This document shows, piece after piece, positions 1 to 64,000 of a stretch of 64,000 nt of DNA. A program made the translations under genes and the position numbers. The stretch's first letter is position 1. Every line of letters begins with the position of its first letter. The stretch is from assembly GCA_024403715.1 (NCBI GenBank), contig JAKSRJ010000006.1, positions 1 through 64,000 of the forward strand. Direction: 5' to 3'. The notes beneath the pieces are model-generated. The model saw only the letters and a program-made list of their open reading frames with translations. It was not told the DNA's origin and ran no database searches. The DNA comes from Saccharofermentans sp. (GTDB lineage Bacteria > Bacillota > Clostridia > Saccharofermentanales > Saccharofermentanaceae).

Positions 1-15
1 TTTTCTAGCTTTCAT
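1..15 (-). CDS. First five codons of an unidentified gene cut by the window edge
   Basis: On the minus strand an ATG at position 15 follows an AAGGAG ribosome binding site (21-26) that overlaps the stop codon of the MATE transporter gene. Only Met-Lys-Ala-Arg-Lys is visible before the window ends, so the product cannot be named. The tight spacing suggests co-transcription with the transporter. Confidence 0.5.
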
Positions 16-24
16 AAGAACTCC

Positions 25-1392
25 TTATGCAACTTTGTTTACGATATTTTTTACCCATTTGTATTTTTTATAGTGAAGTAATACAACTGGTATTTTAATC
101 ATCTCATCAAGATTAAGAATAAAATATACGACGATTACTGGCAGGTGCCATACAAAGGCAGCAAGCATACCAACAGGAACAATAAATGCCCACATCGTTA
201 TAGTGTCACATATAAAACCAAACTTAGTATCGCCACCAGCTCCTAAGATGCCTCCGATTACAACGCAGTTAATAGATCTACCACAAATATAATATGCGTT
301 CATGTACATCATGGCCTTGAGATACCCTATCGCAACAGGTGAAAGATTAACAAACCTAACTACAATAGGCGTAGATAAAGCAGTAAGAATTCCAAGAATA
401 AGACCACTTATGATAGCGATTCTTAAAATTCTGTCGCCATACTCCTTACCTGTATCAAATCTATTAGCACCAAGCTCGTTACCAACAACGATAGCACCAC
501 CGCCACCTAATGCATAGCACAGGCAGGAAACAACATCCTTGATAATAAATACGATGGAATTTGCTGCCGTAGCATCAGAACCCAAGTGTCCGATAATAAC
601 AGAAATCATAGTAAACCCAATACCCCACAAAAGCTGGTTTGCAAGGTATGGCGCGGAATATTTAGAGAAGTCCTTTCGAAGTCCCAAATCAAGCTTAAAA
701 ATATCTTTAAATCTAATTTTTACACTACACTTCTTTATAAGAAAGAAGAGGCATGAGAAGCATGCAAATCCGTTCGAAATGGTAGTTGCCAATGCAGCAC
801 CTGCAGCTTCCATTCTAGGCGCACCAAGAAGACCAAAAATGAATACAGCGTTAAGTGCGATATTAAGGAAAACAGAAATAATACTTATCACTGTACAATG
901 CTTAACAAAACCAGTGTTCTTAAGCACGGATTCAAAAAGCATTGCCAAGGACATAAATATGTACGCAAAGCTTACAATCCTTAAGTAGGATTCGCCATAA
1001 TTAATAATCTCTGGCACGTTAGAATAAATACTTATTAATGCTCTTGGTGTAAAAATAGCTGCCAGGAAGAATAAGAGCATTACAGGGATAGTCAGAAATA
1101 CAGAATAAGCAGCAACTCGCTCTATTGATCTCTTATCTCCCTTACCCCAATACTGAGCTGCAAACATATTGGCACCAGATGTGATTCCAAAAAGGAAAAG
1201 GTTTAAAACCATCATTATCTGAGCTGACAAAGATACTGCAGACATAGCATCCTGATTTAATGCTACGAGCATCAAAGAGTCTGATACAGGAATTAATGCG
1301 AAAACAAAATTCTGAAGCGTCATTGGAACAATCAATGACGTCAATTTTTTTGCAAAATCGTTATCCTTAAGTTTGAGATTCTCTTTTTTCAT
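25..1392 (-). CDS. MATE family multidrug/toxin efflux transporter
   Basis: A 455-residue integral membrane protein with about twelve hydrophobic segments in two similar halves, the normal MATE size. The N-terminal half has the family pattern of a first helix followed by PVSDSLMLV, and the region around AGAALATTISNGFACF is typical of the centre of the protein. MATE proteins export cationic compounds using a sodium or proton gradient; the substrate cannot be predicted. The ATG at 1392 follows a short intergenic stretch after the CAP-domain gene on the same strand. A second MATE gene, collapsed to a remnant, lies at 49.7-50.1 kb. Confidence 0.9.
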   Translation of the reverse strand: MKKENLKLKDNDFAKKLTSLIVPMTLQNFVFALIPVSDSLMLVALNQDAMSAVSLSAQIMMVLNLFLFGITSGANMFAAQYWGKGDKRSIERVAAYSVFLTIPVMLLFFLAAIFTPRALISIYSNVPEIINYGESYLRIVSFAYIFMSLAMLFESVLKNTGFVKHCTVISIISVFLNIALNAVFIFGLLGAPRMEAAGAALATTISNGFACFSCLFFLIKKCSVKIRFKDIFKLDLGLRKDFSKYSAPYLANQLLWGIGFTMISVIIGHLGSDATAANSIVFIIKDVVSCLCYALGGGGAIVVGNELGANRFDTGKEYGDRILRIAIISGLILGILTALSTPIVVRFVNLSPVAIGYLKAMMYMNAYYICGRSINCVVIGGILGAGGDTKFGFICDTITMWAFIVPVGMLAAFVWHLPVIVVYFILNLDEMIKIPVVLLHYKKYKWVKNIVNKVA

Positions 1393-1443
1393 ACGAGCAT
1401 TATAAGGCTCGATACTCTAAAATCAATAAACGAATTCCTGAGT

Positions 1444-2469
1444 TCAGTAATATGTCATACCTGCATCACCAGAATAATAGAGAGCAAAACCACAAGTTCT
1501 AAAATCTGGATTCATCATATTAGCCTTATGTCCAGGAGAATTCCACCAGGAGTTAAATACCTCCTGAGCTGTTGACTGACCACCAGCAAGATTCTCACCA
1601 TACATAATGTTTGAATTAACTGTCCACCACTGTGAACCATCAGGTCTTGTGTGACTGAATGATACAGTAATTTCCTGTGCTCTTGTCATAGCAGCAGAAG
1701 CTAGCCCATTACTCCATGACAAAGGCTGTAATCCAGCAGCAGTTCTTGCATTGTTTACCAAGTTAAAGAGCTCTAGCATTGTTGGATCACTAGGAGCTGC
1801 GATAGAAACAGGAGCTGGAGTTGGTGTTGGAGTTGGTGTATTTGTTGGGCCAGCAGGAGTAGGTGTTAGGGTTGCTTCCTGGCTTCCTTCCAAAGGAGTA
1901 GTCTCAGTTGGTTCAGTAGCCTCTACTTCCTCTGTCTCTTCTGGCAACTCTTCTTCAAGTCTTACAACCTCAGTACTTGTTGGAACAAAATCATAAGGCT
2001 CAGGAAGAACTTCAAACAAGCACGCTCTATGAACATATGCTTCCTGACCATCAAATTCAATCATATACCAATCATTATCTTCACTAATAGCAATTACATG
2101 TACTTCTCTTCCATAGTACATACGACCGATACTCTGATAATAAACACCAGGACCTGTTCTGATAGAGAAACCACCAGCAGCAATCAAATTAATGTCAACA
2201 GCTCGATAAACATACTCATTTGCTTCATCCTGAGCAGCTCTTGCTCCAAGATAGTTCGCTAGCTCGTAATCAAGGAGCTCGATATTATCATCAGAAACAT
2301 TATAAGTAAGCTTTCCCCAAGGGAACTTCAGAGGATCAGCAACATAATAGGAATATGCCCACTGTGAAGCTAACACAAATACAGTAAAAATAACGAGAAA
2401 CAAAGGAAGTCGATCTTCTTTGGCAATATCTTTCAAGTCATTCTTTGGCTTAAAATCGTTCTCGCTCAT
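1444..2469 (-). CDS. Membrane-anchored SH3-CAP domain protein, C-terminus cut by a TGA
   Basis: Order of parts: short cytoplasmic N-terminus, one membrane segment near residues 25-45, an SH3-like domain around residues 95-155 (FSIRTGPGVYYQSIG), a Glu-rich then Pro/Thr-rich linker (about 165-225), and a CAP/SCP domain with LVNNARTAAGL, the His of SHTRPDG, YGENLA and SWWNSPGHKANMM. Such proteins act at the cell surface; their activity is poorly known. The ATG at 2469 is preferred over an upstream ATG at 2484 because a GGGGG ribosome binding site lies 8 bases before it. The CAP domain normally ends in a Tyr-Trp-x-Gln-x-Phe motif. Here the Trp position is TGA, and the next codons read Thr-Gln-Glu-Phe-Val-Tyr before a second TGA at 1423-1425. 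Confidence 0.85.
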   Translation of the reverse strand: MSENDFKPKNDLKDIAKEDRLPLFLVIFTVFVLASQWAYSYYVADPLKFPWGKLTYNVSDDNIELLDYELANYLGARAAQDEANEYVYRAVDINLIAAGGFSIRTGPGVYYQSIGRMYYGREVHVIAISEDNDWYMIEFDGQEAYVHRACLFEVLPEPYDFVPTSTEVVRLEEELPEETEEVEATEPTETTPLEGSQEATLTPTPAGPTNTPTPTPTPAPVSIAAPSDPTMLELFNLVNNARTAAGLQPLSWSNGLASAAMTRAQEITVSFSHTRPDGSQWWTVNSNIMYGENLAGGQSTAQEVFNSWWNSPGHKANMMNPDFRTCGFALYYSGDAGMTYY

Positions 2470-2545
2470 CGCGCATACCCCCATCTAATCTTTCGACTAG
2501 TATAAAGCCACCATACATCCTAGACAATGAAATAAATGTAAACTT

Positions 2546-2575
2546 TTGCCTTTTTATAATAAGTGGGGTTATAAT
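2546..2575 (+). promoter_or_regulatory. Promoter of the trkA-trkH operon
   Basis: A -35 TTGCCT (2546-2551), an 18-base spacer and a perfect -10 TATAAT (2570-2575) lie about 36 bases before the trkA ATG. A GGGAG ribosome binding site follows. No ydaO-type riboswitch is seen. Confidence 0.6.
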
Positions 2576-2611
2576 TTGCGCATATATTAAAAATATACGG
2601 GAGATGCACGC

Positions 2612-3997
2612 ATGCCTTTTTTTAAGACAACACCATCTGGACTTCGAATTATTATCGTCGGAGCTGGTAAAGTTGGTGCAACGCTTGTTGAGCAATTAAG
2701 CGCAGAAGGTCATAACATTACCGTTATTGATAAAGATCCTAATAAAATTCGAGAGATTACATCAGCTTACGACGTTATGGGCTTGGCTGGAAATGGAGCC
2801 TCTTATTTAACTTTACAGGAAGCAGGCGTATCTAATTCAGATCTCATTATCGCTGTAACAGATTCTGATGAACTTAATCTTTTGTGCTGTACTATTGCAA
2901 AGCAGTTCTCTAAGTGCGCAGCCATTAGCCGCGTAAGAACGCCAGATTACTCAAGAGAAGCTTCATATTTAAGAGAAAAACTTGGTCTTGAGATGATTAT
3001 TAATCCAGATTTAGTCGCAGCAAGAGTTATGTCTCGTATCCTCTATATGCCGAGAGCCCTTGAGATTAATTCTTTTGCACACGGACAAGCTGAGATTATC
3101 AAACTTAAAATTCCTGAGGGTAATATCTTAAACAAGATGACTATTGCCCAGTTCGGCGCTAATATTACTAACAACATCCTCATATGTGGGGTCGAGCGTG
3201 ATGGCAAGGTAGTAATCCCTAGTGGTAATTTTGAACTTGCCACAGGAGACATCATTTCTATTGTTGGCACTCGTAAAGAACATAGTAGTTTATTTAAGAA
3301 AATTGGCTTTGATACTCATCAAGTAAAAACTGCCATGATTGTAGGTGGAGGTCGCTCTACTTATTATCTTGCTAGCATTCTGCTTAAGAGTGGTATTGAT
3401 GTAAAAATCATTGAGCGTGACTTAACAAGATGCGAAAACCTAAGCGAATTCCTACCAAAAGCAGTTGTTATAAATGGCGATGGAACTAATACCGAACTCT
3501 TGCTCGAGGAAGGAATTGATACTACGGAAGCATTCATTCCACTAACGGGTATCGATGAGCAAAATGTAATGCTCTCTCTTCATGCCAAGAAAACAAGTTC
3601 AGCAAAAATTATCACAAAGATTAATAGAACCGGGTTTAACGATATTGTATCTAGTCTTGATTTGGGAAGTGTAATCTATCCAAGATACATCACAACTGAG
3701 ACAATCATCGCTTACGTAAGAGCTCGTAAGGCTTCTTCTGGAAGTAACATCGAGACTTTGTATCATCTATTCGATGCTAGAGCTGAAGCTATCGAATTCC
3801 GTGTTACAGAAGACAGTAATATCATTAATATCCCACTTAAAGATTTAAAGCTTAAGGATAATCTCCTTATCGCCTTCATAGGTCATAATGGAGAAGCTAT
3901 TATCCCTAGAGGTAATAGTGTTATCCTGCCTGGCGATACTGTAATGATTGTTACAACTCACACAGGCTTTAACGATATTACGGATATTCTGAGGTAA
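2612..3997 (+). CDS. trkA: Trk potassium uptake system, NAD-binding regulatory subunit TrkA
   Basis: A 461-residue cytoplasmic protein with two RCK units, each an NAD-binding Rossmann fold followed by a TrkA-C domain. The first fold shows IIIVGAGKVGATLVEQL with an acidic residue after the second strand (VIDKDP). The second begins AMIVGGGRSTYYLA. TrkA rings gate the TrkH channel in response to nucleotides. The length is normal for two-RCK TrkA. It lies two bases upstream of trkH, so the pair is translated together from one transcript. Confidence 0.95.
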   Translation: MPFFKTTPSGLRIIIVGAGKVGATLVEQLSAEGHNITVIDKDPNKIREITSAYDVMGLAGNGASYLTLQEAGVSNSDLIIAVTDSDELNLLCCTIAKQFSKCAAISRVRTPDYSREASYLREKLGLEMIINPDLVAARVMSRILYMPRALEINSFAHGQAEIIKLKIPEGNILNKMTIAQFGANITNNILICGVERDGKVVIPSGNFELATGDIISIVGTRKEHSSLFKKIGFDTHQVKTAMIVGGGRSTYYLASILLKSGIDVKIIERDLTRCENLSEFLPKAVVINGDGTNTELLLEEGIDTTEAFIPLTGIDEQNVMLSLHAKKTSSAKIITKINRTGFNDIVSSLDLGSVIYPRYITTETIIAYVRARKASSGSNIETLYHLFDARAEAIEFRVTEDSNIINIPLKDLKLKDNLLIAFIGHNGEAIIPRGNSVILPGDTVMIVTTHTGFNDITDILR

Positions 3998-3999
3998 TC

Positions 4000-5436
4000 A
4001 TGAACTATCCGATGATAAGATACATCTTATTCCAGGTAATGCGAATTGAAGGCATATTGATGCTTCTTCCATGCGCAGTTTCTGTTTTTTATGGCGATGG
4101 CGAGGGTTTAACTTATGCCATAATAGCTTCCATACTTATCATTGCAGGATTTATTGGTTGTAAATTTGTTCCTAAGAATCAAACTATCTATGTAAAAGAA
4201 GGTTTTGCTGCGACAGGTTTCACGTGGATTTTAATGAGTATCGTCGGATGCTTGCCTTTCGTGTTCTCTGGCGAGATTCCATCTTTTACAGACGCTTTGT
4301 TTGAGACGGTTTCTGGTTTTACTACAACTGGAGCAAGCATTCTTTCTAACGTAGAAGGATTGTCTCATACTGCTTTGTTTTGGAGAAGCTTTACACACTG
4401 GATTGGTGGTATGGGAGTACTCGTATTCCTTCTTGCCATCATCCCTATGAGTGGTGGTTCCAACATTAACCTTATGAAAGCTGAATCCCCGGGGCCTTCT
4501 GTCGGTAAACTCGTTCCTAGAATACGTAGAACTGCATTTATTTTATATGCTATCTATTTGGTAATGACAATAATCGAGACTATATTCCTTCTTTGTGGTG
4601 GTCTTAATCTCTTTGATTCACTTTGCATTGCATTCGGTACTGCAGGTACAGGAGGATTTGCAGTTCGTAACGACAGCTTTATGAGCTATGGTCCAGCCAT
4701 CAGATGGATAGTAAGTGTATTCATGCTACTCTTTGCTGTTAATTTCAATGCATATTACTATGTGCTCCTTAAGGAGATTAAAAAGGCAATTACTATGGAA
4801 GAAGTTCGCACGTTCTTCTTAATAGTTCTAGCTGCTATTGCTGTTGTTTTTGTAAGTATTCTTGATATGTATGCAAATGCTTTCGATGCATTAACAGATG
4901 CCGTTTTTCAGATTGGAACTGTAGTATCTACAACAGGATTTGGGTCAGCTGACTTTGATTTATGGCCGACCGCAGCCAAATTTACATTATGCTTTATGAT
5001 GTTTATGGGAGCTTGTGCAGGAAGCACTGGTGGTGGTATTAAGGTTTCCCGTATGGTGCTTTTGTTTAAGACCATAAGACAGGAATTAGCATCAATGATT
5101 CATCCTAAGATGGTTAGAAGAATCACTCTAGATAAGCGAGTTGTAGATGATGAAGTCATAAGATCAACTAATGCATTCTTAGCAACTTATGCAGGTATTT
5201 TCCTTATTTCAATGTTTCTTGTTTCTTTTAATGGATACGACTTAACAACAACATTTACATCTGTTCTTGCAACGCTCAATAACATTGGACCAGGGTTGGC
5301 TTTGGTAGGTCCAACATGTAACTATGGATTCTTCTCCGTCTTCTCAAAGTACGTGCTCATATTTGATATGCTAGCTGGAAGACTAGAGCTTTTCCCTATT
5401 CTTATTATCTTTAACCCTAGTATTTACAAGAAATAA
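4000..5436 (+). CDS. trkH: Trk potassium uptake system, membrane channel subunit TrkH
   Basis: A 478-residue polytopic membrane protein. Four pore-type segments carry the selectivity-filter pattern, for example SGFTTTGASIL, GTAGTGGFAV, STTGFGSAD and the last one near NNIGPGL. The loop FMGACAGSTGGGIKVSR is diagnostic of TrkH/TrkG. The C-terminus (GRLELFPIL) is complete. It transports potassium inward together with TrkA, encoded directly upstream. The stop codon ends one base before the convergent DJ-1 family gene, leaving no room for a terminator. Confidence 0.95.
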   Translation: MNYPMIRYILFQVMRIEGILMLLPCAVSVFYGDGEGLTYAIIASILIIAGFIGCKFVPKNQTIYVKEGFAATGFTWILMSIVGCLPFVFSGEIPSFTDALFETVSGFTTTGASILSNVEGLSHTALFWRSFTHWIGGMGVLVFLLAIIPMSGGSNINLMKAESPGPSVGKLVPRIRRTAFILYAIYLVMTIIETIFLLCGGLNLFDSLCIAFGTAGTGGFAVRNDSFMSYGPAIRWIVSVFMLLFAVNFNAYYYVLLKEIKKAITMEEVRTFFLIVLAAIAVVFVSILDMYANAFDALTDAVFQIGTVVSTTGFGSADFDLWPTAAKFTLCFMMFMGACAGSTGGGIKVSRMVLLFKTIRQELASMIHPKMVRRITLDKRVVDDEVIRSTNAFLATYAGIFLISMFLVSFNGYDLTTTFTSVLATLNNIGPGLALVGPTCNYGFFSVFSKYVLIFDMLAGRLELFPILIIFNPSIYKK

Positions 5437-5994
5437 TTAGATGGTTTCTGTATGCTGTATTCTAGATTTGATGTCTAGCGATGTCTCCTCATCGACAAGA
5501 AGCCTGATTATTTCTAATCCTTCATCAATAGTGCATCCGAGCCCACGACCTGTCGTAATCATTCCATCTGTAGTAAATGCAGCGCCAGTATACTCTGCAC
5601 AATTAAGCTTATCTTCCCAACCAGGAAAACAAGTCGCCTTCTTGCCCTCTAGCACTCCTGCCTGACCTAACACAGCTGGACCAGCACATACAGCGCCTAA
5701 GCGCTTACCTTCACTATTGAATTTCTGAATTAACTCTTTAAGCCCATCGTGAGCAAGCATATTAGTAACACCTGGCATTCCACCTGGCACGAAAAGCATA
5801 TCACTATCATCGAAATTCTCTTCGGAAAAAATGCCATCAGCTACGATAGTAATATCATGAGAACTAACAACTGTCTTGCTGTCAGTTATAGAAACTAACC
5901 TAGTATTAATGCCAGCTCTTCTTAATAAATCAACAATAATAAGGCATTCAGACTCTTCTGTTCCATTAGCGATAAATACAGTTACTTTACTCAT
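5437..5994 (-). CDS. DJ-1/PfpI family protein (YajL/ThiJ-like)
   Basis: A 185-residue single-domain protein. The catalytic cysteine lies in the nucleophile elbow AVCAGPAVLG, and the conserved glutamate near the N-terminus is in NGTEESE. The family includes glyoxalase-like enzymes, chaperones and oxidative-stress proteins of debated activity, so the reaction is left open. The start has an AAGGAG ribosome binding site. It lies ten bases downstream of the zinc-ribbon membrane protein gene and is probably co-transcribed with it. Confidence 0.85.
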   Translation of the reverse strand: MSKVTVFIANGTEESECLIIVDLLRRAGINTRLVSITDSKTVVSSHDITIVADGIFSEENFDDSDMLFVPGGMPGVTNMLAHDGLKELIQKFNSEGKRLGAVCAGPAVLGQAGVLEGKKATCFPGWEDKLNCAEYTGAAFTTDGMITTGRGLGCTIDEGLEIIRLLVDEETSLDIKSRIQHTETI

Positions 5995-6004
5995 ATGGCT
6001 CTCC

Positions 6005-7207
6005 TTAATCTGGCCAAAAAAGTTTGGTCATATACATAAAAAAATTATATCCTTTATCAGCACTTATTTCCGAAGTTGTTACTGCAATTAACTCAGATTC
6101 TTTGGTCCAAGTCATTTTTGCAGATGGATTTAAATATATTAGAGTATCATCCTTAATGTATTCTTTAGGAACTGGAAACATCTTATCAAACAACCAAGGG
6201 ACATGACCAATCAAAAACATACATACTATTATCAATCCAGAAATAATCAAGCTATACCTGAATATCATTAATGGCACCATATAACTAAAATGCCATCCAA
6301 CACAAACACCTAACAACCCAATAATTACCATGAGGATAAGCTCAGTTATCTTTATTGCCGTTCTGGTCTTATTAGGATGCATCTTACGATCCTGCCACCA
6401 TGGCGTTAACGGAATCATATCCAGACCTGTCAATCTTCCAGTTACTCCATTTACAAAATAATGTTTCTCAGGCATTTCTATGATATAAATGGGAACTAAG
6501 GCAAACACTATATCAAAATTCGAATAATCCGTAATCATCGCACTCGTATCGGGTATGAATTCATCGTAGTCAAGATTCTGCTTAGTTGCCACATCTCGCA
6601 TCAATTTATTAAGTCTCCTCCATATTATTTGAGGATTCTTCCTAGGCAAAAAGTCGGTAGGTAATACTTCTACTCCATCGATTACAGATTCACCACTATA
6701 TTCTTTAGCCTTGCTTAATGGAAACTCACCCGTATCTTCTGCCATATCTCTTGATAAACCTTTACTAGCAAATACAGGTACTTCCTTAAACCCAAATCTA
6801 ATAATCGCTTCTACAGTCTCATGAACTATATCCTTAGAGCGTTTATATGTGCCTCTTCCGCTTAAACTTACTACTGCATCATTTTTAACTATGTAGCATG
6901 GGACATATACAGCACGCCATTTAATGCTAGACATCTCCTGCACATACTTTTTATCTGCATGTTTAACGATAGCTATTTGATTGCTTACTTCTCGTTTTGC
7001 TTCCTCTTCACTATACTCGAAAGGCACAACTAAAGCAGGTTGATCAGGGGTGCTTATATCAGCAATTAATTCGCGCGATGCAAGATCAAAAATCCCTCCA
7101 CATTGAGTACAAAAAATAGCATCCATCATCGAATCAAAGTTTCCTTCGATTCCACAAATAGGACAATTAATATCTGCAGCATCCTGATTAATAAACTGAT
7201 GAATCAT
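6005..7207 (-). CDS. Zinc-ribbon membrane protein of unknown function (paralogue of the 8.4-10.1 kb gene)
   Basis: About 400 residues. An N-terminal zinc ribbon (CPIC then CTQC) is followed by a soluble core with VPFEYSEEEAK and YVPCYIV, and two membrane segments near residues 285-345. The core pattern is shared with the protein at 8415-10100 (PFEFGKEEA, YVPFWII), so the two are paralogues flanking ilvE. No function is known to me. The ATG at 7207 is preferred to one 18 bases upstream because a perfect TATAAT ends exactly seven bases before it. No ribosome binding site is visible, suggesting a leaderless message. Confidence 0.7.
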   Translation of the reverse strand: MIHQFINQDAADINCPICGIEGNFDSMMDAIFCTQCGGIFDLASRELIADISTPDQPALVVPFEYSEEEAKREVSNQIAIVKHADKKYVQEMSSIKWRAVYVPCYIVKNDAVVSLSGRGTYKRSKDIVHETVEAIIRFGFKEVPVFASKGLSRDMAEDTGEFPLSKAKEYSGESVIDGVEVLPTDFLPRKNPQIIWRRLNKLMRDVATKQNLDYDEFIPDTSAMITDYSNFDIVFALVPIYIIEMPEKHYFVNGVTGRLTGLDMIPLTPWWQDRKMHPNKTRTAIKITELILMVIIGLLGVCVGWHFSYMVPLMIFRYSLIISGLIIVCMFLIGHVPWLFDKMFPVPKEYIKDDTLIYLNPSAKMTWTKESELIAVTTSEISADKGYNFFMYMTKLFWPD

Positions 7208-7214
7208 ATGTGTA

Positions 7215-7220
7215 ATTATA
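7215..7220 (-). promoter_or_regulatory. -10 element placed for a leaderless transcript
   Basis: TATAAT on the minus strand is followed by seven bases and then the ATG at 7207, so transcription would begin at or next to the start codon. The -35 region is weak (TTTTCT at 17-base spacing) and falls in the ilvE terminator. Confidence 0.45.
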
Positions 7221-7223
7221 AAC

Positions 7224-7255
7224 AAAAAAGACGCGACAGAAAATTCTGTCGCGTC
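7224..7255 (-). terminator. Rho-independent terminator of ilvE
   Basis: A perfect 11-base-pair stem (7230-7240 with 7245-7255) with a four-base loop is followed on the minus strand by a run of six T. It lies about 25 bases after the ilvE stop codon and overlaps the promoter region of the next minus-strand gene. Confidence 0.85.
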
Positions 7256-7280
7256 AACTAATTCTATAGTTACAATTAAA

Positions 7281-8315
7281 TTAGAGCTTAATCTCTACTA
7301 CCCAACCCTCTGGGGCTTCAATCTCACCCATCTGAATACCTGTCAAAGTCTCACGAAGCTTTGTCATAACAGGACCCATCTCCTCCATACCAGAAGCAAA
7401 TGTAAACTCTCTGCCATGATCTGTAATCTTTCCGATTGGAGAAATAACAGCAGCTGTACCACAAAGTCCACCCTCTGTGAACTTACCGCTCATTACTTCC
7501 TCGAGGAGAACCTCACGTTCTTCAATCTTCATACCAAGATAATGCTCAGCAACATAAACTAGAGATCTTCTTGTGATAGAAGGCAAAATGGAATCAGACT
7601 TAGGAACAACGAGAGTACCATTACCATCTGTAAAAATGATATTAGCACCACCAGTCTCCTCAATCTTTGTACGTGTAGCTGGATCAAGGTAAACATTCTC
7701 AGCGAAGCCCTCATTATGAGCTGTAACTATTGCATGTAAAGACATAGCATAGTTAAGACCAGCCTTGATATTACCTGATCCATGAGGAGCAGCACGGTCA
7801 AAATCAGAAACCTTGATAGAAATTGGCTTAGCGCCACCCTTGAAATAAGGACCTACAGGTGTAGCAAAAATTCTATACTGATAATCATCAGCAGGCTTAA
7901 CACCAATAACAGGGTTAATACCGAAGATATAAGGACGGAGATAAAGTGAAGCGCCAGAACCAAATGGTGGAACCCATGCAGCATTAGCAGCAACAGTCTC
8001 CTGAACAGACTTTAAGAACATTTCCTTTGTAATTGGTGGAATCTCAAGACGAAGTGCAGAATCGTGAAGTCTCTCTGCATTCAAGTCTGGACGGAATGTA
8101 ACTATTCTTCCATCCTTTGTCTCGTAAGCCTTAAGGCCCTCAAAAACAGTCTGAGCATACTGGAGAACACCAGCATCCTCGCTCATTGTAATCATATCAT
8201 CAGCTGTTAAAGCACCCTCGTCCCATGCACCATTAGTATAATTAGCAACAAAACGATAATCTGTCTTCATGTAGCTGAAGCTTAAGTTTGACCAGTCAAG
8301 ATTTTTCTTTTCCAT
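7281..8315 (-). CDS. ilvE: Branched-chain amino acid aminotransferase
   Basis: A 344-residue PLP-dependent fold-type IV aminotransferase of the larger BCAT subgroup. Seen are YAQTVFEGLKAY, LYLRPYIFG, KAGLNYAMSL (the PLP lysine region), the cofactor-site pattern EETGGANI and SGKFTEGGLCGTAAV. It interconverts Leu/Ile/Val and their 2-oxo acids. The ATG at 8315 is chosen over an upstream one at 8345 because an AGGGGG ribosome binding site lies 8-9 bases before it and family similarity begins there. It is transcribed alone, with its own promoter and terminator. Confidence 0.93.
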   Translation of the reverse strand: MEKKNLDWSNLSFSYMKTDYRFVANYTNGAWDEGALTADDMITMSEDAGVLQYAQTVFEGLKAYETKDGRIVTFRPDLNAERLHDSALRLEIPPITKEMFLKSVQETVAANAAWVPPFGSGASLYLRPYIFGINPVIGVKPADDYQYRIFATPVGPYFKGGAKPISIKVSDFDRAAPHGSGNIKAGLNYAMSLHAIVTAHNEGFAENVYLDPATRTKIEETGGANIIFTDGNGTLVVPKSDSILPSITRRSLVYVAEHYLGMKIEEREVLLEEVMSGKFTEGGLCGTAAVISPIGKITDHGREFTFASGMEEMGPVMTKLRETLTGIQMGEIEAPEGWVVEIKL

Positions 8316-8348
8316 AGTACAAAACCCCCTGCTTTTAAATTTCAACGT

Positions 8349-8357
8349 ATTATATCA
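8349..8357 (-). promoter_or_regulatory. Extended -10 promoter of ilvE
   Basis: The minus strand reads TGATATAAT, a perfect extended -10 element, 34 bases upstream of the ilvE start. No convincing -35 is seen at the usual spacing. Confidence 0.5.
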
Positions 8358-8414
8358 CCTTTAATGGGGCAATAAAATAATATATACTACCTAGGGATTT
8401 AGGAGGATAGATAT

Positions 8415-10100
8415 ATGGAAGGAAACGATAAAAATTCTTTATTAGAGCAAGACAATCAAGAAAAACAAACATCTGATGATAAGAAGGTCGATGCAAAAAA
8501 AATCGTTTATGGTGTTAAAAAGAAAGATGACTTTGAATTCAATCCTGAAACACCTTTTGGAACGGTTGAAATAAATGCATTCAAGCCACAGGGATGGCAA
8601 AATCAAGACGAATCATTTTCCGTCTTTTCTGGTAATGCCAAGAAGTGTCCAGGTTGTGGATCTAATCTTAAATTTAACGTAGAGGCTGGTCAGCTTCTCT
8701 GTAATAGCTGTGGTAATGTCTATGATGCAGATTCCATGAATATGGTTGGATCCTTATCTCTAGATAATCCAGAGATTGACTATGAGACTGAAGATGATAT
8801 CGATTATAACGATCGTTCCCTTTCTGAAGTTGTATGTAATTCATGTGGATCTCAGATAGTAACAGACTCAAACACAGCATCAACAATGTGCCCTTTCTGT
8901 GGTTCGCCTATGCTCGTTATGAGGAAACTCACACGACAGTTTAAACCTGATGCAATTCTGCCTTTCGAGTTTGGTAAGGAAGAAGCCATTAAGAAATTCA
9001 CGGAATACGTTACTAGCGTGCCACATGTACCAGCTGCCTTTAAATCAAAGAATATTATTAATAAGATACAGGGAGTTTATGTGCCTTTCTGGATTATCTC
9101 TTCTGATGTTCATATGGACATTGGTGGAAATGCTTTTTATGTAATTGATGGTAGCCCACAATTTGACAAAGTTAAGCATGAAGAAGTCGGTAATCACGCT
9201 ATGTGCGCTCCTGTTGACGGAATTATTGATTTTGGCCTTAAAAATATTCCATTTGATGGTTCTAAGAAGATTTCAAACCGCCTTATGGAAGCCGTTGAGC
9301 CGTTTGATTTGAGTAAACTTGTTCCTTTCTCAACATCATATCTACATGGCTATTCAGCTGAAAAATACGATTCACAACCAAAAGATATGTACGACCGAAT
9401 TCGTAAAAGAATGGATTATTATTCCCACGCGGTTGCCGAAAAAGTGCAGTTTGAAGATTGCGATTACTTCGAGTATAACTCTTTATATACTATGATTAAG
9501 TATTCAAACTATAAGATAATTTATTGCTTGCTCCCTATTTGGTTTTTAAATGTTAAATATGAAGACAAGAACTATCAGTTTGCTATTAATGGCGAATCTG
9601 GTGAGGTTTGTGGTGCAATTCCGTATTCTAGATTCTGGGAAACTATCTATGATTTAAGGCAAAAAATGCAATCATCCTCATTGTTAATCCTTAGATCTGT
9701 TCGCGAGATGGTAGCTATTGGATGTGCATCAGGAATGACATTCCTCTATATAGCATTCCGTCTGTTTGCTGACTCCCATAATAGTATTGGTAGATCAATT
9801 TCAGTAATAATGCTTTGTATAGCGATTCTGCTTATGGCCGGAGGCACCGTACTTCCTGCTTTAATGGCTTCTGCAGAGAAGAATGCACGTAACAAGGTTG
9901 AAGGTACAAAAAACCCTCACGTATTAGACAAAAAGCCAGATGTATCTTTCTACTACGACACAACCCAACGAATAGTTGCTAAGAAAAAGCTTACTGCTGG
10001 AGGCGTCGCTGGTATCAGTATGGGAAAGAAGATAATTGATTCTTCAGGCAATTATGACAGAGGATATCAGTTTTCACAGGGTAACAAGAACTTATGGTGA
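8415..10100 (+). CDS. Double zinc-ribbon membrane protein of unknown function
   Basis: 561 residues. A charged N-terminal tail of about 70 residues is followed by two zinc ribbons (CPGC...CNSC near 80-102 and CNSC...CPFC near 142-165). A soluble core follows (FEFGKEEA, YVPFWII, LLPIWFLNVKY), then two membrane segments around 440-480 and a Lys/Gly-rich tail. The ribbon-plus-core architecture matches the protein at 6005-7207. The start has a TTAGGAGG ribosome binding site. The function is unknown; rubredoxin-like ribbons next to membrane helices suggest a membrane-associated scaffold, but that is a guess. Its stop overlaps the phosphoesterase start. Confidence 0.75.
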   Translation: MEGNDKNSLLEQDNQEKQTSDDKKVDAKKIVYGVKKKDDFEFNPETPFGTVEINAFKPQGWQNQDESFSVFSGNAKKCPGCGSNLKFNVEAGQLLCNSCGNVYDADSMNMVGSLSLDNPEIDYETEDDIDYNDRSLSEVVCNSCGSQIVTDSNTASTMCPFCGSPMLVMRKLTRQFKPDAILPFEFGKEEAIKKFTEYVTSVPHVPAAFKSKNIINKIQGVYVPFWIISSDVHMDIGGNAFYVIDGSPQFDKVKHEEVGNHAMCAPVDGIIDFGLKNIPFDGSKKISNRLMEAVEPFDLSKLVPFSTSYLHGYSAEKYDSQPKDMYDRIRKRMDYYSHAVAEKVQFEDCDYFEYNSLYTMIKYSNYKIIYCLLPIWFLNVKYEDKNYQFAINGESGEVCGAIPYSRFWETIYDLRQKMQSSSLLILRSVREMVAIGCASGMTFLYIAFRLFADSHNSIGRSISVIMLCIAILLMAGGTVLPALMASAEKNARNKVEGTKNPHVLDKKPDVSFYYDTTQRIVAKKKLTAGGVAGISMGKKIIDSSGNYDRGYQFSQGNKNLW

Positions 10101-10618
10101 TGAAGGTATTAATTACAAGTGATTCTCATGGCAATACGGATCTTCTCCTCTCTATAATAAAAGAGGAGAAACCTGACTTTTTCATTCATCTTGGTGATAT
10201 AGAGGATGATATAAGCCTCGTAGAAAAAGAGCTTGGTGTACCTCGTACACCGTGTGTGTTTATTAAGGGTAATTGTGATTATAGCAGTCAAGGAGAACTT
10301 AAGAATAACGCTGTATTCAGACTTGGTGGACACAAGTTTTACTGTTGTCATGGACACTTAGAGCATGTTAACTATAGCCTTAACAGCCTACTTTTAAGCG
10401 CAGCGAAAAAAGAGTGTGACATCGCACTTTATGGGCATACACACGTGCCCCATGATGAATTTTTGATGGTGCCTTTCGACGGGTCTATGGTGCATATAAT
10501 CAACCCTGGAAGTGTAGCTAGGCCTAGAGGTGGATCATCAAGGTCATATGCAATTATGACCATCAAAAACGATGGAGCATATGATGTTGAATTTAAGACT
10601 CCATCACTGGAAGCTTAA
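10094..10618 (+). CDS. YfcE/MJ0936-type metallophosphoesterase
   Basis: A 174-residue protein with the complete calcineurin-like metal-binding set: SDSHG at the N-terminus, HLGDIEDD, IKGNCDY, CCHGHLEH and LYGHTHVPH, then INPGSVARPR. Relatives are cytosolic phosphodiesterases; the physiological substrate is uncertain. The start overlaps the end of the zinc-ribbon gene, either from the ATG at 10094 or by TGATG coupling at 10100. The last 26 bases overlap the convergent EamA transporter gene. Confidence 0.9.
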   Translation: MVMKVLITSDSHGNTDLLLSIIKEEKPDFFIHLGDIEDDISLVEKELGVPRTPCVFIKGNCDYSSQGELKNNAVFRLGGHKFYCCHGHLEHVNYSLNSLLLSAAKKECDIALYGHTHVPHDEFLMVPFDGSMVHIINPGSVARPRGGSSRSYAIMTIKNDGAYDVEFKTPSLEA

Positions 10619-11465
10619 GATTCCAATACCATCTGAAGAACGCCATTCCAAGTACAATTACATAACCGATAATTGAAAGCGCCACTGGTATCTCGTCAAA
10701 GAAGCAGATACCAATTATTGCTGCAAAAATAACCTGTGTATAGTCAAATACAGATATCTCTCTTGCAGGCGCAAATTTATATGCAGAAGTAATAGAGAAC
10801 TGAGCTATCGAAGCAAACAAGCCAGCCATAACTAAATAGAATAATTGCATTCCAGACATAGGCTTATAGTTTATGATAATAAATGGAGTCGCAATACTGC
10901 AGGAAAATAAAGAGAAGCAAAGAACTATAATTGGTGTTCTCTCCTTTAGCTTTCCAAGCTGTCTAACGAAGGTATAAGCAACACCTGCACCAAAACCACC
11001 AGCTACACCCATTAAAGCAGGAAATACTGATACATCCCCTGTAGGCCTTACAATAAAAATAACACCAATAAAAGCAACTATCGTAGATATCACATCAACT
11101 TTGGATGGCTTCTCCTTAAGTAGAATTGCTGACGCAATGATAGCAAAAAATGGGGATAACTTATTAAGCAAATTCGCGTCCGCTAAAGGCAAATTATCAA
11201 TCGCGTAAAAATTACAAAACAACCCCACCGAACCAAAAAGACAGCGCCAAAAAATAAATTTGATGCTTCCCTTTTGAAATTTAAATTTCTCTTCTGAGCG
11301 AATTAGTGTCACTGCAGAAAAAATCGCAGCAAAGGCATTACGGAAAAAGGCCTTCTCCATAACGGGAAGGTCTCCTGAAAATCTAACAAACATTGTCATA
11401 AGGGAAAATCCCATGGCAGCCATAAGGATGCATAGGATTCCCTTCACGTGATTATTAAGTTTCAT
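10593..11465 (-). CDS. EamA/DMT family transporter
   Basis: A 290-residue protein with ten predicted membrane segments arranged as two EamA repeats. Repeat one contains EKAFFRNAFAA and LPLADANLLNKLSPFFA, a hallmark of the drug/metabolite transporter superfamily. Repeat two ends with VFDYTQVIFAAIIGICFFDE. The substrate cannot be predicted. It lies 15 bases downstream of the DUF4236 gene on the same strand. Confidence 0.88.
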   Translation of the reverse strand: MKLNNHVKGILCILMAAMGFSLMTMFVRFSGDLPVMEKAFFRNAFAAIFSAVTLIRSEEKFKFQKGSIKFIFWRCLFGSVGLFCNFYAIDNLPLADANLLNKLSPFFAIIASAILLKEKPSKVDVISTIVAFIGVIFIVRPTGDVSVFPALMGVAGGFGAGVAYTFVRQLGKLKERTPIIVLCFSLFSCSIATPFIIINYKPMSGMQLFYLVMAGLFASIAQFSITSAYKFAPAREISVFDYTQVIFAAIIGICFFDEIPVALSIIGYVIVLGMAFFRWYWNLKLPVMES

Positions 11466-11480
11466 ACATTCCTAACGCTG

Positions 11481-12428
11481 TTAAGAAGGAATAATTCTTT
11501 CTACAGGCTTAAATCCTGTTGTCTTAACAAACTTACAATTGTTCTTAAATCCTGTAATGGCGTCAGAAGGATCAATCATAGCCATATTAAGTGTTAATAG
11601 CTGATCACGCTTAAACTCAACTGACAATAATGTCATCTCCTCCTCATGGCCTGTAGCAGTATTGAGAATTGTATCTACAGCATGCACTACACAAGTCTTA
11701 ACAGGAAGCAAAGCAAAAGTATCTCTTGCTACACGAATCGTTGTACTAGCAACATAATCTTGCATCAAAGCATAGTAATTAGTCTTAGATAATTCCTTCT
11801 CGGAAACCGTTCCATTAGCCTTCAAAGAGTATTCCACTGTTGGAACTATCTCATCAGACTTAACACGGAACTCGACCTCCATAACCTCTGGGTTATCAGT
11901 ACCAACCTCAAAAGAGGATCCAAAATCGAGAAGATCATCAAAAGGCTTAGCAGCATCGATTACCTCAAAATATGTATCGATATCACCAGCCAAAACCTTT
12001 TCTGCAAAAGGCTTAAAATCAGACTGAAGTTCGCCACTATTAACTCTCTCCCAGTCGATATAGCCATCTGTATCCTTATGAACAGACTTAATAGCTTCTA
12101 CATACTCCAAATACTCATTAACCTGTGCCTCGTTTGCTGCAACATCAATATCAGATTCCTTAGTTGCTGCCTTTGAAGCCTTAGCGGATTCCTGCTTACC
12201 CTTATTAGTAACCTTCTCCTTCATTTCCTTGGCAATCTTCTTAGTACTTACCTGCTTTGTATAGTAAATTCCTGTTCCTGGAACACTTAATGTAGTACGA
12301 GCCTGACCTTTACTATTGAGACTCACTCTAGCACCCTTAACACCAGTGCTTACGCCTACGCCTGACTTGCTTAAATTGAGCTTAACGCCAGGAAAAATGT
12401 TGATAGACTTTCTAAAATTAAGTCCCAT
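11481..12428 (-). CDS. DUF4236 domain protein
   Basis: 315 residues. The first 55 or so form the DUF4236 module (FRKSINIFPGVKLNLSKSG followed by Gly/Thr-rich segments ending PGTGIYYT). A Lys/Glu-rich stretch follows, then a domain of about 220 residues without a family I recognise. In other bacteria DUF4236 sits at the N-terminus of varied proteins, and its role is unknown. A clear AGGATT-type ribosome binding site precedes the ATG. The gene faces away from the Sel1-like gene, with a 10-base inverted repeat in between. Confidence 0.75.
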   Translation of the reverse strand: MGLNFRKSINIFPGVKLNLSKSGVGVSTGVKGARVSLNSKGQARTTLSVPGTGIYYTKQVSTKKIAKEMKEKVTNKGKQESAKASKAATKESDIDVAANEAQVNEYLEYVEAIKSVHKDTDGYIDWERVNSGELQSDFKPFAEKVLAGDIDTYFEVIDAAKPFDDLLDFGSSFEVGTDNPEVMEVEFRVKSDEIVPTVEYSLKANGTVSEKELSKTNYYALMQDYVASTTIRVARDTFALLPVKTCVVHAVDTILNTATGHEEEMTLLSVEFKRDQLLTLNMAMIDPSDAITGFKNNCKFVKTTGFKPVERIIPS

Positions 12429-12474
12429 AATAGAATCCTCCCAAAAAGATACATAAACTTTACTATTACCAATA

Positions 12475-12523
12475 TATTCTACTACACTACACGCACGTAA
12501 AAAGGTAAAATTTTAGTAGAATA
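12475..12523. repeat. Inverted repeat between divergent genes
   Basis: TATTCTACTA (12475-12484) and its exact reverse complement (12514-12523) are separated by 29 bases in the only gap between the divergent genes at 12428 and 12540. It could be an operator for both promoters. No regulator can be named. Confidence 0.35.
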
Positions 12524-12539
12524 AAAAATCGGTAAGCAT

Positions 12540-14129
12540 ATGAGAACTATTAAAGTATCAAAAGAATCATTAGAATCATTCGCACTATTTGATATGAGGT
12601 GGTATGACATAACCCTCCTCCCACTTTCTATGGCAAACGACGTAAAAATCGTATGTGATAGTTTTATTGAGTTCACTCTTGATGACATGGCGGAAGTTTT
12701 AGAAAAGGTTATTGATCGAGATACAAAATCGGCAGACTTTTTCCTTACTTGGTTTGAGCCTATGATTCTTCATTTTTATGACAATCTAAGTCTTAACGAA
12801 CTATTTGGCGATACCCCAGGCTCTATTGCCAATTACAGACAGACTTATATGCCTCAAACTGATGACGAACTTTTACGATGGATTATTTCCTATCTATTTA
12901 ATTTGTATCAGGATATGGAAGCGATAATGCTAGCCACATATGCCAAGGACTATATCTGTGCCCAGGACTTACTTGATATGATTGATATTCAACAAGGAGA
13001 AGTTATGTTTCCTGTTGAACGCAGACACTATATCGATCAAATTAAGCAGGATTATATTCACGAACTAGATAATGACCTAATACTTAGAGAAGCTGATAAG
13101 GGAACAAAACTCCTATTCAAGAAATATGTAAACGAGCTTGCTGATAAAGGCGATATGGATGCCTTAAGAATCAAGGGTTATGCCTTAAGCGGTGGTAATT
13201 CTGTATTTAAATGTGATTGGAAAGAAGCAGTAAACTGTCTTGAGATTTTATGGCGAGATGGCGGAATAGGGTATGCTGCAAATTCGTTAGGTTACATCTA
13301 TTTTGATGGCAGATTATCAGATGGAAAACCAGATTATGAGAATGCATTTAAGTATTTTTCTATAGGTCATTCTTTTGGAGTATTTGAATCTACATTAAAA
13401 CTGTCAGAAATGTATCTTAACGGACATTATGTAGCACGTAATATAAACATCGCTGGCAACCTAATTGAGAACGTATATAACGATAAGAGAAAAGAATTTG
13501 AAGAAGGTTGCTTTGACGGAAATTTTGCTGAAGCCGCACTTCGTATGGGAGAAATACAACTGGCAACCACCAGCCTCTCGCCTGAATTTGAAAAGTTTGC
13601 AAGAATACATGCTTATGGCTTCTTCTTACAAGCAGAATTTGCTATCGCTTTAAGGCAGCAGTTTGCCCCTATTCAGACTGATAAACAACTATTAGAATCC
13701 ACTGTAAAAAAATCGGAAGAACTAGCTACTAATTACAAAGTGTATAAACGTTCTTATCATAGTGATTTCCCCGGTCCTCTTCAGGATTTTGTAAGAGCTA
13801 GAAGCAACGACAAATTCATACTTAATCTCAAACCATATAAGAATGGAAAAGTTAAGATTGAAGCAAAAAGACTTCCAACTAAGGGAAGTTCTAGATCTGC
13901 TTATACTCTACTTACTTATAGAGAATTTTGTTGTTGCTCGTTAGCTGATTCATTAAGCGTAACAGCTGAAAACGCTTGCTATAGATTAACAAAAAATGCC
14001 GTGCATTTTGACGATTTAACTGTTGATAAACTGAACGATAAACGAGTAAGAATCAACTTCTTATTGGAGGATTCTCAGGTAGCTTATGTTGAAGCGGATT
14101 CATTTTTAATCAGTAAACCTCAAAAGTAG
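12540..14129 (+). CDS. Hypothetical cytoplasmic protein with Sel1-like repeats
   Basis: 529 residues, no signal peptide and no membrane segment. Residues about 200-300 read as two or three helical Sel1/TPR-type units (GDMDALRIKGYALSGG, YAANSLGYIYFDG, FESTLKLSEMYLNGHYV). Sel1 repeats are usually protein-interaction scaffolds. The flanking regions match no family I can name. The C-terminal 120 residues are rich in beta-type sequence. Twelve bases separate it from the downstream LysR gene. Confidence 0.65.
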   Translation: MRTIKVSKESLESFALFDMRWYDITLLPLSMANDVKIVCDSFIEFTLDDMAEVLEKVIDRDTKSADFFLTWFEPMILHFYDNLSLNELFGDTPGSIANYRQTYMPQTDDELLRWIISYLFNLYQDMEAIMLATYAKDYICAQDLLDMIDIQQGEVMFPVERRHYIDQIKQDYIHELDNDLILREADKGTKLLFKKYVNELADKGDMDALRIKGYALSGGNSVFKCDWKEAVNCLEILWRDGGIGYAANSLGYIYFDGRLSDGKPDYENAFKYFSIGHSFGVFESTLKLSEMYLNGHYVARNINIAGNLIENVYNDKRKEFEEGCFDGNFAEAALRMGEIQLATTSLSPEFEKFARIHAYGFFLQAEFAIALRQQFAPIQTDKQLLESTVKKSEELATNYKVYKRSYHSDFPGPLQDFVRARSNDKFILNLKPYKNGKVKIEAKRLPTKGSSRSAYTLLTYREFCCCSLADSLSVTAENACYRLTKNAVHFDDLTVDKLNDKRVRINFLLEDSQVAYVEADSFLISKPQK

Positions 14130-14141
14130 TATTGGAGTTAT

Positions 14142-15011
14142 ATGACATCTAACGAGTATTACTTTTTTAAGGCTGTTGAAGTACATGACATAAAGAAGGC
14201 TGCCGTCATCCTTAATGTTAACGAAGATACCATTAACAAAGCCATCGCCAAACTCGAAAAAGACTACAACTGTACGTTATACATTCGTAAGTCAAAACCA
14301 CTGCGTTTAACTCCTGCAGGTCAACTTCTTTATGAATATCTGAAAACGGTTATACAGCTAAACCAAAAGTTAATACAAGATATCCAAGGCAGTGATAATG
14401 GTCATATTAATATCGGAATATCCTATCCTGCTAGCTGGTCAATAGTTAATATTCTACAAGAGACATTTGCAGTAAAACATCCTATTGCCAAAATACAAAC
14501 TAGACGTCTTTATGGTACTAATATAATTGCTTCTTTAAAAGAAGGATTGGTTGATTTTGTGGTCTCACCTCATAGTATTTATGTAGAAGGTTTCCCTCAG
14601 ATTGCTGCAATTACAAATATCAAATGGGGAATCGTAATTCCTTCTGGTATGCCACAAGCAGATTTAGGTAGCATCGACTCAGAAGCTATCCATAATTTAG
14701 AATACGTAGTTCCTTCTGATCCTTCAATTCTCAATCAGTTAGAAAACCATCTAGGAATCAAGCTAGATAATCCATATGGAACTTATGACTCATCAGAAGA
14801 TTTATTAGGCATGTTATTAGATGGATTTGGGGCTGGCTTTACAACATCAAATGACAGAGGATTATTTGAAAGTAGTGATATGTCTTTCATACAACTCAAG
14901 CCTATTTTTAATACTCAATTCTATGTATATTCCAAAGATTACAATGCTCTCGATTGCTTTGGTCAGGAATTCTACGACAGTATTAAAGATAAAACTATTT
15001 CCTACTATTAG
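14142..15011 (+). CDS. LysR family transcriptional regulator
   Basis: A 289-residue protein. The N-terminal 60 residues form a winged helix-turn-helix of LysR type (FFKAVEVHDIKKAAVILNV, then INKAIAKLEKDYNCTLYIR and LRLTPAGQLLYEY). The rest is a periplasmic-binding-like effector domain. The ribosome binding site is TTGGAG. It follows the Sel1-like gene by 12 bases. No divergent target gene adjoins it, so its regulon is not predictable here. Confidence 0.85.
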   Translation: MTSNEYYFFKAVEVHDIKKAAVILNVNEDTINKAIAKLEKDYNCTLYIRKSKPLRLTPAGQLLYEYLKTVIQLNQKLIQDIQGSDNGHINIGISYPASWSIVNILQETFAVKHPIAKIQTRRLYGTNIIASLKEGLVDFVVSPHSIYVEGFPQIAAITNIKWGIVIPSGMPQADLGSIDSEAIHNLEYVVPSDPSILNQLENHLGIKLDNPYGTYDSSEDLLGMLLDGFGAGFTTSNDRGLFESSDMSFIQLKPIFNTQFYVYSKDYNALDCFGQEFYDSIKDKTISYY

Positions 15012-15013
15012 CT

Positions 15014-15793
15014 TTAGATTAACTTTAAGTAAGATAATGCGTTATATATGCCATTATCATCTAATGTGGTTGTCACATAATCAGCGCTTTCCTTAGCCTT
15101 TGGGGCTCCATTACCCATAGCTACTGATAAGCCGGCAACACTGAACATATCTAAATCGTTGATTGAATCACCTATCGCTATGGTATCTGCCATATCTATC
15201 TTAAGTAAATCACAAAGCTTACGTATTCCAGTTCCCTTATCAAAGCCTTTAGGAACAACTTCAACTATTACATCATTATGAAGTATAAAATCAAAGTCAT
15301 TCTCGAGTTCTTTAAAGCAAGCTACCTTGTCGCATCCTGTCATGTCACTGGAGAACTTATTAATTCTCCATTTGCCGTAGTTATCTTTTATAGACTTACG
15401 TGTATCCCCTAAGTCATTCATAACCTTTTTACCATATGGATCGTCTTTAAAATCTTCATATTACATATAAAGACACTCTGGGCCCTCGAGGATGCTTCTA
15501 AATCCATATCTGCTTGTAATGTCGATTGCCCGAGTAGCTAAGTTTTCTGGAATCAAGTTCTCAAATATAACTTCGCCATCGATTTCAATATGTGTGCCAC
15601 AACCAGCTATAATCCCGTTAAATGGCAATGATAAAAGCTGAGGAGCCGTTATATATCCTCTTGTTCTTCCCGTGTTAATATAAGCTTTGTGACCGTTCTC
15701 ACGAAGCTTATATATTGCATCAATTGTGCTTTGCGGAATAACACTTCTTCTATCCCATAAAGTTCCATCTATGTCGAAGAAAACGTGCTTCAA
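15014..15793 (-). pseudogene. Cof-type HAD phosphatase interrupted by an in-frame TAA
   Basis: Two reading-frame pieces of the same frame encode one HAD hydrolase. The first (15793 to 15461) carries motif I FDIDGTLWDRR and ends at a TAA. Translation then continues in the same frame for 13 open codons (YEDFKDDPYGKKV) into the second piece (to 15014), which has the motif III lysine in KGTGIRKL and motif IV IGDSINDLDMF. Without the stop the protein would be about 259 residues, normal for the Cof family. The cap domain is the part interrupted. The first codon overlaps the end of the EAL gene by four bases. Either a true nonsense mutation or a base-calling error. Confidence 0.85.
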
Positions 15794-17208
15794 AGATACT
15801 CCTCAGAAACTGGCAAAGTACCGGCCTGTATTTTTACAAGTGCATCCTTAAGAGGCATAGGCTTACCAAATAGATATCCCTGAAGTCTCTCACAGCCGAT
15901 AGACTTCAAATATTCTGCTTGCTCCATAGTCTCTACGCCTTCTGTAAGAGTATGCATTCCAAGATCATTTGCAAGGCTAACTACATTTTTAAGTACAGCC
16001 TTTGTCTTTTCCGGCTTCTCGTAAAAGCTTGAGAGGAACACCATATCTATCTTCATAACGTCGAAAGCAAAATCCTTCAACACATTAAGAGATGAGTAAC
16101 CTGAACCAAAATCATCGAGCCATAGAGGGAATCCAAGTCGCTTCAATTCATCAAGATCTTTATGAAGAGAATCTAAGTTATCGGACAAAGCAGATTCTGT
16201 TACCTCTACGTGAATCATATGGTGAGGAACCTTATAGCGCTCCGTACACTGGACTAACAAAGAAACTACATCTGTAAGTTCAAAATCAAGGCGTGAGAAA
16301 TTAAGTGATACAGGTACTGCTGGACGGCCATTATCAAGGAGCCATCTAATATCACGGCATACAGTCTCGATAACTACCATATCAACCTTATGAACCTGAT
16401 GGTATTCCTCTAACACAGGAATAAACAAAGGTGTCGGAATAAAACCATGCTTTCTGTCTTCCCACTTTGTCAGGGCCTCATAACCACAAAGTTTTCTATC
16501 CTTAGACCAACATACTGGTTGATAGAAAACCTTAATATCACCTCGATCGATAGCAGTATCTACGTTATTAACAATGTACTGTCGCATCGTGAACTTGTTA
16601 TCGAGGTCAGTATCGTATTCACAGTAATCTCGATCGTAATGTTTCTTAATAGAAGTACATGCGTATCTAGCCTTATCACATGCAGCAGCAGGGTCAGTTA
16701 GCCGTATTCTAACAGGGTATCCTCCAGCCTTAAGACCTGTCTGGGTATCAAAGCCCATATCATAGATATATGATCTAATCTCTGCGAGTTTTTCTTCAAC
16801 CTTATATTTTCCACATAAAACTACGAAGTGATCGTCGCCCTGACGTGCAACTAGGCCATCGTAGAAGGTATCTATAATCTTACTTGCAATCTTTTTTAAA
16901 AATGAATTTCCAGCCTCAAAACCATACCTCTCATTAAGAGGTCTGAAGTTCTCTATATCCAAGTATAGGAAAATCATTGAGCGATAATTAGTCTCAGGAT
17001 CAGATAATATCTCAGATGCTCTTTTTCTGAAGAAACCCATGTTAGCTGTGTCGGTTAACTCATCCTTAACAGCTGAATCAGATTGAATTCTATTGACAAT
17101 AACAGGTTGGTCTTCCACACCTAACCAACGCTTAAGCCTATCTCTAAGCACATCCTTAAGCGTCTTACGGGGAGCTTTATTCAGCTTGTCGCCTGCTTCT
17201 CGTCCCAA
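15790..17208 (-). CDS. Degenerate GGDEF plus intact-looking EAL domain protein (c-di-GMP phosphodiesterase)
   Basis: 472 residues without membrane segments. Residues about 55-190 form a GGDEF domain whose signature is changed to RQGDDHF, so cyclase activity is unlikely; it may bind GTP and regulate. Residues about 210-465 form an EAL domain with GYEALTKW, NFSRLDFE, EVTESAL, DDFGSGYSSLNVLK, the lysine of KIDMVF, TEGVET and QGYLFGKPM. These are the expected catalytic residues for c-di-GMP hydrolysis to pGpG. Its start overlaps the end of nrdG by 28 bases, so it appears co-transcribed with the anaerobic reductase genes. Confidence 0.85.
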   Translation of the reverse strand: MGREAGDKLNKAPRKTLKDVLRDRLKRWLGVEDQPVIVNRIQSDSAVKDELTDTANMGFFRKRASEILSDPETNYRSMIFLYLDIENFRPLNERYGFEAGNSFLKKIASKIIDTFYDGLVARQGDDHFVVLCGKYKVEEKLAEIRSYIYDMGFDTQTGLKAGGYPVRIRLTDPAAACDKARYACTSIKKHYDRDYCEYDTDLDNKFTMRQYIVNNVDTAIDRGDIKVFYQPVCWSKDRKLCGYEALTKWEDRKHGFIPTPLFIPVLEEYHQVHKVDMVVIETVCRDIRWLLDNGRPAVPVSLNFSRLDFELTDVVSLLVQCTERYKVPHHMIHVEVTESALSDNLDSLHKDLDELKRLGFPLWLDDFGSGYSSLNVLKDFAFDVMKIDMVFLSSFYEKPEKTKAVLKNVVSLANDLGMHTLTEGVETMEQAEYLKSIGCERLQGYLFGKPMPLKDALVKIQAGTLPVSEEYL

Positions 17209-17720
17209 AGTGTGGTTTCACCCCTAGTCCTCGTAATATTCATGTCTATTATACGCTGATTTGAAGAACCACGGTACTTCAAAGTGATATCCTTTTTAGA
17301 AAGTTCAAATTTACCATCAACCAAGACATCAATCCTGGACAAAAACTCGTCAGTCACTTCACATCTTGAGCGACTTCCATCAACGAGTAATTCTTCATCT
17401 AATCTAAATCCAGTAAAAACCCAAAGATTTTTATTAGGGAATTTTTCTTTATATCTCTTAACAAATGGGACTAATGCACGCTGATTAGATGGCTCCATAG
17501 GTTCGCCACCAAGAAGAGTTAATCCCTTGATATAGCTATGATCAAGCATCTTAAAAATTTGCTCTTCTGTATCTAATGTAAATTCCTGACCAAACTTAAA
17601 ATCCCATGTTTCCGGCTGAAAGCAACCTTCACAGCAATTAGTGCAACCTGAAACGAAGAGCGTTACTCTAACTCCCGTTCCATTCGCTATATCACAATCG
17701 TGGATAGTACTATAGTACAT
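17181..17720 (-). CDS. nrdG: Anaerobic ribonucleotide reductase activating protein (radical SAM)
   Basis: A 179-residue radical-SAM enzyme that generates the glycyl radical on NrdD. The iron-sulfur cluster motif CxxxCxxC is present as CTNCCEGC near residue 30, followed by FQPETW, and the SAM-binding LLGGEPM follows. The C-terminal part beyond the domain is slightly extended. It begins three bases after nrdD, the standard operon order for class III ribonucleotide reductase. Confidence 0.95.
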   Translation of the reverse strand: MYYSTIHDCDIANGTGVRVTLFVSGCTNCCEGCFQPETWDFKFGQEFTLDTEEQIFKMLDHSYIKGLTLLGGEPMEPSNQRALVPFVKRYKEKFPNKNLWVFTGFRLDEELLVDGSRSRCEVTDEFLSRIDVLVDGKFELSKKDITLKYRGSSNQRIIDMNITRTRGETTLWDEKQATS

Positions 17721-17723
17721 AAA

Positions 17724-19907
17724 TTAAAGGTGCATTACGCGCTCTCTAATCTCCTGTGTTCTTCCCTGATTCCAGAACTGAGTTCCGATATAACCACAAG
17801 TTCTTCTAGCTACATTAAGCTTATTCTCGTCATCGTTACCACAATTAGGGCAAACCCATGTAAGCTTATGGTCTCTCTCCTCAATCTGAATCTCGCCATC
17901 ATAACCGCATACCTGGCAGTAGTCAGACTTAGTATTGAGCTCAGCATACATAATGTTCTCATAAATAAACTTAACTACATCAATTACAGCATCGATATTA
18001 TCCTGCATGTTAGGAACCTCTACATAAGAGATAGCTCCACCAGGAGAAAGTTTTTGGAACTTAGACTCTAATGTAAGCTTATCGAAAGCGTTAATTTTCT
18101 CAGTTACATGAACATGGTAGCTATTAGTGATGTAATTTCTATCAGTTACACCCTTAATAACACCAAATCTTCTCTGAAGACACTTGGAGAACTTATAAGT
18201 AGTAGACTCAAGTGGAGTACCATAAATAGAGTAATCGATGTTCTCTGCTTCCTTCCACTTAGCGCATGCATCATTAAGTGCTTCCATAATCTTAAGACCA
18301 AAAGCTTCACCCTCTGGTTCTGTAAGCTTCTTACCTGTTACTTCATATACGCACTCCCAAAGACCAGCGTAGCCAAGGGAAATTGTAGAATAACCACCAT
18401 AGAGGAGCTTTGTAATTGGCTCACCCTTCTCAAGTCTAGCCAAAGCACCATACTGCCAAAGAATTGGAGCAGCATCAGATAATGTACCAGCAAGTCTGTC
18501 ATGTCTGCAGCGCAAAGCTCTGTGGCAAAGCTCTAATCGCTCATCCAATATCTTCCAGAACTTAGCCTCATCTCTAGACTCACAGCATGCAGAACATGCT
18601 ACATCAACGAGGTTCAAAGTAACAACGCCCTGATTAAATCTTCCGTAGTACTTAGCCTTACCATTCTCATCTACATATGTTGTAAGGAATGATCTGCAAC
18701 CCATACATGTATAACAGTTACCATCACCATTCTTATCAACCTTTAAGCTCTTCATTACCTTCTCAGAGATATAGTCAGGAACCATTCTCTTAGCTGTGCA
18801 CTGAGCAGCAAGTCTTGTAAGGTAGAAGTATGGAGCATCCTCAGTAATATTGTCTTCTTCAAGAACATAGATGAGCTTAGGGAATGCTGGTGTGATATAT
18901 ACGCCAGACTCATTCTTAACACCCTGAATTCTCTGCTTCAATACCTCTTCAACAATCAAAGCAAGGTCATGCTTAAGCTGAGGATCCTTAGCTTCATTTA
19001 AGTACATAAATACAGTAACGAATGGTGCCTGTCCATTAGTTGTAAGAAGAGTTACTACCTGATACTGGATAGTCTGAACACCACGCTCGATTTCTTCGTG
19101 AAGTCTCTTCTCTACAAGCTTATTCTTCTGCTCTTCTGTAATCTCTACGCCTAAGTCTTCGAATTCCTTATTTACGATTTTTCTAATCTTCTCTCTTGAT
19201 ACCTGCACGAAAGGCGCTAAGTGTGTAAGAGAAATAGACTGACCACCGTACTGGTTAGAAGCAACCTGAGCGATAATCTGTGTAGCGATATTACAAGCAG
19301 TAGAGAAGCTATGTGGCTTCTCAATCATAGTACCAGAAATAACAGTACCGTTCTGGAGCATATCCTCTAAGTTAACGAGGTCGCAGTTATGCATATGCTG
19401 AGCAAAATAGTCGCTGTCATGGAAGTGAATGATACCCTGCTGATGAGCATCTACGATATCCTGTGGGAGAAGGAGACGCTGAGTGATATCCTTACTAACC
19501 TCACCAGCCATATAGTCACGCTGTACGCTGTTAACAGTAGGGTTCTTGTTGGAATTTTCCTGCTTCAATTCCTCGTTATTGCACTCGATAAGGGTAAGGA
19601 TAGAAGCATCAGTAGTATTAGACTGACGGATAAGGGATCTTGTGTAACGGTAAGTTACATAAAGCTTTGCTACTTCATATGCACCATGAGCCATAATCTG
19701 CTTCTCTACGAGGTCCTGAATCTCCTCGACAGAGAGGGCGCGGTTCATCTTCTCACACTCATTAGTAACACGTTCAGCAATACGCATAATCTGCTTAGGA
19801 GTCATGCGATCTGGTTCCTTAGCAGCCTCGTTTGCCTTAGTAATAGCGTTGATAATCTTAGAAATATCGAACTCTACTTCAGTCTTGTTACGCTTAATGA
19901 TCTTCAT
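17724..19907 (-). CDS. nrdD: Anaerobic (class III) ribonucleoside-triphosphate reductase
   Basis: A 727-residue protein. An N-terminal ATP-cone (KIIKRNKTEVEFDISKI) gives allosteric control, followed by the catalytic barrel. Near the C-terminus a zinc site is formed by CQVC and CPNC, followed by the glycyl-radical segment RRTCGYIGTQFWNQGR. It reduces ribonucleoside triphosphates to deoxy forms without oxygen. The ATG at 19907 is chosen over one at 19937 because an AGGGGTG ribosome binding site sits six bases before it and the ATP-cone begins there. Transcription is predicted from the NrdR-controlled promoter about 150 bases upstream. Confidence 0.96.
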   Translation of the reverse strand: MKIIKRNKTEVEFDISKIINAITKANEAAKEPDRMTPKQIMRIAERVTNECEKMNRALSVEEIQDLVEKQIMAHGAYEVAKLYVTYRYTRSLIRQSNTTDASILTLIECNNEELKQENSNKNPTVNSVQRDYMAGEVSKDITQRLLLPQDIVDAHQQGIIHFHDSDYFAQHMHNCDLVNLEDMLQNGTVISGTMIEKPHSFSTACNIATQIIAQVASNQYGGQSISLTHLAPFVQVSREKIRKIVNKEFEDLGVEITEEQKNKLVEKRLHEEIERGVQTIQYQVVTLLTTNGQAPFVTVFMYLNEAKDPQLKHDLALIVEEVLKQRIQGVKNESGVYITPAFPKLIYVLEEDNITEDAPYFYLTRLAAQCTAKRMVPDYISEKVMKSLKVDKNGDGNCYTCMGCRSFLTTYVDENGKAKYYGRFNQGVVTLNLVDVACSACCESRDEAKFWKILDERLELCHRALRCRHDRLAGTLSDAAPILWQYGALARLEKGEPITKLLYGGYSTISLGYAGLWECVYEVTGKKLTEPEGEAFGLKIMEALNDACAKWKEAENIDYSIYGTPLESTTYKFSKCLQRRFGVIKGVTDRNYITNSYHVHVTEKINAFDKLTLESKFQKLSPGGAISYVEVPNMQDNIDAVIDVVKFIYENIMYAELNTKSDYCQVCGYDGEIQIEERDHKLTWVCPNCGNDDENKLNVARRTCGYIGTQFWNQGRTQEIRERVMHL

Positions 19908-19954
19908 AGTAGCACCCCTGCCGTTTACTGTTATCAAAAAATTGACTTGGTTAT

Positions 19955-19969
19955 TGTAACAATGTTACA
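19955..19969. promoter_or_regulatory. 15-base palindrome in the nrdD leader (possible operator)
   Basis: TGTAACAATGTTACA is a perfect 7-1-7 palindrome 48 bases upstream of the nrdD start. A second palindrome, AAATGTAACATTT, lies at 20004-20016, with centres 48 bases apart. Both lie downstream of the predicted promoter. They do not match the Rex, FNR or CcpA patterns I know, so the binding protein is unassigned. Confidence 0.4.
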
Positions 19970-20054
19970 CGCGTTTTTAAACTACTTTTATAGCTATTCT
20001 GTCAAATGTAACATTTCAAATCTAACAAATCTTTGACTCTCTGTTTGCTACATT

Positions 20055-20105
20055 ATTCTAACTATATATTGGGGGCAGGTCAACACGTAATACTATATAT
20101 TGTGT
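20055..20105 (-). promoter_or_regulatory. nrdDG promoter with two NrdR boxes
   Basis: On the minus strand TTGACC (20078-20083), a 17-base spacer and TAGAAT (20055-20060) form a strong promoter. Two NrdR-type boxes share the core CTATATATTG and start 31 bases apart (16-base boxes at about 20059-20074 and 20090-20105). One overlaps the spacer and -10 element and the other lies just upstream of the -35. Paired boxes spaced by whole helical turns are the known NrdR repressor arrangement at nrd operons. Confidence 0.85.
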
Positions 20106-20130
20106 TACAATTTTGATTCTTAAGACATAA

Positions 20131-20165
20131 TAAAAACCGGCTACGCACCATAAATGCATAGCCGG
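20131..20165 (-). terminator. Rho-independent terminator at the end of the aro operon
   Basis: An 11-base-pair stem with one G-U pair (20137-20147 with 20155-20165) and a seven-base loop is followed by TTTTTATTA on the minus strand, 30 bases after the stop of the last operon gene. It separates the aro operon from the nrdDG promoter. Confidence 0.85.
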
Positions 20166-20194
20166 CCACAATTCTAGTTAAATAATGAGCTACA

Positions 20195-21157
20195 TTACTT
20201 CTTGGCTGCGTTTGCTACCATTTCGATGAGCTTATTAGGTACACCAACACCTACAGGTCCGAATGGATTGATTACCAAATCGCACTTTCTGTTCTGTACA
20301 TATTTAGCTACTTCCTTAAAAGGCATAACAGCTACAGATGGCTTCTTGCCTCCTGCAAACATATCCTTCCAAGCTACAAGTGTAGAAAAATCTGTGAATA
20401 CTGGGAGAGCAATGCTGCTAGGATCATCCTTACGAGCGATAGTAACAAACTGGATTTTCTTCTTTCCAGTCATATCTGTTTCCTTAACTTCAGATGCAGG
20501 AAGAACAAGTCTTGCATTCATAAGATGAATCATCATGAGCTTCATGAATTCCTTATCCTTAGCATACTCCTTATATCGCAAAGTCATACCCATCAAAGCT
20601 GGGTTCTCTACCTGCTTTTTGTTCTCCTTAGTTGTAGGTGGAACATTAGAGATAACTGAGAATTTAGGCACAACATTAGTCGAATCAAGACCAACCTTCT
20701 GAAGGTCAATCGTAAAACCAATCATTACATCACACATTGATGCTTCATCAACAAGTGTCTCTTCGCCCTTATCATTAGTTGTATTGATGAGTGTAGCGCT
20801 TGTAACTAATACTTTGCCATCTGGTCTATAAACATAAAGAATCATCTCTTTGTTAAGAACACCAAATACCTTACCTCCGACAGCAACTATGCCCTCTTCA
20901 GTGCACTCGATATCCTCAGCCATCAGGAAGCACTTAGCGCCACCCTTCTTAATTTGCTGATCGACATTTGCTTGAGCGATATCATTAGCCTGCTTTTGAA
21001 TTGCAGCCTCACGATTCTTCTCAACTCGAATTCTGTCGGCTTCAGCCTTTTCCTTCTTCGCCTTGGCTTCTTCGGCATCTGTCTCATCGATAGCTGCGAG
21101 CAAAGCTGCATCTAAGTCATCGCCATTAAGATTAAAAATATCCTTATCGTCTGCCAT
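20195..21157 (-). CDS. SseB-like domain protein of unknown function
   Basis: 320 residues, no signal peptide. The N-terminal 75 residues are acidic and then Ala/Lys/Glu-rich, probably a coiled coil. The C-terminal 100 residues resemble the SseB N-terminal domain (IALPVFTDFSTLVAWKD, CDLVINPFGPVGVGVP). A middle domain is unassigned. It is the last gene of the aromatic operon, 15 bases after aroQ with its own AGGGGG ribosome binding site and just before the terminator. A link to aromatic synthesis is suggested by position only. Confidence 0.6.
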   Translation of the reverse strand: MADDKDIFNLNGDDLDAALLAAIDETDAEEAKAKKEKAEADRIRVEKNREAAIQKQANDIAQANVDQQIKKGGAKCFLMAEDIECTEEGIVAVGGKVFGVLNKEMILYVYRPDGKVLVTSATLINTTNDKGEETLVDEASMCDVMIGFTIDLQKVGLDSTNVVPKFSVISNVPPTTKENKKQVENPALMGMTLRYKEYAKDKEFMKLMMIHLMNARLVLPASEVKETDMTGKKKIQFVTIARKDDPSSIALPVFTDFSTLVAWKDMFAGGKKPSVAVMPFKEVAKYVQNRKCDLVINPFGPVGVGVPNKLIEMVANAAKK

Positions 21158-21172
21158 TATTCTATCCCCCTA

Positions 21173-21601
21173 TTAGCCTTGGGTTAGGAAATCAACAGCT
21201 TCAATATAGCCATCAAATCCTTTTCCTATTATAGTCTTCTTCGCAATCTTAGACACATAAGAAATCTGTCTGAAGTCCTCACGCTCGTCAACCTTACTGA
21301 TATGAACCTCAACAGCTGGAATCTGCACTGCCTTCAAAGCATCAAGAAGCGCTACTGAAGTATGTGTATATGCACCTGGGTTAATTACAATTCCATCTAC
21401 CTTATCGAAATAAGCTGCTTGAATGTAATCAACGAGGTCACCTTCGTGATTGCTCTGCTTAAACTCTACGTCAACGCCAAGAGTCTTGCAGTGATTTCCA
21501 ATCATCTCGATAAGATCGTTATATGTACTCTTACCATAGATATCAGGTTCTCTGATACCTAACATGTTAAGATTTGGTCCATTAAGAATTAATAGCTTCA
21601 T
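21173..21601 (-). CDS. aroQ: Type II 3-dehydroquinate dehydratase
   Basis: A 142-residue enzyme of the dodecameric type II class that converts 3-dehydroquinate to 3-dehydroshikimate. Seen are LILNGPNLNMLGIREPDIYG with the catalytic Tyr, the conserved QSNHEGDLVDYI, INPGAYTHTSVALLDAL and VEVHISKVDEREDFR. The length is typical. Its start overlaps the end of the trifunctional fusion gene by 20 bases. Confidence 0.96.
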   Translation of the reverse strand: MKLLILNGPNLNMLGIREPDIYGKSTYNDLIEMIGNHCKTLGVDVEFKQSNHEGDLVDYIQAAYFDKVDGIVINPGAYTHTSVALLDALKAVQIPAVEVHISKVDEREDFRQISYVSKIAKKTIIGKGFDGYIEAVDFLTQG

Positions 21602-23117
21602 TGAAAATTCTAACCGCCTCGTCTAAGTATTCTTCCTTTGAATCCTTGCTATCTACAGTAATACGGATATCACAGAGATTCTCATAAGCTTCATGTCTCT
21701 CACTATAAAGCTTCTCTACGCCCTTACTAGCTGTCAAAGGTCTATCCTCTGATGCGAGCATAGAAAGAGGTCTATCATTATAGATAACGAGAGAATTACA
21801 TCTTAGTGGGAAGTAGTTGTACTCGCGTGTAACAATACCACCACCGCAGGAAACGATAAGTCCACTTCTCTTTAAGTATTCCTTGGAAACTTCATGCTCC
21901 ATCTCACGGAACTTATCTTCGCCCTGAGTCTTAATTACCTCAGAAGGAGTTGTGTTATAGGTCTCTGTGAAAGCAACGTCCAAATCAACCATCTCTCTAC
22001 CTAAGTACTCAGAAAGTCTCTTAGCAAGAGCAGACTTACCAGAACCTGGCATACCGATAATAGTAATGTTCTTCATCTGGAACTCGAGCTTCTTAACTAC
22101 AGACTTAATTAGGTTAGCATCACACATAGACTCAGCTTCCTCATCTGTTGTAGCACCCTTAAAGAACATACAGGACTTAACAGCCTGAGCAACAAGCATT
22201 GTAAGACCACCTGCAATCTTAAGGCCACGCTTTTGTGCCTCATAGAGAAGTCTTGTTCTAGATGGGTTATAGATAACATCAGCAACAGACTCAAGTCTTG
22301 GAAACTTATCGAGGTCAACAAGAATGTTATCAATCTTAGGGAACATACCAACTGGTGTACAGTTGATAATTACCTGAGCATTACTGCAAATCTCGTAGAT
22401 ATTATCGTAGTTAATTGGCTCACCCAAATCACAGAAATTAACAAGTCCCGCCTTCATATAGCCAAGACCCAATTCAACTGCAGCTGCAGCACCACCGTGA
22501 CCTAATACGAGTACTTCCTTCCCCTCAATCTCGATGCCTGCAGAATTAAGCATGAACATAAAGCCGAAGATATCTGTGTTAGCTCCTCTTACTTTGCCAT
22601 CCTTACTAAATACAACAGTATTAACTGCGCCTGCATCCTTAGCAGAAGGAGTAAGCTCGTCACACATATTAGCAGCAATCTTCTTATAAGGAATTGTTAC
22701 GTTATATCCACCGTAAACTCCACGTCTACCCTGTGCCCAGAGTTCTTCAAGCTCATCTTCTTCCTTCTCGATAATTCCATATGCATATTCATCAGTAATG
22801 ATTGCATGAATCTGAGGAGAATATGTGTGTGGAAGGTGCTGACCTAATACACCAAATAATGGCTTTTCCTGATGCTTTCTTGAAAGCTCAAAAATCTTCT
22901 CGTAGAGCTCTCCAATATATGGAACTGCATCGTCATCAGCCTGAGCCTTAATCTCAGCAATTTTTGCTTCCTCACGAGCCTTATCAAGAACTGGTGCGCC
23001 TTTGATTTTCTTATACTCACCAATCTGTCTTGCAGTCTTAATTCTCTTAGAGAAAGCTTCGATAATTGCCTTATCTTCAAGATCTATTTCACGTCTTAAT
23101 TCTTCGAGACTCTTCAT
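21582..23117 (-). CDS. Trifunctional fusion: chorismate mutase, shikimate dehydrogenase, shikimate kinase
   Basis: 511 residues with three domains. Residues 1-85 are an AroQ-class chorismate mutase (LEELRREIDLEDKAIIE, KTARQIGEYKK, DKAREE). Residues about 86-345 are AroE (YSPQIHAII, GYNVTIPYKK with the catalytic Lys, AGAVNTVV, ANTDIFGF, LGHGGAAAA, INCTPVGMFP, GGLTMLVAQA). Residues about 347-511 are shikimate kinase (GMPGSGKSALAKRL Walker A, DLDVAF, GEDKFREMEHEV, SCGGGIVTRE, EDRPLTA). It therefore covers the fourth and fifth chorismate-pathway steps plus chorismate to prephenate. All three sites look intact. It overlaps aroC by one base and aroQ by 20. Confidence 0.93.
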   Translation of the reverse strand: MKSLEELRREIDLEDKAIIEAFSKRIKTARQIGEYKKIKGAPVLDKAREEAKIAEIKAQADDDAVPYIGELYEKIFELSRKHQEKPLFGVLGQHLPHTYSPQIHAIITDEYAYGIIEKEEDELEELWAQGRRGVYGGYNVTIPYKKIAANMCDELTPSAKDAGAVNTVVFSKDGKVRGANTDIFGFMFMLNSAGIEIEGKEVLVLGHGGAAAAVELGLGYMKAGLVNFCDLGEPINYDNIYEICSNAQVIINCTPVGMFPKIDNILVDLDKFPRLESVADVIYNPSRTRLLYEAQKRGLKIAGGLTMLVAQAVKSCMFFKGATTDEEAESMCDANLIKSVVKKLEFQMKNITIIGMPGSGKSALAKRLSEYLGREMVDLDVAFTETYNTTPSEVIKTQGEDKFREMEHEVSKEYLKRSGLIVSCGGGIVTREYNYFPLRCNSLVIYNDRPLSMLASEDRPLTASKGVEKLYSERHEAYENLCDIRITVDSKDSKEEYLDEAVRIFNEAINS

Positions 23118-24214
23118 TACTTTGTCTCCTCCTTCAAGATTGCATCATATATAGCAATTGCAGCCGCTGCTTCTACAACAGGAACAGCTCTTGGTGCAAC
23201 ACATGGATCATGTCTACCCATTATCTCAATACTTGTGTTCTCGCGCGATACCAAATCTACAGTATTCTGAGGTCTAGAGATAGATGGTGTTGGCTTAAAT
23301 GCTAGATCAAATACTAGAGGAACGCCGCCTCCGACTGAAATACCACCTAGAATACCACCACACTTATTAGTAGCGAGACTTACGTTATCGCCATCCATTA
23401 CAAATGAATCGTTATTAGTTGATCCAAGTAACCCGGCTACGTCAAAACCTGCGCCAAACTCCACACCCTTAACAGCTGGAATAGCATACATAAGATTTGC
23501 AATCTTACCTTCAAGACCATCAAAAAGTGGTCCGCCAATTCCGCCTTCCATACCATAGATAACGCACTCGACTACAGCACCTACAGAATCCTGTGCCATT
23601 CTTGCTTCTTCGATTTTTGCCTTCATTCCTTCAGCAGCTTCATCAGAAATTGCTGGGAATTCCTTATCGGCAATTTTAATTAATTCCTGCTTAAAAGCTT
23701 CATCCTTAACATCGTGGTTATAGTAGTTATCATCCATAACTCCACCACAACTCTTAAGGTGAGCATAAACTTCTATTCCACGCTTTTTAAGTTCATTAAG
23801 AGCAATAGAACCAGCAATACAAAGAGGAGCTGTCATTCTTCCAGAGAAGATTCCACCACCACTCTTAGAAGCCTTGTCACCATACTTAAGCTTACCTGTG
23901 TAATCAGCATGACCTGGACGTGGCTTATTCTCAATTGAGGAATAGTCCTTAGGCTTTGTGTTAGCGTTAATGATATAGCCGTGTAATACGTCGCCTTCAA
24001 GCCTTTCGAAAAGAGCTTCATCCTTCTCGCTTCTTGGAGTAGACCACTTATTCTTACCAGGAGCACGTCTGCTCATAAGCTTATATGTTACTTCCTTGTC
24101 AGCTTCTACGCCTTCAGGTAAGCCCTTGATGTAAACACCGATTGTTGGGCTATGGGACTCGCCGTAAATTGTAAGTTCTAAGCAATCGCCTCTGTAGGTG
24201 GATTCCATGCTCAT
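23117..24214 (-). CDS. aroC: Chorismate synthase
   Basis: A 365-residue FMN-dependent enzyme converting EPSP to chorismate. Motifs seen are LTIYGESHSPTIG at the N-terminus, RRAPGKNKWSTPR, RPGHADYTGKLKYG with SKSGGGIFSGRMTAPLC, FGAGFDVAGLLGSTNND and GGILGGISVGGGVPLVF. Length and motif order are normal. The start codon shares one base with the aroA stop, and the stop shares one base with the start of the fusion gene, indicating translational coupling. Confidence 0.96.
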   Translation of the reverse strand: MSMESTYRGDCLELTIYGESHSPTIGVYIKGLPEGVEADKEVTYKLMSRRAPGKNKWSTPRSEKDEALFERLEGDVLHGYIINANTKPKDYSSIENKPRPGHADYTGKLKYGDKASKSGGGIFSGRMTAPLCIAGSIALNELKKRGIEVYAHLKSCGGVMDDNYYNHDVKDEAFKQELIKIADKEFPAISDEAAEGMKAKIEEARMAQDSVGAVVECVIYGMEGGIGGPLFDGLEGKIANLMYAIPAVKGVEFGAGFDVAGLLGSTNNDSFVMDGDNVSLATNKCGGILGGISVGGGVPLVFDLAFKPTPSISRPQNTVDLVSRENTSIEIMGRHDPCVAPRAVPVVEAAAAIAIYDAILKEETK

Positions 24215-25362
24215 TATGAGAACTCCTCTCTAATTACATCCTTAAATGCTGGGAAAGACTTATCCAGCGGATTAATGTCGTCTATTTGAAGATCAACTCT
24301 AAGTGCTGCCGCAAGTAAAACCGCAGACATGACCATACGATGATCCTTATAAGAATCTAGGTCAATTATATCCTTAGCAAAGGAGTTATCGTAGCCATAA
24401 ACAGTAAGAGTATTGTCGGTTTCTTCTGTTTTGATTCCAGCAGCTTCGAGCTGTTCGCGTGTAGCCATAACGCGGTCGGACTCCTTTGCTCTTAAGCGAG
24501 CTGTGTTGTTAAATACTGTCTTCTTATTTCTGAAGGCAGCTACCATCGCCATATAAGGCACGATATCAGGAATATCCTTACAATCCCATGTAAGTTCGTC
24601 TACGCCAACATTATTTAAATAATCAACGATAGCCTTATCGCCTTGAACGGAATTAATATCTAGGTTTCCTACTTCCAACTTACCGTTAATAAGCTCTTTA
24701 AGACAAAGGAGGAATGCACCGCCACTCCAGTCGCCTTCGACATTAAATACTTCCTTACCTTCAAGAGAAGATGAATACTTATCAATTACGTACTGAGTAA
24801 GCTCGATATAGTGGATAGATGACTTCTCGCCTGTAACTTCGATAGACGAATTAGGAAGCACAATTAATGCCATCATGATGCCTGACACAAACTGAGAAGA
24901 GATACTACCATCAATAGTAAATAGACCTTCTGTTAGTGTGCCTGTAACTTCGATAGTTCTGTTTTCTGCTACCAAAGTCATAGTAATTCCGCGTGGACTT
25001 AATGCATTTTCCAAAGCATCCATCGGACGGTCAAAAAGACGTCCTGCAGTCTTAAATATAAGCTTTCTATTAGTAATATTCTTATTAAATAAATAAGCTA
25101 CAGCTACTGTAATCATGAAGCGAATAGTAGATCCTGATTCTCTGCAGTCAAGAACAATATCGCCATCGTGGTCATTAGCGTCACGTAAAGCCTTAAGGCA
25201 ATCCTTAGTAGCCTTAATATCATCGCTGTCGCCATCGCTATACTCTAAGTTGTCGTTAAGACCGTGTAAAAATCTAACAATTAATTCGCGGTGATATACC
25301 GACTTTGAAGCCGGAGCATCTACCTTAAAATCAAAAGTGCGATCCTTTAATTTAATAATCAT
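24214..25362 (-). CDS. aroA: 3-phosphoshikimate 1-carboxyvinyltransferase (EPSP synthase)
   Basis: 382 residues, shorter than the common 420-430 but with the main signatures: DAPASKSVYHRELI, DCRESGSTIRFMI, RPMDALENALSPRG and the C-terminal RAKESDRVMATREQL and DLDSYKDHRMVMSAVLLA. It joins shikimate-3-phosphate and PEP. Its start overlaps the aroB stop by four bases (ATGA). Relatively short EPSP synthases of this type occur in Clostridia (from general knowledge). Confidence 0.93.
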   Translation of the reverse strand: MIIKLKDRTFDFKVDAPASKSVYHRELIVRFLHGLNDNLEYSDGDSDDIKATKDCLKALRDANDHDGDIVLDCRESGSTIRFMITVAVAYLFNKNITNRKLIFKTAGRLFDRPMDALENALSPRGITMTLVAENRTIEVTGTLTEGLFTIDGSISSQFVSGIMMALIVLPNSSIEVTGEKSSIHYIELTQYVIDKYSSSLEGKEVFNVEGDWSGGAFLLCLKELINGKLEVGNLDINSVQGDKAIVDYLNNVGVDELTWDCKDIPDIVPYMAMVAAFRNKKTVFNNTARLRAKESDRVMATREQLEAAGIKTEETDNTLTVYGYDNSFAKDIIDLDSYKDHRMVMSAVLLAAALRVDLQIDDINPLDKSFPAFKDVIREEFS

Positions 25363-26441
25363 TTTGACTCCTTTTTAAGGAAAGACAAAAGCTCATCTGG
25401 AGTCATTTTTACAATATCAGCTTTACCGATTTTATTTACAACGATTAAGGAGATTGTATTGCCTCTCTTCTTCTTATCGTTCATAGCACCAGATACTGAA
25501 TCTTCTGGAGTAATAGCATCATCTATAGGAAGTGAGTAAGCCTTAATAAGATCTAACATCTTATCTGCTTCATCCTTTTCAAGTGTGCCCTTAGCTACTG
25601 CACAATCGATAATAATTCCCATTCCCTTAGCAACACATACACCATGAGGTAAAGAGAAATTTGAATTACGCTCGATTACATGTCCGATTGTATGACCGAA
25701 GTTTAATGTCTGACGAAGACCATTATCAAACTCGTCTTCCTCGATTACATAATCCTTGTCCTTTACACACATACCTACGATTTGCTCCATAAGCTCTGCA
25801 TCTTCTCTAATTTTGATGCCCTGATCTTTCTTTTCTACAAGCAAATCATAAAGCTTTGTATCCATTATGCATGCGTACTTAATAACTTCTGCCATACCCT
25901 CTGTAAAGGTCTCGTCAGGCAAAGTCTTAAGACAGTCTGTGTCTTCTAGAACAAGCATTGGCTGCCAGAAAGCCCCAACTTGATTTTTACCTGCTGGAAT
26001 ATCAATGCCAGTCTTGCCTCCGACTGAAGCATCTACCATAGCAAGAAGGGATGTTGGAATCTGGCATACCTTAATCCCTCTTAAAAATGCAGAAGCAGCA
26101 AAGCCACCCATATCACCTGTTACACCGCCACCCAAGGCTACGAGTAAGTCAGTTCTTGTAAAGCCGTTTTCTGCCATCTTATTCCACATGTTAACGATGG
26201 TGTTGATGTTTTTGCTCTGCTCACCAGCTTCATAGATTAATTCGACAGCTTCGATACCTGCTGCCTTAATTGAAGCCATAACTCTATCTAGGTATAGAGG
26301 TGCAACATTAGTCTCACTTACAACTAATGCTTTAGTAATCTTTGAATCGCGCTCGCGAATCAAACTACCAACAGAATCTAAGATTCCGCTGCCTGTAATT
26401 ACATCATATTCAGATGAAGTTTTTACATGAGTTTTAATCAT
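25359..26441 (-). CDS. aroB: 3-dehydroquinate synthase
   Basis: A 360-residue NAD- and metal-dependent enzyme that cyclises DAHP to 3-dehydroquinate. Seen are EAGEQSKNINTI, LVALGGGVTGDMGGFAASAFLRG, QIPTSLLAMVDASVGGKTGID, KNQVGAFWQP, EGMAEVIKYACI and LNFGHTIGHVIE with metal-binding His residues. It overlaps tyrA upstream by four bases and aroA downstream by four. No DAHP synthase gene, the step before, lies in this window. Confidence 0.96.
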   Translation of the reverse strand: MIKTHVKTSSEYDVITGSGILDSVGSLIRERDSKITKALVVSETNVAPLYLDRVMASIKAAGIEAVELIYEAGEQSKNINTIVNMWNKMAENGFTRTDLLVALGGGVTGDMGGFAASAFLRGIKVCQIPTSLLAMVDASVGGKTGIDIPAGKNQVGAFWQPMLVLEDTDCLKTLPDETFTEGMAEVIKYACIMDTKLYDLLVEKKDQGIKIREDAELMEQIVGMCVKDKDYVIEEDEFDNGLRQTLNFGHTIGHVIERNSNFSLPHGVCVAKGMGIIIDCAVAKGTLEKDEADKMLDLIKAYSLPIDDAITPEDSVSGAMNDKKKRGNTISLIVVNKIGKADIVKMTPDELLSFLKKESK

Positions 26442-27283
26442 ATTCCATCAACCTCTTCCTTGATTCTTCTACCCTCATCAAGAAGATCTTTTAAGTAATC
26501 AAAATCTTCTCTCTCGAGTGCATCCTTATACTTAACAAGCTCGCCCATAAGATAGTCAATCTCAAAGATAAGGTTATCCTTATTCTCGAGGAAAAGCTGT
26601 GTCCACATAGTTGGGTTAAGCCATGCAACTCTAGTCATATCCTTATAAGAACCTGCAGAGAAGCCCTTATGGTTACGTGATGTTGGGCTCTTAATATAAG
26701 CATTAGATACGAGATGTGCCATCTGAGATGTAAAAGCAATCATCTTATCGTGCTCTTCTGCTGTAGCAATATGAAAAGAACCGAACTGACAAGGTCCGAG
26801 TAAGTCCTCTACTCTATTAAGCAAATCTGCATCATCAAATACTGATGGTACTACTACCATAGGAGCGCCCTTATACATGTCGCCACGAGAGTAATCCATA
26901 CCTGAGAACTTAGTGCCTGCCATCGGGTGACAACCTACGAAAGTAAAACCACCCTCTTTTGCGATTCTAAAGCCTTCTTCACATACTGTTCTCTTTGTAC
27001 CGCAGGCATCAATTACGAGACCGGACTTATTAAACTTGTCCTTACGGTCTTCCATCCACTTAAGTGTAGCTGCAGGATAAAGGCTTAATACAACAAGGTC
27101 GCACTCACAAAGATTGTCGTCTGTAAGATAATCATCAATTACTCCCAGCTCTTTTGCAGTCTGAGTTACTGACTCAGTACGGTTCCAACCGTAAACAATA
27201 GCCTCGCTATCATTCTCTTTATAAGCCTTCGCGAAAGAAGCACCTATCAAACCTAACCCAACTACACCTACTTTAATCTTCAT
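26438..27283 (-). CDS. tyrA: Prephenate dehydrogenase
   Basis: A 281-residue NAD(P)-dependent enzyme of the TyrA class that converts prephenate to 4-hydroxyphenylpyruvate, committing carbon to tyrosine. The Rossmann motif VGVVGLGLIGASFAKAY is followed by VIDACGTKRTV, the catalytic His region FVGCHPMAGTKFSGMDY and MIAFTSQMAHLVSNAY. The ribosome binding site AAGGAAGG precedes the ATG. It is first in the aro operon, directly behind the Tyr-rich leader and terminator, which fits feedback by tyrosine. Confidence 0.94.
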   Translation of the reverse strand: MKIKVGVVGLGLIGASFAKAYKENDSEAIVYGWNRTESVTQTAKELGVIDDYLTDDNLCECDLVVLSLYPAATLKWMEDRKDKFNKSGLVIDACGTKRTVCEEGFRIAKEGGFTFVGCHPMAGTKFSGMDYSRGDMYKGAPMVVVPSVFDDADLLNRVEDLLGPCQFGSFHIATAEEHDKMIAFTSQMAHLVSNAYIKSPTSRNHKGFSAGSYKDMTRVAWLNPTMWTQLFLENKDNLIFEIDYLMGELVKYKDALEREDFDYLKDLLDEGRRIKEEVDGI

Positions 27284-27313
27284 AATTTTATGCCTTCCTT
27301 TTTATCGTATTAA

Positions 27314-27342
27314 AGTATACTCCATGCTTTGCCAATTGCCGA
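27314..27342 (-). promoter_or_regulatory. Possible secondary promoter between the attenuator and tyrA
   Basis: The minus strand has TCGGCA, a 17-base spacer and TATACT, 31 bases before tyrA. If active, it would give a basal transcript that bypasses the upstream terminator. The -35 is a poor match, so this is uncertain. Confidence 0.35.
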
Positions 27343-27364
27343 CATTCATATAACTATTAATGAC

Positions 27365-27399
27365 TTAAAAAACGCCGCCCGAGTGATTCGTGCGGCGTT
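27365..27399 (-). terminator. Attenuator terminator upstream of tyrA
   Basis: A GC-rich eight-base-pair stem (27371-27378 with 27392-27399) is followed by a T run on the minus strand, 54 bases after the stop codon of the Tyr-rich leader ORF and about 80 bases before tyrA. It could simply end carD transcripts, but its position between the leader and the operon is that of an attenuator. Confidence 0.85.
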
Positions 27400-27447
27400 C
27401 TGTTTGTTACTTATCGTATTAGAACTTATTTATTGCACAAACCACTC
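27381..27447 (-). promoter_or_regulatory. Candidate antiterminator pairing of the tyr leader
   Basis: Two nested complementary segments lie in the leader RNA. GAGTG-GTTTGT just after the leader ORF (minus strand, 27447-27437) can pair with ACAAAC (27407-27402) and CACTC (27385-27381). The second partner sits inside the terminator loop, so this fold and the terminator should exclude each other. A third segment at the end of the leader ORF (TTACTTT) can pair with AAAGTAA directly after it, giving the usual 1:2, 2:3, 3:4 logic. The folding is read by eye, not computed. Confidence 0.5.
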
Positions 27448-27452
27448 TTACT

Positions 27453-27509
27453 TTACTTAGCAAAGTAATAATAATAGTTATATGCGTATGTGTAATAGTC
27501 CTTTTTCAT
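27453..27509 (-). CDS. Tyrosine-rich leader peptide of the aro operon
   Basis: An 18-codon ORF reading MKKDYYTYAYNYYYYFAK, with eight Tyr codons including four in a row, followed by one Phe. It lies between carD and tyrA and is followed by the terminator hairpin. When charged tRNA-Tyr is scarce, a ribosome stalled on the Tyr run would free the downstream segment to form the antiterminator. No ribosome binding site is seen. The predicted promoter places the transcription start at the ATG, so it may be translated as a leaderless message. The peptide itself probably has no other role. Confidence 0.75.
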   Translation of the reverse strand: MKKDYYTYAYNYYYYFAK

Positions 27510-27516
27510 GAGGTTA

Positions 27517-27546
27517 ATTAAAACATCCTTCACTACTATGTGTCAA
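27517..27546 (-). promoter_or_regulatory. Promoter of the tyr leader and aro operon
   Basis: A perfect -35 TTGACA (27541-27546) contains the carD stop codon TGA. It is followed by an 18-base spacer and TTTAAT (27517-27522). The leader ATG begins seven bases further on. Confidence 0.6.
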
Positions 27547-28055
27547 GTTTTACGGGCATTTTCAAGGATAAAGTCTGGTACATCCTTAGGATCTATGTCT
27601 AGTGCCACCGCAAACTCTGCATCAATTCTATGACGTGCATCATTAAGCATTTTCTCATCCTGCTGATTAAGTGTTTTACCACAGTCTTCTAGACGCTGCT
27701 GATGTGCATATAAATTATTAATAACCTGTATGATATCCTTACGATCACCCTTGGTTATCATAGTTCCGTAAGTATTTTTACGTGCGTTCCTGTCCTCAAT
27801 CCAATTTGTATCGGAAATGTCGATACTATAAATCAATTCCATAGCTTCATCTTTGGTAATTACAGGTCTAATTCTAGCTTTGCATTTCTCATTATCGTAT
27901 GGAACATACATCACTTGTGCCTGCTTAACAAAAAGAGGCTTCATCACAAAATACTTCTGTGGTGCCTCATGATAAAAACTGATATCTCTGATATCCTCAA
28001 TCTCGCATACGCCACTCGCGCCGTATACAACCGTATCGCCCTTCACGAAATCCAT
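27543..28055 (-). CDS. carD: CarD/CdnL family transcription regulator
   Basis: About 170 residues. The N-terminal 60 residues form the RNA-polymerase-interacting domain shared with Mfd (FVKGDTVVYGASGVCEIEDI, YFVMKPLF, VMYVPYDN). The helical C-terminal domain normally contacts promoter DNA. CarD proteins stabilise open promoter complexes at rRNA and housekeeping promoters. The ATG at 28055 is preferred to one at 28070 because a GTGAGG ribosome binding site lies six bases before it and the domain begins there. The stop codon is embedded in the -35 element of the next promoter. Confidence 0.9.
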   Translation of the reverse strand: MDFVKGDTVVYGASGVCEIEDIRDISFYHEAPQKYFVMKPLFVKQAQVMYVPYDNEKCKARIRPVITKDEAMELIYSIDISDTNWIEDRNARKNTYGTMITKGDRKDIIQVINNLYAHQQRLEDCGKTLNQQDEKMLNDARHRIDAEFAVALDIDPKDVPDFILENARKT

Positions 28056-28219
28056 GGTCCACCTCACCATCTCTCAACGTACCCTATAGCGAACAGTATG
28101 GCCGTCAAAACGCCCACATTTTTATTCTATCATCCTCTTCAAAGGCCCGTAATTGCGCATTTTGACAAAATTTTGAATTGCTTTTTGCATACAATGAGAG
28201 TAAAGTATGTTCACAAATT

Positions 28220-28238
28220 GAAAATGGTTTTCATTTTC
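28220..28238 (+). promoter_or_regulatory. Fur-type operator upstream of the fur-ZIP operon
   Basis: GAAAATGGTTTTCATTTTC is a 7-5-7 perfect inverted repeat matching the classical 19-base Fur box at 15 of 19 positions. It lies six bases before the AAGGAG ribosome binding site of the fur-like gene, well placed to block transcription of the operon. This indicates autoregulation. Confidence 0.75.
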
Positions 28239-28254
28239 GATTTAAGGAGTGAAC

Positions 28255-28701
28255 ATGAACAATCGCGGTAATTATAAAACTAAACAATATGATGAGCTTT
28301 TAGACTACCTCTCGACGATAGAAGGTAAGCATTTCAACGTATGTGATATTCATGATCACTTTCAAAGTGTAGGTAAAAATATCGGAACTACAACTATCTA
28401 TAGACAGCTTGATCGAATGGTAGATGAAGGATTGGTATCTAAGTATGTATTAGAGCCTGGAAGCCCAGCCTGCTTTGAGTATATGTCTCCTGACAAGCAT
28501 ATCCATGGTGGTATTTGTTTCCATTTAAGATGCGAGGTCTGTGGGCGACTTATTCACATGCAGTGTGATGAATTATCTTCTATATCTACACATATTATGA
28601 AGGAACATGGATTCCGAGTAGATCCGATGAGAACAGTTTTCTATGGTATCTGCCAAGAATGCATGGAAGATGACGTGGAGGGTAAGAAGTTATGCCATTA
28701 A
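28255..28701 (+). CDS. Fur family metal-responsive repressor
   Basis: A 148-residue protein with an N-terminal winged helix (IGTTTIYRQLDRMVDEGLVSKYV) and a C-terminal dimerisation domain with two CxxC pairs (CEVC near 100 and CQEC near 135) for structural zinc, plus His-rich metal ligands (KHIHGGICFHLRC). The ATG at 28255 has an AAGGAG site five bases upstream; an in-frame GTG at 28249 is less likely. Overlap with a ZIP transporter gene suggests control of zinc, iron or manganese uptake. Fur and Zur cannot be told apart by eye. Confidence 0.9.
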   Translation: MNNRGNYKTKQYDELLDYLSTIEGKHFNVCDIHDHFQSVGKNIGTTTIYRQLDRMVDEGLVSKYVLEPGSPACFEYMSPDKHIHGGICFHLRCEVCGRLIHMQCDELSSISTHIMKEHGFRVDPMRTVFYGICQECMEDDVEGKKLCH

Positions 28702-29420
28702 TCATTACTTTACTTGCTGGTTTATTTATTCTCCTAGGTGCTGTTGCTATTAAGTTTTCTAAAGAAACACATAAGGTAGAAGTCATCTCTTTTGCCTTAG
28801 CTCTTGGTGCCTTAGTATCACTTATGATTTTTGATTTAATCCCTGATATGTTTGAGGGTGAGATTAAGTGGTATCTAGTTTTAATATTTGTTGCAATTGG
28901 TTTTGGATTCTTAGTAGTCCTAGATTTACTTGCTCCGGATCATGAAGATCATCATGATACAGATGAGAATCATGACGAAGAGAATTCTGCTCACATTGGT
29001 ATTATGTCCGCTTTAGCAGTTATCCTTCATAATATTGTTGAAGGTATGACAGTATATACGATGTCTATGGGAGATCTTAAGCAGGGGTTAATCCTTGCCA
29101 TTGGTATTGGACTACATAATATTCCAATGGGTATGCTCATCTTCTCTACTCTTGCTCATAAGCCTAAGAAGGATAAGTACATCTTAACTTCTGCAGTTGT
29201 TTTATCTACACCTCTTGGTGGAATACTTATGATGCTTCTTAGTAGTTTCCTTACTGAAACAATAATTTCAATTCTAGTGTGTGTAGCAGCAGGTATGATT
29301 GTTTACCTTATTGCTATGGAGTTAGCTCCTCACGTTATTAAGACTAGACCTGTAAAAATGTCTATTATTGGTATTGTAATTGGATTTTTAATTGTTGCAT
29401 TAAGTTGCTTAATTGGATAA
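28692..29420 (+). CDS. ZIP family divalent metal transporter
   Basis: A 242-residue polytopic membrane protein. A His/Asp/Glu-rich cytoplasmic loop (residues about 78-98) separates the first three helices from the rest. The metal-binding helices show LHNIVEGMTVY and IGLHNIPMGML, the family's signature motifs. It imports zinc or related metals. It overlaps the fur-like gene by ten bases and is followed nine bases later by the patatin gene. The Fur-type box upstream indicates metal-repressed expression. Confidence 0.92.
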   Translation: MPLIITLLAGLFILLGAVAIKFSKETHKVEVISFALALGALVSLMIFDLIPDMFEGEIKWYLVLIFVAIGFGFLVVLDLLAPDHEDHHDTDENHDEENSAHIGIMSALAVILHNIVEGMTVYTMSMGDLKQGLILAIGIGLHNIPMGMLIFSTLAHKPKKDKYILTSAVVLSTPLGGILMMLLSSFLTETIISILVCVAAGMIVYLIAMELAPHVIKTRPVKMSIIGIVIGFLIVALSCLIG

Positions 29421-29429
29421 GAGGTAATT

Positions 29430-30275
29430 ATGGTTAAGGGATTAGTACTTGAAGGTGGTGCGATGAGAGGCCTCTTTACTGCTGGTGTTATCGATGTGCT
29501 TATGGAAAACGGCGTTAAGTTTGATAAGGCAGTTGGTGTATCTGCTGGTGCTGCATTTGGTTGTAACTATAAGTCTAATCAGCCAGGCAGAGTACTGCGC
29601 TATAACCTTAAGTATTCCTCTAACTGGAGATATAAGAGTTACCGCTCATTAATCTTTACTGGTGATTTATATGGCGCAGATTTTTGCTATCACGAATTAC
29701 CTAATGAACTCGATATTTTTGATGTGGACGAATTAAAGCGTAATCCGCTTGAATTCTATTGCGTTTGTACTGACGTAGATACAGGAAAACCATACTATCA
29801 TAAGCTTACTGATGGAGCATATGAAGACTTAGAGTTTGTAAGAGCATCCGCTTCTATGCCACTAGCATCACGTATTGTGTCTGTTGGACCAGGCCGATAC
29901 CTTGATGGTGGCATCTCTGATTCTATTCCACTAGAATTTATGCTTAATCAAGGTTGTGATAAATGTCTTGTAATTAGGACTCAGCCTAATGGTTATGTTA
30001 AGCACCAGTATAAGTTTATTGGTGGTATTTCATTCATGCTTCGTAAATATCCTAATCTTGTTAAAGCTCTTCGTGAGAGACACATTATGTATAACAATGA
30101 ATTAGCTTTCATAGATAAGTGTAAAGATGAAGGCACAGCTTATGTAATTACTCCACCTGAAGCTCTTAATATCTCTGCCTTAGAGACTGACCCTAATGAG
30201 ATTCATCGAGTCTATAACTTAGGCCGTGCTGTTGCTACTACTAACCTCGATAACATACTTAAGTTTTTGAACTGA
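29430..30275 (+). CDS. Patatin-like phospholipase
   Basis: A 281-residue cytosolic protein with the patatin catalytic dyad: the serine in GVSAG near residue 41, preceded by the oxyanion segment LEGGAMRGLFTAGV, and the aspartate in YLDGGISDSIPLE near residue 170. It probably hydrolyses lipid acyl chains; the substrate is unknown. It is the third gene of the metal-regulated operon and ends just before a strong terminator. Confidence 0.9.
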   Translation: MVKGLVLEGGAMRGLFTAGVIDVLMENGVKFDKAVGVSAGAAFGCNYKSNQPGRVLRYNLKYSSNWRYKSYRSLIFTGDLYGADFCYHELPNELDIFDVDELKRNPLEFYCVCTDVDTGKPYYHKLTDGAYEDLEFVRASASMPLASRIVSVGPGRYLDGGISDSIPLEFMLNQGCDKCLVIRTQPNGYVKHQYKFIGGISFMLRKYPNLVKALRERHIMYNNELAFIDKCKDEGTAYVITPPEALNISALETDPNEIHRVYNLGRAVATTNLDNILKFLN

Positions 30276-30316
30276 TTTTTTCTTATAATATTTTCTATAT
30301 TTATTCACAAACAAAA

Positions 30317-30350
30317 ACAGCGCTTGTCCGAAGACAAGCGCTGTAGTTTT
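30317..30350. terminator. Bidirectional terminator between the patatin and permease genes
   Basis: A perfect 12-base-pair stem (30317-30328 with 30333-30344) with a four-base loop, which is a UUCG tetraloop on the minus strand. T-rich tails follow on both strands. It ends the fur-ZIP-patatin operon on one side and the sugar ABC operon on the other. Confidence 0.9.
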
Positions 30351-30382
30351 TGATTTGCAATAGGCAAATGCTAAGGGAGTTA

Positions 30383-31261
30383 TTACTCCTTAACACCACC
30401 GGCAGCAACACCCTGGATGATGTATCTCTGTAAGAAAGCGTATGCAATCATGATTGGCAATACGGATGCGGAGAGACCGATGTTGATAGCACCGTAGTCT
30501 GTGTAACGGTCACCATACAACATACCTACCATCAATGGGAGAGTCTTGAGCTCCTGCTTTGTCAAAAGGATAGATGGAGCGAAGAAGTTGTTCCAAGAAC
30601 CCAAGAAGGAGAAGATACCCTGTGTAGCAAGAGCTGGGATCATGATTGGCAAGCAGATGCTATTGAATGTTCTGAACTCGCCGCAACCATCGATACGAGC
30701 AGCCTCAATGATTTCCTTAGAAAGTGAAGTATCAAGATACTGCTTAATAAAGAATACAGTTGAAGGAGCTGCGATAGCTGGGAGAATCAATGGCCATCTT
30801 GTACCAAGGAGACCCAATGTATTCATCAATCTGTAGAAACCAGTGATGTTAACGGCTGTAGGAACCATCATAACACCAACGATGATTGTAAAGATTGTCT
30901 TTCTACCCTTGAAGTCATAAACGCTAAGACCATAAGCTGTCAAAGCAGAGAAGTAAACTGTCAAAGCCGTGGAAGACAAAGTGATGATGAGGGAGTTTGT
31001 AAAACCTGTAGAGAAGCTAAAAGTAGAACGATTAGCAAGGTAGTCCCAGTTTGCCTTTGTCTGACCAATAAGGTTACCAAAGTTAGGATAAAGCTTAATT
31101 CCAGTCTGAATGCTGAATGTATCCCATGTAGCATTCATAAACATGTACCAGAAAGGAATAATAGCAAGGATTGAGAAGAAGATAACTACAACATAAACAA
31201 GTGCGCTATATGCTGCAATTGATCCTGACTTACTACGGAGTTTAACGTCGTTTGCACTCAT
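30383..31261 (-). CDS. Carbohydrate ABC transporter permease, MalG type
   Basis: A 292-residue inner-membrane permease with six membrane segments. The EAA loop that contacts the ATPase is seen as EIIEAARIDGCGEFRTFNSICLP. The C-terminus QRYIIQGVAAGGVKE is typical of MalG-like subunits. It pairs with the giant-loop permease encoded three bases upstream and the solute-binding lipoprotein at 33856-35253. No ATPase gene is nearby; Gram-positive sugar importers of this class commonly share one MsmK-like ATPase encoded elsewhere. Confidence 0.93.
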   Translation of the reverse strand: MSANDVKLRSKSGSIAAYSALVYVVVIFFSILAIIPFWYMFMNATWDTFSIQTGIKLYPNFGNLIGQTKANWDYLANRSTFSFSTGFTNSLIITLSSTALTVYFSALTAYGLSVYDFKGRKTIFTIIVGVMMVPTAVNITGFYRLMNTLGLLGTRWPLILPAIAAPSTVFFIKQYLDTSLSKEIIEAARIDGCGEFRTFNSICLPIMIPALATQGIFSFLGSWNNFFAPSILLTKQELKTLPLMVGMLYGDRYTDYGAINIGLSASVLPIMIAYAFLQRYIIQGVAAGGVKE

Positions 31262-31263
31262 TA

Positions 31264-33735
31264 TTAAACACCTGCCTTTCTTGCGAGTTTCTTAGCCTTT
31301 GCTGCAGCTGCTGCATCCTTATCTCTCATCAAGTAGAAGATTATGATAGAGAGAGCTGTTGTAACGATGAACAATACAACGGATACTGCGGAAGCTGTAC
31401 CAATCTGCTTAACAACAGCTCTACCGAAAGCGAGCTCGTTGATGTACATAAGTACAGTTTGGATAGATCTGATTCTCTGACCATTGAACTTGATAAGAGC
31501 AGGGTTCATGTTGAGGTTGTATGGAATATCATACATCTGCAAACCACCAATCATAGAAGTTACGAAGGAATACAAGAGAATAGGTCTGAGCAATGGCATT
31601 GTGATCTTTGTGTATGTCTGGAAAGAGTTAGCACCATCGAGCTGAGCAGACTCATAAAGAGACTCAGAGATAGAAGTGATACCAGCAATCAATACGATCA
31701 TTGTATTACCATACCACATCCAGAAGTTGATGAAGCAAACAATCAATCTTGTAGCCCATGCACTGTCGAAGAAGTTGTAACGTGGTGCACCGATTGCATC
31801 AAGGAACAACTGTGCTGCAGAAGCAGCGGAACCTGTTGAATACTGGAACAATCTTCTGAAGAAGATAGCGATTGTTGCAGCAGTAATAACGTTAGGCAAA
31901 TACATCAAAGCCTTCATTGCTGACAAGCCCTTGAGCTTAAGCTTAGTATCTGTGAACCAAGCAGAGAGCAAGAGAGCCAAACCGATCTGTGGAGCAAAAC
32001 CGATGATCCACATTACGAATGTTGTAACGAAAGCACCAGCAACTACTGCGAATCTGTGGTTATCAGTGAAGATGCTGCTGAAGTTTGTAAATCCAACAAG
32101 GATATACTTAGAAGAAGCATCAACAGAACCGAAGATACCAGATGGGTGATTAACCTGATTTCTGAGGTTATCAACAGCTGTTACTGTGTTGTAAGAGAAT
32201 GACTCCTCAGCCATTCTGATGAGATCAGCACGTGTGAACTTACCAGAATATCTAACAGCGATATCATCGTCTGTCATACCATTGATTCTAGCAATTTCAT
32301 TGTTGTACTGCTCGAGATAATCATTGTACTTAGAAACCTTCTCGTCGAGCTTAGCCTGAGCCTTCTCAGCATTCTTAGCCTTCTTAGCTGCGTCGAGTTC
32401 GTTGTACTTGTCCATTGTGAGGACACCAGCAAGACCAATTCTGGACTTGAAGGAAGCATACTTATCGAAATCCATCTCACCATTGAAAGAGATGTATGAA
32501 TCGATATCTGTGTAACCTGCAGAAATAAGAGACTTTCTAGCAGAGTTAGCGGAATCGTTAAGGTAGTTGTTCATAGCTGCAATCTGCATCTTAGAAGCTG
32601 CCTTAACTGCATCAGACTGATACTGAGAATCAATAAACTGACGCATATTAGCAAGAACATTTACCTTACCATCAGAAGAAGGAACGAGTGTACCGTTCTC
32701 CTCTACGAGCTGAACCTGGGAATTGATGATACCCATGCTGTAGAGCTTCTCGAGGTTAGAATATACCTGCTCCTCACCATCGTGAAGGTTTCTGGAGCCA
32801 TCAATATAACCGTCGAATGTAAGATAAGGAGGGATGGATGTATTCCATACATTAGCTGTCATATATGCATTGAGGTCGCCAATGAAAGGAACTGCAATCG
32901 CATCAATCTTCTCGCCATCATAGATAGCATTAGGAGCATCGAGGTTGGAACATACATAATAGAATGTATCTGTTGCAACATCAGTGTCCTGCATGTTAGC
33001 GAAATAGTCATAAAGTGAATCTGCACCTGCATATGTTGCGAGGTAAGACATAAGAACCTGCTGACCCTCTGTAAACTCACCTGTCTGGAGTGTATCAAGG
33101 AAACCAGCATAGCTATCGCCAGCAATAATATCAGCTGTTGTGATAGCGTCTTCAGAAGACTCATCATCAGATGCTTCTACTGTAGTAAGTGTAACTCCTG
33201 TGGAGTTGATAGATGTAAGCTTGCCGATGATATCAACGCTCAAATCATAGTAATTTGCAGACCATGTTGTGAGCTCTTCCCATGCAGCAGCATCTGTAGA
33301 GATGTAGGAGATATCTCCTGTCTCGATAACCTGATTAATCTTAGCTCTTGTAGCTTCAGAAATGTCAGGGTTATTTGCAATTGCTGTAAGACCATCAACG
33401 TCTGTTGGCTTAAACTGATCAGCTCTTGTCTGACATGCGAAATAGTTTCTCAAGTCATTATAAGCATGTGCATCAATGCCATGTGCTGCGAGCTCATCAT
33501 CGCTAAACAAAGCTGTAAGGTCAAGATATCTGTCATAATAAGCCTCTTTATTACCGAAGCCCCAGAATGCAGAGTTTGCGTTAGAAAGGTTTGCACCAGA
33601 GTACCAGAAAGTAGTAAGCAATGGATACAAACTGAAAAGAGCGTAAACTACTACGAATGGAGCAATAAAGAGGTAGCCGAACTTAGTATAAGACATACCA
33701 TTGTGTCTGGCTGAATTGTTAGTACCTCTTGCCAT
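31264..33735 (-). CDS. Carbohydrate ABC permease, MalF type, with a giant extracytoplasmic insertion
   Basis: 823 residues, against about 300 for most relatives and about 515 for E. coli MalF. One membrane segment (FGYLFIAPFVVVYALFSLYP, near residue 20-40) is followed by some 510 polar residues, and the remaining membrane segments only begin near residue 555. The EAA loop is normal (LYESAQLDGANSFQTYTKI). The insertion is Asp/Ser/Thr/Ala-rich with a Lys/Glu-rich helical stretch near 450-500. It should lie outside the membrane, where MalF has its smaller P2 domain. The ATG at 33735 follows a GGAGAG site; the frame stays open upstream. Confidence 0.9.
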   Translation of the reverse strand: MARGTNNSARHNGMSYTKFGYLFIAPFVVVYALFSLYPLLTTFWYSGANLSNANSAFWGFGNKEAYYDRYLDLTALFSDDELAAHGIDAHAYNDLRNYFACQTRADQFKPTDVDGLTAIANNPDISEATRAKINQVIETGDISYISTDAAAWEELTTWSANYYDLSVDIIGKLTSINSTGVTLTTVEASDDESSEDAITTADIIAGDSYAGFLDTLQTGEFTEGQQVLMSYLATYAGADSLYDYFANMQDTDVATDTFYYVCSNLDAPNAIYDGEKIDAIAVPFIGDLNAYMTANVWNTSIPPYLTFDGYIDGSRNLHDGEEQVYSNLEKLYSMGIINSQVQLVEENGTLVPSSDGKVNVLANMRQFIDSQYQSDAVKAASKMQIAAMNNYLNDSANSARKSLISAGYTDIDSYISFNGEMDFDKYASFKSRIGLAGVLTMDKYNELDAAKKAKNAEKAQAKLDEKVSKYNDYLEQYNNEIARINGMTDDDIAVRYSGKFTRADLIRMAEESFSYNTVTAVDNLRNQVNHPSGIFGSVDASSKYILVGFTNFSSIFTDNHRFAVVAGAFVTTFVMWIIGFAPQIGLALLLSAWFTDTKLKLKGLSAMKALMYLPNVITAATIAIFFRRLFQYSTGSAASAAQLFLDAIGAPRYNFFDSAWATRLIVCFINFWMWYGNTMIVLIAGITSISESLYESAQLDGANSFQTYTKITMPLLRPILLYSFVTSMIGGLQMYDIPYNLNMNPALIKFNGQRIRSIQTVLMYINELAFGRAVVKQIGTASAVSVVLFIVTTALSIIIFYLMRDKDAAAAAKAKKLARKAGV

Positions 33736-33795
33736 TTTTGTCACTCTCCAAAATTTTTTGCCCAAAAATTTGATTGAATTGTTAATAATGAAAAT

Positions 33796-33822
33796 GCGGA
33801 GCAGGGTGGTGCCCTGCCCCGC
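33796..33822 (-). other. Intercistronic stem-loop between solute-binding protein and permease genes
   Basis: An 11-base GC-rich stem (33796-33806 with 33812-33822) and a five-base loop occupy the gap downstream of the solute-binding protein gene. There is no proper T run after it, so it more likely protects the upstream message from 3' decay, or acts as a partial terminator. That would raise binding protein over permease. Confidence 0.6.
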
Positions 33823-33855
33823 AAATTACCTTAGTTAGTTTAAATCAGTTGTGAA

Positions 33856-35253
33856 TTAAACAAGTCCAGCGTCTTCAACAGCTGCGATGAAAGCATCAAC
33901 GCACTCATCAACAGAAGCGATCTGTCCATTGAGGTAACCAGCTACAACTGTGTTGAGCTCGTCGTTGATCTTTGTATCGTTCTCACCGATTGTAGAGTTG
34001 TCGATGAGTGTAGCAGCGTCGAGAAGTACAGGGATTGGGTTCTGGCCACCGAGCCACTCGAGAGCGAAGGAAGAATCAGAACCAAGCTGTGTCATGATAG
34101 CGATGTTGTTAACGAACTCACCGTTCTGAGCCTGAGCCATCTGGTTGTCTGTATCGATACAGATATCTCTCATGATCTGAGCAACAGATGCCTTAGAGTT
34201 ACACCACTTAGAAGCCATGAGCCATGTACCACCCCAGTAGAAGTTACCAGGAGCAGCTACGAGACCCCAATCACCAGATGTTGGGTTTGGTGTATCGTTA
34301 GCAGATGGATCAAGAGCCATGGAGAATCTAGCAAGCCACATTGGACCCCAGTAAGAAAGAACTGTACCGTTGGACATATCAGCTGTCCAAGCGTCTGTCC
34401 ACTGAGCTGTCTCGTGTGTGAGACCCTCATCATAAAGAGCCTTAACGAAATCGAAGTAATCGTACATAACTGGATCTACGTTAACCTCACCGTCAACTAC
34501 CCAACCAGCAGAACGTGTGTTGAGGTAAGCCTGGAAAAGGTCACCAGTAGAAGAGATAGCAGCCCACTCAGAGTTGTATGCCTTTACTGTACGGCATGTC
34601 TCGAGGAATGCATCCCAGCTCTCGAAGTATGGAGCTACATCAGCAGGATCAGAAACACCGAGTGCTTCCTGAGCTACTGTTCTGTTGTAGAATACACCAC
34701 ATGGGCAAGCCTGCCATGCAAGACCCTTGATAACGTTGTCGTTATCTGTAGCAAACTGAAGTGTGTAGTTGTACATCTCAGTTGTCTCAGCATAAGCGAT
34801 ACCAAGATCATTGATAGCAAGAGTGTTGTCAGAGTTCATGTACTTAGCTGCATAACCAGCGTCACAAGCGAACATGTCTGGAGCGTCCTCACCAGAAGCG
34901 AGTACGTTGTCAAGAACCTGCTGGATTGTGTCGGATGTCTGCTGCTCGTAACGAACTGTGATGTCAGAATATGCTTCAATAAGAGTCTTAACCTCTTCGT
35001 TGAATCCATAAACTACAACGTCATCATCCTCATCAGTTACATCAGCAATCTCGAGCTCGTTGAATGCAGAAACGTCTACAGTAGCGTCAGCTGTCTCAGC
35101 TGGAGCAGCCTCTGTCTCGCCAGCAGCCTCTGTCTCAGCAGCTGGAGCGTTGCTCTCTGCAGGAGCAGCTGTCTCCTCTGTCTTAGAACAAGCAGCTACA
35201 CCGAGAACCATTGCCAATGACAACATCAAAGCAACAATCTTCTTTGTCTTCAT
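33856..35253 (-). CDS. Extracellular solute-binding lipoprotein of a carbohydrate ABC importer
   Basis: 465 residues. A lipoprotein signal peptide with lipobox VAAC places the lipid-modified Cys near residue 22. An acidic Ala/Glu/Thr linker of about 35 residues follows, then a cluster B-type sugar-binding fold (IQQVLDNVLASGEDAPDMFACDAGY, LAWQACPCGVFYNRTV, YWGGTWLMASKW). Tryptophan-rich segments suit saccharide stacking; the sugar is not predictable. A strong AGGAGG site and its own promoter precede it, and the two permease genes follow on the same transcript. Confidence 0.93.
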   Translation of the reverse strand: MKTKKIVALMLSLAMVLGVAACSKTEETAAPAESNAPAAETEAAGETEAAPAETADATVDVSAFNELEIADVTDEDDDVVVYGFNEEVKTLIEAYSDITVRYEQQTSDTIQQVLDNVLASGEDAPDMFACDAGYAAKYMNSDNTLAINDLGIAYAETTEMYNYTLQFATDNDNVIKGLAWQACPCGVFYNRTVAQEALGVSDPADVAPYFESWDAFLETCRTVKAYNSEWAAISSTGDLFQAYLNTRSAGWVVDGEVNVDPVMYDYFDFVKALYDEGLTHETAQWTDAWTADMSNGTVLSYWGPMWLARFSMALDPSANDTPNPTSGDWGLVAAPGNFYWGGTWLMASKWCNSKASVAQIMRDICIDTDNQMAQAQNGEFVNNIAIMTQLGSDSSFALEWLGGQNPIPVLLDAATLIDNSTIGENDTKINDELNTVVAGYLNGQIASVDECVDAFIAAVEDAGLV

Positions 35254-35392
35254 TGTTTGTGCCTCCTAAAAATAAGGTTTTATTTCTGTCCATTAGGACC
35301 TAAGTTTGCTTACACATTCACCGTTAGGATCCTGTGCGTCCGTCCAATCTATAGGTACGCATACCCATAAAAACACGGATACTTACGACAGC

Positions 35393-35421
35393 ATTTTACA
35401 ACACCTTACACATAGTTGCAA
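35393..35421 (-). promoter_or_regulatory. Promoter of the solute-binding protein/permease operon
   Basis: TTGCAA (35416-35421), a 17-base spacer and TAAAAT (35393-35398) on the minus strand, about 140 bases before the gene. The long untranslated leader shows no riboswitch I recognise. Confidence 0.65.
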
Positions 35422-35437
35422 GATTTTTTTGTGCGAG

Positions 35438-35486
35438 GTGCAAAAAGCAAAAAAAGTTTAAGGCAATTTTGTGGTACTTTTTGCAC
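35438..35486. repeat. Inverted repeat upstream of the sugar-operon promoter
   Basis: GTGCAAAAAG (35438-35447) and its exact reverse complement (35477-35486) flank 29 AT-rich bases, beginning 17 bases upstream of the -35 element. It may be an activator or repressor site, or a weak terminator for the lipoprotein gene upstream. No regulator gene is adjacent. Confidence 0.4.
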
Positions 35487-35507
35487 GGGGACACAAGCTG
35501 TCTTCTA

Positions 35508-36584
35508 TTAATCTTCCTCTTCGTCGACTTCTACCTCATCGACTACTTCATCTTCTATTTCTTCTTCAGCATTCTCAGATGCAAGGAATCTATTGAAGCC
35601 TAAGAGTATTCTTCCATTTCTACTTATATACTGCTCATAGTCTGCAAGTTCAATCTCGTATACTTCAATCTCCCCTGCGTGAAGTACTAAAGCAATTGCT
35701 GGAATGTCATCGTCATCTTCTTCACTTGCTGCAATCCAAATTACTCGATAGTCTGATGCCTTATCTCTAGTATCTTCACTCTCGTGAGCAATGTCACCAC
35801 AAATATCTAAGTACAATCCATCAACGTCTGCAAATAGCAATTCTGGAACAATGTACTGACCTGTGTATAAGTCGTACATGACGTACTCTTCAACACTATC
35901 GCTAACTACGTTTTCCTGCTCAACTTCGTAACTCATTATTACGCCTAGAAGTCTTCCATTAAAGAATGTCTCATAATGGATAGTTACATTAACAGGACTT
36001 GGAATCTCATCTGCTGTAAGAGTATATGATGCTGCAGTTTCATTTACAGCTCTGTTATAAAGGCCCTCGGCCTCCATATAAAAACCATCTAGCATCATAT
36101 TAACTGCTGTTACAACAGCTATATCATCTACACTTGATAACAATACTCTCTCTCCAGAAAAAGAAGCGAGTACCAGCTCGTCGTCATCTTCTGCATGAGA
36201 TGTCTCAATAAATTCTTCTGTCTCTACAGAGATAGTTCCATAAATTAAATCTGATGATAACTCTGAAAAATCTACTCTCTGAGGGGCTGGTGTTGCTGTT
36301 GGTACAGGTGTAGATGTAACCTCTGGAACAGGTGTAGATGTTGGCTCTGCCTCTTCTACAACTTCAGCCTCAATAATATCAGTCTCTACTATTATTGCTT
36401 CATCACTAACTGTAGTTTCTTCTGTAACAACAGAAGACTCGTTAACAGCTTCGTTAAGATTCTCACCAAGATTTCTAAAGGCATCACCAATGCCATTCAT
36501 ATCTACAGAACAGGCACTCATAAATACCGCACCTGCTAAAAGTACAGAAATCAGACCAACTGTCTTACTATTGCGCTTGAACAC
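35508..36584 (-). CDS. Acidic lipoprotein of unknown function
   Basis: About 358 residues. A GTG at 36584 with a strong AAGGGGGA site is the best start; the frame extends to a TTG at 36614 lacking a site. The signal peptide ends in lipobox MSAC. The mature protein has an acidic and Pro/Thr-rich stalk (to about residue 110), a folded region with no family I recognise, and a C-terminal run of Glu/Asp/Val. It follows the MacB-like gene directly and is the last gene of that operon. Confidence 0.75.
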   Translation of the reverse strand: MFKRNSKTVGLISVLLAGAVFMSACSVDMNGIGDAFRNLGENLNEAVNESSVVTEETTVSDEAIIVETDIIEAEVVEEAEPTSTPVPEVTSTPVPTATPAPQRVDFSELSSDLIYGTISVETEEFIETSHAEDDDELVLASFSGERVLLSSVDDIAVVTAVNMMLDGFYMEAEGLYNRAVNETAASYTLTADEIPSPVNVTIHYETFFNGRLLGVIMSYEVEQENVVSDSVEEYVMYDLYTGQYIVPELLFADVDGLYLDICGDIAHESEDTRDKASDYRVIWIAASEEDDDDIPAIALVLHAGEIEVYEIELADYEQYISRNGRILLGFNRFLASENAEEEIEDEVVDEVEVDEEED

Positions 36585-36610
36585 GGCCAAGTCCCCCTTA
36601 TACGTATATA

Positions 36611-37840
36611 TCAAGTATTATACGTATTAGCGGAACTCCTAATATTTCTTTTTGAAGACATTTTATTCGATTTAAGTGAGAACATAGTCACACTAATAAT
36701 AAGAAGTATTATTCCTGTAAATGTAACAATAATATCTGCAAATAGATGAGATATAGTTAGGCTAGCAGCTCTTTCCCAGAATGGAAATTCATAACCTGCA
36801 AGTAAAGCTTCTGTTTTTCCAATCGGCCACATATATTTCCACACATCGATAACACCAAATCTTCCAGTGTTACTAACAATATACATCTGTGGATTTGCAG
36901 CACTATACTGTGGAAGAGCATTAGTTACATCAGTCTTAGCAACACCCTGAACTATCTCTGGCAAAATAGCTTCATAGCAAAGAATCGCAACATCATTACT
37001 TGTTGTAGTACTGCCTTCTGTAGAATCTGTTGTACCAACTCCTGCTGTATTTGCATAAACTTCAAGTGCAGCAAAATGAACATATACACGAAAATCTTCA
37101 GAACCACTCTTGGCTGCCAAAGAGTCTGCCGGTTCGGATACGACTCCAATTACAGTAAAATTCTGACCAAAAATATCAATCTTACGGCCAATTACATCAT
37201 ATGATCTAAAAAATCTCCAAGCAATATTATCGTTAAGAACAATTACATTTAAATCGTCGACTATCTCTGGAATAAAACCACCTGCTTCAAATGCAAATGG
37301 ATGTAAAGCAGTGAAATTTCCTTCAACGCCAACAATCTGAGCATCAACTGTAGTAATAGGTGTATAAACTCCATCTGTTTCCTGTAATGAAGAAATCTTA
37401 CCCAGTAAGAAACTGGAAAAACAGTCTTCCCAGCCTTGTGGTCTTCCATCAGCAGAGAGTCCGCCCTTACCACTAGATGCGATACCTGTGTCCGCTGCAT
37501 CCTGAAGACTTTGACGTATCATAATAATATCTGAACGCTTGAGTGAATGCTGTGCATCAATATACAAAGGAACCGATGTCTCTCCAGCAGATCTTGAACC
37601 ACGAGCAAATACTGACATCTGGCGATAATTAGTTGTCGAATCTCCACTCCAGTAAGAAGCCATATTCTGGTCTCTACGAACGTTGGTTAAAAACAAATAA
37701 CGACCCACACCAACAGAAGTTAGTGCTATTCCTGCTAAAAGAACAATCAAGGGAGTAGTCAACACAAACTTGTTAGCTGCTCTCTTATTATTAATATATG
37801 TTTCTTTTATATATTTTTTTAATCTATCAATTAAATACAT
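36611..37840 (-). CDS. MacB-type extracytoplasmic domain protein lacking FtsX and ATPase parts
   Basis: 409 residues. A short cytoplasmic N-terminus, a membrane segment near residues 25-50, an extracytoplasmic domain of about 290 residues, and a second membrane segment near 365-390 with a basic tail. The pattern VIVLNDNIAWRFFRSYDVIGRKIDIFGQ (given here in its conserved sense: Leu-Asn then IGRKI and FTVIGVV) resembles the MacB periplasmic core. A complete MacB would have an ATPase and four membrane helices; this has two. It is encoded 11 bases after the HlyD-type adaptor, its natural partner in efflux pumps. Confidence 0.65.
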   Translation of the reverse strand: MYLIDRLKKYIKETYINNKRAANKFVLTTPLIVLLAGIALTSVGVGRYLFLTNVRRDQNMASYWSGDSTTNYRQMSVFARGSRSAGETSVPLYIDAQHSLKRSDIIMIRQSLQDAADTGIASSGKGGLSADGRPQGWEDCFSSFLLGKISSLQETDGVYTPITTVDAQIVGVEGNFTALHPFAFEAGGFIPEIVDDLNVIVLNDNIAWRFFRSYDVIGRKIDIFGQNFTVIGVVSEPADSLAAKSGSEDFRVYVHFAALEVYANTAGVGTTDSTEGSTTTSNDVAILCYEAILPEIVQGVAKTDVTNALPQYSAANPQMYIVSNTGRFGVIDVWKYMWPIGKTEALLAGYEFPFWERAASLTISHLFADIIVTFTGIILLIISVTMFSLKSNKMSSKRNIRSSANTYNT

Positions 37841-37851
37841 ATATAACCTAC

Positions 37852-39558
37852 TTAGCTTGCACTACTATAATCTTCGAGTCGCACTCTGTCGCCATTATGA
37901 AGTGGTTCTTCGCTTCTGGTTACAATCATTACACCGTCGAGACCCTCACCAGTAATAGCTACCAAAGAACCAGATCTAGCAGCTACCGTAACAGATACAC
38001 GTCTAACTGTATATCTATCACCAAGAGGTGTTGAACTTTGCTCAACAACAAATACAAATGTACCAGTATTATCTTCATTCAATGCACTAGCTGCAATTAC
38101 ATGATCATATGTTGAATTACCACGATTAGCTGTTACCGTAACTGACTCACCTGGGAACAAAACAGAATTAGAGACAACAGAGCACTTAACGATTCTGTTC
38201 GCACGAGGGTTATCTGGGTCTGGCTTGATATTAATGATGATAAGTCTATCAATCCAATAGTACTGACTAGCATCAAGTTCTTGTCCAACACTCATTGCCT
38301 CAGCAACCTCAGTAGGGAACTTAAACGATACTGTGAACTCAGTATTTTCTGGAATAATAGAGAATACAACCTTATCCTTGTTTAGTTCATCGTCAACTTC
38401 AACGGATAGATTAAATACATAACCACTAATTGGGGCTACGATTTCGGTTTGAGCAAGTTCTGCCTCAAGCTCTGCAATCTGAGCCTCCAAATCTTCAATC
38501 TTCTGGTTTCTATCGTCGATTGCGTCCTGATTCTTATCTGCTGCAATTCCATTGTTGATAATTGCATCTTCATAAGTAGTAATCGCTGTAGACAAAGTAT
38601 GCTGAGCTGCAGCAAGTGCATCCTCTGCTGCATAAATAGTTGGTAAGTTTTCTGCTTCAGTCAAAGCAGCCTGCGCATTAGAAAGTGCAGTCTCTGCAGA
38701 AGCAATTTGTGCAGATAATCCGTCTACCACGCTCTGAGCACCAGGTAACTGAGCCTGTAATGTTGCGATCTGAGCCTGTAGTGCTGCTTTCTGTGCTAGC
38801 AATGCATCAATGTTTCCACTTGGAGTTGGTGCAGTACTTGGAGATGCTGTTGGTGTAACGTCTGGATCAGGTGTTACTGCTGGTGTAGGGGTTGGAGTTG
38901 GATTAGTCAAACTAGCAATAGCAGCATCAATACCAGCAATCTGACTCTCAAGTGTTGCAATCTGTGCTCGGATTCCTTCAAAAGTCGCTGAAGCAGCAGT
39001 TAACTGAGCGCGCAAAGATACCAAAGCAGCAGAGTTGCCTGCCAAAACCTGCTGTGCATTAGAAATTGCTGCATCTCTATTCTGAGCAGCAACTAAATTT
39101 GCCTGTGCATCATCAACAGCAAGCTCAGCAGTGTGAATTGCTGTCAATTCAGTGTAATAGTCAGGAGCGTGATAAGGTGTTCTCTCAGCATATTCTCTTT
39201 CGCGAAGTGAAGTCTCAAGCTGAGTGCGTAAATCAGCCAAAGTTGTTGATTCTTCAGCTGGTGTAAGTGTAAGGATAACTTCTCCTGCCTGAACATAATC
39301 ATAATTGGTGTACAAAACCGAAGCTACATGTCTACCATCAAGGCCCTTAACCTTGACTTCGTCAGCAGCAACTAATTGAGCTGTAGCATTGTTTGTGTAA
39401 GAAAGATTACTTCTTCCTGCATTTGATGCAACTACTCTTGGTATAGTTGCATTCATAATTGTATTAGAAAAGAATGTTAGCACTGCAAGGCCAGCGACAA
39501 AAGCAATCATTGCTTTGCCAACCCATTTTCTGTTACCAGCAGTTTTTGTTTTCTTCAT
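37852..39558 (-). CDS. HlyD/MacA-type membrane fusion (adaptor) protein with a Pro/Thr-rich tip
   Basis: 568 residues. A membrane anchor (residues 14-34) is followed by a lipoyl half (KVKGLDGRHVASVLYTNYDYVQ), a long coiled-coil hairpin (first helix about 104-218, second about 250-372), the second lipoyl half (IVAPISGYVFNLSV) and beta-barrel domains. The tip of the hairpin holds a 30-residue Pro/Thr/Asp linker (about 219-248) not normal for the family. Such adaptors join inner-membrane transporters to outer components; in Gram-positives they act with MacB-like proteins. A GGAGG site precedes the ATG. Confidence 0.88.
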   Translation of the reverse strand: MKKTKTAGNRKWVGKAMIAFVAGLAVLTFFSNTIMNATIPRVVASNAGRSNLSYTNNATAQLVAADEVKVKGLDGRHVASVLYTNYDYVQAGEVILTLTPAEESTTLADLRTQLETSLREREYAERTPYHAPDYYTELTAIHTAELAVDDAQANLVAAQNRDAAISNAQQVLAGNSAALVSLRAQLTAASATFEGIRAQIATLESQIAGIDAAIASLTNPTPTPTPAVTPDPDVTPTASPSTAPTPSGNIDALLAQKAALQAQIATLQAQLPGAQSVVDGLSAQIASAETALSNAQAALTEAENLPTIYAAEDALAAAQHTLSTAITTYEDAIINNGIAADKNQDAIDDRNQKIEDLEAQIAELEAELAQTEIVAPISGYVFNLSVEVDDELNKDKVVFSIIPENTEFTVSFKFPTEVAEAMSVGQELDASQYYWIDRLIIINIKPDPDNPRANRIVKCSVVSNSVLFPGESVTVTANRGNSTYDHVIAASALNEDNTGTFVFVVEQSSTPLGDRYTVRRVSVTVAARSGSLVAITGEGLDGVMIVTRSEEPLHNGDRVRLEDYSSAS

Positions 39559-39572
39559 TCCCTTTATCCTCC

Positions 39573-40631
39573 TTACTTAACACCTGATCTTGAAATTCCT
39601 TCGACAAGGTACTCTTCGCCCCAAAGGAATATGAGTAGAGGCGGTATCATGTACAGCGCTGAAGCTGCAAACGCAATACCGATTTCTGCTTCATTTATCT
39701 GCGATAGGAATACTGATAGCGGTTGTTTGTTAATATCAGTAAGCAATACGATTGGCTGCTCAACCATATTCCAGTAATCAATAAACAAAAGGATTGTCAA
39801 CGCGAATATTGCACTCTTACATGTTGGAAGCGCAATCTTAGTAAAAATCTGCCATTCAGTAGCACCATCAAGCTTTGCTGCTTCGATATATGCTATAGGA
39901 ATCTGTCGCATATATTTAGTCAAAAGGAATATAGCAAAGGTAGAGAAAATTCCAGGCAAAATGATTGCCCATGGAGTATTCAGGATACCTAGTTTCTCTG
40001 AAATCATATAGTTAGGAACAAGCGTAACCTGGAAAGGCATAAGCATAAGGATAATATAAGAAAAGAACAAAACCTCTCTTCTCTTACGCCTATAACGAGC
40101 AAAACTATACGATGCCAAACATGATACTGCCATCTGGCCGATAACAATAGGAACTACAAGAAAAATAGAATTCCAGAACTTAAGAAGATATGTTGGACTC
40201 ATCAAAAGGAGATTCTTATACTGCTCGATTGATACCTGCTGAGGAATAACCTGCATTCTAGGAGTCTTGGCAAGATAGGTCGCACCATCAGATGCATGTC
40301 CAGATAAGCTCTGGAAAATAACTCCATAGTTATCAGCAATCTCCCTTGAAGACATAAATGAATTAAGAAATGTGTAAAAAATAGGAATAATAGCCATGAT
40401 AGAAACTAATACAGCAATTAATACTCCTAATACCATGCTAACACGGTCACGAACATCACGAGCTCGAGCACGTCCTGACCCCTTGCCACGAGCCTTAGCA
40501 TAAAATTCTTCCTTCTCGCTATCGCTCATCTTTTCAAAGAAAGATAGTTCACGATCAGCGATTGAAGTGTATATGTATCGTCTCGCTAATGTTGCTGCCT
40601 TACGACGCTCTATCTCTTTATCGCTATACAT
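39573..40631 (-). CDS. Carbohydrate ABC transporter permease, MalG type
   Basis: 352 residues with a basic and acidic N-terminal cytoplasmic extension of about 75 residues before the first membrane segment. The EAA loop is seen as AYIEAAKLDGATEWQIFTKIALP. The ATG at 40631 lies one base after the stop of the upstream permease gene with a GGAGG site six bases before it. An open frame extends further upstream but would overlap that gene by 56 bases. It is followed 14 bases later by the HlyD-type adaptor gene. Confidence 0.92.
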   Translation of the reverse strand: MYSDKEIERRKAATLARRYIYTSIADRELSFFEKMSDSEKEEFYAKARGKGSGRARARDVRDRVSMVLGVLIAVLVSIMAIIPIFYTFLNSFMSSREIADNYGVIFQSLSGHASDGATYLAKTPRMQVIPQQVSIEQYKNLLLMSPTYLLKFWNSIFLVVPIVIGQMAVSCLASYSFARYRRKRREVLFFSYIILMLMPFQVTLVPNYMISEKLGILNTPWAIILPGIFSTFAIFLLTKYMRQIPIAYIEAAKLDGATEWQIFTKIALPTCKSAIFALTILLFIDYWNMVEQPIVLLTDINKQPLSVFLSQINEAEIGIAFAASALYMIPPLLIFLWGEEYLVEGISRSGVK

Positions 40632-40632
40632 A

Positions 40633-41613
40633 TCAATCCTCCACATCCGAGTCAAACTTAGACTCAAAGAAGAACAGAACGCCAACAATAACGAGCATTA
40701 CTACGCACATCAAAATCGCGCCTGAAGACAATTTACTATAATCGAGATTAGTAAAAGCATTATTCATAAAATGCTGAAGCATATACAAGTTATCGTAAGG
40801 GTGGTCACCCGTTAACAAGTAAACCTCACGGAAAATTTTAAAAGAGTTAATCAACGACATAATAGCCACGAAAAAGAGTGTCGATGATAAAAAGTGCATT
40901 TTAATCTTGAAGAATCTAGTAATCGCACCAGCTCCATCAAGCATAGCAGACTCTAGTATCTCACCAGGAATATTATTAAGCGCTGCCAGGAAAAGTACCA
41001 TGTTATATCCCAGGTTCTTCCATATGAACAAAATTAGAATAACAATATGCGCCTTATCCGATTTGAGCCAGTCGATCTTATCGAGATCAAAGAACTGCAT
41101 AGCCCAGCCATTAACAACGCCGTTATAACTGAAGAATACCTGCCAAATCAAAACTACTGAAGCAACAGGAACCATCATTGGATTCAAAAGGACACTTCTA
41201 AAAATACTCTTTCCAGGAATTCCTGTGTTAAGAAGGATTGCTAAAAGAAGCGCACACAATACAGCCAAAGGAACTGCAATTATCGCAAATTTGAAGGTGT
41301 TCTTTGCTGCCAAAATAAAAGCATCATTAGTTAATACTCGCTCGTAGTTTCTAAAACCAATGAATTCTGTATTAGTAGACGACCTTTGGAATGATGTTTT
41401 TAAGAGCATTAGCAAAGGCAAAAAGAAGAACAATAAAACGCCAACCAAACTAGGTGTGAGATATCCTGTAAAAATACCCCACTCCTTAATTCTTCTAGCA
41501 GTTCTAAGACGCTTTTTGTCTTTTAGTATCTGCTCTCTGCGAGATGGATCTACTGTAAGAGCTGTTATCTGCTCTTTTGTATCCTCTTGCTTTTTGTTCT
41601 CTACGTCCTTCAT
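40633..41613 (-). CDS. Carbohydrate ABC transporter permease, MalF type
   Basis: 326 residues, the ordinary length, with a charged N-terminus and six membrane segments (YLTPSLVGVLLFFFLPLL first). The EAA loop is ILESAMLDGAGAITRFFKI. It forms a heterodimer with the permease encoded immediately downstream. No solute-binding protein gene adjoins this pair; candidates are the lipoproteins at 33856-35253 or 50134-52533. Confidence 0.92.
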   Translation of the reverse strand: MKDVENKKQEDTKEQITALTVDPSRREQILKDKKRLRTARRIKEWGIFTGYLTPSLVGVLLFFFLPLLMLLKTSFQRSSTNTEFIGFRNYERVLTNDAFILAAKNTFKFAIIAVPLAVLCALLLAILLNTGIPGKSIFRSVLLNPMMVPVASVVLIWQVFFSYNGVVNGWAMQFFDLDKIDWLKSDKAHIVILILFIWKNLGYNMVLFLAALNNIPGEILESAMLDGAGAITRFFKIKMHFLSSTLFFVAIMSLINSFKIFREVYLLTGDHPYDNLYMLQHFMNNAFTNLDYSKLSSGAILMCVVMLVIVGVLFFFESKFDSDVED

Positions 41614-41677
41614 TAATTAATCTCTACTCTATTTCCCTAACGACTATAATTGTACCAATAATTTTAATTCTTAAACA

Positions 41678-42739
41678 TTAATCTGTAAGAAGTACTGGAC
41701 CTCTTTTTTGAGCAACCGTCATTGTTATACTGTTTACTTCTCCGGCTTTTCTAACAATGATTCTTCCATTGTCAGACGCAAGACACGCCGCTGCAGTACA
41801 GAATTCACTGCCCTGCTTATCTAAATTAAACGCACCATTCAACGGAACCTTAACAGCCTTAAGGAGTCTAGAATCAAAAGATGTCACAAAGCAGCCCAAA
41901 TCTTCTGCAATAGCCTCAACCGTGTCACTATCCTTTGCGAGCGCAGATACCGCTACTGTAACAACTGAATCTGGATTAACTCCATATTTAATCAACGTAT
42001 TATGGCAAACCTTAGTACTGTATTCTGCGTCTGCTCTAGAAGAAACTTCCAATCCAACAACTACAAGTCTTGGTGTTAGGACCAAAACCTTGCCCTTACT
42101 ACTAACCTCAGGCAAAATACCACAAGTAATAAAAACTACGTATTTATCCTCTTCGCACGCACTTACATATGCTTGCGCTAACTCCTTCTTCTGGCTTGGA
42201 TTAAATATGTATGGCTTATAACTTAATGTATCGAGTACTGGCTCACTCATATCAATTGTCAAATCACTGTAAATATCAACTGATCCACCAGCAGCTATAT
42301 AATCTGAGATTTCCTTTAGTAAATCCTCATTATCTGCCTTCATATGATATGCCATTACTGTTCTCATCAAATCTGGAGCAAAATCTTTGCGATCATCTTC
42401 ACTTGATAGCTTTGTTGCACCTGTTATTGAAGAAATCTTCTCGAGAATCTGATAAGCGTTATACCCACTGCTCTTAAGAATACCTGCATACTTACCATCT
42501 GGCGTGATGTTAATAATCGGATAACCTACATCAGCTGGTACTAGTTCTTCCAATAAAAGCTTTATGCATGCCTCCTGTGGAAGAATTAGAACAATCGCTC
42601 CATCTGCTCTTTTAACTGAAGCTTTGTAATTCGATACGAAAGGCTCAATACCATCAATCCATTCACCTTCAGCCTGATTAAGGAGTTTATCACCTGTGTT
42701 CTTTGCCTTTGAGGAACGAGCGTAACAATATAAGTACAT
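41678..42739 (-). CDS. CbiG-like (cobalt-precorrin-5A hydrolase family) protein
   Basis: 353 residues, soluble. The middle part matches the CbiG pattern: ADGAIVLIL, then PIINITPDGKYAGILKSSGYNAYQILEKISSI (split here as PIINITPDGKYAGI and the helix after it), corresponding to the usual DexGxxxIsLLSGHxGGANxLA, but degenerate. The C-terminal 120 residues resemble the CbiG/CobE domain (VVVGLEVSSRADAEY, VTVAVSALAKDS, CTAAACLASDNGRIIV). CbiG opens the lactone ring in anaerobic cobalamin synthesis. No other cobalamin gene is present, and the key motif has drifted, so the activity may differ. It lies 64 bases upstream of the permease operon. Confidence 0.6.
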   Translation of the reverse strand: MYLYCYARSSKAKNTGDKLLNQAEGEWIDGIEPFVSNYKASVKRADGAIVLILPQEACIKLLLEELVPADVGYPIINITPDGKYAGILKSSGYNAYQILEKISSITGATKLSSEDDRKDFAPDLMRTVMAYHMKADNEDLLKEISDYIAAGGSVDIYSDLTIDMSEPVLDTLSYKPYIFNPSQKKELAQAYVSACEEDKYVVFITCGILPEVSSKGKVLVLTPRLVVVGLEVSSRADAEYSTKVCHNTLIKYGVNPDSVVTVAVSALAKDSDTVEAIAEDLGCFVTSFDSRLLKAVKVPLNGAFNLDKQGSEFCTAAACLASDNGRIIVRKAGEVNSITMTVAQKRGPVLLTD

Positions 42740-42776
42740 CGGGCTTCACCTTTCGTTAAGAAAAAATATGCTTTTA

Positions 42777-42808
42777 ATTATACTATTCTTCTTTAGAGAA
42801 AGTATAAT
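42777..42808. promoter_or_regulatory. Divergent -10 elements between the CbiG-like gene and hprA
   Basis: ATTATACT (42777-42784) and AGTATAAT (42801-42808) form an 8-base inverted repeat giving a TATAAT on each strand, pointing outward to the two divergent genes. -35 elements are weak. Confidence 0.45.
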
Positions 42809-42835
42809 ATTTTTAATAAAGACTAGGAGAAAACT

Positions 42836-43789
42836 ATGCGTATTACTATACTTGATGGATCTGCAGCCAATCCTGGAGATTTAAGTTGGAAGCCTTTCGA
42901 GAAATATGGTGAAGTTGTAGCTTACGACGTTACGGCTTACGAAGATATCGTAGAGCGCTCTTTGGGGTCAGAAATCGTCATCACAAACAAGACCCCGTTT
43001 AACGAAGAAATCCTCTCGCAACTACCAGATTTAAAGTACATAGGAGTACTTGCTACTGGTTTTAATGTTGTTGATTTGGAAGCATGTAGTAAGCGTGGAA
43101 TCGTTGTTACCAATGTCCCTGAATATGGAACATATGCTACTGCTCAAATGACTATTGCACTTATGCTTGAAATGGCTGATAAAGTCGGGATACATAGTGC
43201 AGATGTAAAAAATGGAGGTTGGGTTAATTCTTCACAGTTTTGCTATTGGCTTGAGCCATTGACTGAACTGTGTGGTAAAAACATAGCTGTTGTTGGAATG
43301 GGCAAAATCGGGAAACGTGTTGCTATCGTAGCGCAAGCACTTGGAATGAATGTATTACCAGTACCACATACCATTAATAATCCAGAATTAGAATATACAT
43401 TTAATGAAGCTATTACCAAAGCGGATTTCATAACTTTGCATTGTCCTTTGACAGCAGAAACAACAAATCTGATTAATAGTGAAACGATTAGCAAATGCAA
43501 AGATGGTATTTACATTATCAATGCAGCTAGAGGCCCTGTCATTAACGAAGCTGATGTAGCAGAAGCATTAAAAGCAGGAAAAATTGCTGGGTTTGCATGC
43601 GATGTCGTATCTGTAGAACCAATGAGGTTTGATAATCCATTACTCACAGCTCCGAACACAGTTATTACCCCACATATTGCCTGGGCTCCACTCGAGACTC
43701 GTGAAAGACTAATAGTAGCTGCAGCTTCTAATATCGATGGCTTCCTTAGAGGCAATCGTGGTAAAGCAATAAATCAAGTAAATATATAA
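42836..43789 (+). CDS. D-2-hydroxyacid dehydrogenase, glycerate dehydrogenase-like
   Basis: 317 residues. The NAD-binding motif is VGMGKIGKRVA near residue 150. The catalytic triad appears as Arg in INAARGPVI, Glu in VSVEPM and His in ITPHIAW. The overall pattern (ATGFNVVDLEACSKRGIVVTN, WCYWLEPL-type segment before the Rossmann motif) resembles HprA-type hydroxypyruvate reductases more than lactate dehydrogenases. An AGGAG site precedes the ATG. It is transcribed alone. Confidence 0.88.
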   Translation: MRITILDGSAANPGDLSWKPFEKYGEVVAYDVTAYEDIVERSLGSEIVITNKTPFNEEILSQLPDLKYIGVLATGFNVVDLEACSKRGIVVTNVPEYGTYATAQMTIALMLEMADKVGIHSADVKNGGWVNSSQFCYWLEPLTELCGKNIAVVGMGKIGKRVAIVAQALGMNVLPVPHTINNPELEYTFNEAITKADFITLHCPLTAETTNLINSETISKCKDGIYIINAARGPVINEADVAEALKAGKIAGFACDVVSVEPMRFDNPLLTAPNTVITPHIAWAPLETRERLIVAAASNIDGFLRGNRGKAINQVNI

Positions 43790-43804
43790 TTTTCCCAAAA
43801 GGTA

Positions 43805-43841
43805 TTGAGGGCATCTCGATTTGTACTCGAGATGCCCTCAA
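43805..43841. repeat. Perfect 15-base inverted repeat after the dehydrogenase gene
   Basis: Arms 43805-43819 and 43827-43841 are exact reverse complements around a seven-base loop. It begins 16 bases after the dehydrogenase stop and lies between convergent genes. No T run follows on either strand, so it is an atypical terminator or another stable RNA hairpin. The next 120 bases hold no gene I can support. Confidence 0.6.
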
Positions 43842-43962
43842 CATGGAATAAGGGATAGATATTGAAAAATGTCATTTCAAACTCAGAAGTCTCCTTCTGA
43901 TATGTGGATTATATAAACATAATCTCAAATAATCAACGATAAATTTCTTTAACTTTTTCGGA

Positions 43963-44613
43963 TTAATCTGCTCTTGTAATATTCTGAACAATAATGCCAA
44001 CTACAGAGATGAAAACGAATAGTTCAAGGAACAATGCTAATTCCAAAGCAACACCTGTATCAACAAATTTAAACATAGATGCAACTGGATTACCTATAGC
44101 TGTTCCAACCGGGTAAGTCATTAATAATTTTGCACCAGCATAAGCGACAATTCTTGCTCCACAGAGCGCTGTAAATACAATTGCTGCCCATCTTTGAACA
44201 TATACAGCTGCTAATCCTAATGCAATACCAACTATCAAGCCAAGAAAGAAACCGGATACAGAACCCACGATTCCAGAATATGGAGATAGAGCCATAAGAC
44301 TAACGAACATGAATCCTCCACCTACACCTGCAATAATTGGAGCCATAATATTATACAAGGCATATGCAAGAGCTGCTGTAACAAGCATAACTACAGCTAC
44401 TACAAATGAAGCACCCGCACTTCCGTTCATATCATGAAGTATACCTTCTCCTATCAAGCCTGATAACAAATCAGAAAACAACATATTGCCTAAGAAAAAA
44501 CCGCCTACTCCACCCATGATGATGACGCTATAACGGAAAAGATTGTAACCGGCCAATGCGACTACAAGGCCTGCAATAACGACTATTGCTAATAATGGTT
44601 CTGTTAATGGCAT
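43963..44613 (-). CDS. DUF4203/TMEM198-like membrane protein
   Basis: 216 residues with about seven Gly/Ala-rich membrane segments (GYNLFRYSVIIMGGVGGFFLG, then MAPIIAGVGGGFMFVSL and SGFFLGLIVGIALGLAAVYV). The sequence pattern resembles the DUF4203 family, whose role is unknown in bacteria. It begins six bases after the stop of the dus gene on the same strand. Confidence 0.7.
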   Translation of the reverse strand: MPLTEPLLAIVVIAGLVVALAGYNLFRYSVIIMGGVGGFFLGNMLFSDLLSGLIGEGILHDMNGSAGASFVVAVVMLVTAALAYALYNIMAPIIAGVGGGFMFVSLMALSPYSGIVGSVSGFFLGLIVGIALGLAAVYVQRWAAIVFTALCGARIVAYAGAKLLMTYPVGTAIGNPVASMFKFVDTGVALELALFLELFVFISVVGIIVQNITRAD

Positions 44614-44618
44614 TTCTT

Positions 44619-45626
44619 TTAAAACAGGCTACTTTGAAGTATGAGCCTAACCTCCTCTATGGTACTTGCACGACAAAGCGCCACCTTCACTGGAGTTGAT
44701 CCAGGAATTCCCTTGATATAGTGAGGCATTACGCTACGCATTTCCTTTACAGCGACAACCTCTCCTACCTCAGACGCTCTACCTTCAAGTTCACTCATAA
44801 GCATATCACATTTTTCTGATAATGTAGGGCAAAATTTACTAGTATCCTTGTTTTGTAAATATTCTTTAATCTGGCCAAAAATCCAAGGATTCCCACATGC
44901 GCCTCTGCCTACCATAAGACCATCAGCTTTAGTAAAACTAAGCATCTCTTGGGCTGATTTTCCATCTGTAATATCGCCGTTTGCAAAAAAATATACTCCT
45001 GTGTCCTTAACGCTATCTCGAATTCTAGCAATCTCTTCTCGATCTGCTTTACCAGAATACATCTGAGACGCTGTTCTTCCATGAATACAAATAGCTTCTG
45101 CTCCACTATTAGCAAGCATCGAAGCAAATTCAACGCCATTTCTTTCGTTGTCATTGAATCCAATTCTCGTCTTAACAGTTAAGACTTTTCCTAATTCATC
45201 GCAAGTTTTGCGAGAAGCTTTGACAATTTCCTCAGCAACATTAGGTGTTCTTAAAAGACCACTTCCAGCGCCTGTCTTAACTACCTTTTGAACTGGGCAT
45301 CCCATATTAATATCAAAAATATCAACTGATTGAAGTCTGTCGTCATCGCAAATAATCTTCATTGCCTCCGAGAAATCCTGAGGCTCATTTCCGAATAATT
45401 GAATACAAGTAACACCTTCTAATTCTGGATTAATACGCATAAAACGATAGCTCTTTTCCACACCGTTCATTACGATTGACCTGGCACTTGTAAGCTCTGT
45501 TGGAGCATAATCGGATCCTAAAGACTTACAAATCCCCCTGAAAGTTACACAAGAAAAACCCGCCATCGGAGATAACGCAATAATTGGCTTACATGTATCA
45601 AATAAGTCCGAAAAAGTGCGTCTCAT
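44619..45626 (-). CDS. dus: tRNA-dihydrouridine synthase
   Basis: 335 residues, an FMN-dependent TIM-barrel enzyme that reduces uridines in the tRNA D-loop. Seen are ALSPMAGFSCVTFR, QLFGNEPQDF, IFDINMGCPVQKVVKTGAGSGLLR with the catalytic Cys, KTRIGFND, ICIHGRTASQMYSG, FANGDITDG and LMVGRGACGNPWIF. It belongs to the DusB-like group. The start overlaps the end of the PAP2 gene by 29 bases. Confidence 0.93.
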   Translation of the reverse strand: MRRTFSDLFDTCKPIIALSPMAGFSCVTFRGICKSLGSDYAPTELTSARSIVMNGVEKSYRFMRINPELEGVTCIQLFGNEPQDFSEAMKIICDDDRLQSVDIFDINMGCPVQKVVKTGAGSGLLRTPNVAEEIVKASRKTCDELGKVLTVKTRIGFNDNERNGVEFASMLANSGAEAICIHGRTASQMYSGKADREEIARIRDSVKDTGVYFFANGDITDGKSAQEMLSFTKADGLMVGRGACGNPWIFGQIKEYLQNKDTSKFCPTLSEKCDMLMSELEGRASEVGEVVAVKEMRSVMPHYIKGIPGSTPVKVALCRASTIEEVRLILQSSLF

Positions 45627-46203
45627 ATGCCTTTACAGCTAAAATACCAATACCCGTTCCAAGAATCATTGAAAAGAAAACATCCGTAAAGAAATGTACT
45701 CTTAAATAAAGTCTAGAAAGCGCAATCATTACAGCAAGAACAAGTGAAAGAATTCCAACAGTCTGATTAAGAGAAAACAAAACTGTCGCCGCTGCAAAAG
45801 AGCTTAATGTATGCCCTGAAGGAAAGGAATAATCCCAAGGCTGCTTTATAAGCATTTTGTAATTCTTATGAAAAAATGGACGATTACGCCTAACAATATT
45901 TTTAATCAAAATATTACCAATTACGATGCACATCACAAGTGCGATTAACATACTCGCGCCAACATGCTGTTTATCCGGCTCAGAAATCATTAATAAAAGT
46001 GCGATAAGAATCCAGACAGTACCTAAATTACCAAGGCTTGTGATGTTAATCATAAACCTATCCATCTCAGGGGAATAAAGCCAGTCGTGAAGATTCTTCA
46101 AGTTACGAAGTTCGAGCTCACAAAAACGACCGATTTGCTTATCAGCTTCATTCTCAATTTGATGAATAGTTTTCTGGCTTTGTTCGATAATAATTCGCTT
46201 CAT
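45598..46203 (-). CDS. PAP2 family phosphatase
   Basis: 201 residues with five to six membrane segments. The three phosphatase motifs are present: KNIVRRNRP, PSGHTLSS and SRLYLRVHFFTDV. It probably dephosphorylates lipid substrates such as undecaprenyl pyrophosphate or phosphatidic acid at the outer face of the membrane. It overlaps dus downstream. Confidence 0.9.
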   Translation of the reverse strand: MKRIIIEQSQKTIHQIENEADKQIGRFCELELRNLKNLHDWLYSPEMDRFMINITSLGNLGTVWILIALLLMISEPDKQHVGASMLIALVMCIVIGNILIKNIVRRNRPFFHKNYKMLIKQPWDYSFPSGHTLSSFAAATVLFSLNQTVGILSLVLAVMIALSRLYLRVHFFTDVFFSMILGTGIGILAVKAYETHFFGLI

Positions 46204-46323
46204 TGGTCTTATATTCTATCATAGTTTTACACTCTAAATGAACGATTTTTCATACATTTACTACTTGATATTAATTGGCTCGCGCGTAAAAATATATCTT
46301 GGTTAAAAGAAAGGGACTTATAT

Positions 46324-47268
46324 ATGGACGATTGTTTGGTGTATTTTTTCACTGGTTTCTTAGACAGTGGTAAAACTTCGGTGATTTCCGAATGGGCCAT
46401 GTCCGACAGTTTCACAGGAAAAAAGATTGTAATTTTAACAACAGAGGAAGGCGATATCGAATACGACGATATCGATTTTCAAAATAAGCCTGTAATCATC
46501 GATAAGGAAACTGATGAGGTAAATCGTGATCTTATGTTTGCAATCGAAAAAGAGCATAAGCCTGATGTCTTATTTATGGAATGGAACGGTTCTGTCTCAC
46601 CATCCAAGTTTTTTGATGAAGTTGACGTTCCTCAGCGCTGGGCTTTAGCCGCTGCAGTTACTACTGTAGATGCTACGACTTATTCTGAGTACTACCGCAA
46701 TATGCAGACTTTCTTTGCAGAGTATTATCGCTTCTGCGATACAATCATCTTCAACCGCGTTGATCCCGAAGTTAACAACATCCCTAAGCTTAGAGGTTCT
46801 GTTAAGTCTTTAAATCCAGGTGCTAACCTTACATTTATCGACAAAGACAATAACATGATTGATATCGGTAACTATCTTCCATATGACTTAAGTAAGGATG
46901 TATGTGAGATTGTTCCTGATGATTTTGGTCTCTTCTATACTGATGCTCTTGATAACTTTGAGAGATATAACGGCAAAATTGTTAAGCTTACTGGTCAAGC
47001 TGTTATGTTCCGTGAGTTTAAAAATAGAGCTTTCGCTTTGCAAAGAAGAGCTTACACATGTTGTGCAGATGATATTGGTGCTATTAACCTACTTTGCTTC
47101 TATGAAGTTAAGAGAGGCTTCCCTGTAGGCTCATGGCTTAAGGTGACTGGTAGAATCCGTTACTTTGAAGAAAAGCAAAATGGTCAGGTAATTAAGGTTC
47201 CGGCTTTGGAGGTATCCGATTATGCGGTTACAACCAAGCCTGAAAACGAGATTATTTATTTCAGCTGA
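46324..47268 (+). CDS. CobW-like GTPase fused to a DUF1980/TIGR03943-type C-terminal domain
   Basis: 314 residues. The first 190 or so form a P-loop GTPase (FFTGFLDSGKTSVISEW, then EWNGSVSP in place of the usual GxxxP) but lack the CxCC metal motif of ordinary CobW proteins. The last 110 residues resemble the C-terminal domain of TIGR03943 proteins (YNGKIVKLTGQAV, RRAYTCCADDIGAI, WLKVTGRIRYFE), which are often encoded beside CobW and a membrane permease. The Cys-Cys-x-Asp in this domain may bind metal. It is followed after 24 bases by a second CobW gene; a metal-homeostasis pair is the likely role. Confidence 0.7.
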   Translation: MDDCLVYFFTGFLDSGKTSVISEWAMSDSFTGKKIVILTTEEGDIEYDDIDFQNKPVIIDKETDEVNRDLMFAIEKEHKPDVLFMEWNGSVSPSKFFDEVDVPQRWALAAAVTTVDATTYSEYYRNMQTFFAEYYRFCDTIIFNRVDPEVNNIPKLRGSVKSLNPGANLTFIDKDNNMIDIGNYLPYDLSKDVCEIVPDDFGLFYTDALDNFERYNGKIVKLTGQAVMFREFKNRAFALQRRAYTCCADDIGAINLLCFYEVKRGFPVGSWLKVTGRIRYFEEKQNGQVIKVPALEVSDYAVTTKPENEIIYFS

Positions 47269-47292
47269 TAATTATTGAAAGAGGTTTTACAT

Positions 47293-48444
47293 ATGGCAAC
47301 AAAGGTAGATGTATTTTCAGGATTTTTAGGCGCAGGTAAGACTACGCTCATTAAAAAACTCATTTCTGATGGCTACAATAATCAAAAGATTGTTTTAATA
47401 GAGAATGAGTTTGGTCAGATTGGTATCGACGGTGGTTTCTTGAAGGAAGCTGGCATTGAGATTACAGAAATGAACTCAGGTTGTATCTGCTGCTCATTAG
47501 TAGGTGATTTTGGTACAGCGTTAAAGGAAGTAATTAAGAAATATAACCCAGATCGAATCGTTATCGAGCCATCTGGTGTTGGTAAGTTATCTGATGTAGT
47601 TGCAGCAGTTAAGAATGTTGAGGACACAGAAATCTGTGGAACAGTAACAGTAATCGATGCTTCTAAGTGCAAGATTTATCTCAAGAATTTTGCTGAATTC
47701 TATGAGAACCAGATTAAGTATGCAGGAACAATCATCTTGTCTCGTACAGGGGATATCAAGCAGGAGAAACTAGACAAGGCAGTTGAGCTTATTAAGGCTA
47801 TTAACGACAAGTCTCAGATCATCACAACACCTTGGGAAGACCTCTCTGGCGAGCAGATTTTGAAGGCTATCGAGAATCCTTTGACAGCTGCTGATATGGC
47901 TGAAGAATTGCTCCATGAGGAAGAGCATCATCATCACCATCATGATCACGACGAGGAATGCACATGTGGTTGCCATGACCACGACCATGAGCATCATCAT
48001 GACCATGACCACGAGGAACATGAACATCACCATCACGAGCATGGCGAAGAGTGCACTTGCGGTTGCCACGATCACGACCATGAGGAGCATGAGCACCACC
48101 ATGAGCACCACCACGAGCACGGCGAAGAGTGCACATGTGGTTGCCATGATCATCACCACCATCACGCTGATGAGGTATTCGATTCCATAGGTTTCGAGAC
48201 ATCACGCAAGTTCACAATCGCAGGTCTTGAAGATGCACTTAACAGCCTCGATGAGAATGATAAGTTCGGTATCATCCTCCGTGCAAAGGGTATTGTTGCA
48301 GGTGAGGACGGTAAGTGGATTCACTTCGACTATGTACCTGGTGAAGTTTCCGTGCGTAACGGCGCAGCTGATGTAACTGGTAAACTTTGCATCATCGGTT
48401 CTAAGGTTAATAAGGACGCAGTTAAGGAGCTTTTCGGTCTCTAA
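47293..48444 (+). CDS. CobW/COG0523 metallochaperone GTPase with a His/Cys-rich tail
   Basis: 383 residues. Walker A is GFLGAGKTTLIKKL, the CxCC metal-binding motif is SGCICCSLVGDF and the G-domain continues through VIEPSGVGKLSDV. Residues about 205-295 are a striking metal sponge: three copies of EECTCGCHDH-type units separated by runs of His, Asp and Glu. A CobW C-terminal domain follows (FTIAGLEDALNSL). Such proteins insert or store zinc, cobalt or nickel. The ATG at 47293 has an AAAGAGG site; a TTG upstream is unlikely. Confidence 0.92.
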   Translation: MATKVDVFSGFLGAGKTTLIKKLISDGYNNQKIVLIENEFGQIGIDGGFLKEAGIEITEMNSGCICCSLVGDFGTALKEVIKKYNPDRIVIEPSGVGKLSDVVAAVKNVEDTEICGTVTVIDASKCKIYLKNFAEFYENQIKYAGTIILSRTGDIKQEKLDKAVELIKAINDKSQIITTPWEDLSGEQILKAIENPLTAADMAEELLHEEEHHHHHHDHDEECTCGCHDHDHEHHHDHDHEEHEHHHHEHGEECTCGCHDHDHEEHEHHHEHHHEHGEECTCGCHDHHHHHADEVFDSIGFETSRKFTIAGLEDALNSLDENDKFGIILRAKGIVAGEDGKWIHFDYVPGEVSVRNGAADVTGKLCIIGSKVNKDAVKELFGL

Positions 48445-48471
48445 TCAATAGTCTAGATAGCATATTTAATA

Positions 48472-48509
48472 ATGCCGGACCAATTGGTCCGGCATTTTGT
48501 TTATTTTTT
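48472..48509 (+). terminator. Terminator after the CobW gene pair
   Basis: A perfect ten-base-pair stem (48472-48481 with 48486-48495) around AATT is followed by a T-rich tail running into 48509. It also marks the downstream end of the convergent minus-strand genes. Confidence 0.85.
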
Positions 48510-48626
48510 ATCCTGATAAGCGTAACCAAAATCAATTGGAGGCGCTGTTACTGAGACATAAACGAATTCGCCTTCACCGTCGCTAAGGAGGTCATGGACA
48601 ATATTATCTTTGCAAATAAACTCCAT
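48501..48626 (-). CDS. 41-residue ORF resembling the C-terminal end of a cupin
   Basis: The ATG at 48626 overlaps the stop of the DUF3795 gene (TAATG) and has a GAAGGAGA site, so translation is likely. The peptide contains LLSDGEGEFVYVSVTAPPIDF, given here as its key parts LSDGEGEFVYVSV and APPIDFGYAY. These look like the last two strands of a small cupin without the metal-binding part. It is either a small gene in its own right or a remnant of a larger one. It ends inside the T-rich tail of the opposing terminator. Confidence 0.5.
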   Translation of the reverse strand: MEFICKDNIVHDLLSDGEGEFVYVSVTAPPIDFGYAYQDKK

Positions 48627-49009
48627 TATCTGTCTCCTTCTACATTTTCTTTCTTCTCAAAGAATGCTTTGGACATTATTTCATATTCTTCTGGAGTACA
48701 AACTTCTCTGCACTTAGGCTCAAACGAAGCAGTTACCTCCAGGCAGGATTTAAAGTTGGAACAAGGGTATTCAGAGCACTCTCCGCAGTTAGAAATACTA
48801 CGCTCAAAACAGCATTTAACAATGTTATATCGACACCAGTTATCCTTAGTACAACCCTTACATCCTATCTCTTCGACAGAAACTATGTGGTCTCTGTAGC
48901 CTATCTCATACCAAAGCTTTGCTGTTGCCATGAGTTCTTCATCAGACTTAGGTAAATGCCTCGGGCATCTGCTACAGTCGTTGCCACACGCAGCAATAAT
49001 TCTATCCAT
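48626..49009 (-). CDS. DUF3795 cysteine-rich protein
   Basis: 127 residues, soluble, with about a dozen cysteines arranged as CGNDCSRCPRHLP near the N-terminus, IGCKGCTKDNWCRYNIVKCC in the middle and CGECSEYPCSNF. This is the DUF3795 pattern, probably a metal-binding or redox protein of unknown role common in anaerobes. It begins three bases after the SDR gene and leads into the short cupin-like ORF. Confidence 0.8.
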   Translation of the reverse strand: MDRIIAACGNDCSRCPRHLPKSDEELMATAKLWYEIGYRDHIVSVEEIGCKGCTKDNWCRYNIVKCCFERSISNCGECSEYPCSNFKSCLEVTASFEPKCREVCTPEEYEIMSKAFFEKKENVEGDR

Positions 49010-49012
49010 AAA

Positions 49013-49732
49013 TCAGAACGGATACTCGCTTCCTTCGTTAGTAATAAATCTGTGGCCCGTCTTGTCGTATCTCTTTGTCTCAAACATGACACGCAAAATC
49101 TCAGCAGCCTCATAAGATGACAAAGGAGCCGGGTTATTAGGATCTCCATCAGTTCTAATCCAACCTGGGTGAACACAGAAGATATTAATCTTGTCGTTAT
49201 CCTTAAAAGCATTATAAAGATTCATAGTGCCCATGTTCATTACCGCTTTAGCCATACCGTATTCGATGAGATTAGTACGATAACAGCGTGAGATACTTCC
49301 GGCCTCCGAAGTAATATTCATAACAAGGCCCACATCGTCACCAGCAGTAATCAAATCGTAGAAAGACTGTACTACGCGAAGCGCACCAACACCTGTGATA
49401 TTGACGGTATTAGCGATGTTATCTAAATTAACATCAAAGAACTCCTTGTCGCAGTCCGCAGATACACTTACAGCGTTATTGATTACAGTATCGATATGAT
49501 TAACCACGCCTTCCAAGGACTTTCTAGCAGCGCGTACAGATTCAGTAACACCTATATCCATTGTAAGAATGATAAGCTTGTCTTTGTATTGATCCTTCAA
49601 AGCATTAAGACCTTGGGATTCTTTACGAATAGTAGCAATTACTGTATCGCCATTCTCGAGATAGCGCAAAACGAGGTTAAAGCCGAGGCCACACTCTTTT
49701 CCTGCTCCTGTTACCATTACGATTCTACTCAT
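49013..49732 (-). CDS. Short-chain dehydrogenase/reductase
   Basis: 239 residues with a Rossmann motif TGAGKECGLGFNLV, the NNA motif (INNAVSVSA), a Ser in NITSEAGS and the catalytic YGMAK. The fold is a classical SDR using NAD(P)H; the substrate is unknown. Its ATG overlaps the end of the MATE remnant by four bases, so it was probably once second in a MATE-SDR operon. Confidence 0.85.
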   Translation of the reverse strand: MSRIVMVTGAGKECGLGFNLVLRYLENGDTVIATIRKESQGLNALKDQYKDKLIILTMDIGVTESVRAARKSLEGVVNHIDTVINNAVSVSADCDKEFFDVNLDNIANTVNITGVGALRVVQSFYDLITAGDDVGLVMNITSEAGSISRCYRTNLIEYGMAKAVMNMGTMNLYNAFKDNDKINIFCVHPGWIRTDGDPNNPAPLSSYEAAEILRVMFETKRYDKTGHRFITNEGSEYPF

Positions 49733-50056
49733 AAAGATTCTCCTTTTTTAATAGCTTCTTCAGACTTTTTAATAATACTATTAAACCACGATAACGATAC
49801 GATATCCGTCATTATATCGCCTGCTATCTGTGCCCACACAAGGCCAAACATACCAAATAAATAATTCATCAAAACAAGTAATGGTACATAAAGAATCAAC
49901 TGTCTAATTATTGCAAGCCACATAGCAACCTGTCCTTTGCCCATTGCCTGAACTGAGAACAATTAGTTGCCCTATGACCGTAGGTATAGCCATAGTTGCG
50001 ACTGCTTTGGGTATAGGATAATCTCTAAATATTTTCTCGTCTTTAGTAGTTGCCAT
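49729..50056 (-). pseudogene. MATE transporter gene reduced to its two ends by an internal deletion
   Basis: From the ATG at 50056 the frame reads MATTKDEKIFRDYPIPKAVA and on to IGQLIVL, a typical start of a Clostridial MATE transporter. At about 49965 the similarity jumps to the last quarter of such a protein in the next frame (VQAMGKGQVAMWLAIIRQ, LFGMFGLVWAQIAGDI). Roughly 340 codons are missing and the joint is out of frame, so no transporter can be made. The 77-residue tail could be translated from an internal TTG but is not functional on its own. Confidence 0.85.
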
Positions 50057-50133
50057 AATTAAATATATAGCACAAAAGGTGTATACTCACTTATGTATTG
50101 CTTGTAAAAATATTCAATATAAGGAGAAAAGAA

Positions 50134-52533
50134 ATGAGGAACTTTTTAAAGAAAGCTCTTGCCATTGGGATTGCTACCACAATGATGATGACATCATTTA
50201 CAGCATGTTCTGGCAAGTCAGGCAGAGAAAAGATTGATTCCGACACACCTTGGTTTAATGTCTCTAAAACATCTATCGGTGGGGATGTTGATCCAGATCA
50301 ATTTGAATATGTGTATTCAAGTCTTGTTGGAACTAATGGAGATGAGTTGGTTTACCACTTTTCTGGCACATACAAGTTGCCAGCAGATTTTGATTTTGAG
50401 AATGATGATTTTTCTCTTTATCAGTTCGAGTTAATTAATGTCTACGATTATGACGGTAATATTCTTGGTTCCATCGACTTAGTTGATACTATCCAAAACG
50501 CTCATTTTGACGGACAGGTATCTGTTGACAACGTAGTAAAAGAAGGAACTGAATTTATTGTTAAATTCGCAGAGATTGCTCCTGACTTCTCTAGCAGAAC
50601 TGAATATCAGGCTTTAATTGATATCTCTAGTTTTGAAGTACTACCATTTACAGAAGTGGTACAGAGCGAAGCTGAAGCTGAGATTCTCAACAGAGAAGGC
50701 GGAACATATTCTGATACTTTCCATGTTGGCGACTACACAATCAAAACATATTGGGTTGCAGATAGCGTAACTTCTAATATCCTTCTTTTGACAGATTCAT
50801 CTAATAATGAAACTACTGTTGATTTAAGACGTGTATTCCCAAATCTAAATGTCTATAGCATCAATAAGATTATTGATATCGGTAACGGAAGAGGCTTAAT
50901 GATGGCTTATACAAGCGCATCCGACTCTACTACATACTATGTTCTTGATACAAACACAGCATCCGTAACTACTTACGAAGAAGATATGTCATGGCTTGAG
51001 GAAAGTGCTTATAACCTTAGATATGTAGATGGCTACGGTACTGTAGTAGTTGATCAGGAAGGAATTCGAGGAATTGATTTTGACAATCATACTCTTGTTT
51101 CTATCCTCAGCTTTAATAATACAAATGTAAACAGACGTGACGTAAACGACACTAATCCTGTATTTATCAGTGATGACAGAATCGTTCTTGAAGGAACAAA
51201 TAGTGCTCCTACTATTGAATATACTGCTAGAATGTCTTGCATCTATGTATTTGATAGAGCAGAAAGCAATCCTAATGCAGGTAAGTCAATTCTCAAACTC
51301 GCAAGTCTTGGTTCTTACAACTATTCTATCTGCGATAGTATGTGCAGATTTAATGAGTCTAACCCAGACTATTTCATTCAGATTGATACACGATATGTAA
51401 TTGATAAGTTCTTTGAATCTAATAACGGCGAAGATTACACAATTAGATCTGAAAGAGCTCAGCAGGCTCTTGGTAACCAGCTCACAGTAGATCTTATTGC
51501 AGGTGTTGGCCCTGATATCATTGTTGATGGAGCTTCTTACTCTCAGCTTAATAATGCAGACTATCTCCTCGACTTAAGCGACTATGTTGCTGGTCTTGAT
51601 TCTTCTAGTTACTTTACTAACATCATCGATGAAGCAAGAACTGATGGACAAATCTTCCAGCTCCCAGTTACATACTATGTAGAAGGTATTGTTACTGATG
51701 CAGCAAATGTAACACCTGGTCAGGTAGGCTTTACGTACGATGAGTATTTGGAGTTCATTAATACAGTTTGTAATGGTAGAGATGCTGTAGGTTCTAGCTC
51801 CCAGACAGATTTCTTCTTGTTAGGTTTAACTCTTATGCCTGATTTGATGACAGTAGATGGAAGCGTAAATTATAACAATGATGCTTTTATCTCTTTGGCA
51901 GAGTTCACAAGAGATCACATCTATAATGCTATCGAGACTGGAGAAGAGGATTACATTGAAGAAGAGCCAGCAGCTCATTTGCAGCATATCAACGATATGT
52001 TTAGCTACCTCAATTCAATCATGGGCTATGCTAACGAGCGTGCGCTTTTAGGTCTCCCAACATATGATGGTAGAGGTCCTTTAGTATCAAGCTTTAACTC
52101 TGTAGGTGTAGTTGCTAACCTTTCCTCTAATGATCAGGCTGCTTGCCTTGAGTATGTATCTTTCTTGATCGACGATGATACTCAGTATCAGCTTGGTATT
52201 GAGGCTGGTATTCCTATCAATCGAAATGCATTCACTGCAGTTGGTGAAGACTTTGTTGATATGTACAACACTAACTTAGAGATGTCTCTTGCTAATATGT
52301 CAGAGGCTCAAATCAGAGCTAATGGTAAGAATCCAAATCCTCTTGATTATTCAACAATTGCTGAATTCGAAAACTTGATTACCACAACAGGAACTTGGGT
52401 TACAACTGACGGTGCTATTAACGCTATCATCAGAGAAGAGATTCCTGCTTACTTCGAAGGTCAAAAGACACTCGAGCAGATTATCGAAGTCTTAGAGAAT
52501 CGTATCCACACAATGGTTAACGAGCGTGGATAA
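50134..52533 (+). CDS. Very large orphan solute-binding lipoprotein
   Basis: 799 residues. A lipoprotein signal peptide with lipobox FTAC is followed by about 370 residues of beta-rich, repetitive sequence (possible propeller: YHFSGTYKLP, VFPNLNVYSI, YNLRYVDGYG, VSILSFNNTNVNRRD). A sugar-binding-protein-like C-terminal half follows (DLIAGVGPDIIVDGASYSQL, IFQLPVTYYVEGIVTD, YVSFLIDDDTQYQLGIEAG). The ATG at 50134 has an AAGGAG site. No permease genes adjoin it; the permease pair at 39.6-41.6 kb lacks a binding protein and could be its partner. Confidence 0.8.
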   Translation: MRNFLKKALAIGIATTMMMTSFTACSGKSGREKIDSDTPWFNVSKTSIGGDVDPDQFEYVYSSLVGTNGDELVYHFSGTYKLPADFDFENDDFSLYQFELINVYDYDGNILGSIDLVDTIQNAHFDGQVSVDNVVKEGTEFIVKFAEIAPDFSSRTEYQALIDISSFEVLPFTEVVQSEAEAEILNREGGTYSDTFHVGDYTIKTYWVADSVTSNILLLTDSSNNETTVDLRRVFPNLNVYSINKIIDIGNGRGLMMAYTSASDSTTYYVLDTNTASVTTYEEDMSWLEESAYNLRYVDGYGTVVVDQEGIRGIDFDNHTLVSILSFNNTNVNRRDVNDTNPVFISDDRIVLEGTNSAPTIEYTARMSCIYVFDRAESNPNAGKSILKLASLGSYNYSICDSMCRFNESNPDYFIQIDTRYVIDKFFESNNGEDYTIRSERAQQALGNQLTVDLIAGVGPDIIVDGASYSQLNNADYLLDLSDYVAGLDSSSYFTNIIDEARTDGQIFQLPVTYYVEGIVTDAANVTPGQVGFTYDEYLEFINTVCNGRDAVGSSSQTDFFLLGLTLMPDLMTVDGSVNYNNDAFISLAEFTRDHIYNAIETGEEDYIEEEPAAHLQHINDMFSYLNSIMGYANERALLGLPTYDGRGPLVSSFNSVGVVANLSSNDQAACLEYVSFLIDDDTQYQLGIEAGIPINRNAFTAVGEDFVDMYNTNLEMSLANMSEAQIRANGKNPNPLDYSTIAEFENLITTTGTWVTTDGAINAIIREEIPAYFEGQKTLEQIIEVLENRIHTMVNERG

Positions 52534-52556
52534 TCACTTCACAAATCAAATATACA

Positions 52557-52590
52557 AAAGGGGGCAGCTAACCACTGCCCCTTTCTTATG
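52557..52590 (+). terminator. Terminator of the large lipoprotein gene
   Basis: An imperfect stem (52557-52567 with 52575-52584, one extra G) with a seven-base loop ends in CTTTCTT, 25 bases after the stop codon. Confidence 0.7.
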
Positions 52591-52629
52591 CCCATTTTAT
52601 TCACGCTTAAAAGAAGTTTTCTAACCCCA

Positions 52630-52638
52630 TGCTATAAT
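52630..52638 (+). promoter_or_regulatory. Extended -10 element with no downstream gene
   Basis: TGCTATAAT is a perfect extended -10 on the plus strand. No plus-strand coding region follows; the transcript would run about 160 bases through two hairpins towards the tRNA gene on the other strand. A small RNA is possible but unproven. Confidence 0.3.
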
Positions 52639-52703
52639 CAGTTTCAATTTATGTGTAAAACAATGGAGATTAACTATTAACTGCGAGAATAATTATCAAC
52701 GAG

Positions 52704-52813
52704 TACTCCTTCGGCTGCGAAGCAGTATGCCATTAGTAAAGACCCCTGCTACGAGTTCCGCAGAGGCTTTGCCTCGAGGACTGTCTGAAGTAGCAGGGTC
52801 TTTGGTAATGGCA
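52704..52813. repeat. Structured intergenic element with long inverted repeats next to tRNA-Arg
   Basis: A ten-pair hairpin (52704-52727, with one C-C mismatch and a GCTG loop) is followed by a long imperfect inverted repeat: arms 52728-52752 and 52790-52813 match at about 22 of 24 positions with one extra C. An inner perfect five-pair hairpin sits at 52763-52775. The right arm includes the last five bases of the tRNA gene and the left arm repeats them inverted. It could be a tRNA terminator, a small RNA or a decayed mobile element. Confidence 0.65.
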
Positions 52814-52883
52814 CTCCCAACAGGAATCGAACCCGTACCAGCAGTACCGGAAACTGCTGTTCTATCCATTAAACTATAGGAGC
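52809..52883 (-). tRNA. tRNA-Arg(CCG)
   Basis: The minus strand folds as a complete cloverleaf. The acceptor stem begins GCTCCTA and ends with encoded CCA (G1-U72 and one other wobble). The D-arm is GTTT/GAAC, the anticodon stem GCAGT/ACTGC with loop TTCCGGT giving anticodon CCG, and the T-arm has the TTCGATT loop. It lies 21 bases after mfd. Confidence 0.95.
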
Positions 52884-52898
52884 ATATGAACGGAAGGG

Positions 52899-52907
52899 AT
52901 TATATCA
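52899..52907 (-). promoter_or_regulatory. Extended -10 promoter of tRNA-Arg built on the mfd stop codon
   Basis: TGATATAAT on the minus strand is a perfect extended -10 whose TGA is the stop codon of mfd. The predicted start is about ten bases before the mature tRNA 5' end. The same nonamer serves ilvE at 8349-8357. Confidence 0.6.
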
Positions 52908-55900
52908 CTTCCGTACTTTTTCTTTGACTAATATATCCAGTATATCGATAGCTTCCTGAGCAGTTTTCTCATGATTCTTATCACGAGGTTTATAGTGTAG
53001 ATATGGCTTACCCTGAGCACAGAACATAATACGACCAGCATACTCAGGACGGCCAAGTAGAATGCTTACTGTCTCAAAATCAGCCTTGCGATCTGAAGCA
53101 AAATATAAAAGCACTCCAGTATCCTTAATACATACTCTCTCAAAGCCAGCTTCCGCAGCCAAAGACTTAACGAGTGCTACCTTAGACAAGAACAATACTT
53201 CCTTCGGAGGCTCGCCATAACGGTCAGTTAATTCATCGATAATATCGTCATAATCCTTCTCGTTAGTGATAGAACCTAGGCGACGGTACGCTGCCATACG
53301 AGAAGCTTCATCCTCGATGTAGTAAGGAGGAATATAAGAATCAAAATCAATCTCAACATTAACGGACAGTGGAAGCTTAAACTCTGTATCACCTGTCTCA
53401 TTTAAAAGCTTAATCTCTTCATCAAGCATACGGCAATAGAGCTCATAACCGATGACATCCATTTGTCCATGTTGCTCTGCACCAAGAAGATTACCTGCGC
53501 CTCTAACTTCCAAATCACGAAGTGCAATTTTTACACCGGAACCAAGCTCAGTAAACTCACGTATAGCCATTAATCGCTTACGTGCATCTGAGTTCATATC
53601 CTTATCTGGGCGATACGTGATGTATGCATAAGCTTGGCGGTCAGAGCGTCCTACTCTACCCTTAATCTGATATAACTGTGAAAGACCAAACTTCTCAGCA
53701 TCTTCAACAATCATGGTATTTACGTTAGGCATATCAACACCAGACTCGATAATGGTTGTGCAAACGAGAATATCTGCCTCACCCTTAATAAAACCATCTA
53801 CAATCTTTTCCATCTGATGTTCACTCATCTTGCCATGTGCAAAAACGACACGAGCATCTGGAATTAGGGACTTTATATGCGCAGCACGAGAATCAATATC
53901 AGCAGTTTTATTGTAAAGCCAGAAAACCTGGCCTCCACGGGATATCTCTCTAAGGCACGCCTGAGTCGCAATCTCCTCATCAAACTCCATCACATAAGTC
54001 TGTACAGGACGGCGATTGATTGGTGCCTCTGTAAGCATTGAGATATCGCGTATTCCAGACATAGACATATGAAGTGTTCTAGGAATAGGTGTCGCAGACA
54101 AAGTAAGAACATCTACATTAGTCCTTAATGTCTTAATCTTCTCCTTGTGGTTAACACCAAAACGCTGCTCCTCATCTACTACAAGAAGCCCCAGCTTAGT
54201 AGGTTTAACATCATCAGATAAAATTCTATGTGTTCCGATAATTACATCAGCCTTGCCTTCCTCGATATCCTTAAGGTTTTGCTTCAATACTGGAGCAGGC
54301 ACAAATCTCGAAAGTAAAACTACATGCATAGGAAATCCTGCCAAGCGCTCCTTGAAGGTATCGTAATGCTGCTGAGCAAGCAAAGTTGTTGGCGCTAACA
54401 TAAACGCCTGTTTACCATTCATTACGCACTTAAATATTGCTCTAAAGGCAACCTCTGTCTTACCAAATCCAACATCTCCACAAAGCAGACGATCCATTGG
54501 AATTGGAGACTCCATATCCTTCTTAATATCACGTATTGCTGTTGCCTGATCCTCGGTCTCAACATAAGGAAAATTCTCTTCAAACTCCTGCTGATATGAA
54601 TCGTCAGGTCCACACATAAATCCTTTATTAGCACGACGAACTGCATAGAGTTTTACGAGGTCAAAAGCAAGTTTTTTAACTGAACTTCTTGCACGTTCAA
54701 CATTCTTTTTCCATTCTCCTGAATCAAGAGATGAAAGCTTAGGCGGCTTGCCTCCTGGACCTACATATTTTGACAGCTTGTCAATCTTATCGATTGGTAA
54801 ATAGATGACAGCATTTTTAGCATAACTAATCTTAAGGTAGTCCTGGTTAGACTTACCCATCTTAAGATTTACAAGGCCCTCATAAAGACCAATACCATGG
54901 ACATCATGAACTACATAATCACCAGGAGCTACGTCTCCAAAGAATGTTATTCTTGCTCCGCCGTTTTTCTTAGGAACATGTTTTTTCTCGGCTCCAAAAA
55001 TTTCCTGCTCGCCTATAAAACTCGTCTTAATTGCAGGGTATACAAAGCCTGATGGCAAAGCACTTTTTACTATTTTTATATCTACTCTTTGCTCGAGCAT
55101 TCTAGTCCTAAATGCATCACATCTTGAAGAGCCTGTAAGCATAAAAATTGTCTGGCCGTCAGCTACTCCACCGCCGTTACGAACAAAGTTAGCTAAAGCT
55201 TCATCTCGACCAACCCAGTTCTCACCTGCAAGGCCTGGACAGTCAACCGTAACACCACCTGGAAGTCCACTTGAAGAAGACTTAAGGCAAGCAAGTGTTA
55301 CAGCTCCTCCAAACTTATCTAGAGCCTTCATAGCATCCGGAGCTTTGAAGATAGATTCAGTAGCGCAGCCTGGAGCCTGTCCTAGCTCATAAGCACTCTT
55401 TACTCGCGCCATATAGTCTGCTGTATATCCATCCATTCGACTTCTGCCCTCAGCAAACTCATCGACAAATAAGAGCATATTATTTCTGTCTATATAATCA
55501 AGAATGGTATATGGATCGCTATTAGCAACTCCAATCCAGCGAGCAAAACCTGATATACGCATTCCCTGACGAATAGCGTCAGCATCAGCAGAAGAATTAC
55601 GCTCCAAAAGCTCACCTATTGGACGCTGAGATGAGGCATTCATTTTGTTAATATCAGGAGCTGCTGCGTGAAGCATACTATCAGCTACCTTACCTCTCTC
55701 CTCCACAGAAAACGTATACTCCAAAGCAGGACAAATAGTAACCCTCTTCATATAATCAACTGAGCGCTGATTATCTAGATTAAAAGTCTTAATCTGATCT
55801 ATCTCATCATCAAAGAAACCAATACGAATAGGAAGTGCCATATCAGGTGGAAATACGTCTACAACATCACCTCTAGCAGAAAACTCACCTACCGCTGAGA

Positions 55901-56411
55901 CAAGTCCGACACGCTCATATCCTCTTTCTGACAAATGCGAGGCCAAGTCGGAAGGCTCATACGTCTTTCCTAGTTCTAGCTTGATAGATTTACGCTTAAA
56001 TATATCTGCCTTAGGCATTTTATTAAGGAGAGCACTCGCACAAATAATAGCAGCGTCAAATTCGCCACGTAAAAGCTTAGACGTTACACCTGCTCTCTCA
56101 TATTCCTGTTCATGTGATGCAGCAACGGCAGATACAAGCGATAACTCTGCGGGTTTTAATACAGGAATATCGTTACCAGTAAAGGGAGCCAGCGCACCAA
56201 TCATACTCTTGGCACGAGTAACATCTGGCTCAATAATTACAGGTTTTTTATCATACTTATAGGATAAAGCCGCGATAAGATAACCCTTCTGTTGCTCACA
56301 CACTCCAGTAATATTAACTGGACCTGCCCTACGCGCAGCTTCATCAAAAAGCGACAGAAGTCTTTTATCGAGATTTATTAATTCGAGGATTTCCTTAAGA
56401 CCGCTTTCCAT
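52905..56411 (-). CDS. mfd: Transcription-repair coupling factor
   Basis: 1168 residues, the normal length. The N-terminal UvrB-homology region is followed by a CarD-like RNA-polymerase-interacting domain (PGDYVVHDVHGIGLYEGLV, near 490-545). The translocase motor has Walker A LLCGDVGFGKTEVAFRA near 640, the box DEEQRFG and LTLSATPIPRTLHMS, motif VI QIKGRVGRSDRQAYAY, and the C-terminal TRCF domain (ERVCIKDTG). It removes stalled RNA polymerase and recruits UvrA. The start lies within the end of pth (17-base overlap). Confidence 0.97.
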   Translation of the reverse strand: MESGLKEILELINLDKRLLSLFDEAARRAGPVNITGVCEQQKGYLIAALSYKYDKKPVIIEPDVTRAKSMIGALAPFTGNDIPVLKPAELSLVSAVAASHEQEYERAGVTSKLLRGEFDAAIICASALLNKMPKADIFKRKSIKLELGKTYEPSDLASHLSERGYERVGLVSAVGEFSARGDVVDVFPPDMALPIRIGFFDDEIDQIKTFNLDNQRSVDYMKRVTICPALEYTFSVEERGKVADSMLHAAAPDINKMNASSQRPIGELLERNSSADADAIRQGMRISGFARWIGVANSDPYTILDYIDRNNMLLFVDEFAEGRSRMDGYTADYMARVKSAYELGQAPGCATESIFKAPDAMKALDKFGGAVTLACLKSSSSGLPGGVTVDCPGLAGENWVGRDEALANFVRNGGGVADGQTIFMLTGSSRCDAFRTRMLEQRVDIKIVKSALPSGFVYPAIKTSFIGEQEIFGAEKKHVPKKNGGARITFFGDVAPGDYVVHDVHGIGLYEGLVNLKMGKSNQDYLKISYAKNAVIYLPIDKIDKLSKYVGPGGKPPKLSSLDSGEWKKNVERARSSVKKLAFDLVKLYAVRRANKGFMCGPDDSYQQEFEENFPYVETEDQATAIRDIKKDMESPIPMDRLLCGDVGFGKTEVAFRAIFKCVMNGKQAFMLAPTTLLAQQHYDTFKERLAGFPMHVVLLSRFVPAPVLKQNLKDIEEGKADVIIGTHRILSDDVKPTKLGLLVVDEEQRFGVNHKEKIKTLRTNVDVLTLSATPIPRTLHMSMSGIRDISMLTEAPINRRPVQTYVMEFDEEIATQACLREISRGGQVFWLYNKTADIDSRAAHIKSLIPDARVVFAHGKMSEHQMEKIVDGFIKGEADILVCTTIIESGVDMPNVNTMIVEDAEKFGLSQLYQIKGRVGRSDRQAYAYITYRPDKDMNSDARKRLMAIREFTELGSGVKIALRDLEVRGAGNLLGAEQHGQMDVIGYELYCRMLDEEIKLLNETGDTEFKLPLSVNVEIDFDSYIPPYYIEDEASRMAAYRRLGSITNEKDYDDIIDELTDRYGEPPKEVLFLSKVALVKSLAAEAGFERVCIKDTGVLLYFASDRKADFETVSILLGRPEYAGRIMFCAQGKPYLHYKPRDKNHEKTAQEAIDILDILVKEKVRK

Positions 56412-56940
56412 TTACGAGATCTTCAGTAGCCTTTGCTGCTGCCTCAAATGAATCATATACGGTCTGTCTTTGTTCCTTAGGAATATCGTTAAGCACAAAC
56501 GATATTAAATCCATGTGCTCAGGCACTGGCCCCGTACCGATACGAACTCTAGGAAACTCCTGAGTCTTAAGGTGCGCAATAATAGACTTCATTCCATTAT
56601 GCGTACCAGCACTACCCTTAGCGCGCACGCGAATTGTGCCTACATTTATATCAATATCATCGTACAAAATAATGATGTGAGATGGATCAATTTTATAATA
56701 TGTTGCGAAAGGCCCAACCGCTTCACCAGAGTTATTCATAAAGGTCTTAGGCTTCATCAGAAATACTTCGCTATCGCCAATTTTCCCTTTGCCAAATAGC
56801 GCGTGAAACTGTGTACGCTCCACTCTAATTCCATTACGCTCTGCTAGCATATCTATAGCTAGAAAGCCACAGTTATGCCATGTATAAGCATACTTATCCC
56901 CCGGATTACCAAGTCCTACTATAAGCCAGCTATCAGCCAT
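56395..56940 (-). CDS. pth: Peptidyl-tRNA hydrolase
   Basis: 181 residues. It releases peptides from peptidyl-tRNA. The catalytic His is in YTWHNCGFLAIDML near residue 22, the tRNA-binding Asn in LVGLGNPGDKYAY, MKPKTFMNNSGEAVG holds another conserved Asn, and YDDIDINVGTIR with KGSAGTHNGMKSI follows. The length is normal. It sits six bases after glmU, in the common Firmicute order glmU-pth-mfd; the prs gene often found between is absent. Confidence 0.96.
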   Translation of the reverse strand: MADSWLIVGLGNPGDKYAYTWHNCGFLAIDMLAERNGIRVERTQFHALFGKGKIGDSEVFLMKPKTFMNNSGEAVGPFATYYKIDPSHIIILYDDIDINVGTIRVRAKGSAGTHNGMKSIIAHLKTQEFPRVRIGTGPVPEHMDLISFVLNDIPKEQRQTVYDSFEAAAKATEDLVNGKRS

Positions 56941-56946
56941 TAAGGA

Positions 56947-58350
56947 TTAAACCTCCGAGCGACGCTCGTCGAGCTTGATTGGACCATGAGTACGATTCTT
57001 ATTTGCTACCCATTCTTCTTTGTTGTCCTGCTTATTACGAGCAATACCAAGACTTAGTGCAGGAACGTCCTTAGTGATTGTAGAACCAGCTGCGATATAG
57101 CAATCGTGACCTAATTCAACATTAGCAAGAATATTGGAATTACCACCTATAAATGCATTATCACCGATAGTACATCCAGCCTTATCAACACCGTCGTAGT
57201 TACATGTTACTGTACCGCAACCAAAGTTAACGTTCTTACCAACTGTAGAGTCACCAATATATGTGAGGTGTCTTGCACGAGTAAAGTCATCAATTGTAGA
57301 GTTCTTAACCTCAACATAAGCACCGATAGTTACGTTATTATTAATTTTTGTATCAGGTCTAATATGAGAGAATGGTCCAATACGACAATCATCACCAATT
57401 GAGCAGTGGGATGCGATAGATGAGTCAATTGTGGTATGGTCACCAACAATTACTGTATCAAGTCTTGTATGCTCACCAATAAGACAGTCTTCACCAATTA
57501 CTGTCTTACCCATCAAAGTAGAACCTGGAAGAATAATTGTATCTCTGCCAATCTTAACATCAGAGTGAATCCATGTAGATGTCTCATCAACAATTGTTAC
57601 ACCATTCATCATGTGCTTATAGAGAATTCTCTTGTTCATGATTTTTGTTGCCTGCAAAAGTTGAACTCTGTCATTAACACCAAGAGTATCTTCAAAATTA
57701 CAGATTACTGAACCTACCTTGTAACCATCTCCAATTAAGATGTCAATTGTATCTGTAAGGTAGTACTCCTTCTGTGCATTTGAAGCAGAAAGCCTGCCCA
57801 AAGCAGAAAGCAAAAGGGGTGTCTTAAAAACATACATAGAAGAGTTGATTTCTTTAATCTCAAGTTCTTCTTCTGAGCAGTCTCTGTGCTCAACAATCTT
57901 AATTACGTCGCCTTTTTCATCTCTTACTACACGACCATAACCAAATGGATTATCTGCTCTAGCTGTAATCAATACAGCAGCATAATCCGCACTCTCCATC
58001 TTTGTGATTGCTGTAGAGATTGTCTTCTCACTTACCATAGGAGAATCACCAGGCAATACGATTACGTAACCTGATCTTCCCTCTAAGAAAGGCTCAGCCT
58101 GCATAACAGCGTGACCAGTACCTAATCTTTGCTCCTGGAATACGTAGCAAACGCCTTCGCCTAAAACGCCTCTAATCTCTTCTTGCTTCTCGCCAACGAT
58201 ATAAACCTGCTCGTCACAACCTGCATCTGCGAGCGCATCATAAACCCACTTAATAATTGGCTTACCAGCAACAGAATGAGTTACCTTAGAGTGAGCAGAC
58301 TTCATTCTCTTACCATCACCAGCAGCCATTACTACAGCACATATATCCAT
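56947..58350 (-). CDS. glmU: Bifunctional UDP-GlcNAc pyrophosphorylase / GlcN-1-P acetyltransferase
   Basis: 467 residues. The N-terminal uridyltransferase domain has AAGDGKRMKS, QEQRLGTGHAVMQAE and GDSPMVS. From about residue 250 a left-handed beta-helix of hexapeptide repeats forms the acetyltransferase (IGRDTIILPGSTLMG, GPFSHIRPDTKI, VEVKNSTI, NYDGVDK, FIGGNSNILANVELG). It makes UDP-GlcNAc for peptidoglycan. Its first codon faces the divergent nucleotidyltransferase gene across 105 bases. Confidence 0.96.
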   Translation of the reverse strand: MDICAVVMAAGDGKRMKSAHSKVTHSVAGKPIIKWVYDALADAGCDEQVYIVGEKQEEIRGVLGEGVCYVFQEQRLGTGHAVMQAEPFLEGRSGYVIVLPGDSPMVSEKTISTAITKMESADYAAVLITARADNPFGYGRVVRDEKGDVIKIVEHRDCSEEELEIKEINSSMYVFKTPLLLSALGRLSASNAQKEYYLTDTIDILIGDGYKVGSVICNFEDTLGVNDRVQLLQATKIMNKRILYKHMMNGVTIVDETSTWIHSDVKIGRDTIILPGSTLMGKTVIGEDCLIGEHTRLDTVIVGDHTTIDSSIASHCSIGDDCRIGPFSHIRPDTKINNNVTIGAYVEVKNSTIDDFTRARHLTYIGDSTVGKNVNFGCGTVTCNYDGVDKAGCTIGDNAFIGGNSNILANVELGHDCYIAAGSTITKDVPALSLGIARNKQDNKEEWVANKNRTHGPIKLDERRSEV

Positions 58351-58455
58351 AATATTAAAACCCGTTTCTTATAAAATTCTGTAACCTAATTATAGCAAAC
58401 AATGCTTATATAATTAGTGTATAATGTATGAAATTATCAAAGGAGATAGATATTT

Positions 58456-59199
58456 ATGATCGCAATTTTGCTTGCAGCAGGTTACGCTACCAGATTATAT
58501 CCATTAACAAAAGATAAGCCAAAGTCCTTACTCCCACTTGGAAATAGATTAATCATTGATTACATTATGGATTCTGTTGATAAGATTCCTGGCCTTACTA
58601 AGGTTGCATTGATCACTAACTCAAAATTCTATACTCCATTCTGTGATTGGGCAGAGTCTCTTGACCGTGATGGTAAGGCACCTATCGTTGTTCTCGACGA
58701 TGGAACAACAGATGATTCTAATAAGCGTGGTGCTATTGGAGATATCATTTACACTATTGAGCAGCTTTCAATTGACGATGATATCTGCATCCTTGCAGGT
58801 GATAACATTTTTACTTATTCAATTGAGAACATGTACGCTTTTTATCGCGAAAAGAATGCTCCTACTCTGGTTGGAATTCATGTACCAGATATTGAGCAGC
58901 TCCGTAAGCTTGGGGTTGGTGTAATTGAAGAGGATGGTCGCGTTTCTGCTATGGTAGAGAAGTCTCCAAATCCTATCAGCGAGTGGGCTATCTATGCTAC
59001 ATATTTTTATAATCGCGACATCATCCCATTGTTTAATACATATATCGAGGAAGGTAATTCTCCTGACGCACCTGGTAACTTCCCAGCTTGGCTTTTGAAG
59101 CGTATGCCAGTTTATGCTTTTAAGGGCGATGGAGACTGCATCGATATTGGTACATTAGAAAACTATCAGAAGACATGCGAAGAGTATGCGAACAAATAA
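58456..59199 (+). CDS. Sugar-phosphate nucleotidyltransferase (RmlA/GlmU-N-like)
   Basis: 247 residues of a single nucleotidyltransferase fold: AILLAAGYATRLYPLTKDKPKSLLPLG, split as the P-loop AAGYATRLYP and KPKSLLPLG; the metal Asp in LAGDNIF; and a late GDGDCIDIGTLENY. No acetyltransferase tail follows. It probably makes an NDP-sugar, though the nucleotide and sugar are unclear. An AAAGGAGATAG site precedes the ATG. The end overlaps the VanY-type gene by 14 bases. Confidence 0.85.
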   Translation: MIAILLAAGYATRLYPLTKDKPKSLLPLGNRLIIDYIMDSVDKIPGLTKVALITNSKFYTPFCDWAESLDRDGKAPIVVLDDGTTDDSNKRGAIGDIIYTIEQLSIDDDICILAGDNIFTYSIENMYAFYREKNAPTLVGIHVPDIEQLRKLGVGVIEEDGRVSAMVEKSPNPISEWAIYATYFYNRDIIPLFNTYIEEGNSPDAPGNFPAWLLKRMPVYAFKGDGDCIDIGTLENYQKTCEEYANK

Positions 59200-60052
59200 A
59201 TTTGTCTCTTTAGTCTCAGTAATTATCACAGCATCAATTTTGACTTTAGCATTTACATCGTGCTCTATGCCTATTGGTGTTCAAGAAACGATAGAAACAA
59301 CTTTAGTTCCTACAGCTACTCCAACTCCTACCCCAGAACCAACGGCTACACCTACGCCAACTAACACACCGATGCCAACACCTAGTCCTACTCCAGTTCC
59401 GGAATATGTCGAACCAGAGTTTGAAGAGACTTGGTATAACGGTTTTGTTGATGCGCGTTCTGTGCGTGCTGTTATAGTTCAAAATCCAGACGATATCACT
59501 GTTTTAGTAAATAAATATTTCGCTCTCCCTCTCGATTATGTTCCATCAGACTTAGTCGCAGCATCTCACTCTGGTGGACAACAGGTTAGAGCAGAGGTTA
59601 ATGAGCAGTGGTGTGCAATGTATGATGCTTGTGTAGAGGCAACAGGTCAGGGCCTTTATCTCGTATCTGGTTATAGAGATTCAAACATCCAGAACTATTT
59701 ATTCTATAGATCAACTAATCTTCGTGGAATTGAATTCTCTGTTCGTAAAAATGCTGTACCTGGAAGATCTGAACATCAATTAGGACTTGCTATCGATATT
59801 ACACCAGCAGGCGAATCTGAGATTTTGGACGAATTCGGTGAAACAAGAACCGGTATGTGGGTTAACGAACACTGCTATGAATTTGGATTTATTCGCCGAT
59901 TCCAATATGAATATCGCTACGAGACCGGTTATGATCAGGAGGCATGGCATTATCGCTATGTTGGTGTAGAACTCGCGACTTACCTCTATGAGAATGATAT
60001 GTCATTAGAGGCATATTATGGACTAGAGCAGGTCCTACCGTGGGATGAGTAA
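59186..60052 (+). CDS. VanY-type D-Ala-D-Ala carboxypeptidase lipoprotein
   Basis: 288 residues. The lipoprotein signal peptide ends at lipobox FTSC, followed by a 40-residue Pro/Thr stalk that spans the wall. The M15B peptidase domain has SGYRDSNIQNYLF, the zinc motif SEHQLGLAIDI (His and Asp), and EAWHYRYVG with the catalytic Glu and third zinc ligand. It trims the terminal D-Ala from peptidoglycan stems. It is translationally coupled to the upstream nucleotidyltransferase gene. Confidence 0.9.
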   Translation: MRTNKFVSLVSVIITASILTLAFTSCSMPIGVQETIETTLVPTATPTPTPEPTATPTPTNTPMPTPSPTPVPEYVEPEFEETWYNGFVDARSVRAVIVQNPDDITVLVNKYFALPLDYVPSDLVAASHSGGQQVRAEVNEQWCAMYDACVEATGQGLYLVSGYRDSNIQNYLFYRSTNLRGIEFSVRKNAVPGRSEHQLGLAIDITPAGESEILDEFGETRTGMWVNEHCYEFGFIRRFQYEYRYETGYDQEAWHYRYVGVELATYLYENDMSLEAYYGLEQVLPWDE

Positions 60053-60063
60053 TAAGCTTTTTC

Positions 60064-60100
60064 GTTCGCTTCGAACAGCAAGTGGCTTCGCCAACTCGCT
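60064..60100. repeat. Two small CTTCG-type hairpins in an intergenic gap
   Basis: GTTCG-CTT-CGAAC (60064-60076) is followed at once by an imperfect ten-pair hairpin with a TTC loop (60077-60100), in the 131-base gap between the VanY-type and maf genes. They resemble in style the hairpins beside tRNA-Arg but do not share their sequence. They could slow ribosome-free transcription or be a small intergenic repeat. Confidence 0.4.
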
Positions 60101-60183
60101 CACTCAAAAGCACATAACTCAAACTCACTCGCGATTAAGCTCTTTTCTCTTACTGCTGCGCAGGCACATATGGAAGAACTGAT

Positions 60184-60780
60184 ATGAAGATTATATTAGC
60201 CAGTAAATCACCTAGAAGACAAGAACTATTAAGACTCATTACAAGCGACTTCGAGATTAAAACGAAGGAAATTGACGAGCGCGCAATTGAAGATGAAATA
60301 GTAGCTAACGGTGGTTCTGCAAAAGATGTTCAACTTAAATTAGCAAAGGCTAAAGCTCAAGCTGTCTGGGAAGAATTAACACTAAATGAACAAAAAGAAT
60401 ATGCAGTCATCGGTTCTGATACATCTGTAATAAGTGGTAATGCAATTCTAGGCAAACCAGTAGATAAAGATGATGCTAGACGTATGCTTACATCCTTATG
60501 TGGCAAAGAGCATGAAGTAATATCAAGCGTATGTGTAATATCTCAAGACAAGACTATCGCATGGACTGAAGTTACTAAAGTTAGATTTGGCGAACTTGAT
60601 AAGTACCAAGAAGATTTAATTGAGCGATACATTAATACAGATGAACCTTATGACAAAGCCGGTGCATACGGAATTCAGGAAGGTGGGGCTTTACTTGTAG
60701 AAAGCGTTTCTGGCGACTATTTTAACGTAGTTGGATTACCTGTAAGAAAATTATCAATAATATTAAATCAATTGTTATAA
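60184..60780 (+). CDS. maf: Maf family nucleoside-triphosphate pyrophosphatase
   Basis: 198 residues with the Maf signature LASKSPRRQELLRLI at the N-terminus, ERAIEDEI, IGSDTSVISG, LGKPVDKDDARRML and DKAGAYGIQEGGALLV. It hydrolyses non-canonical or UTP/dTTP-type nucleotides to the monophosphate. It begins with a GGAAG site after the hairpin-containing gap and is followed by the membrane protein gene nine bases later. Confidence 0.93.
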   Translation: MKIILASKSPRRQELLRLITSDFEIKTKEIDERAIEDEIVANGGSAKDVQLKLAKAKAQAVWEELTLNEQKEYAVIGSDTSVISGNAILGKPVDKDDARRMLTSLCGKEHEVISSVCVISQDKTIAWTEVTKVRFGELDKYQEDLIERYINTDEPYDKAGAYGIQEGGALLVESVSGDYFNVVGLPVRKLSIILNQLL

Positions 60781-60789
60781 AATTAAACT

Positions 60790-62457
60790 ATGTATAAGAG
60801 ACTAGACAAAATCGTAGATAAGAATGAGCCACTAATAGTGTGTCTGCTTTTTATTGTTTCATGTGTAATTAGAACTTTACTTGCTAACTACATTAAGGTT
60901 CTATACACCTATAATGATGAGCTATATTACTATCAGATTGCTGAAAACATAGCAAGAGGCAATGGATTTCCAATTGTACGTAATGAAGCTATTAATTTCT
61001 ACAAGATTCTATATCCGGCATTAATCTCACCAGCTTTCTTATTTAAAGCTAGAACCACTCAGGCTTTTGTAGTTGCTTTAATAAACAGTGTTTGTATGAG
61101 CTCTACAGTTTTTCCTCTTTATCTAATTTCAAAAAAGATACTTAACTCTAAGCTTTTACGTATATTAATGTGTCTGTTCTTTGTTGTATTTCCAGACTTG
61201 ACGCTATCAATGACATTTATGTCTGAAATACTGATGCTCCCTGTTACAACTTGGCTTATTTATGGATTCTATGAATTACTCAACCTAAAAGGCACCAAGA
61301 GTTATTGGATATCCTTAGCACTTGGAGCAGCAACTTTTGCAGGTTATTTATGTAAAGAAATCGTTTTATTAATAATGGGTGCTTATATGTTAACTGCCCT
61401 TATTGATGTAATTAAAAGAAGAAAGATTGACAGAGATGACGTGCTTAAAGTAGTTATTCTTGCATTAGGCTTCGGCTTGTCTTATCTTGCCTTCAGTCTA
61501 TTAATCGTTAGAAATAGTATAGCTTCATATAATGTAAATGAAACCTTAAGTACAGCTTTAAGCTTTGATCAGATTTTGTCTTTCTTAAGCATATTTGTGT
61601 ACTACATTATGGCAATATTAGTTTCATATTGCTTCTTTACAGTAATCATTCCACTTATATGCTATAAGCAATTAGATAAAGAAACTCAAAAGCTTTATAC
61701 CTTGACATTAGCTTCTCTCGTATTAACACTTTTGGTTTGTATTTTCTTTACAAATCTTCGTGAAGATGTAGATAAACTTGTTCCTATTTTGCATTTCAGA
61801 TACTTTACTTTTGTCTGGATGCCCCTACTCATAGTATTTTTAAAAACAATTGAGATAAAACCGCAAATTAATCTATTTAAACTCGTATCTATAGCTATAG
61901 TTTTTGCCTTAACATTATTATTCAGATTCTATGATATTTTCATTGGTTCATCTGTAGACCACCTTTTTTTGATGAGCGTAAGTCAGATTTATTATCTGAA
62001 ATTACTATTATTGAAGATAGGTTTTATAGTAGCGATTATAGTTGGTATCGTACTAATCAAATTTAAAAAAACATCTGCTCTTTATGCCTTAACACTCGTA
62101 TCACTCCTAGTAATATTTGTAGTCGATACAAAGTTCTGCTGTAAAGATAATTTGTATAGAAAATCCTGCCCTGATTTATACTATGCACCTGTAACAGAAG
62201 TATCTGATTTTGTTACTTCTCATAGTGAGAATTCTTTTATGATTACCTATTATAGAGACGAAGGACAACAACGCGCACTCGACACATTTTGTAATTACGA
62301 AAATGTTGACACATATATGTCTTATGACTTAATTGGAGATGAGTACTACAACTACGATTATGTCATTCTTCAGAATAATCCTTATGATGTTGAAATATAC
62401 TTAGACGGAGAAGAACTAATCCACAATGAGTGGTATAGAGTAATTAAACTGTCTTAA
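60790..62457 (+). CDS. Polytopic membrane protein, glycosyltransferase family 39/GT-C-like
   Basis: 555 residues with about eleven to twelve membrane segments and a soluble C-terminal tail of about 100 residues. The first extracytoplasmic loop carries YNDELYYYQIAENIARGNGF, in which DELYYYQIA matches the Asp-Glu motif of lipid-sugar-using GT-C enzymes, followed by KILYPALISPAFL. It probably transfers a sugar from a polyprenyl carrier at the outer face. The acceptor is unknown. Its stop overlaps the convergent EAL gene by four bases. Confidence 0.7.
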   Translation: MYKRLDKIVDKNEPLIVCLLFIVSCVIRTLLANYIKVLYTYNDELYYYQIAENIARGNGFPIVRNEAINFYKILYPALISPAFLFKARTTQAFVVALINSVCMSSTVFPLYLISKKILNSKLLRILMCLFFVVFPDLTLSMTFMSEILMLPVTTWLIYGFYELLNLKGTKSYWISLALGAATFAGYLCKEIVLLIMGAYMLTALIDVIKRRKIDRDDVLKVVILALGFGLSYLAFSLLIVRNSIASYNVNETLSTALSFDQILSFLSIFVYYIMAILVSYCFFTVIIPLICYKQLDKETQKLYTLTLASLVLTLLVCIFFTNLREDVDKLVPILHFRYFTFVWMPLLIVFLKTIEIKPQINLFKLVSIAIVFALTLLFRFYDIFIGSSVDHLFLMSVSQIYYLKLLLLKIGFIVAIIVGIVLIKFKKTSALYALTLVSLLVIFVVDTKFCCKDNLYRKSCPDLYYAPVTEVSDFVTSHSENSFMITYYRDEGQQRALDTFCNYENVDTYMSYDLIGDEYYNYDYVILQNNPYDVEIYLDGEELIHNEWYRVIKLS

Positions 62458-64000
62458 TTCTTCTGACTCTTAACATACTCAAGAACATTACCCTGCAAAA
62501 TAGGCTCGCTTAAATGATTGCCCTGAAAGTATGTGCATCCATAATTCTTTAATCGCTCAAACTGCCCCTGAGTGCCTACACCAGTTGCATCTACAGGAAT
62601 ATCAATCTCATTAAGAAGCGAGATAATAGAATGTGTTAAAACACCCTGTGAAGAGCCTTCCTTCAAAGCTGCAGTGAAATTTCCATCAAGCTTAACAAGT
62701 GATATTGGCATTAGAGGGATAGAATTCAAAGAGGAATAAGATCGGCCAAAATTATCAAGTGCCATCTTAATACCAGAAGAAGCCAAAGCATCCAATGTAT
62801 TCTGTACTTCCTGGATATTAATAGTTGCTCCATCAGAAGGAATATCAATAATTAAATTCTTAAGATTAATTCCAACACCCTCAGCTGCAGCAAGCAAATC
62901 AATCTGTAAATCTGGCATATGAAGCTGCGTTGTAGAAAGGTTAACTGTCATAGTCAAATTAGGATCCACTTTATTAATTCGTGCCAACGTCTCAAAAGCC
63001 TGCATCAAAGAGAACTCACCAAGTCTATAGATGTGGCCTGTTTTCTCGGCATAAAATAGAAAATCTGTAGTATCAACAGTGCCTTTGCCAGGAAACTCCC
63101 AGCGAACAAATGCCTCAAAGCCCGTAAGCTTTAAATCGGCATCAAAACGAGGCTGGTAAACCATATATAACTCATTTTCTTCAAAAGCCTTGTCGAAAAG
63201 CACCTTAAGCTCATCTATCTCAATTCTATCTAAGAATACAGCTCTATCATTAGGCTTATCAGAAACATAAAAACCAATCTCTTCATCATTTGATATTGCT
63301 TTATAAAGAGCACTCTCTGCTTTTGTAACTAGGTCGCCCGCATAAATAGAATCTCTTGGGTACTGAGCTATACCAGCATAGAACTTACCTTCGCATTCAT
63401 CATTTAAAGCCAAAGACAAACTGTGCGCATAGGCCTTAACTTCAGAATCTTCCTTAAATCTAGTGGTAATTACAGCAAACTCATTGTTCGCAATTCGTCC
63501 AACAAAATCACTATAGTCAGCAGCTTCACGAAGCCTATGAGCCATAGTCTGAATGAACAAATCTACTACAATGTGTCCATTAGAAGGTGAGAATCTAATA
63601 TCATCGTGAACAGTAAGGTAAATCACATATATTGGGTTAATATTAAAATCTTTACCAATCTCAGCTGCATCCTGATAAGCACGATTATATTCATATATTT
63701 TCACATCACCATGTTCACTTATAGCATGTCTGTTAGGAAGTGTAGTTAATGAATCTAATGCTACATCTCGGCTAGAATGCAAAGATTTCTTGAGCTCATC
63801 GTTATCCTTAATCGATTCATGTTTAACAATAATACCCTGCTGACCGCTAGCTACCATATTACGTTCAATTAATGCAGTAGTCTCAGAGTTTATTCTTCTT
63901 GCTTTCTCAATCGCTAATTTACGATTAAGCTTATCGAGTCTTCCACTTACTCTATTAATAAAAAACTGGAATAAAGTAAGAATGATTAAAGACAACAAAG
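62454..64000 (-). CDS. Degenerate GGDEF-EAL protein, N-terminus beyond the window
   Basis: At least 514 residues; the frame is open to the window edge and starts with a membrane helix, so the beginning is missing. The GGDEF signature is replaced by IANNEF. In the EAL domain the motif is FEAFVRW, the usual second acidic residue region reads IIDIPSDG, and DDFG is changed to DNFG, though NLSTTQL, KLDGNF and YFQGNHL remain. Several metal ligands are missing, so it is probably not a working phosphodiesterase and may bind c-di-GMP or a partner. Confidence 0.85.
   Translation of the reverse strand, partial: LLSLIILTLFQFFINRVSGRLDKLNRKLAIEKARRINSETTALIERNMVASGQQGIIVKHESIKDNDELKKSLHSSRDVALDSLTTLPNRHAISEHGDVKIYEYNRAYQDAAEIGKDFNINPIYVIYLTVHDDIRFSPSNGHIVVDLFIQTMAHRLREAADYSDFVGRIANNEFAVITTRFKEDSEVKAYAHSLSLALNDECEGKFYAGIAQYPRDSIYAGDLVTKAESALYKAISNDEEIGFYVSDKPNDRAVFLDRIEIDELKVLFDKAFEENELYMVYQPRFDADLKLTGFEAFVRWEFPGKGTVDTTDFLFYAEKTGHIYRLGEFSLMQAFETLARINKVDPNLTMTVNLSTTQLHMPDLQIDLLAAAEGVGINLKNLIIDIPSDGATINIQEVQNTLDALASSGIKMALDNFGRSYSSLNSIPLMPISLVKLDGNFTAALKEGSSQGVLTHSIISLLNEIDIPVDATGVGTQGQFERLKNYGCTYFQGNHLSEPILQGNVLEYVKSQKN

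Follow-up and report, generated by a model that had tools for sequence, protein, structure and literature searches.

Classical attenuators of the Proteobacteria, those of trp, pheA and his, combine a leader peptide that contains regulatory codons with mutually exclusive antiterminator and terminator structures. For the tyrosine and aromatic genes of Clostridia, the T-box is the type of control usually considered. T-box-controlled Tyr operons have been described in the B. cereus group (PMC2494555). In C. glutamicum, the aroR-aroF attenuator has a Phe-Tyr-Phe leader and, according to the review of the work of Neshat et al. (2014) in PMC11802643, was reported to respond to Phe and not to Tyr. The attenuator leader peptide of C. 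glutamicum ilvBNC has been discussed as being translated from a leaderless mRNA (PMC11857589), and the uORFC-13-1 motif, which lies upstream of aroF and contains at least 1 Phe codon, has been described in Acholeplasma and environmental sequences only (PMC8632094).

We compared these systems with an element of the gut bacterium Saccharofermentans sp. that lies in what we call the window, that is, the whole stretch of 64,000 nucleotides of DNA that was analysed. It resembles aroR in that a DAHP synthase operon is preceded by a leader peptide containing Phe/Tyr codons and in attenuation, predicted in our case, by ribosome stalling. Compared by description only, it differs from the aroR leader of this Actinobacterium in having 8 Tyr codons (four in a row), tyrA as the first gene and a conserved antiterminator of its own. 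The ilvBNC leader, also from an Actinobacterium, concerns branched-chain amino acids. With uORFC-13-1 the element shares a uORF and a terminator upstream of aroF, whereas no Tyr run has been reported for that motif. It differs from the proteobacterial trp, pheA and his leaders in phylum and sequence, in being dominated by Tyr and in a start that is probably leaderless in the window's subgroup. Like a T-box (RF00230), it would read tRNA charging in order to control amino acid genes, the sensor here being a translating ribosome. A search of the literature, with few subscription journals covered, brought up no description of this element. What is new in an otherwise known kind of device is that Tyr dominates the leader, that it is widespread in Clostridia and that a leaderless variant exists, as the spacing suggests.

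Judged from its sequence and from comparison, the element is very probably a ribosome-mediated attenuator of the operon from tyrA to aroQ, with charged tRNA-Tyr as its main signal and Phe as a minor one; that the ribosome stalls and that the response is to Tyr is what we infer. The features of the leader region are as follows.

27546-27541, minus strand: -35 hexamer TTGACA, which overlaps the stop codon of carD; a TTGACA or TTGCAA-type box is present in 55 leaders
27522-27517, minus strand: -10 hexamer TTTAAT with a TGn extension; TTTAAT in 50/55 leaders
27509-27453, minus strand: leader peptide ORF MKKDYYTYAYNYYYYFAK*, 18 codons; aromatic-rich homologous leaders in 55 relatives
27485-27474, minus strand: region 1, Tyr codons 9-12, a putative protector that can pair with region 2 (pairing 87%)
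27468-27448, minus strand: ORF-end hairpin UUACUUU/AAAGUAA, nested within the 1:2 structure
27445-27435, minus strand: region 2, GUGGUUUGUGC, the 5' arm of the antiterminator, with UUUGUGC as its conserved core and changes that are compensated in region 3
27393-27383, minus strand: region 3, GCACGAAUCAC, the 3' arm of the antiterminator, also in the 5' arm and loop of the terminator
27400-27370 (stem-loop) and 27372-27367 (U-run), minus strand: intrinsic terminator GAACGCCGCACGAAUCACUCGGGCGGCGUUU, -17.9 kcal/mol

The first-pass annotation had proposed a Tyr-rich ORF of 18 codons between a promoter and a terminator upstream of tyrA, and this ORF is present when the gap between carD and tyrA is read on the minus strand. 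Its codons are ATG AAA AAG GAC TAT TAC ACA TAC GCA TAT AAC TAT TAT TAT TAC TTT GCT AAG TAA, with 8 Tyr codons, 4 of them consecutive, and a single Phe codon that is the last of the aromatic codons. When the gap was randomized under a dinucleotide model, 21 of 20,000 copies contained an ORF of at most 50 codons with at least 8 Tyr. The -35 and -10 hexamers are separated by 18 nt, and 7 nt separate the -10 box from the leader ATG. The first downstream gene is indeed tyrA, as had also been proposed, and its product has the PDH_N and PDH_C domains of the Tyr-committing enzyme.

TyrA was found in all 58 other Saccharofermentans genomes of our sample. None of the 58 has a Tyr-rich leader directly before tyrA, because in these relatives aroF, which encodes a DAHP synthase of class I-beta type (NF006421), sits between the leader and tyrA: an aromatic-rich leader precedes aroF, followed by tyrA, in 55 of them. 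The three others are a genome with a deletion in the leader (G020), one in which the locus lies at a contig edge (G057) and one with no leader (G013). In the first of these (L015), the leader upstream of aroF is without a segment of start-proximal codons, and what remains of the ORF would encode MLLLLL*, from consecutive Leu codons, in front of an otherwise intact attenuator; this is either a mutant or an assembly error.

The genus leaders are 19-27 codons long (for example MKTAVFFYAYSYYYYFREKN and MNRNFYAFAYNYYYYFTNVK), a few of their start codons having been assigned by eye. Over the 56 leaders including that of the window, Tyr makes up 29% and Phe 15% of the residues and Trp is absent; Tyr is encoded by TAT 156 times and by TAC 172 times. 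Reading frame, start and stop are kept in all 56, length changes between leaders preserve the frame, third codon positions diverge most and Tyr is replaced mainly by Phe. The leaders of the relatives contain 3-9 Tyr and 1-5 Phe codons, so that the element might be regarded as a general aromatic sensor for Tyr plus Phe, not a Tyr sensor. The C. glutamicum aroR case would fit this reading, as its codons are Phe-Tyr-Phe and, according to PMC11802643, Phe limitation alone is reported to act. For the window we consider it rather unlikely, given 8 Tyr codons against a single Phe at the end of the aromatic codons and a Tyr-committing enzyme as the first downstream gene. The near-exclusive Tyr content is particular to the window genome; since most relatives' leaders carry both Tyr and Phe codons and stand before aroF-tyrA, the ancestral signal was probably Tyr plus Phe. 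The core of the earlier proposal, a Tyr-codon ribosome attenuator for the aromatic operon, is strongly supported, with leader, antiterminator and terminator conserved and showing compensatory changes.

A promoter could be read for 55 genus leaders. In 47 of them, a Shine-Dalgarno-like sequence follows the -10 box and precedes a start codon that lies 28-37 nt downstream of this box. In the window and six relatives (G045, G012, G030, G039, G014 and G058), the ATG follows the -10 box by exactly 7 nt with no Shine-Dalgarno sequence; in G051 the distance is 9 nt. The simplest reading of a 7-nt spacing without a Shine-Dalgarno sequence, a spacing that is also the basis for the choice of start codon, is that the leader peptide is probably leaderless in the window and the six relatives. 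In the TyrA tree, the window has a long branch close to the base of the A-type and leaderless groups. In leaders with a Shine-Dalgarno sequence (L002-L030 and L085-L094), the start codon is often flanked by ACCGCAG on its 5' side and CTGCGGT on its 3' side. Pairing of these motifs would enclose the Shine-Dalgarno sequence and the start in the loop of a hairpin with which the RNA begins, a possible additional control over leader translation.

For the analysis of the RNA structures, the leaders were aligned in two groups, A1 (28 leaders, including the window) and A2 (the A-type subgroup, 28 genomes), and a further alignment, A3, contained 32 leaders, 17 from the genus and 15 from other lineages. 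This covariation analysis, which the first-pass annotation had called for, showed compensatory changes in both the antiterminator and the terminator. The antiterminator, 27445-27435 with 27393-27383, has 11 bp with a standard pair in 99.0% of the A1 cells; 9 cells show double changes (UA, CG and AU at one pair), 0 of 500 shuffles were as good, and control helices slid along A1 were at most 54% paired. In A3, 96.2% of its cells are paired and 22 show double changes, which again 0 of 500 shuffles equalled. The terminator is 94.9% paired in A1, where 5 pairs have double changes (0/500 shuffles), and has double changes at 8 pairs in A3 (0/500 shuffles). The antiterminator is less regular in A2, with 80% of the cells on one common structure and, among the 28 A-type genomes, no covariation on that structure; each of these genomes has an antiterminator duplex of its own, of -14.5 to -20.5 kcal/mol. 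Region 3 is common to antiterminator and terminator, which are therefore mutually exclusive. The long-range pairing suggested previously, of 27437-27447 with 27402-27407 and 27381-27385, was misplaced with respect to this conserved antiterminator, and the hairpin TTACTTT/AAAGTAA suggested at the end of the ORF was recovered at 27468-27448.

The 1:2 helix, a putative protector formed by the Tyr codons and region 2, is paired in 87% of the A1 cells with covariation not above that of shuffles. As an observation apart, the Tyr-codon segment of the window (27489-27475) is complementary over about 13 nt to 27364-27350, just downstream of the terminator. This pairing is used by the unconstrained fold and lies near the aroF deletion described below; it may be due to chance.

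Since the Tyr codons fall in a pairing segment, and since the 1:2 helix might be enough to constrain UAU/UAC, one could argue that the RNA structure alone matters, as a riboswitch, a protein-binding leader or a plain terminator, and that the Tyr-rich ORF is a by-product of AU-rich pairing whose peptide is never made. The way in which the ORF is conserved makes this highly improbable: frame, start and stop are kept in the 56 genus leaders, 47 of 55 have a Shine-Dalgarno sequence, length changes preserve the frame, and variation is concentrated in third positions and in Tyr-to-Phe exchanges. Moreover, leaders of other families, with differing sequences, still encode Tyr/Phe runs at the same place, and no Rfam family matches the leader.

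The ribosome attenuator that we favor would operate as follows. Transcription would start at the leader ATG (27509) or 1-2 nt away. With ample Tyr-tRNA, the ribosome would pass the Tyr codons and reach the stop codon, and region 2 would be partly covered by the terminating ribosome or, after its release, be paired with the Tyr-codon segment in the 1:2 helix. Region 3 would then be free to pair with region 4, and the resulting terminator at 27400-27370 would halt transcription. Under Tyr shortage, a ribosome stalled on the Tyr run would leave region 2 (27445-27435) free to pair with region 3 (27393-27383), the terminator would not form, and tyrA and the following genes would be transcribed. In five leaders (L085, L086, L091, L092 and L094), the ORF extends through region 2, with codons for VVCA or AVCA before the stop, so that a ribosome finishing translation would cover region 2 directly.

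We folded the leader RNA with and without a ribosome footprint, as the first-pass annotation had suggested, and found that a stall on the Tyr codons is predicted to leave the antiterminator formed before region 4 is made. With region 3 made and region 4 absent, the predicted probability of the antiterminator was 1.00 for a ribosome held on any Tyr codon and went down to 0.60 for a ribosome at the stop codon. The full-length RNA, when folded with no ribosome, contains the 1:2 helix (0.93) and the terminator (0.98). At equilibrium, ribosome-free nascent RNA favors the antiterminator (0.99) over the 1:2 helix, suggesting that the 1:2 helix must win by forming first. The terminator (-17.9 kcal/mol) is favored over the antiterminator (-12.0, helix with an open loop) in every case once the RNA is full-length, and the switch must therefore be kinetic. 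Kinetic switching is familiar from known attenuators.

The genes around the leader are listed below.

28070-27543, minus strand: carD-like gene, upstream; a conserved neighbour at many genus loci
27345-27310, minus strand: fossil of the aroF 3' end, MSAIGKAWSIL*; 9/11 residues match the aroF C-termini MDAIGKARSIL*
27283-26438, minus strand: tyrA, prephenate dehydrogenase (PDH_N, PDH_C), now the first gene after the attenuator
26441-25359, minus strand: aroB, 3-dehydroquinate synthase (TIGR01357 over cut-off)
25362-24214, minus strand: aroA, EPSP synthase (TIGR01356, E 3.5e-53, below cut-off)
24214-23117, minus strand: aroC, chorismate synthase (TIGR00033 over cut-off)
23117-21582, minus strand: chorismate mutase-AroE-AroK fusion (CM_2, Shikimate_dh_N, SKI)
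21601-21173, minus strand: aroQ, type II 3-dehydroquinate dehydratase (TIGR01088 over cut-off)

The fossil, ATG TCG GCA ATT GGC AAA GCA TGG AGT ATA CTT TAA, lies between the terminator and tyrA. Compared with its 9 residues matching the aroF C-terminus, the next best of the 7,733 stop-ended 11-mers in the window matches 4, indicating that aroF is deleted in the window genome except for its last 12 codons, counting the stop. Originally, the attenuator of this lineage would have stood before aroF-tyrA, and it would now control tyrA directly. A search for AroF I-beta gave no match in the window genome (83% complete), in G418 or in G013, and a separate family search agreed on the absence for the window genome and G418. 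The window genome has another DAHP synthase, of the aroFGH type (class I-alpha), on contig C24, where no leader was seen by reading. We found no support for the idea that aroF loss drove the Tyr enrichment, since G418 is also without aroF and its leader has 4 Tyr and 5 Phe codons.

The loss of aroF could also mean that the attenuator is a relic, with tyrA expressed from another promoter. The fossil, the deviation of the window leader (8 Tyr, 1 Phe) from those of its relatives and a weak promoter-like match at 27342-27314 would agree with such decay. This match, proposed earlier as a second promoter that bypasses the leader, is at chance level (4 promoter consensus matches found in the region, 4.0 expected) and lies within the codons of the aroF fossil. 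Promoter, ORF, 11-bp antiterminator and terminator (-17.9 kcal/mol) are all intact and strong, and G418 (L192), another genus genome without aroF, keeps the leader, both antiterminator arms and the terminator directly before tyrA. Decay is thus very unlikely, and the attenuator probably still serves tyrA.

Two further hairpins were noticed near tyrA in other genomes. In most A-type genomes (L002-L030), a second terminator-like hairpin with a U-run, such as GACGCCGGAATTACGGCGTCTTTTTT in L002, lies between aroF and tyrA and could keep tyrA at a lower level than aroF. In a different family of the order (G071, L063), an unrelated Phe/Tyr-rich ORF, MKSLFLQKAYFFFDFIFSYLFSYRYFCYEKQNCFM, and a terminator-like hairpin precede tyrA.

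A leader of this kind had been expected to be unusual in Clostridia; instead, within the genus it is common, and it turns up again across the class. Outside the genus, a Tyr/Phe-rich leader precedes aroF-tyrA in 24 of the nearest TyrA relatives (L149-L177). These records are labelled Oscillospiraceae, Christensenellaceae and other Clostridia, with two Pyramidobacter (L163, L168) and one Dehalococcoidales (L169), the last two names possibly being binning labels. A covariance model, R2, was run on 391 genomes across the class and 398 across the phylum. In the class it found the element in 13 genomes outside the genus, from nine families, one of the 13 (G138) apparently being in the training set; 12 of the elements stand before aroF-tyrA and 1 (G398) before pheA. 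Two further matches (L199, L203), consisting of the terminator only, had been removed as false positives. In the phylum, 3 genomes outside the class, from two families, have it, all before aroF. AroF I-beta is present in 276 of the 391 class genomes, and so, at the sensitivity of R2, the attenuator serves a minority of them.

The Rfam 15 search of the window at gathering score gave no family at the leader and a single tRNA elsewhere. T-box RF00230 had no match in the window at gathering score, nor in 27200-27650 at E up to 5; it has 5 matches elsewhere in the window genome, and a T-box match was found at 6 of 20 other aroF loci examined. No second copy of the element rose above noise in the window genome. 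G204 has a second, Phe-rich copy before a phenylacetate-CoA ligase-like gene, outside amino acid synthesis; at this locus (L204, 1465-1622) the leader is MFLSVLFVFICLYFYFFAFLFCKSKSVLCCG, with a similar region-2 core and terminator. In L187 (about 1465-1637), a leader MIQLSLVFAFIYFYFYFYFINEVRVICDANNR precedes a chorismate mutase/prephenate dehydratase (pheA-like) gene.

Taken together, these data incline us, by a modest degree, to regard the element as an undescribed, old and widespread family of cis-regulatory RNAs, found in Clostridia and, beyond them, in some members of the phylum, that replaces the T-box at aroF-tyrA. Under this proposal its specificity was retuned by swaps of Tyr and Phe codons, it spread to pheA and the phenylacetate-CoA ligase-like gene, it functions both where a Shine-Dalgarno sequence is present and where there is none, and it outlived the deletion of its original first gene. 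A ribosome attenuator and a T-box at one operon would make two sensors of tRNA charging directly comparable among relatives, and the natural variants, in Tyr/Phe ratio and with or without a Shine-Dalgarno sequence or aroF, offer a ready series for the evolution of attenuator specificity and initiation. It would also be a candidate for inclusion in Rfam: the element has no counterpart among the families there.

A different aromatic leader-like ORF, with the conserved motif (W)GFYFSAG and a terminator-like hairpin, was observed upstream of a DAHP synthase gene in the class genomes L223, L234 and L250 and in L251-L255. Its DNA, GGGCTTTTATTTTAGCGC, is nearly identical across families, and these ORFs are possibly a second, unrelated class of leader peptides.
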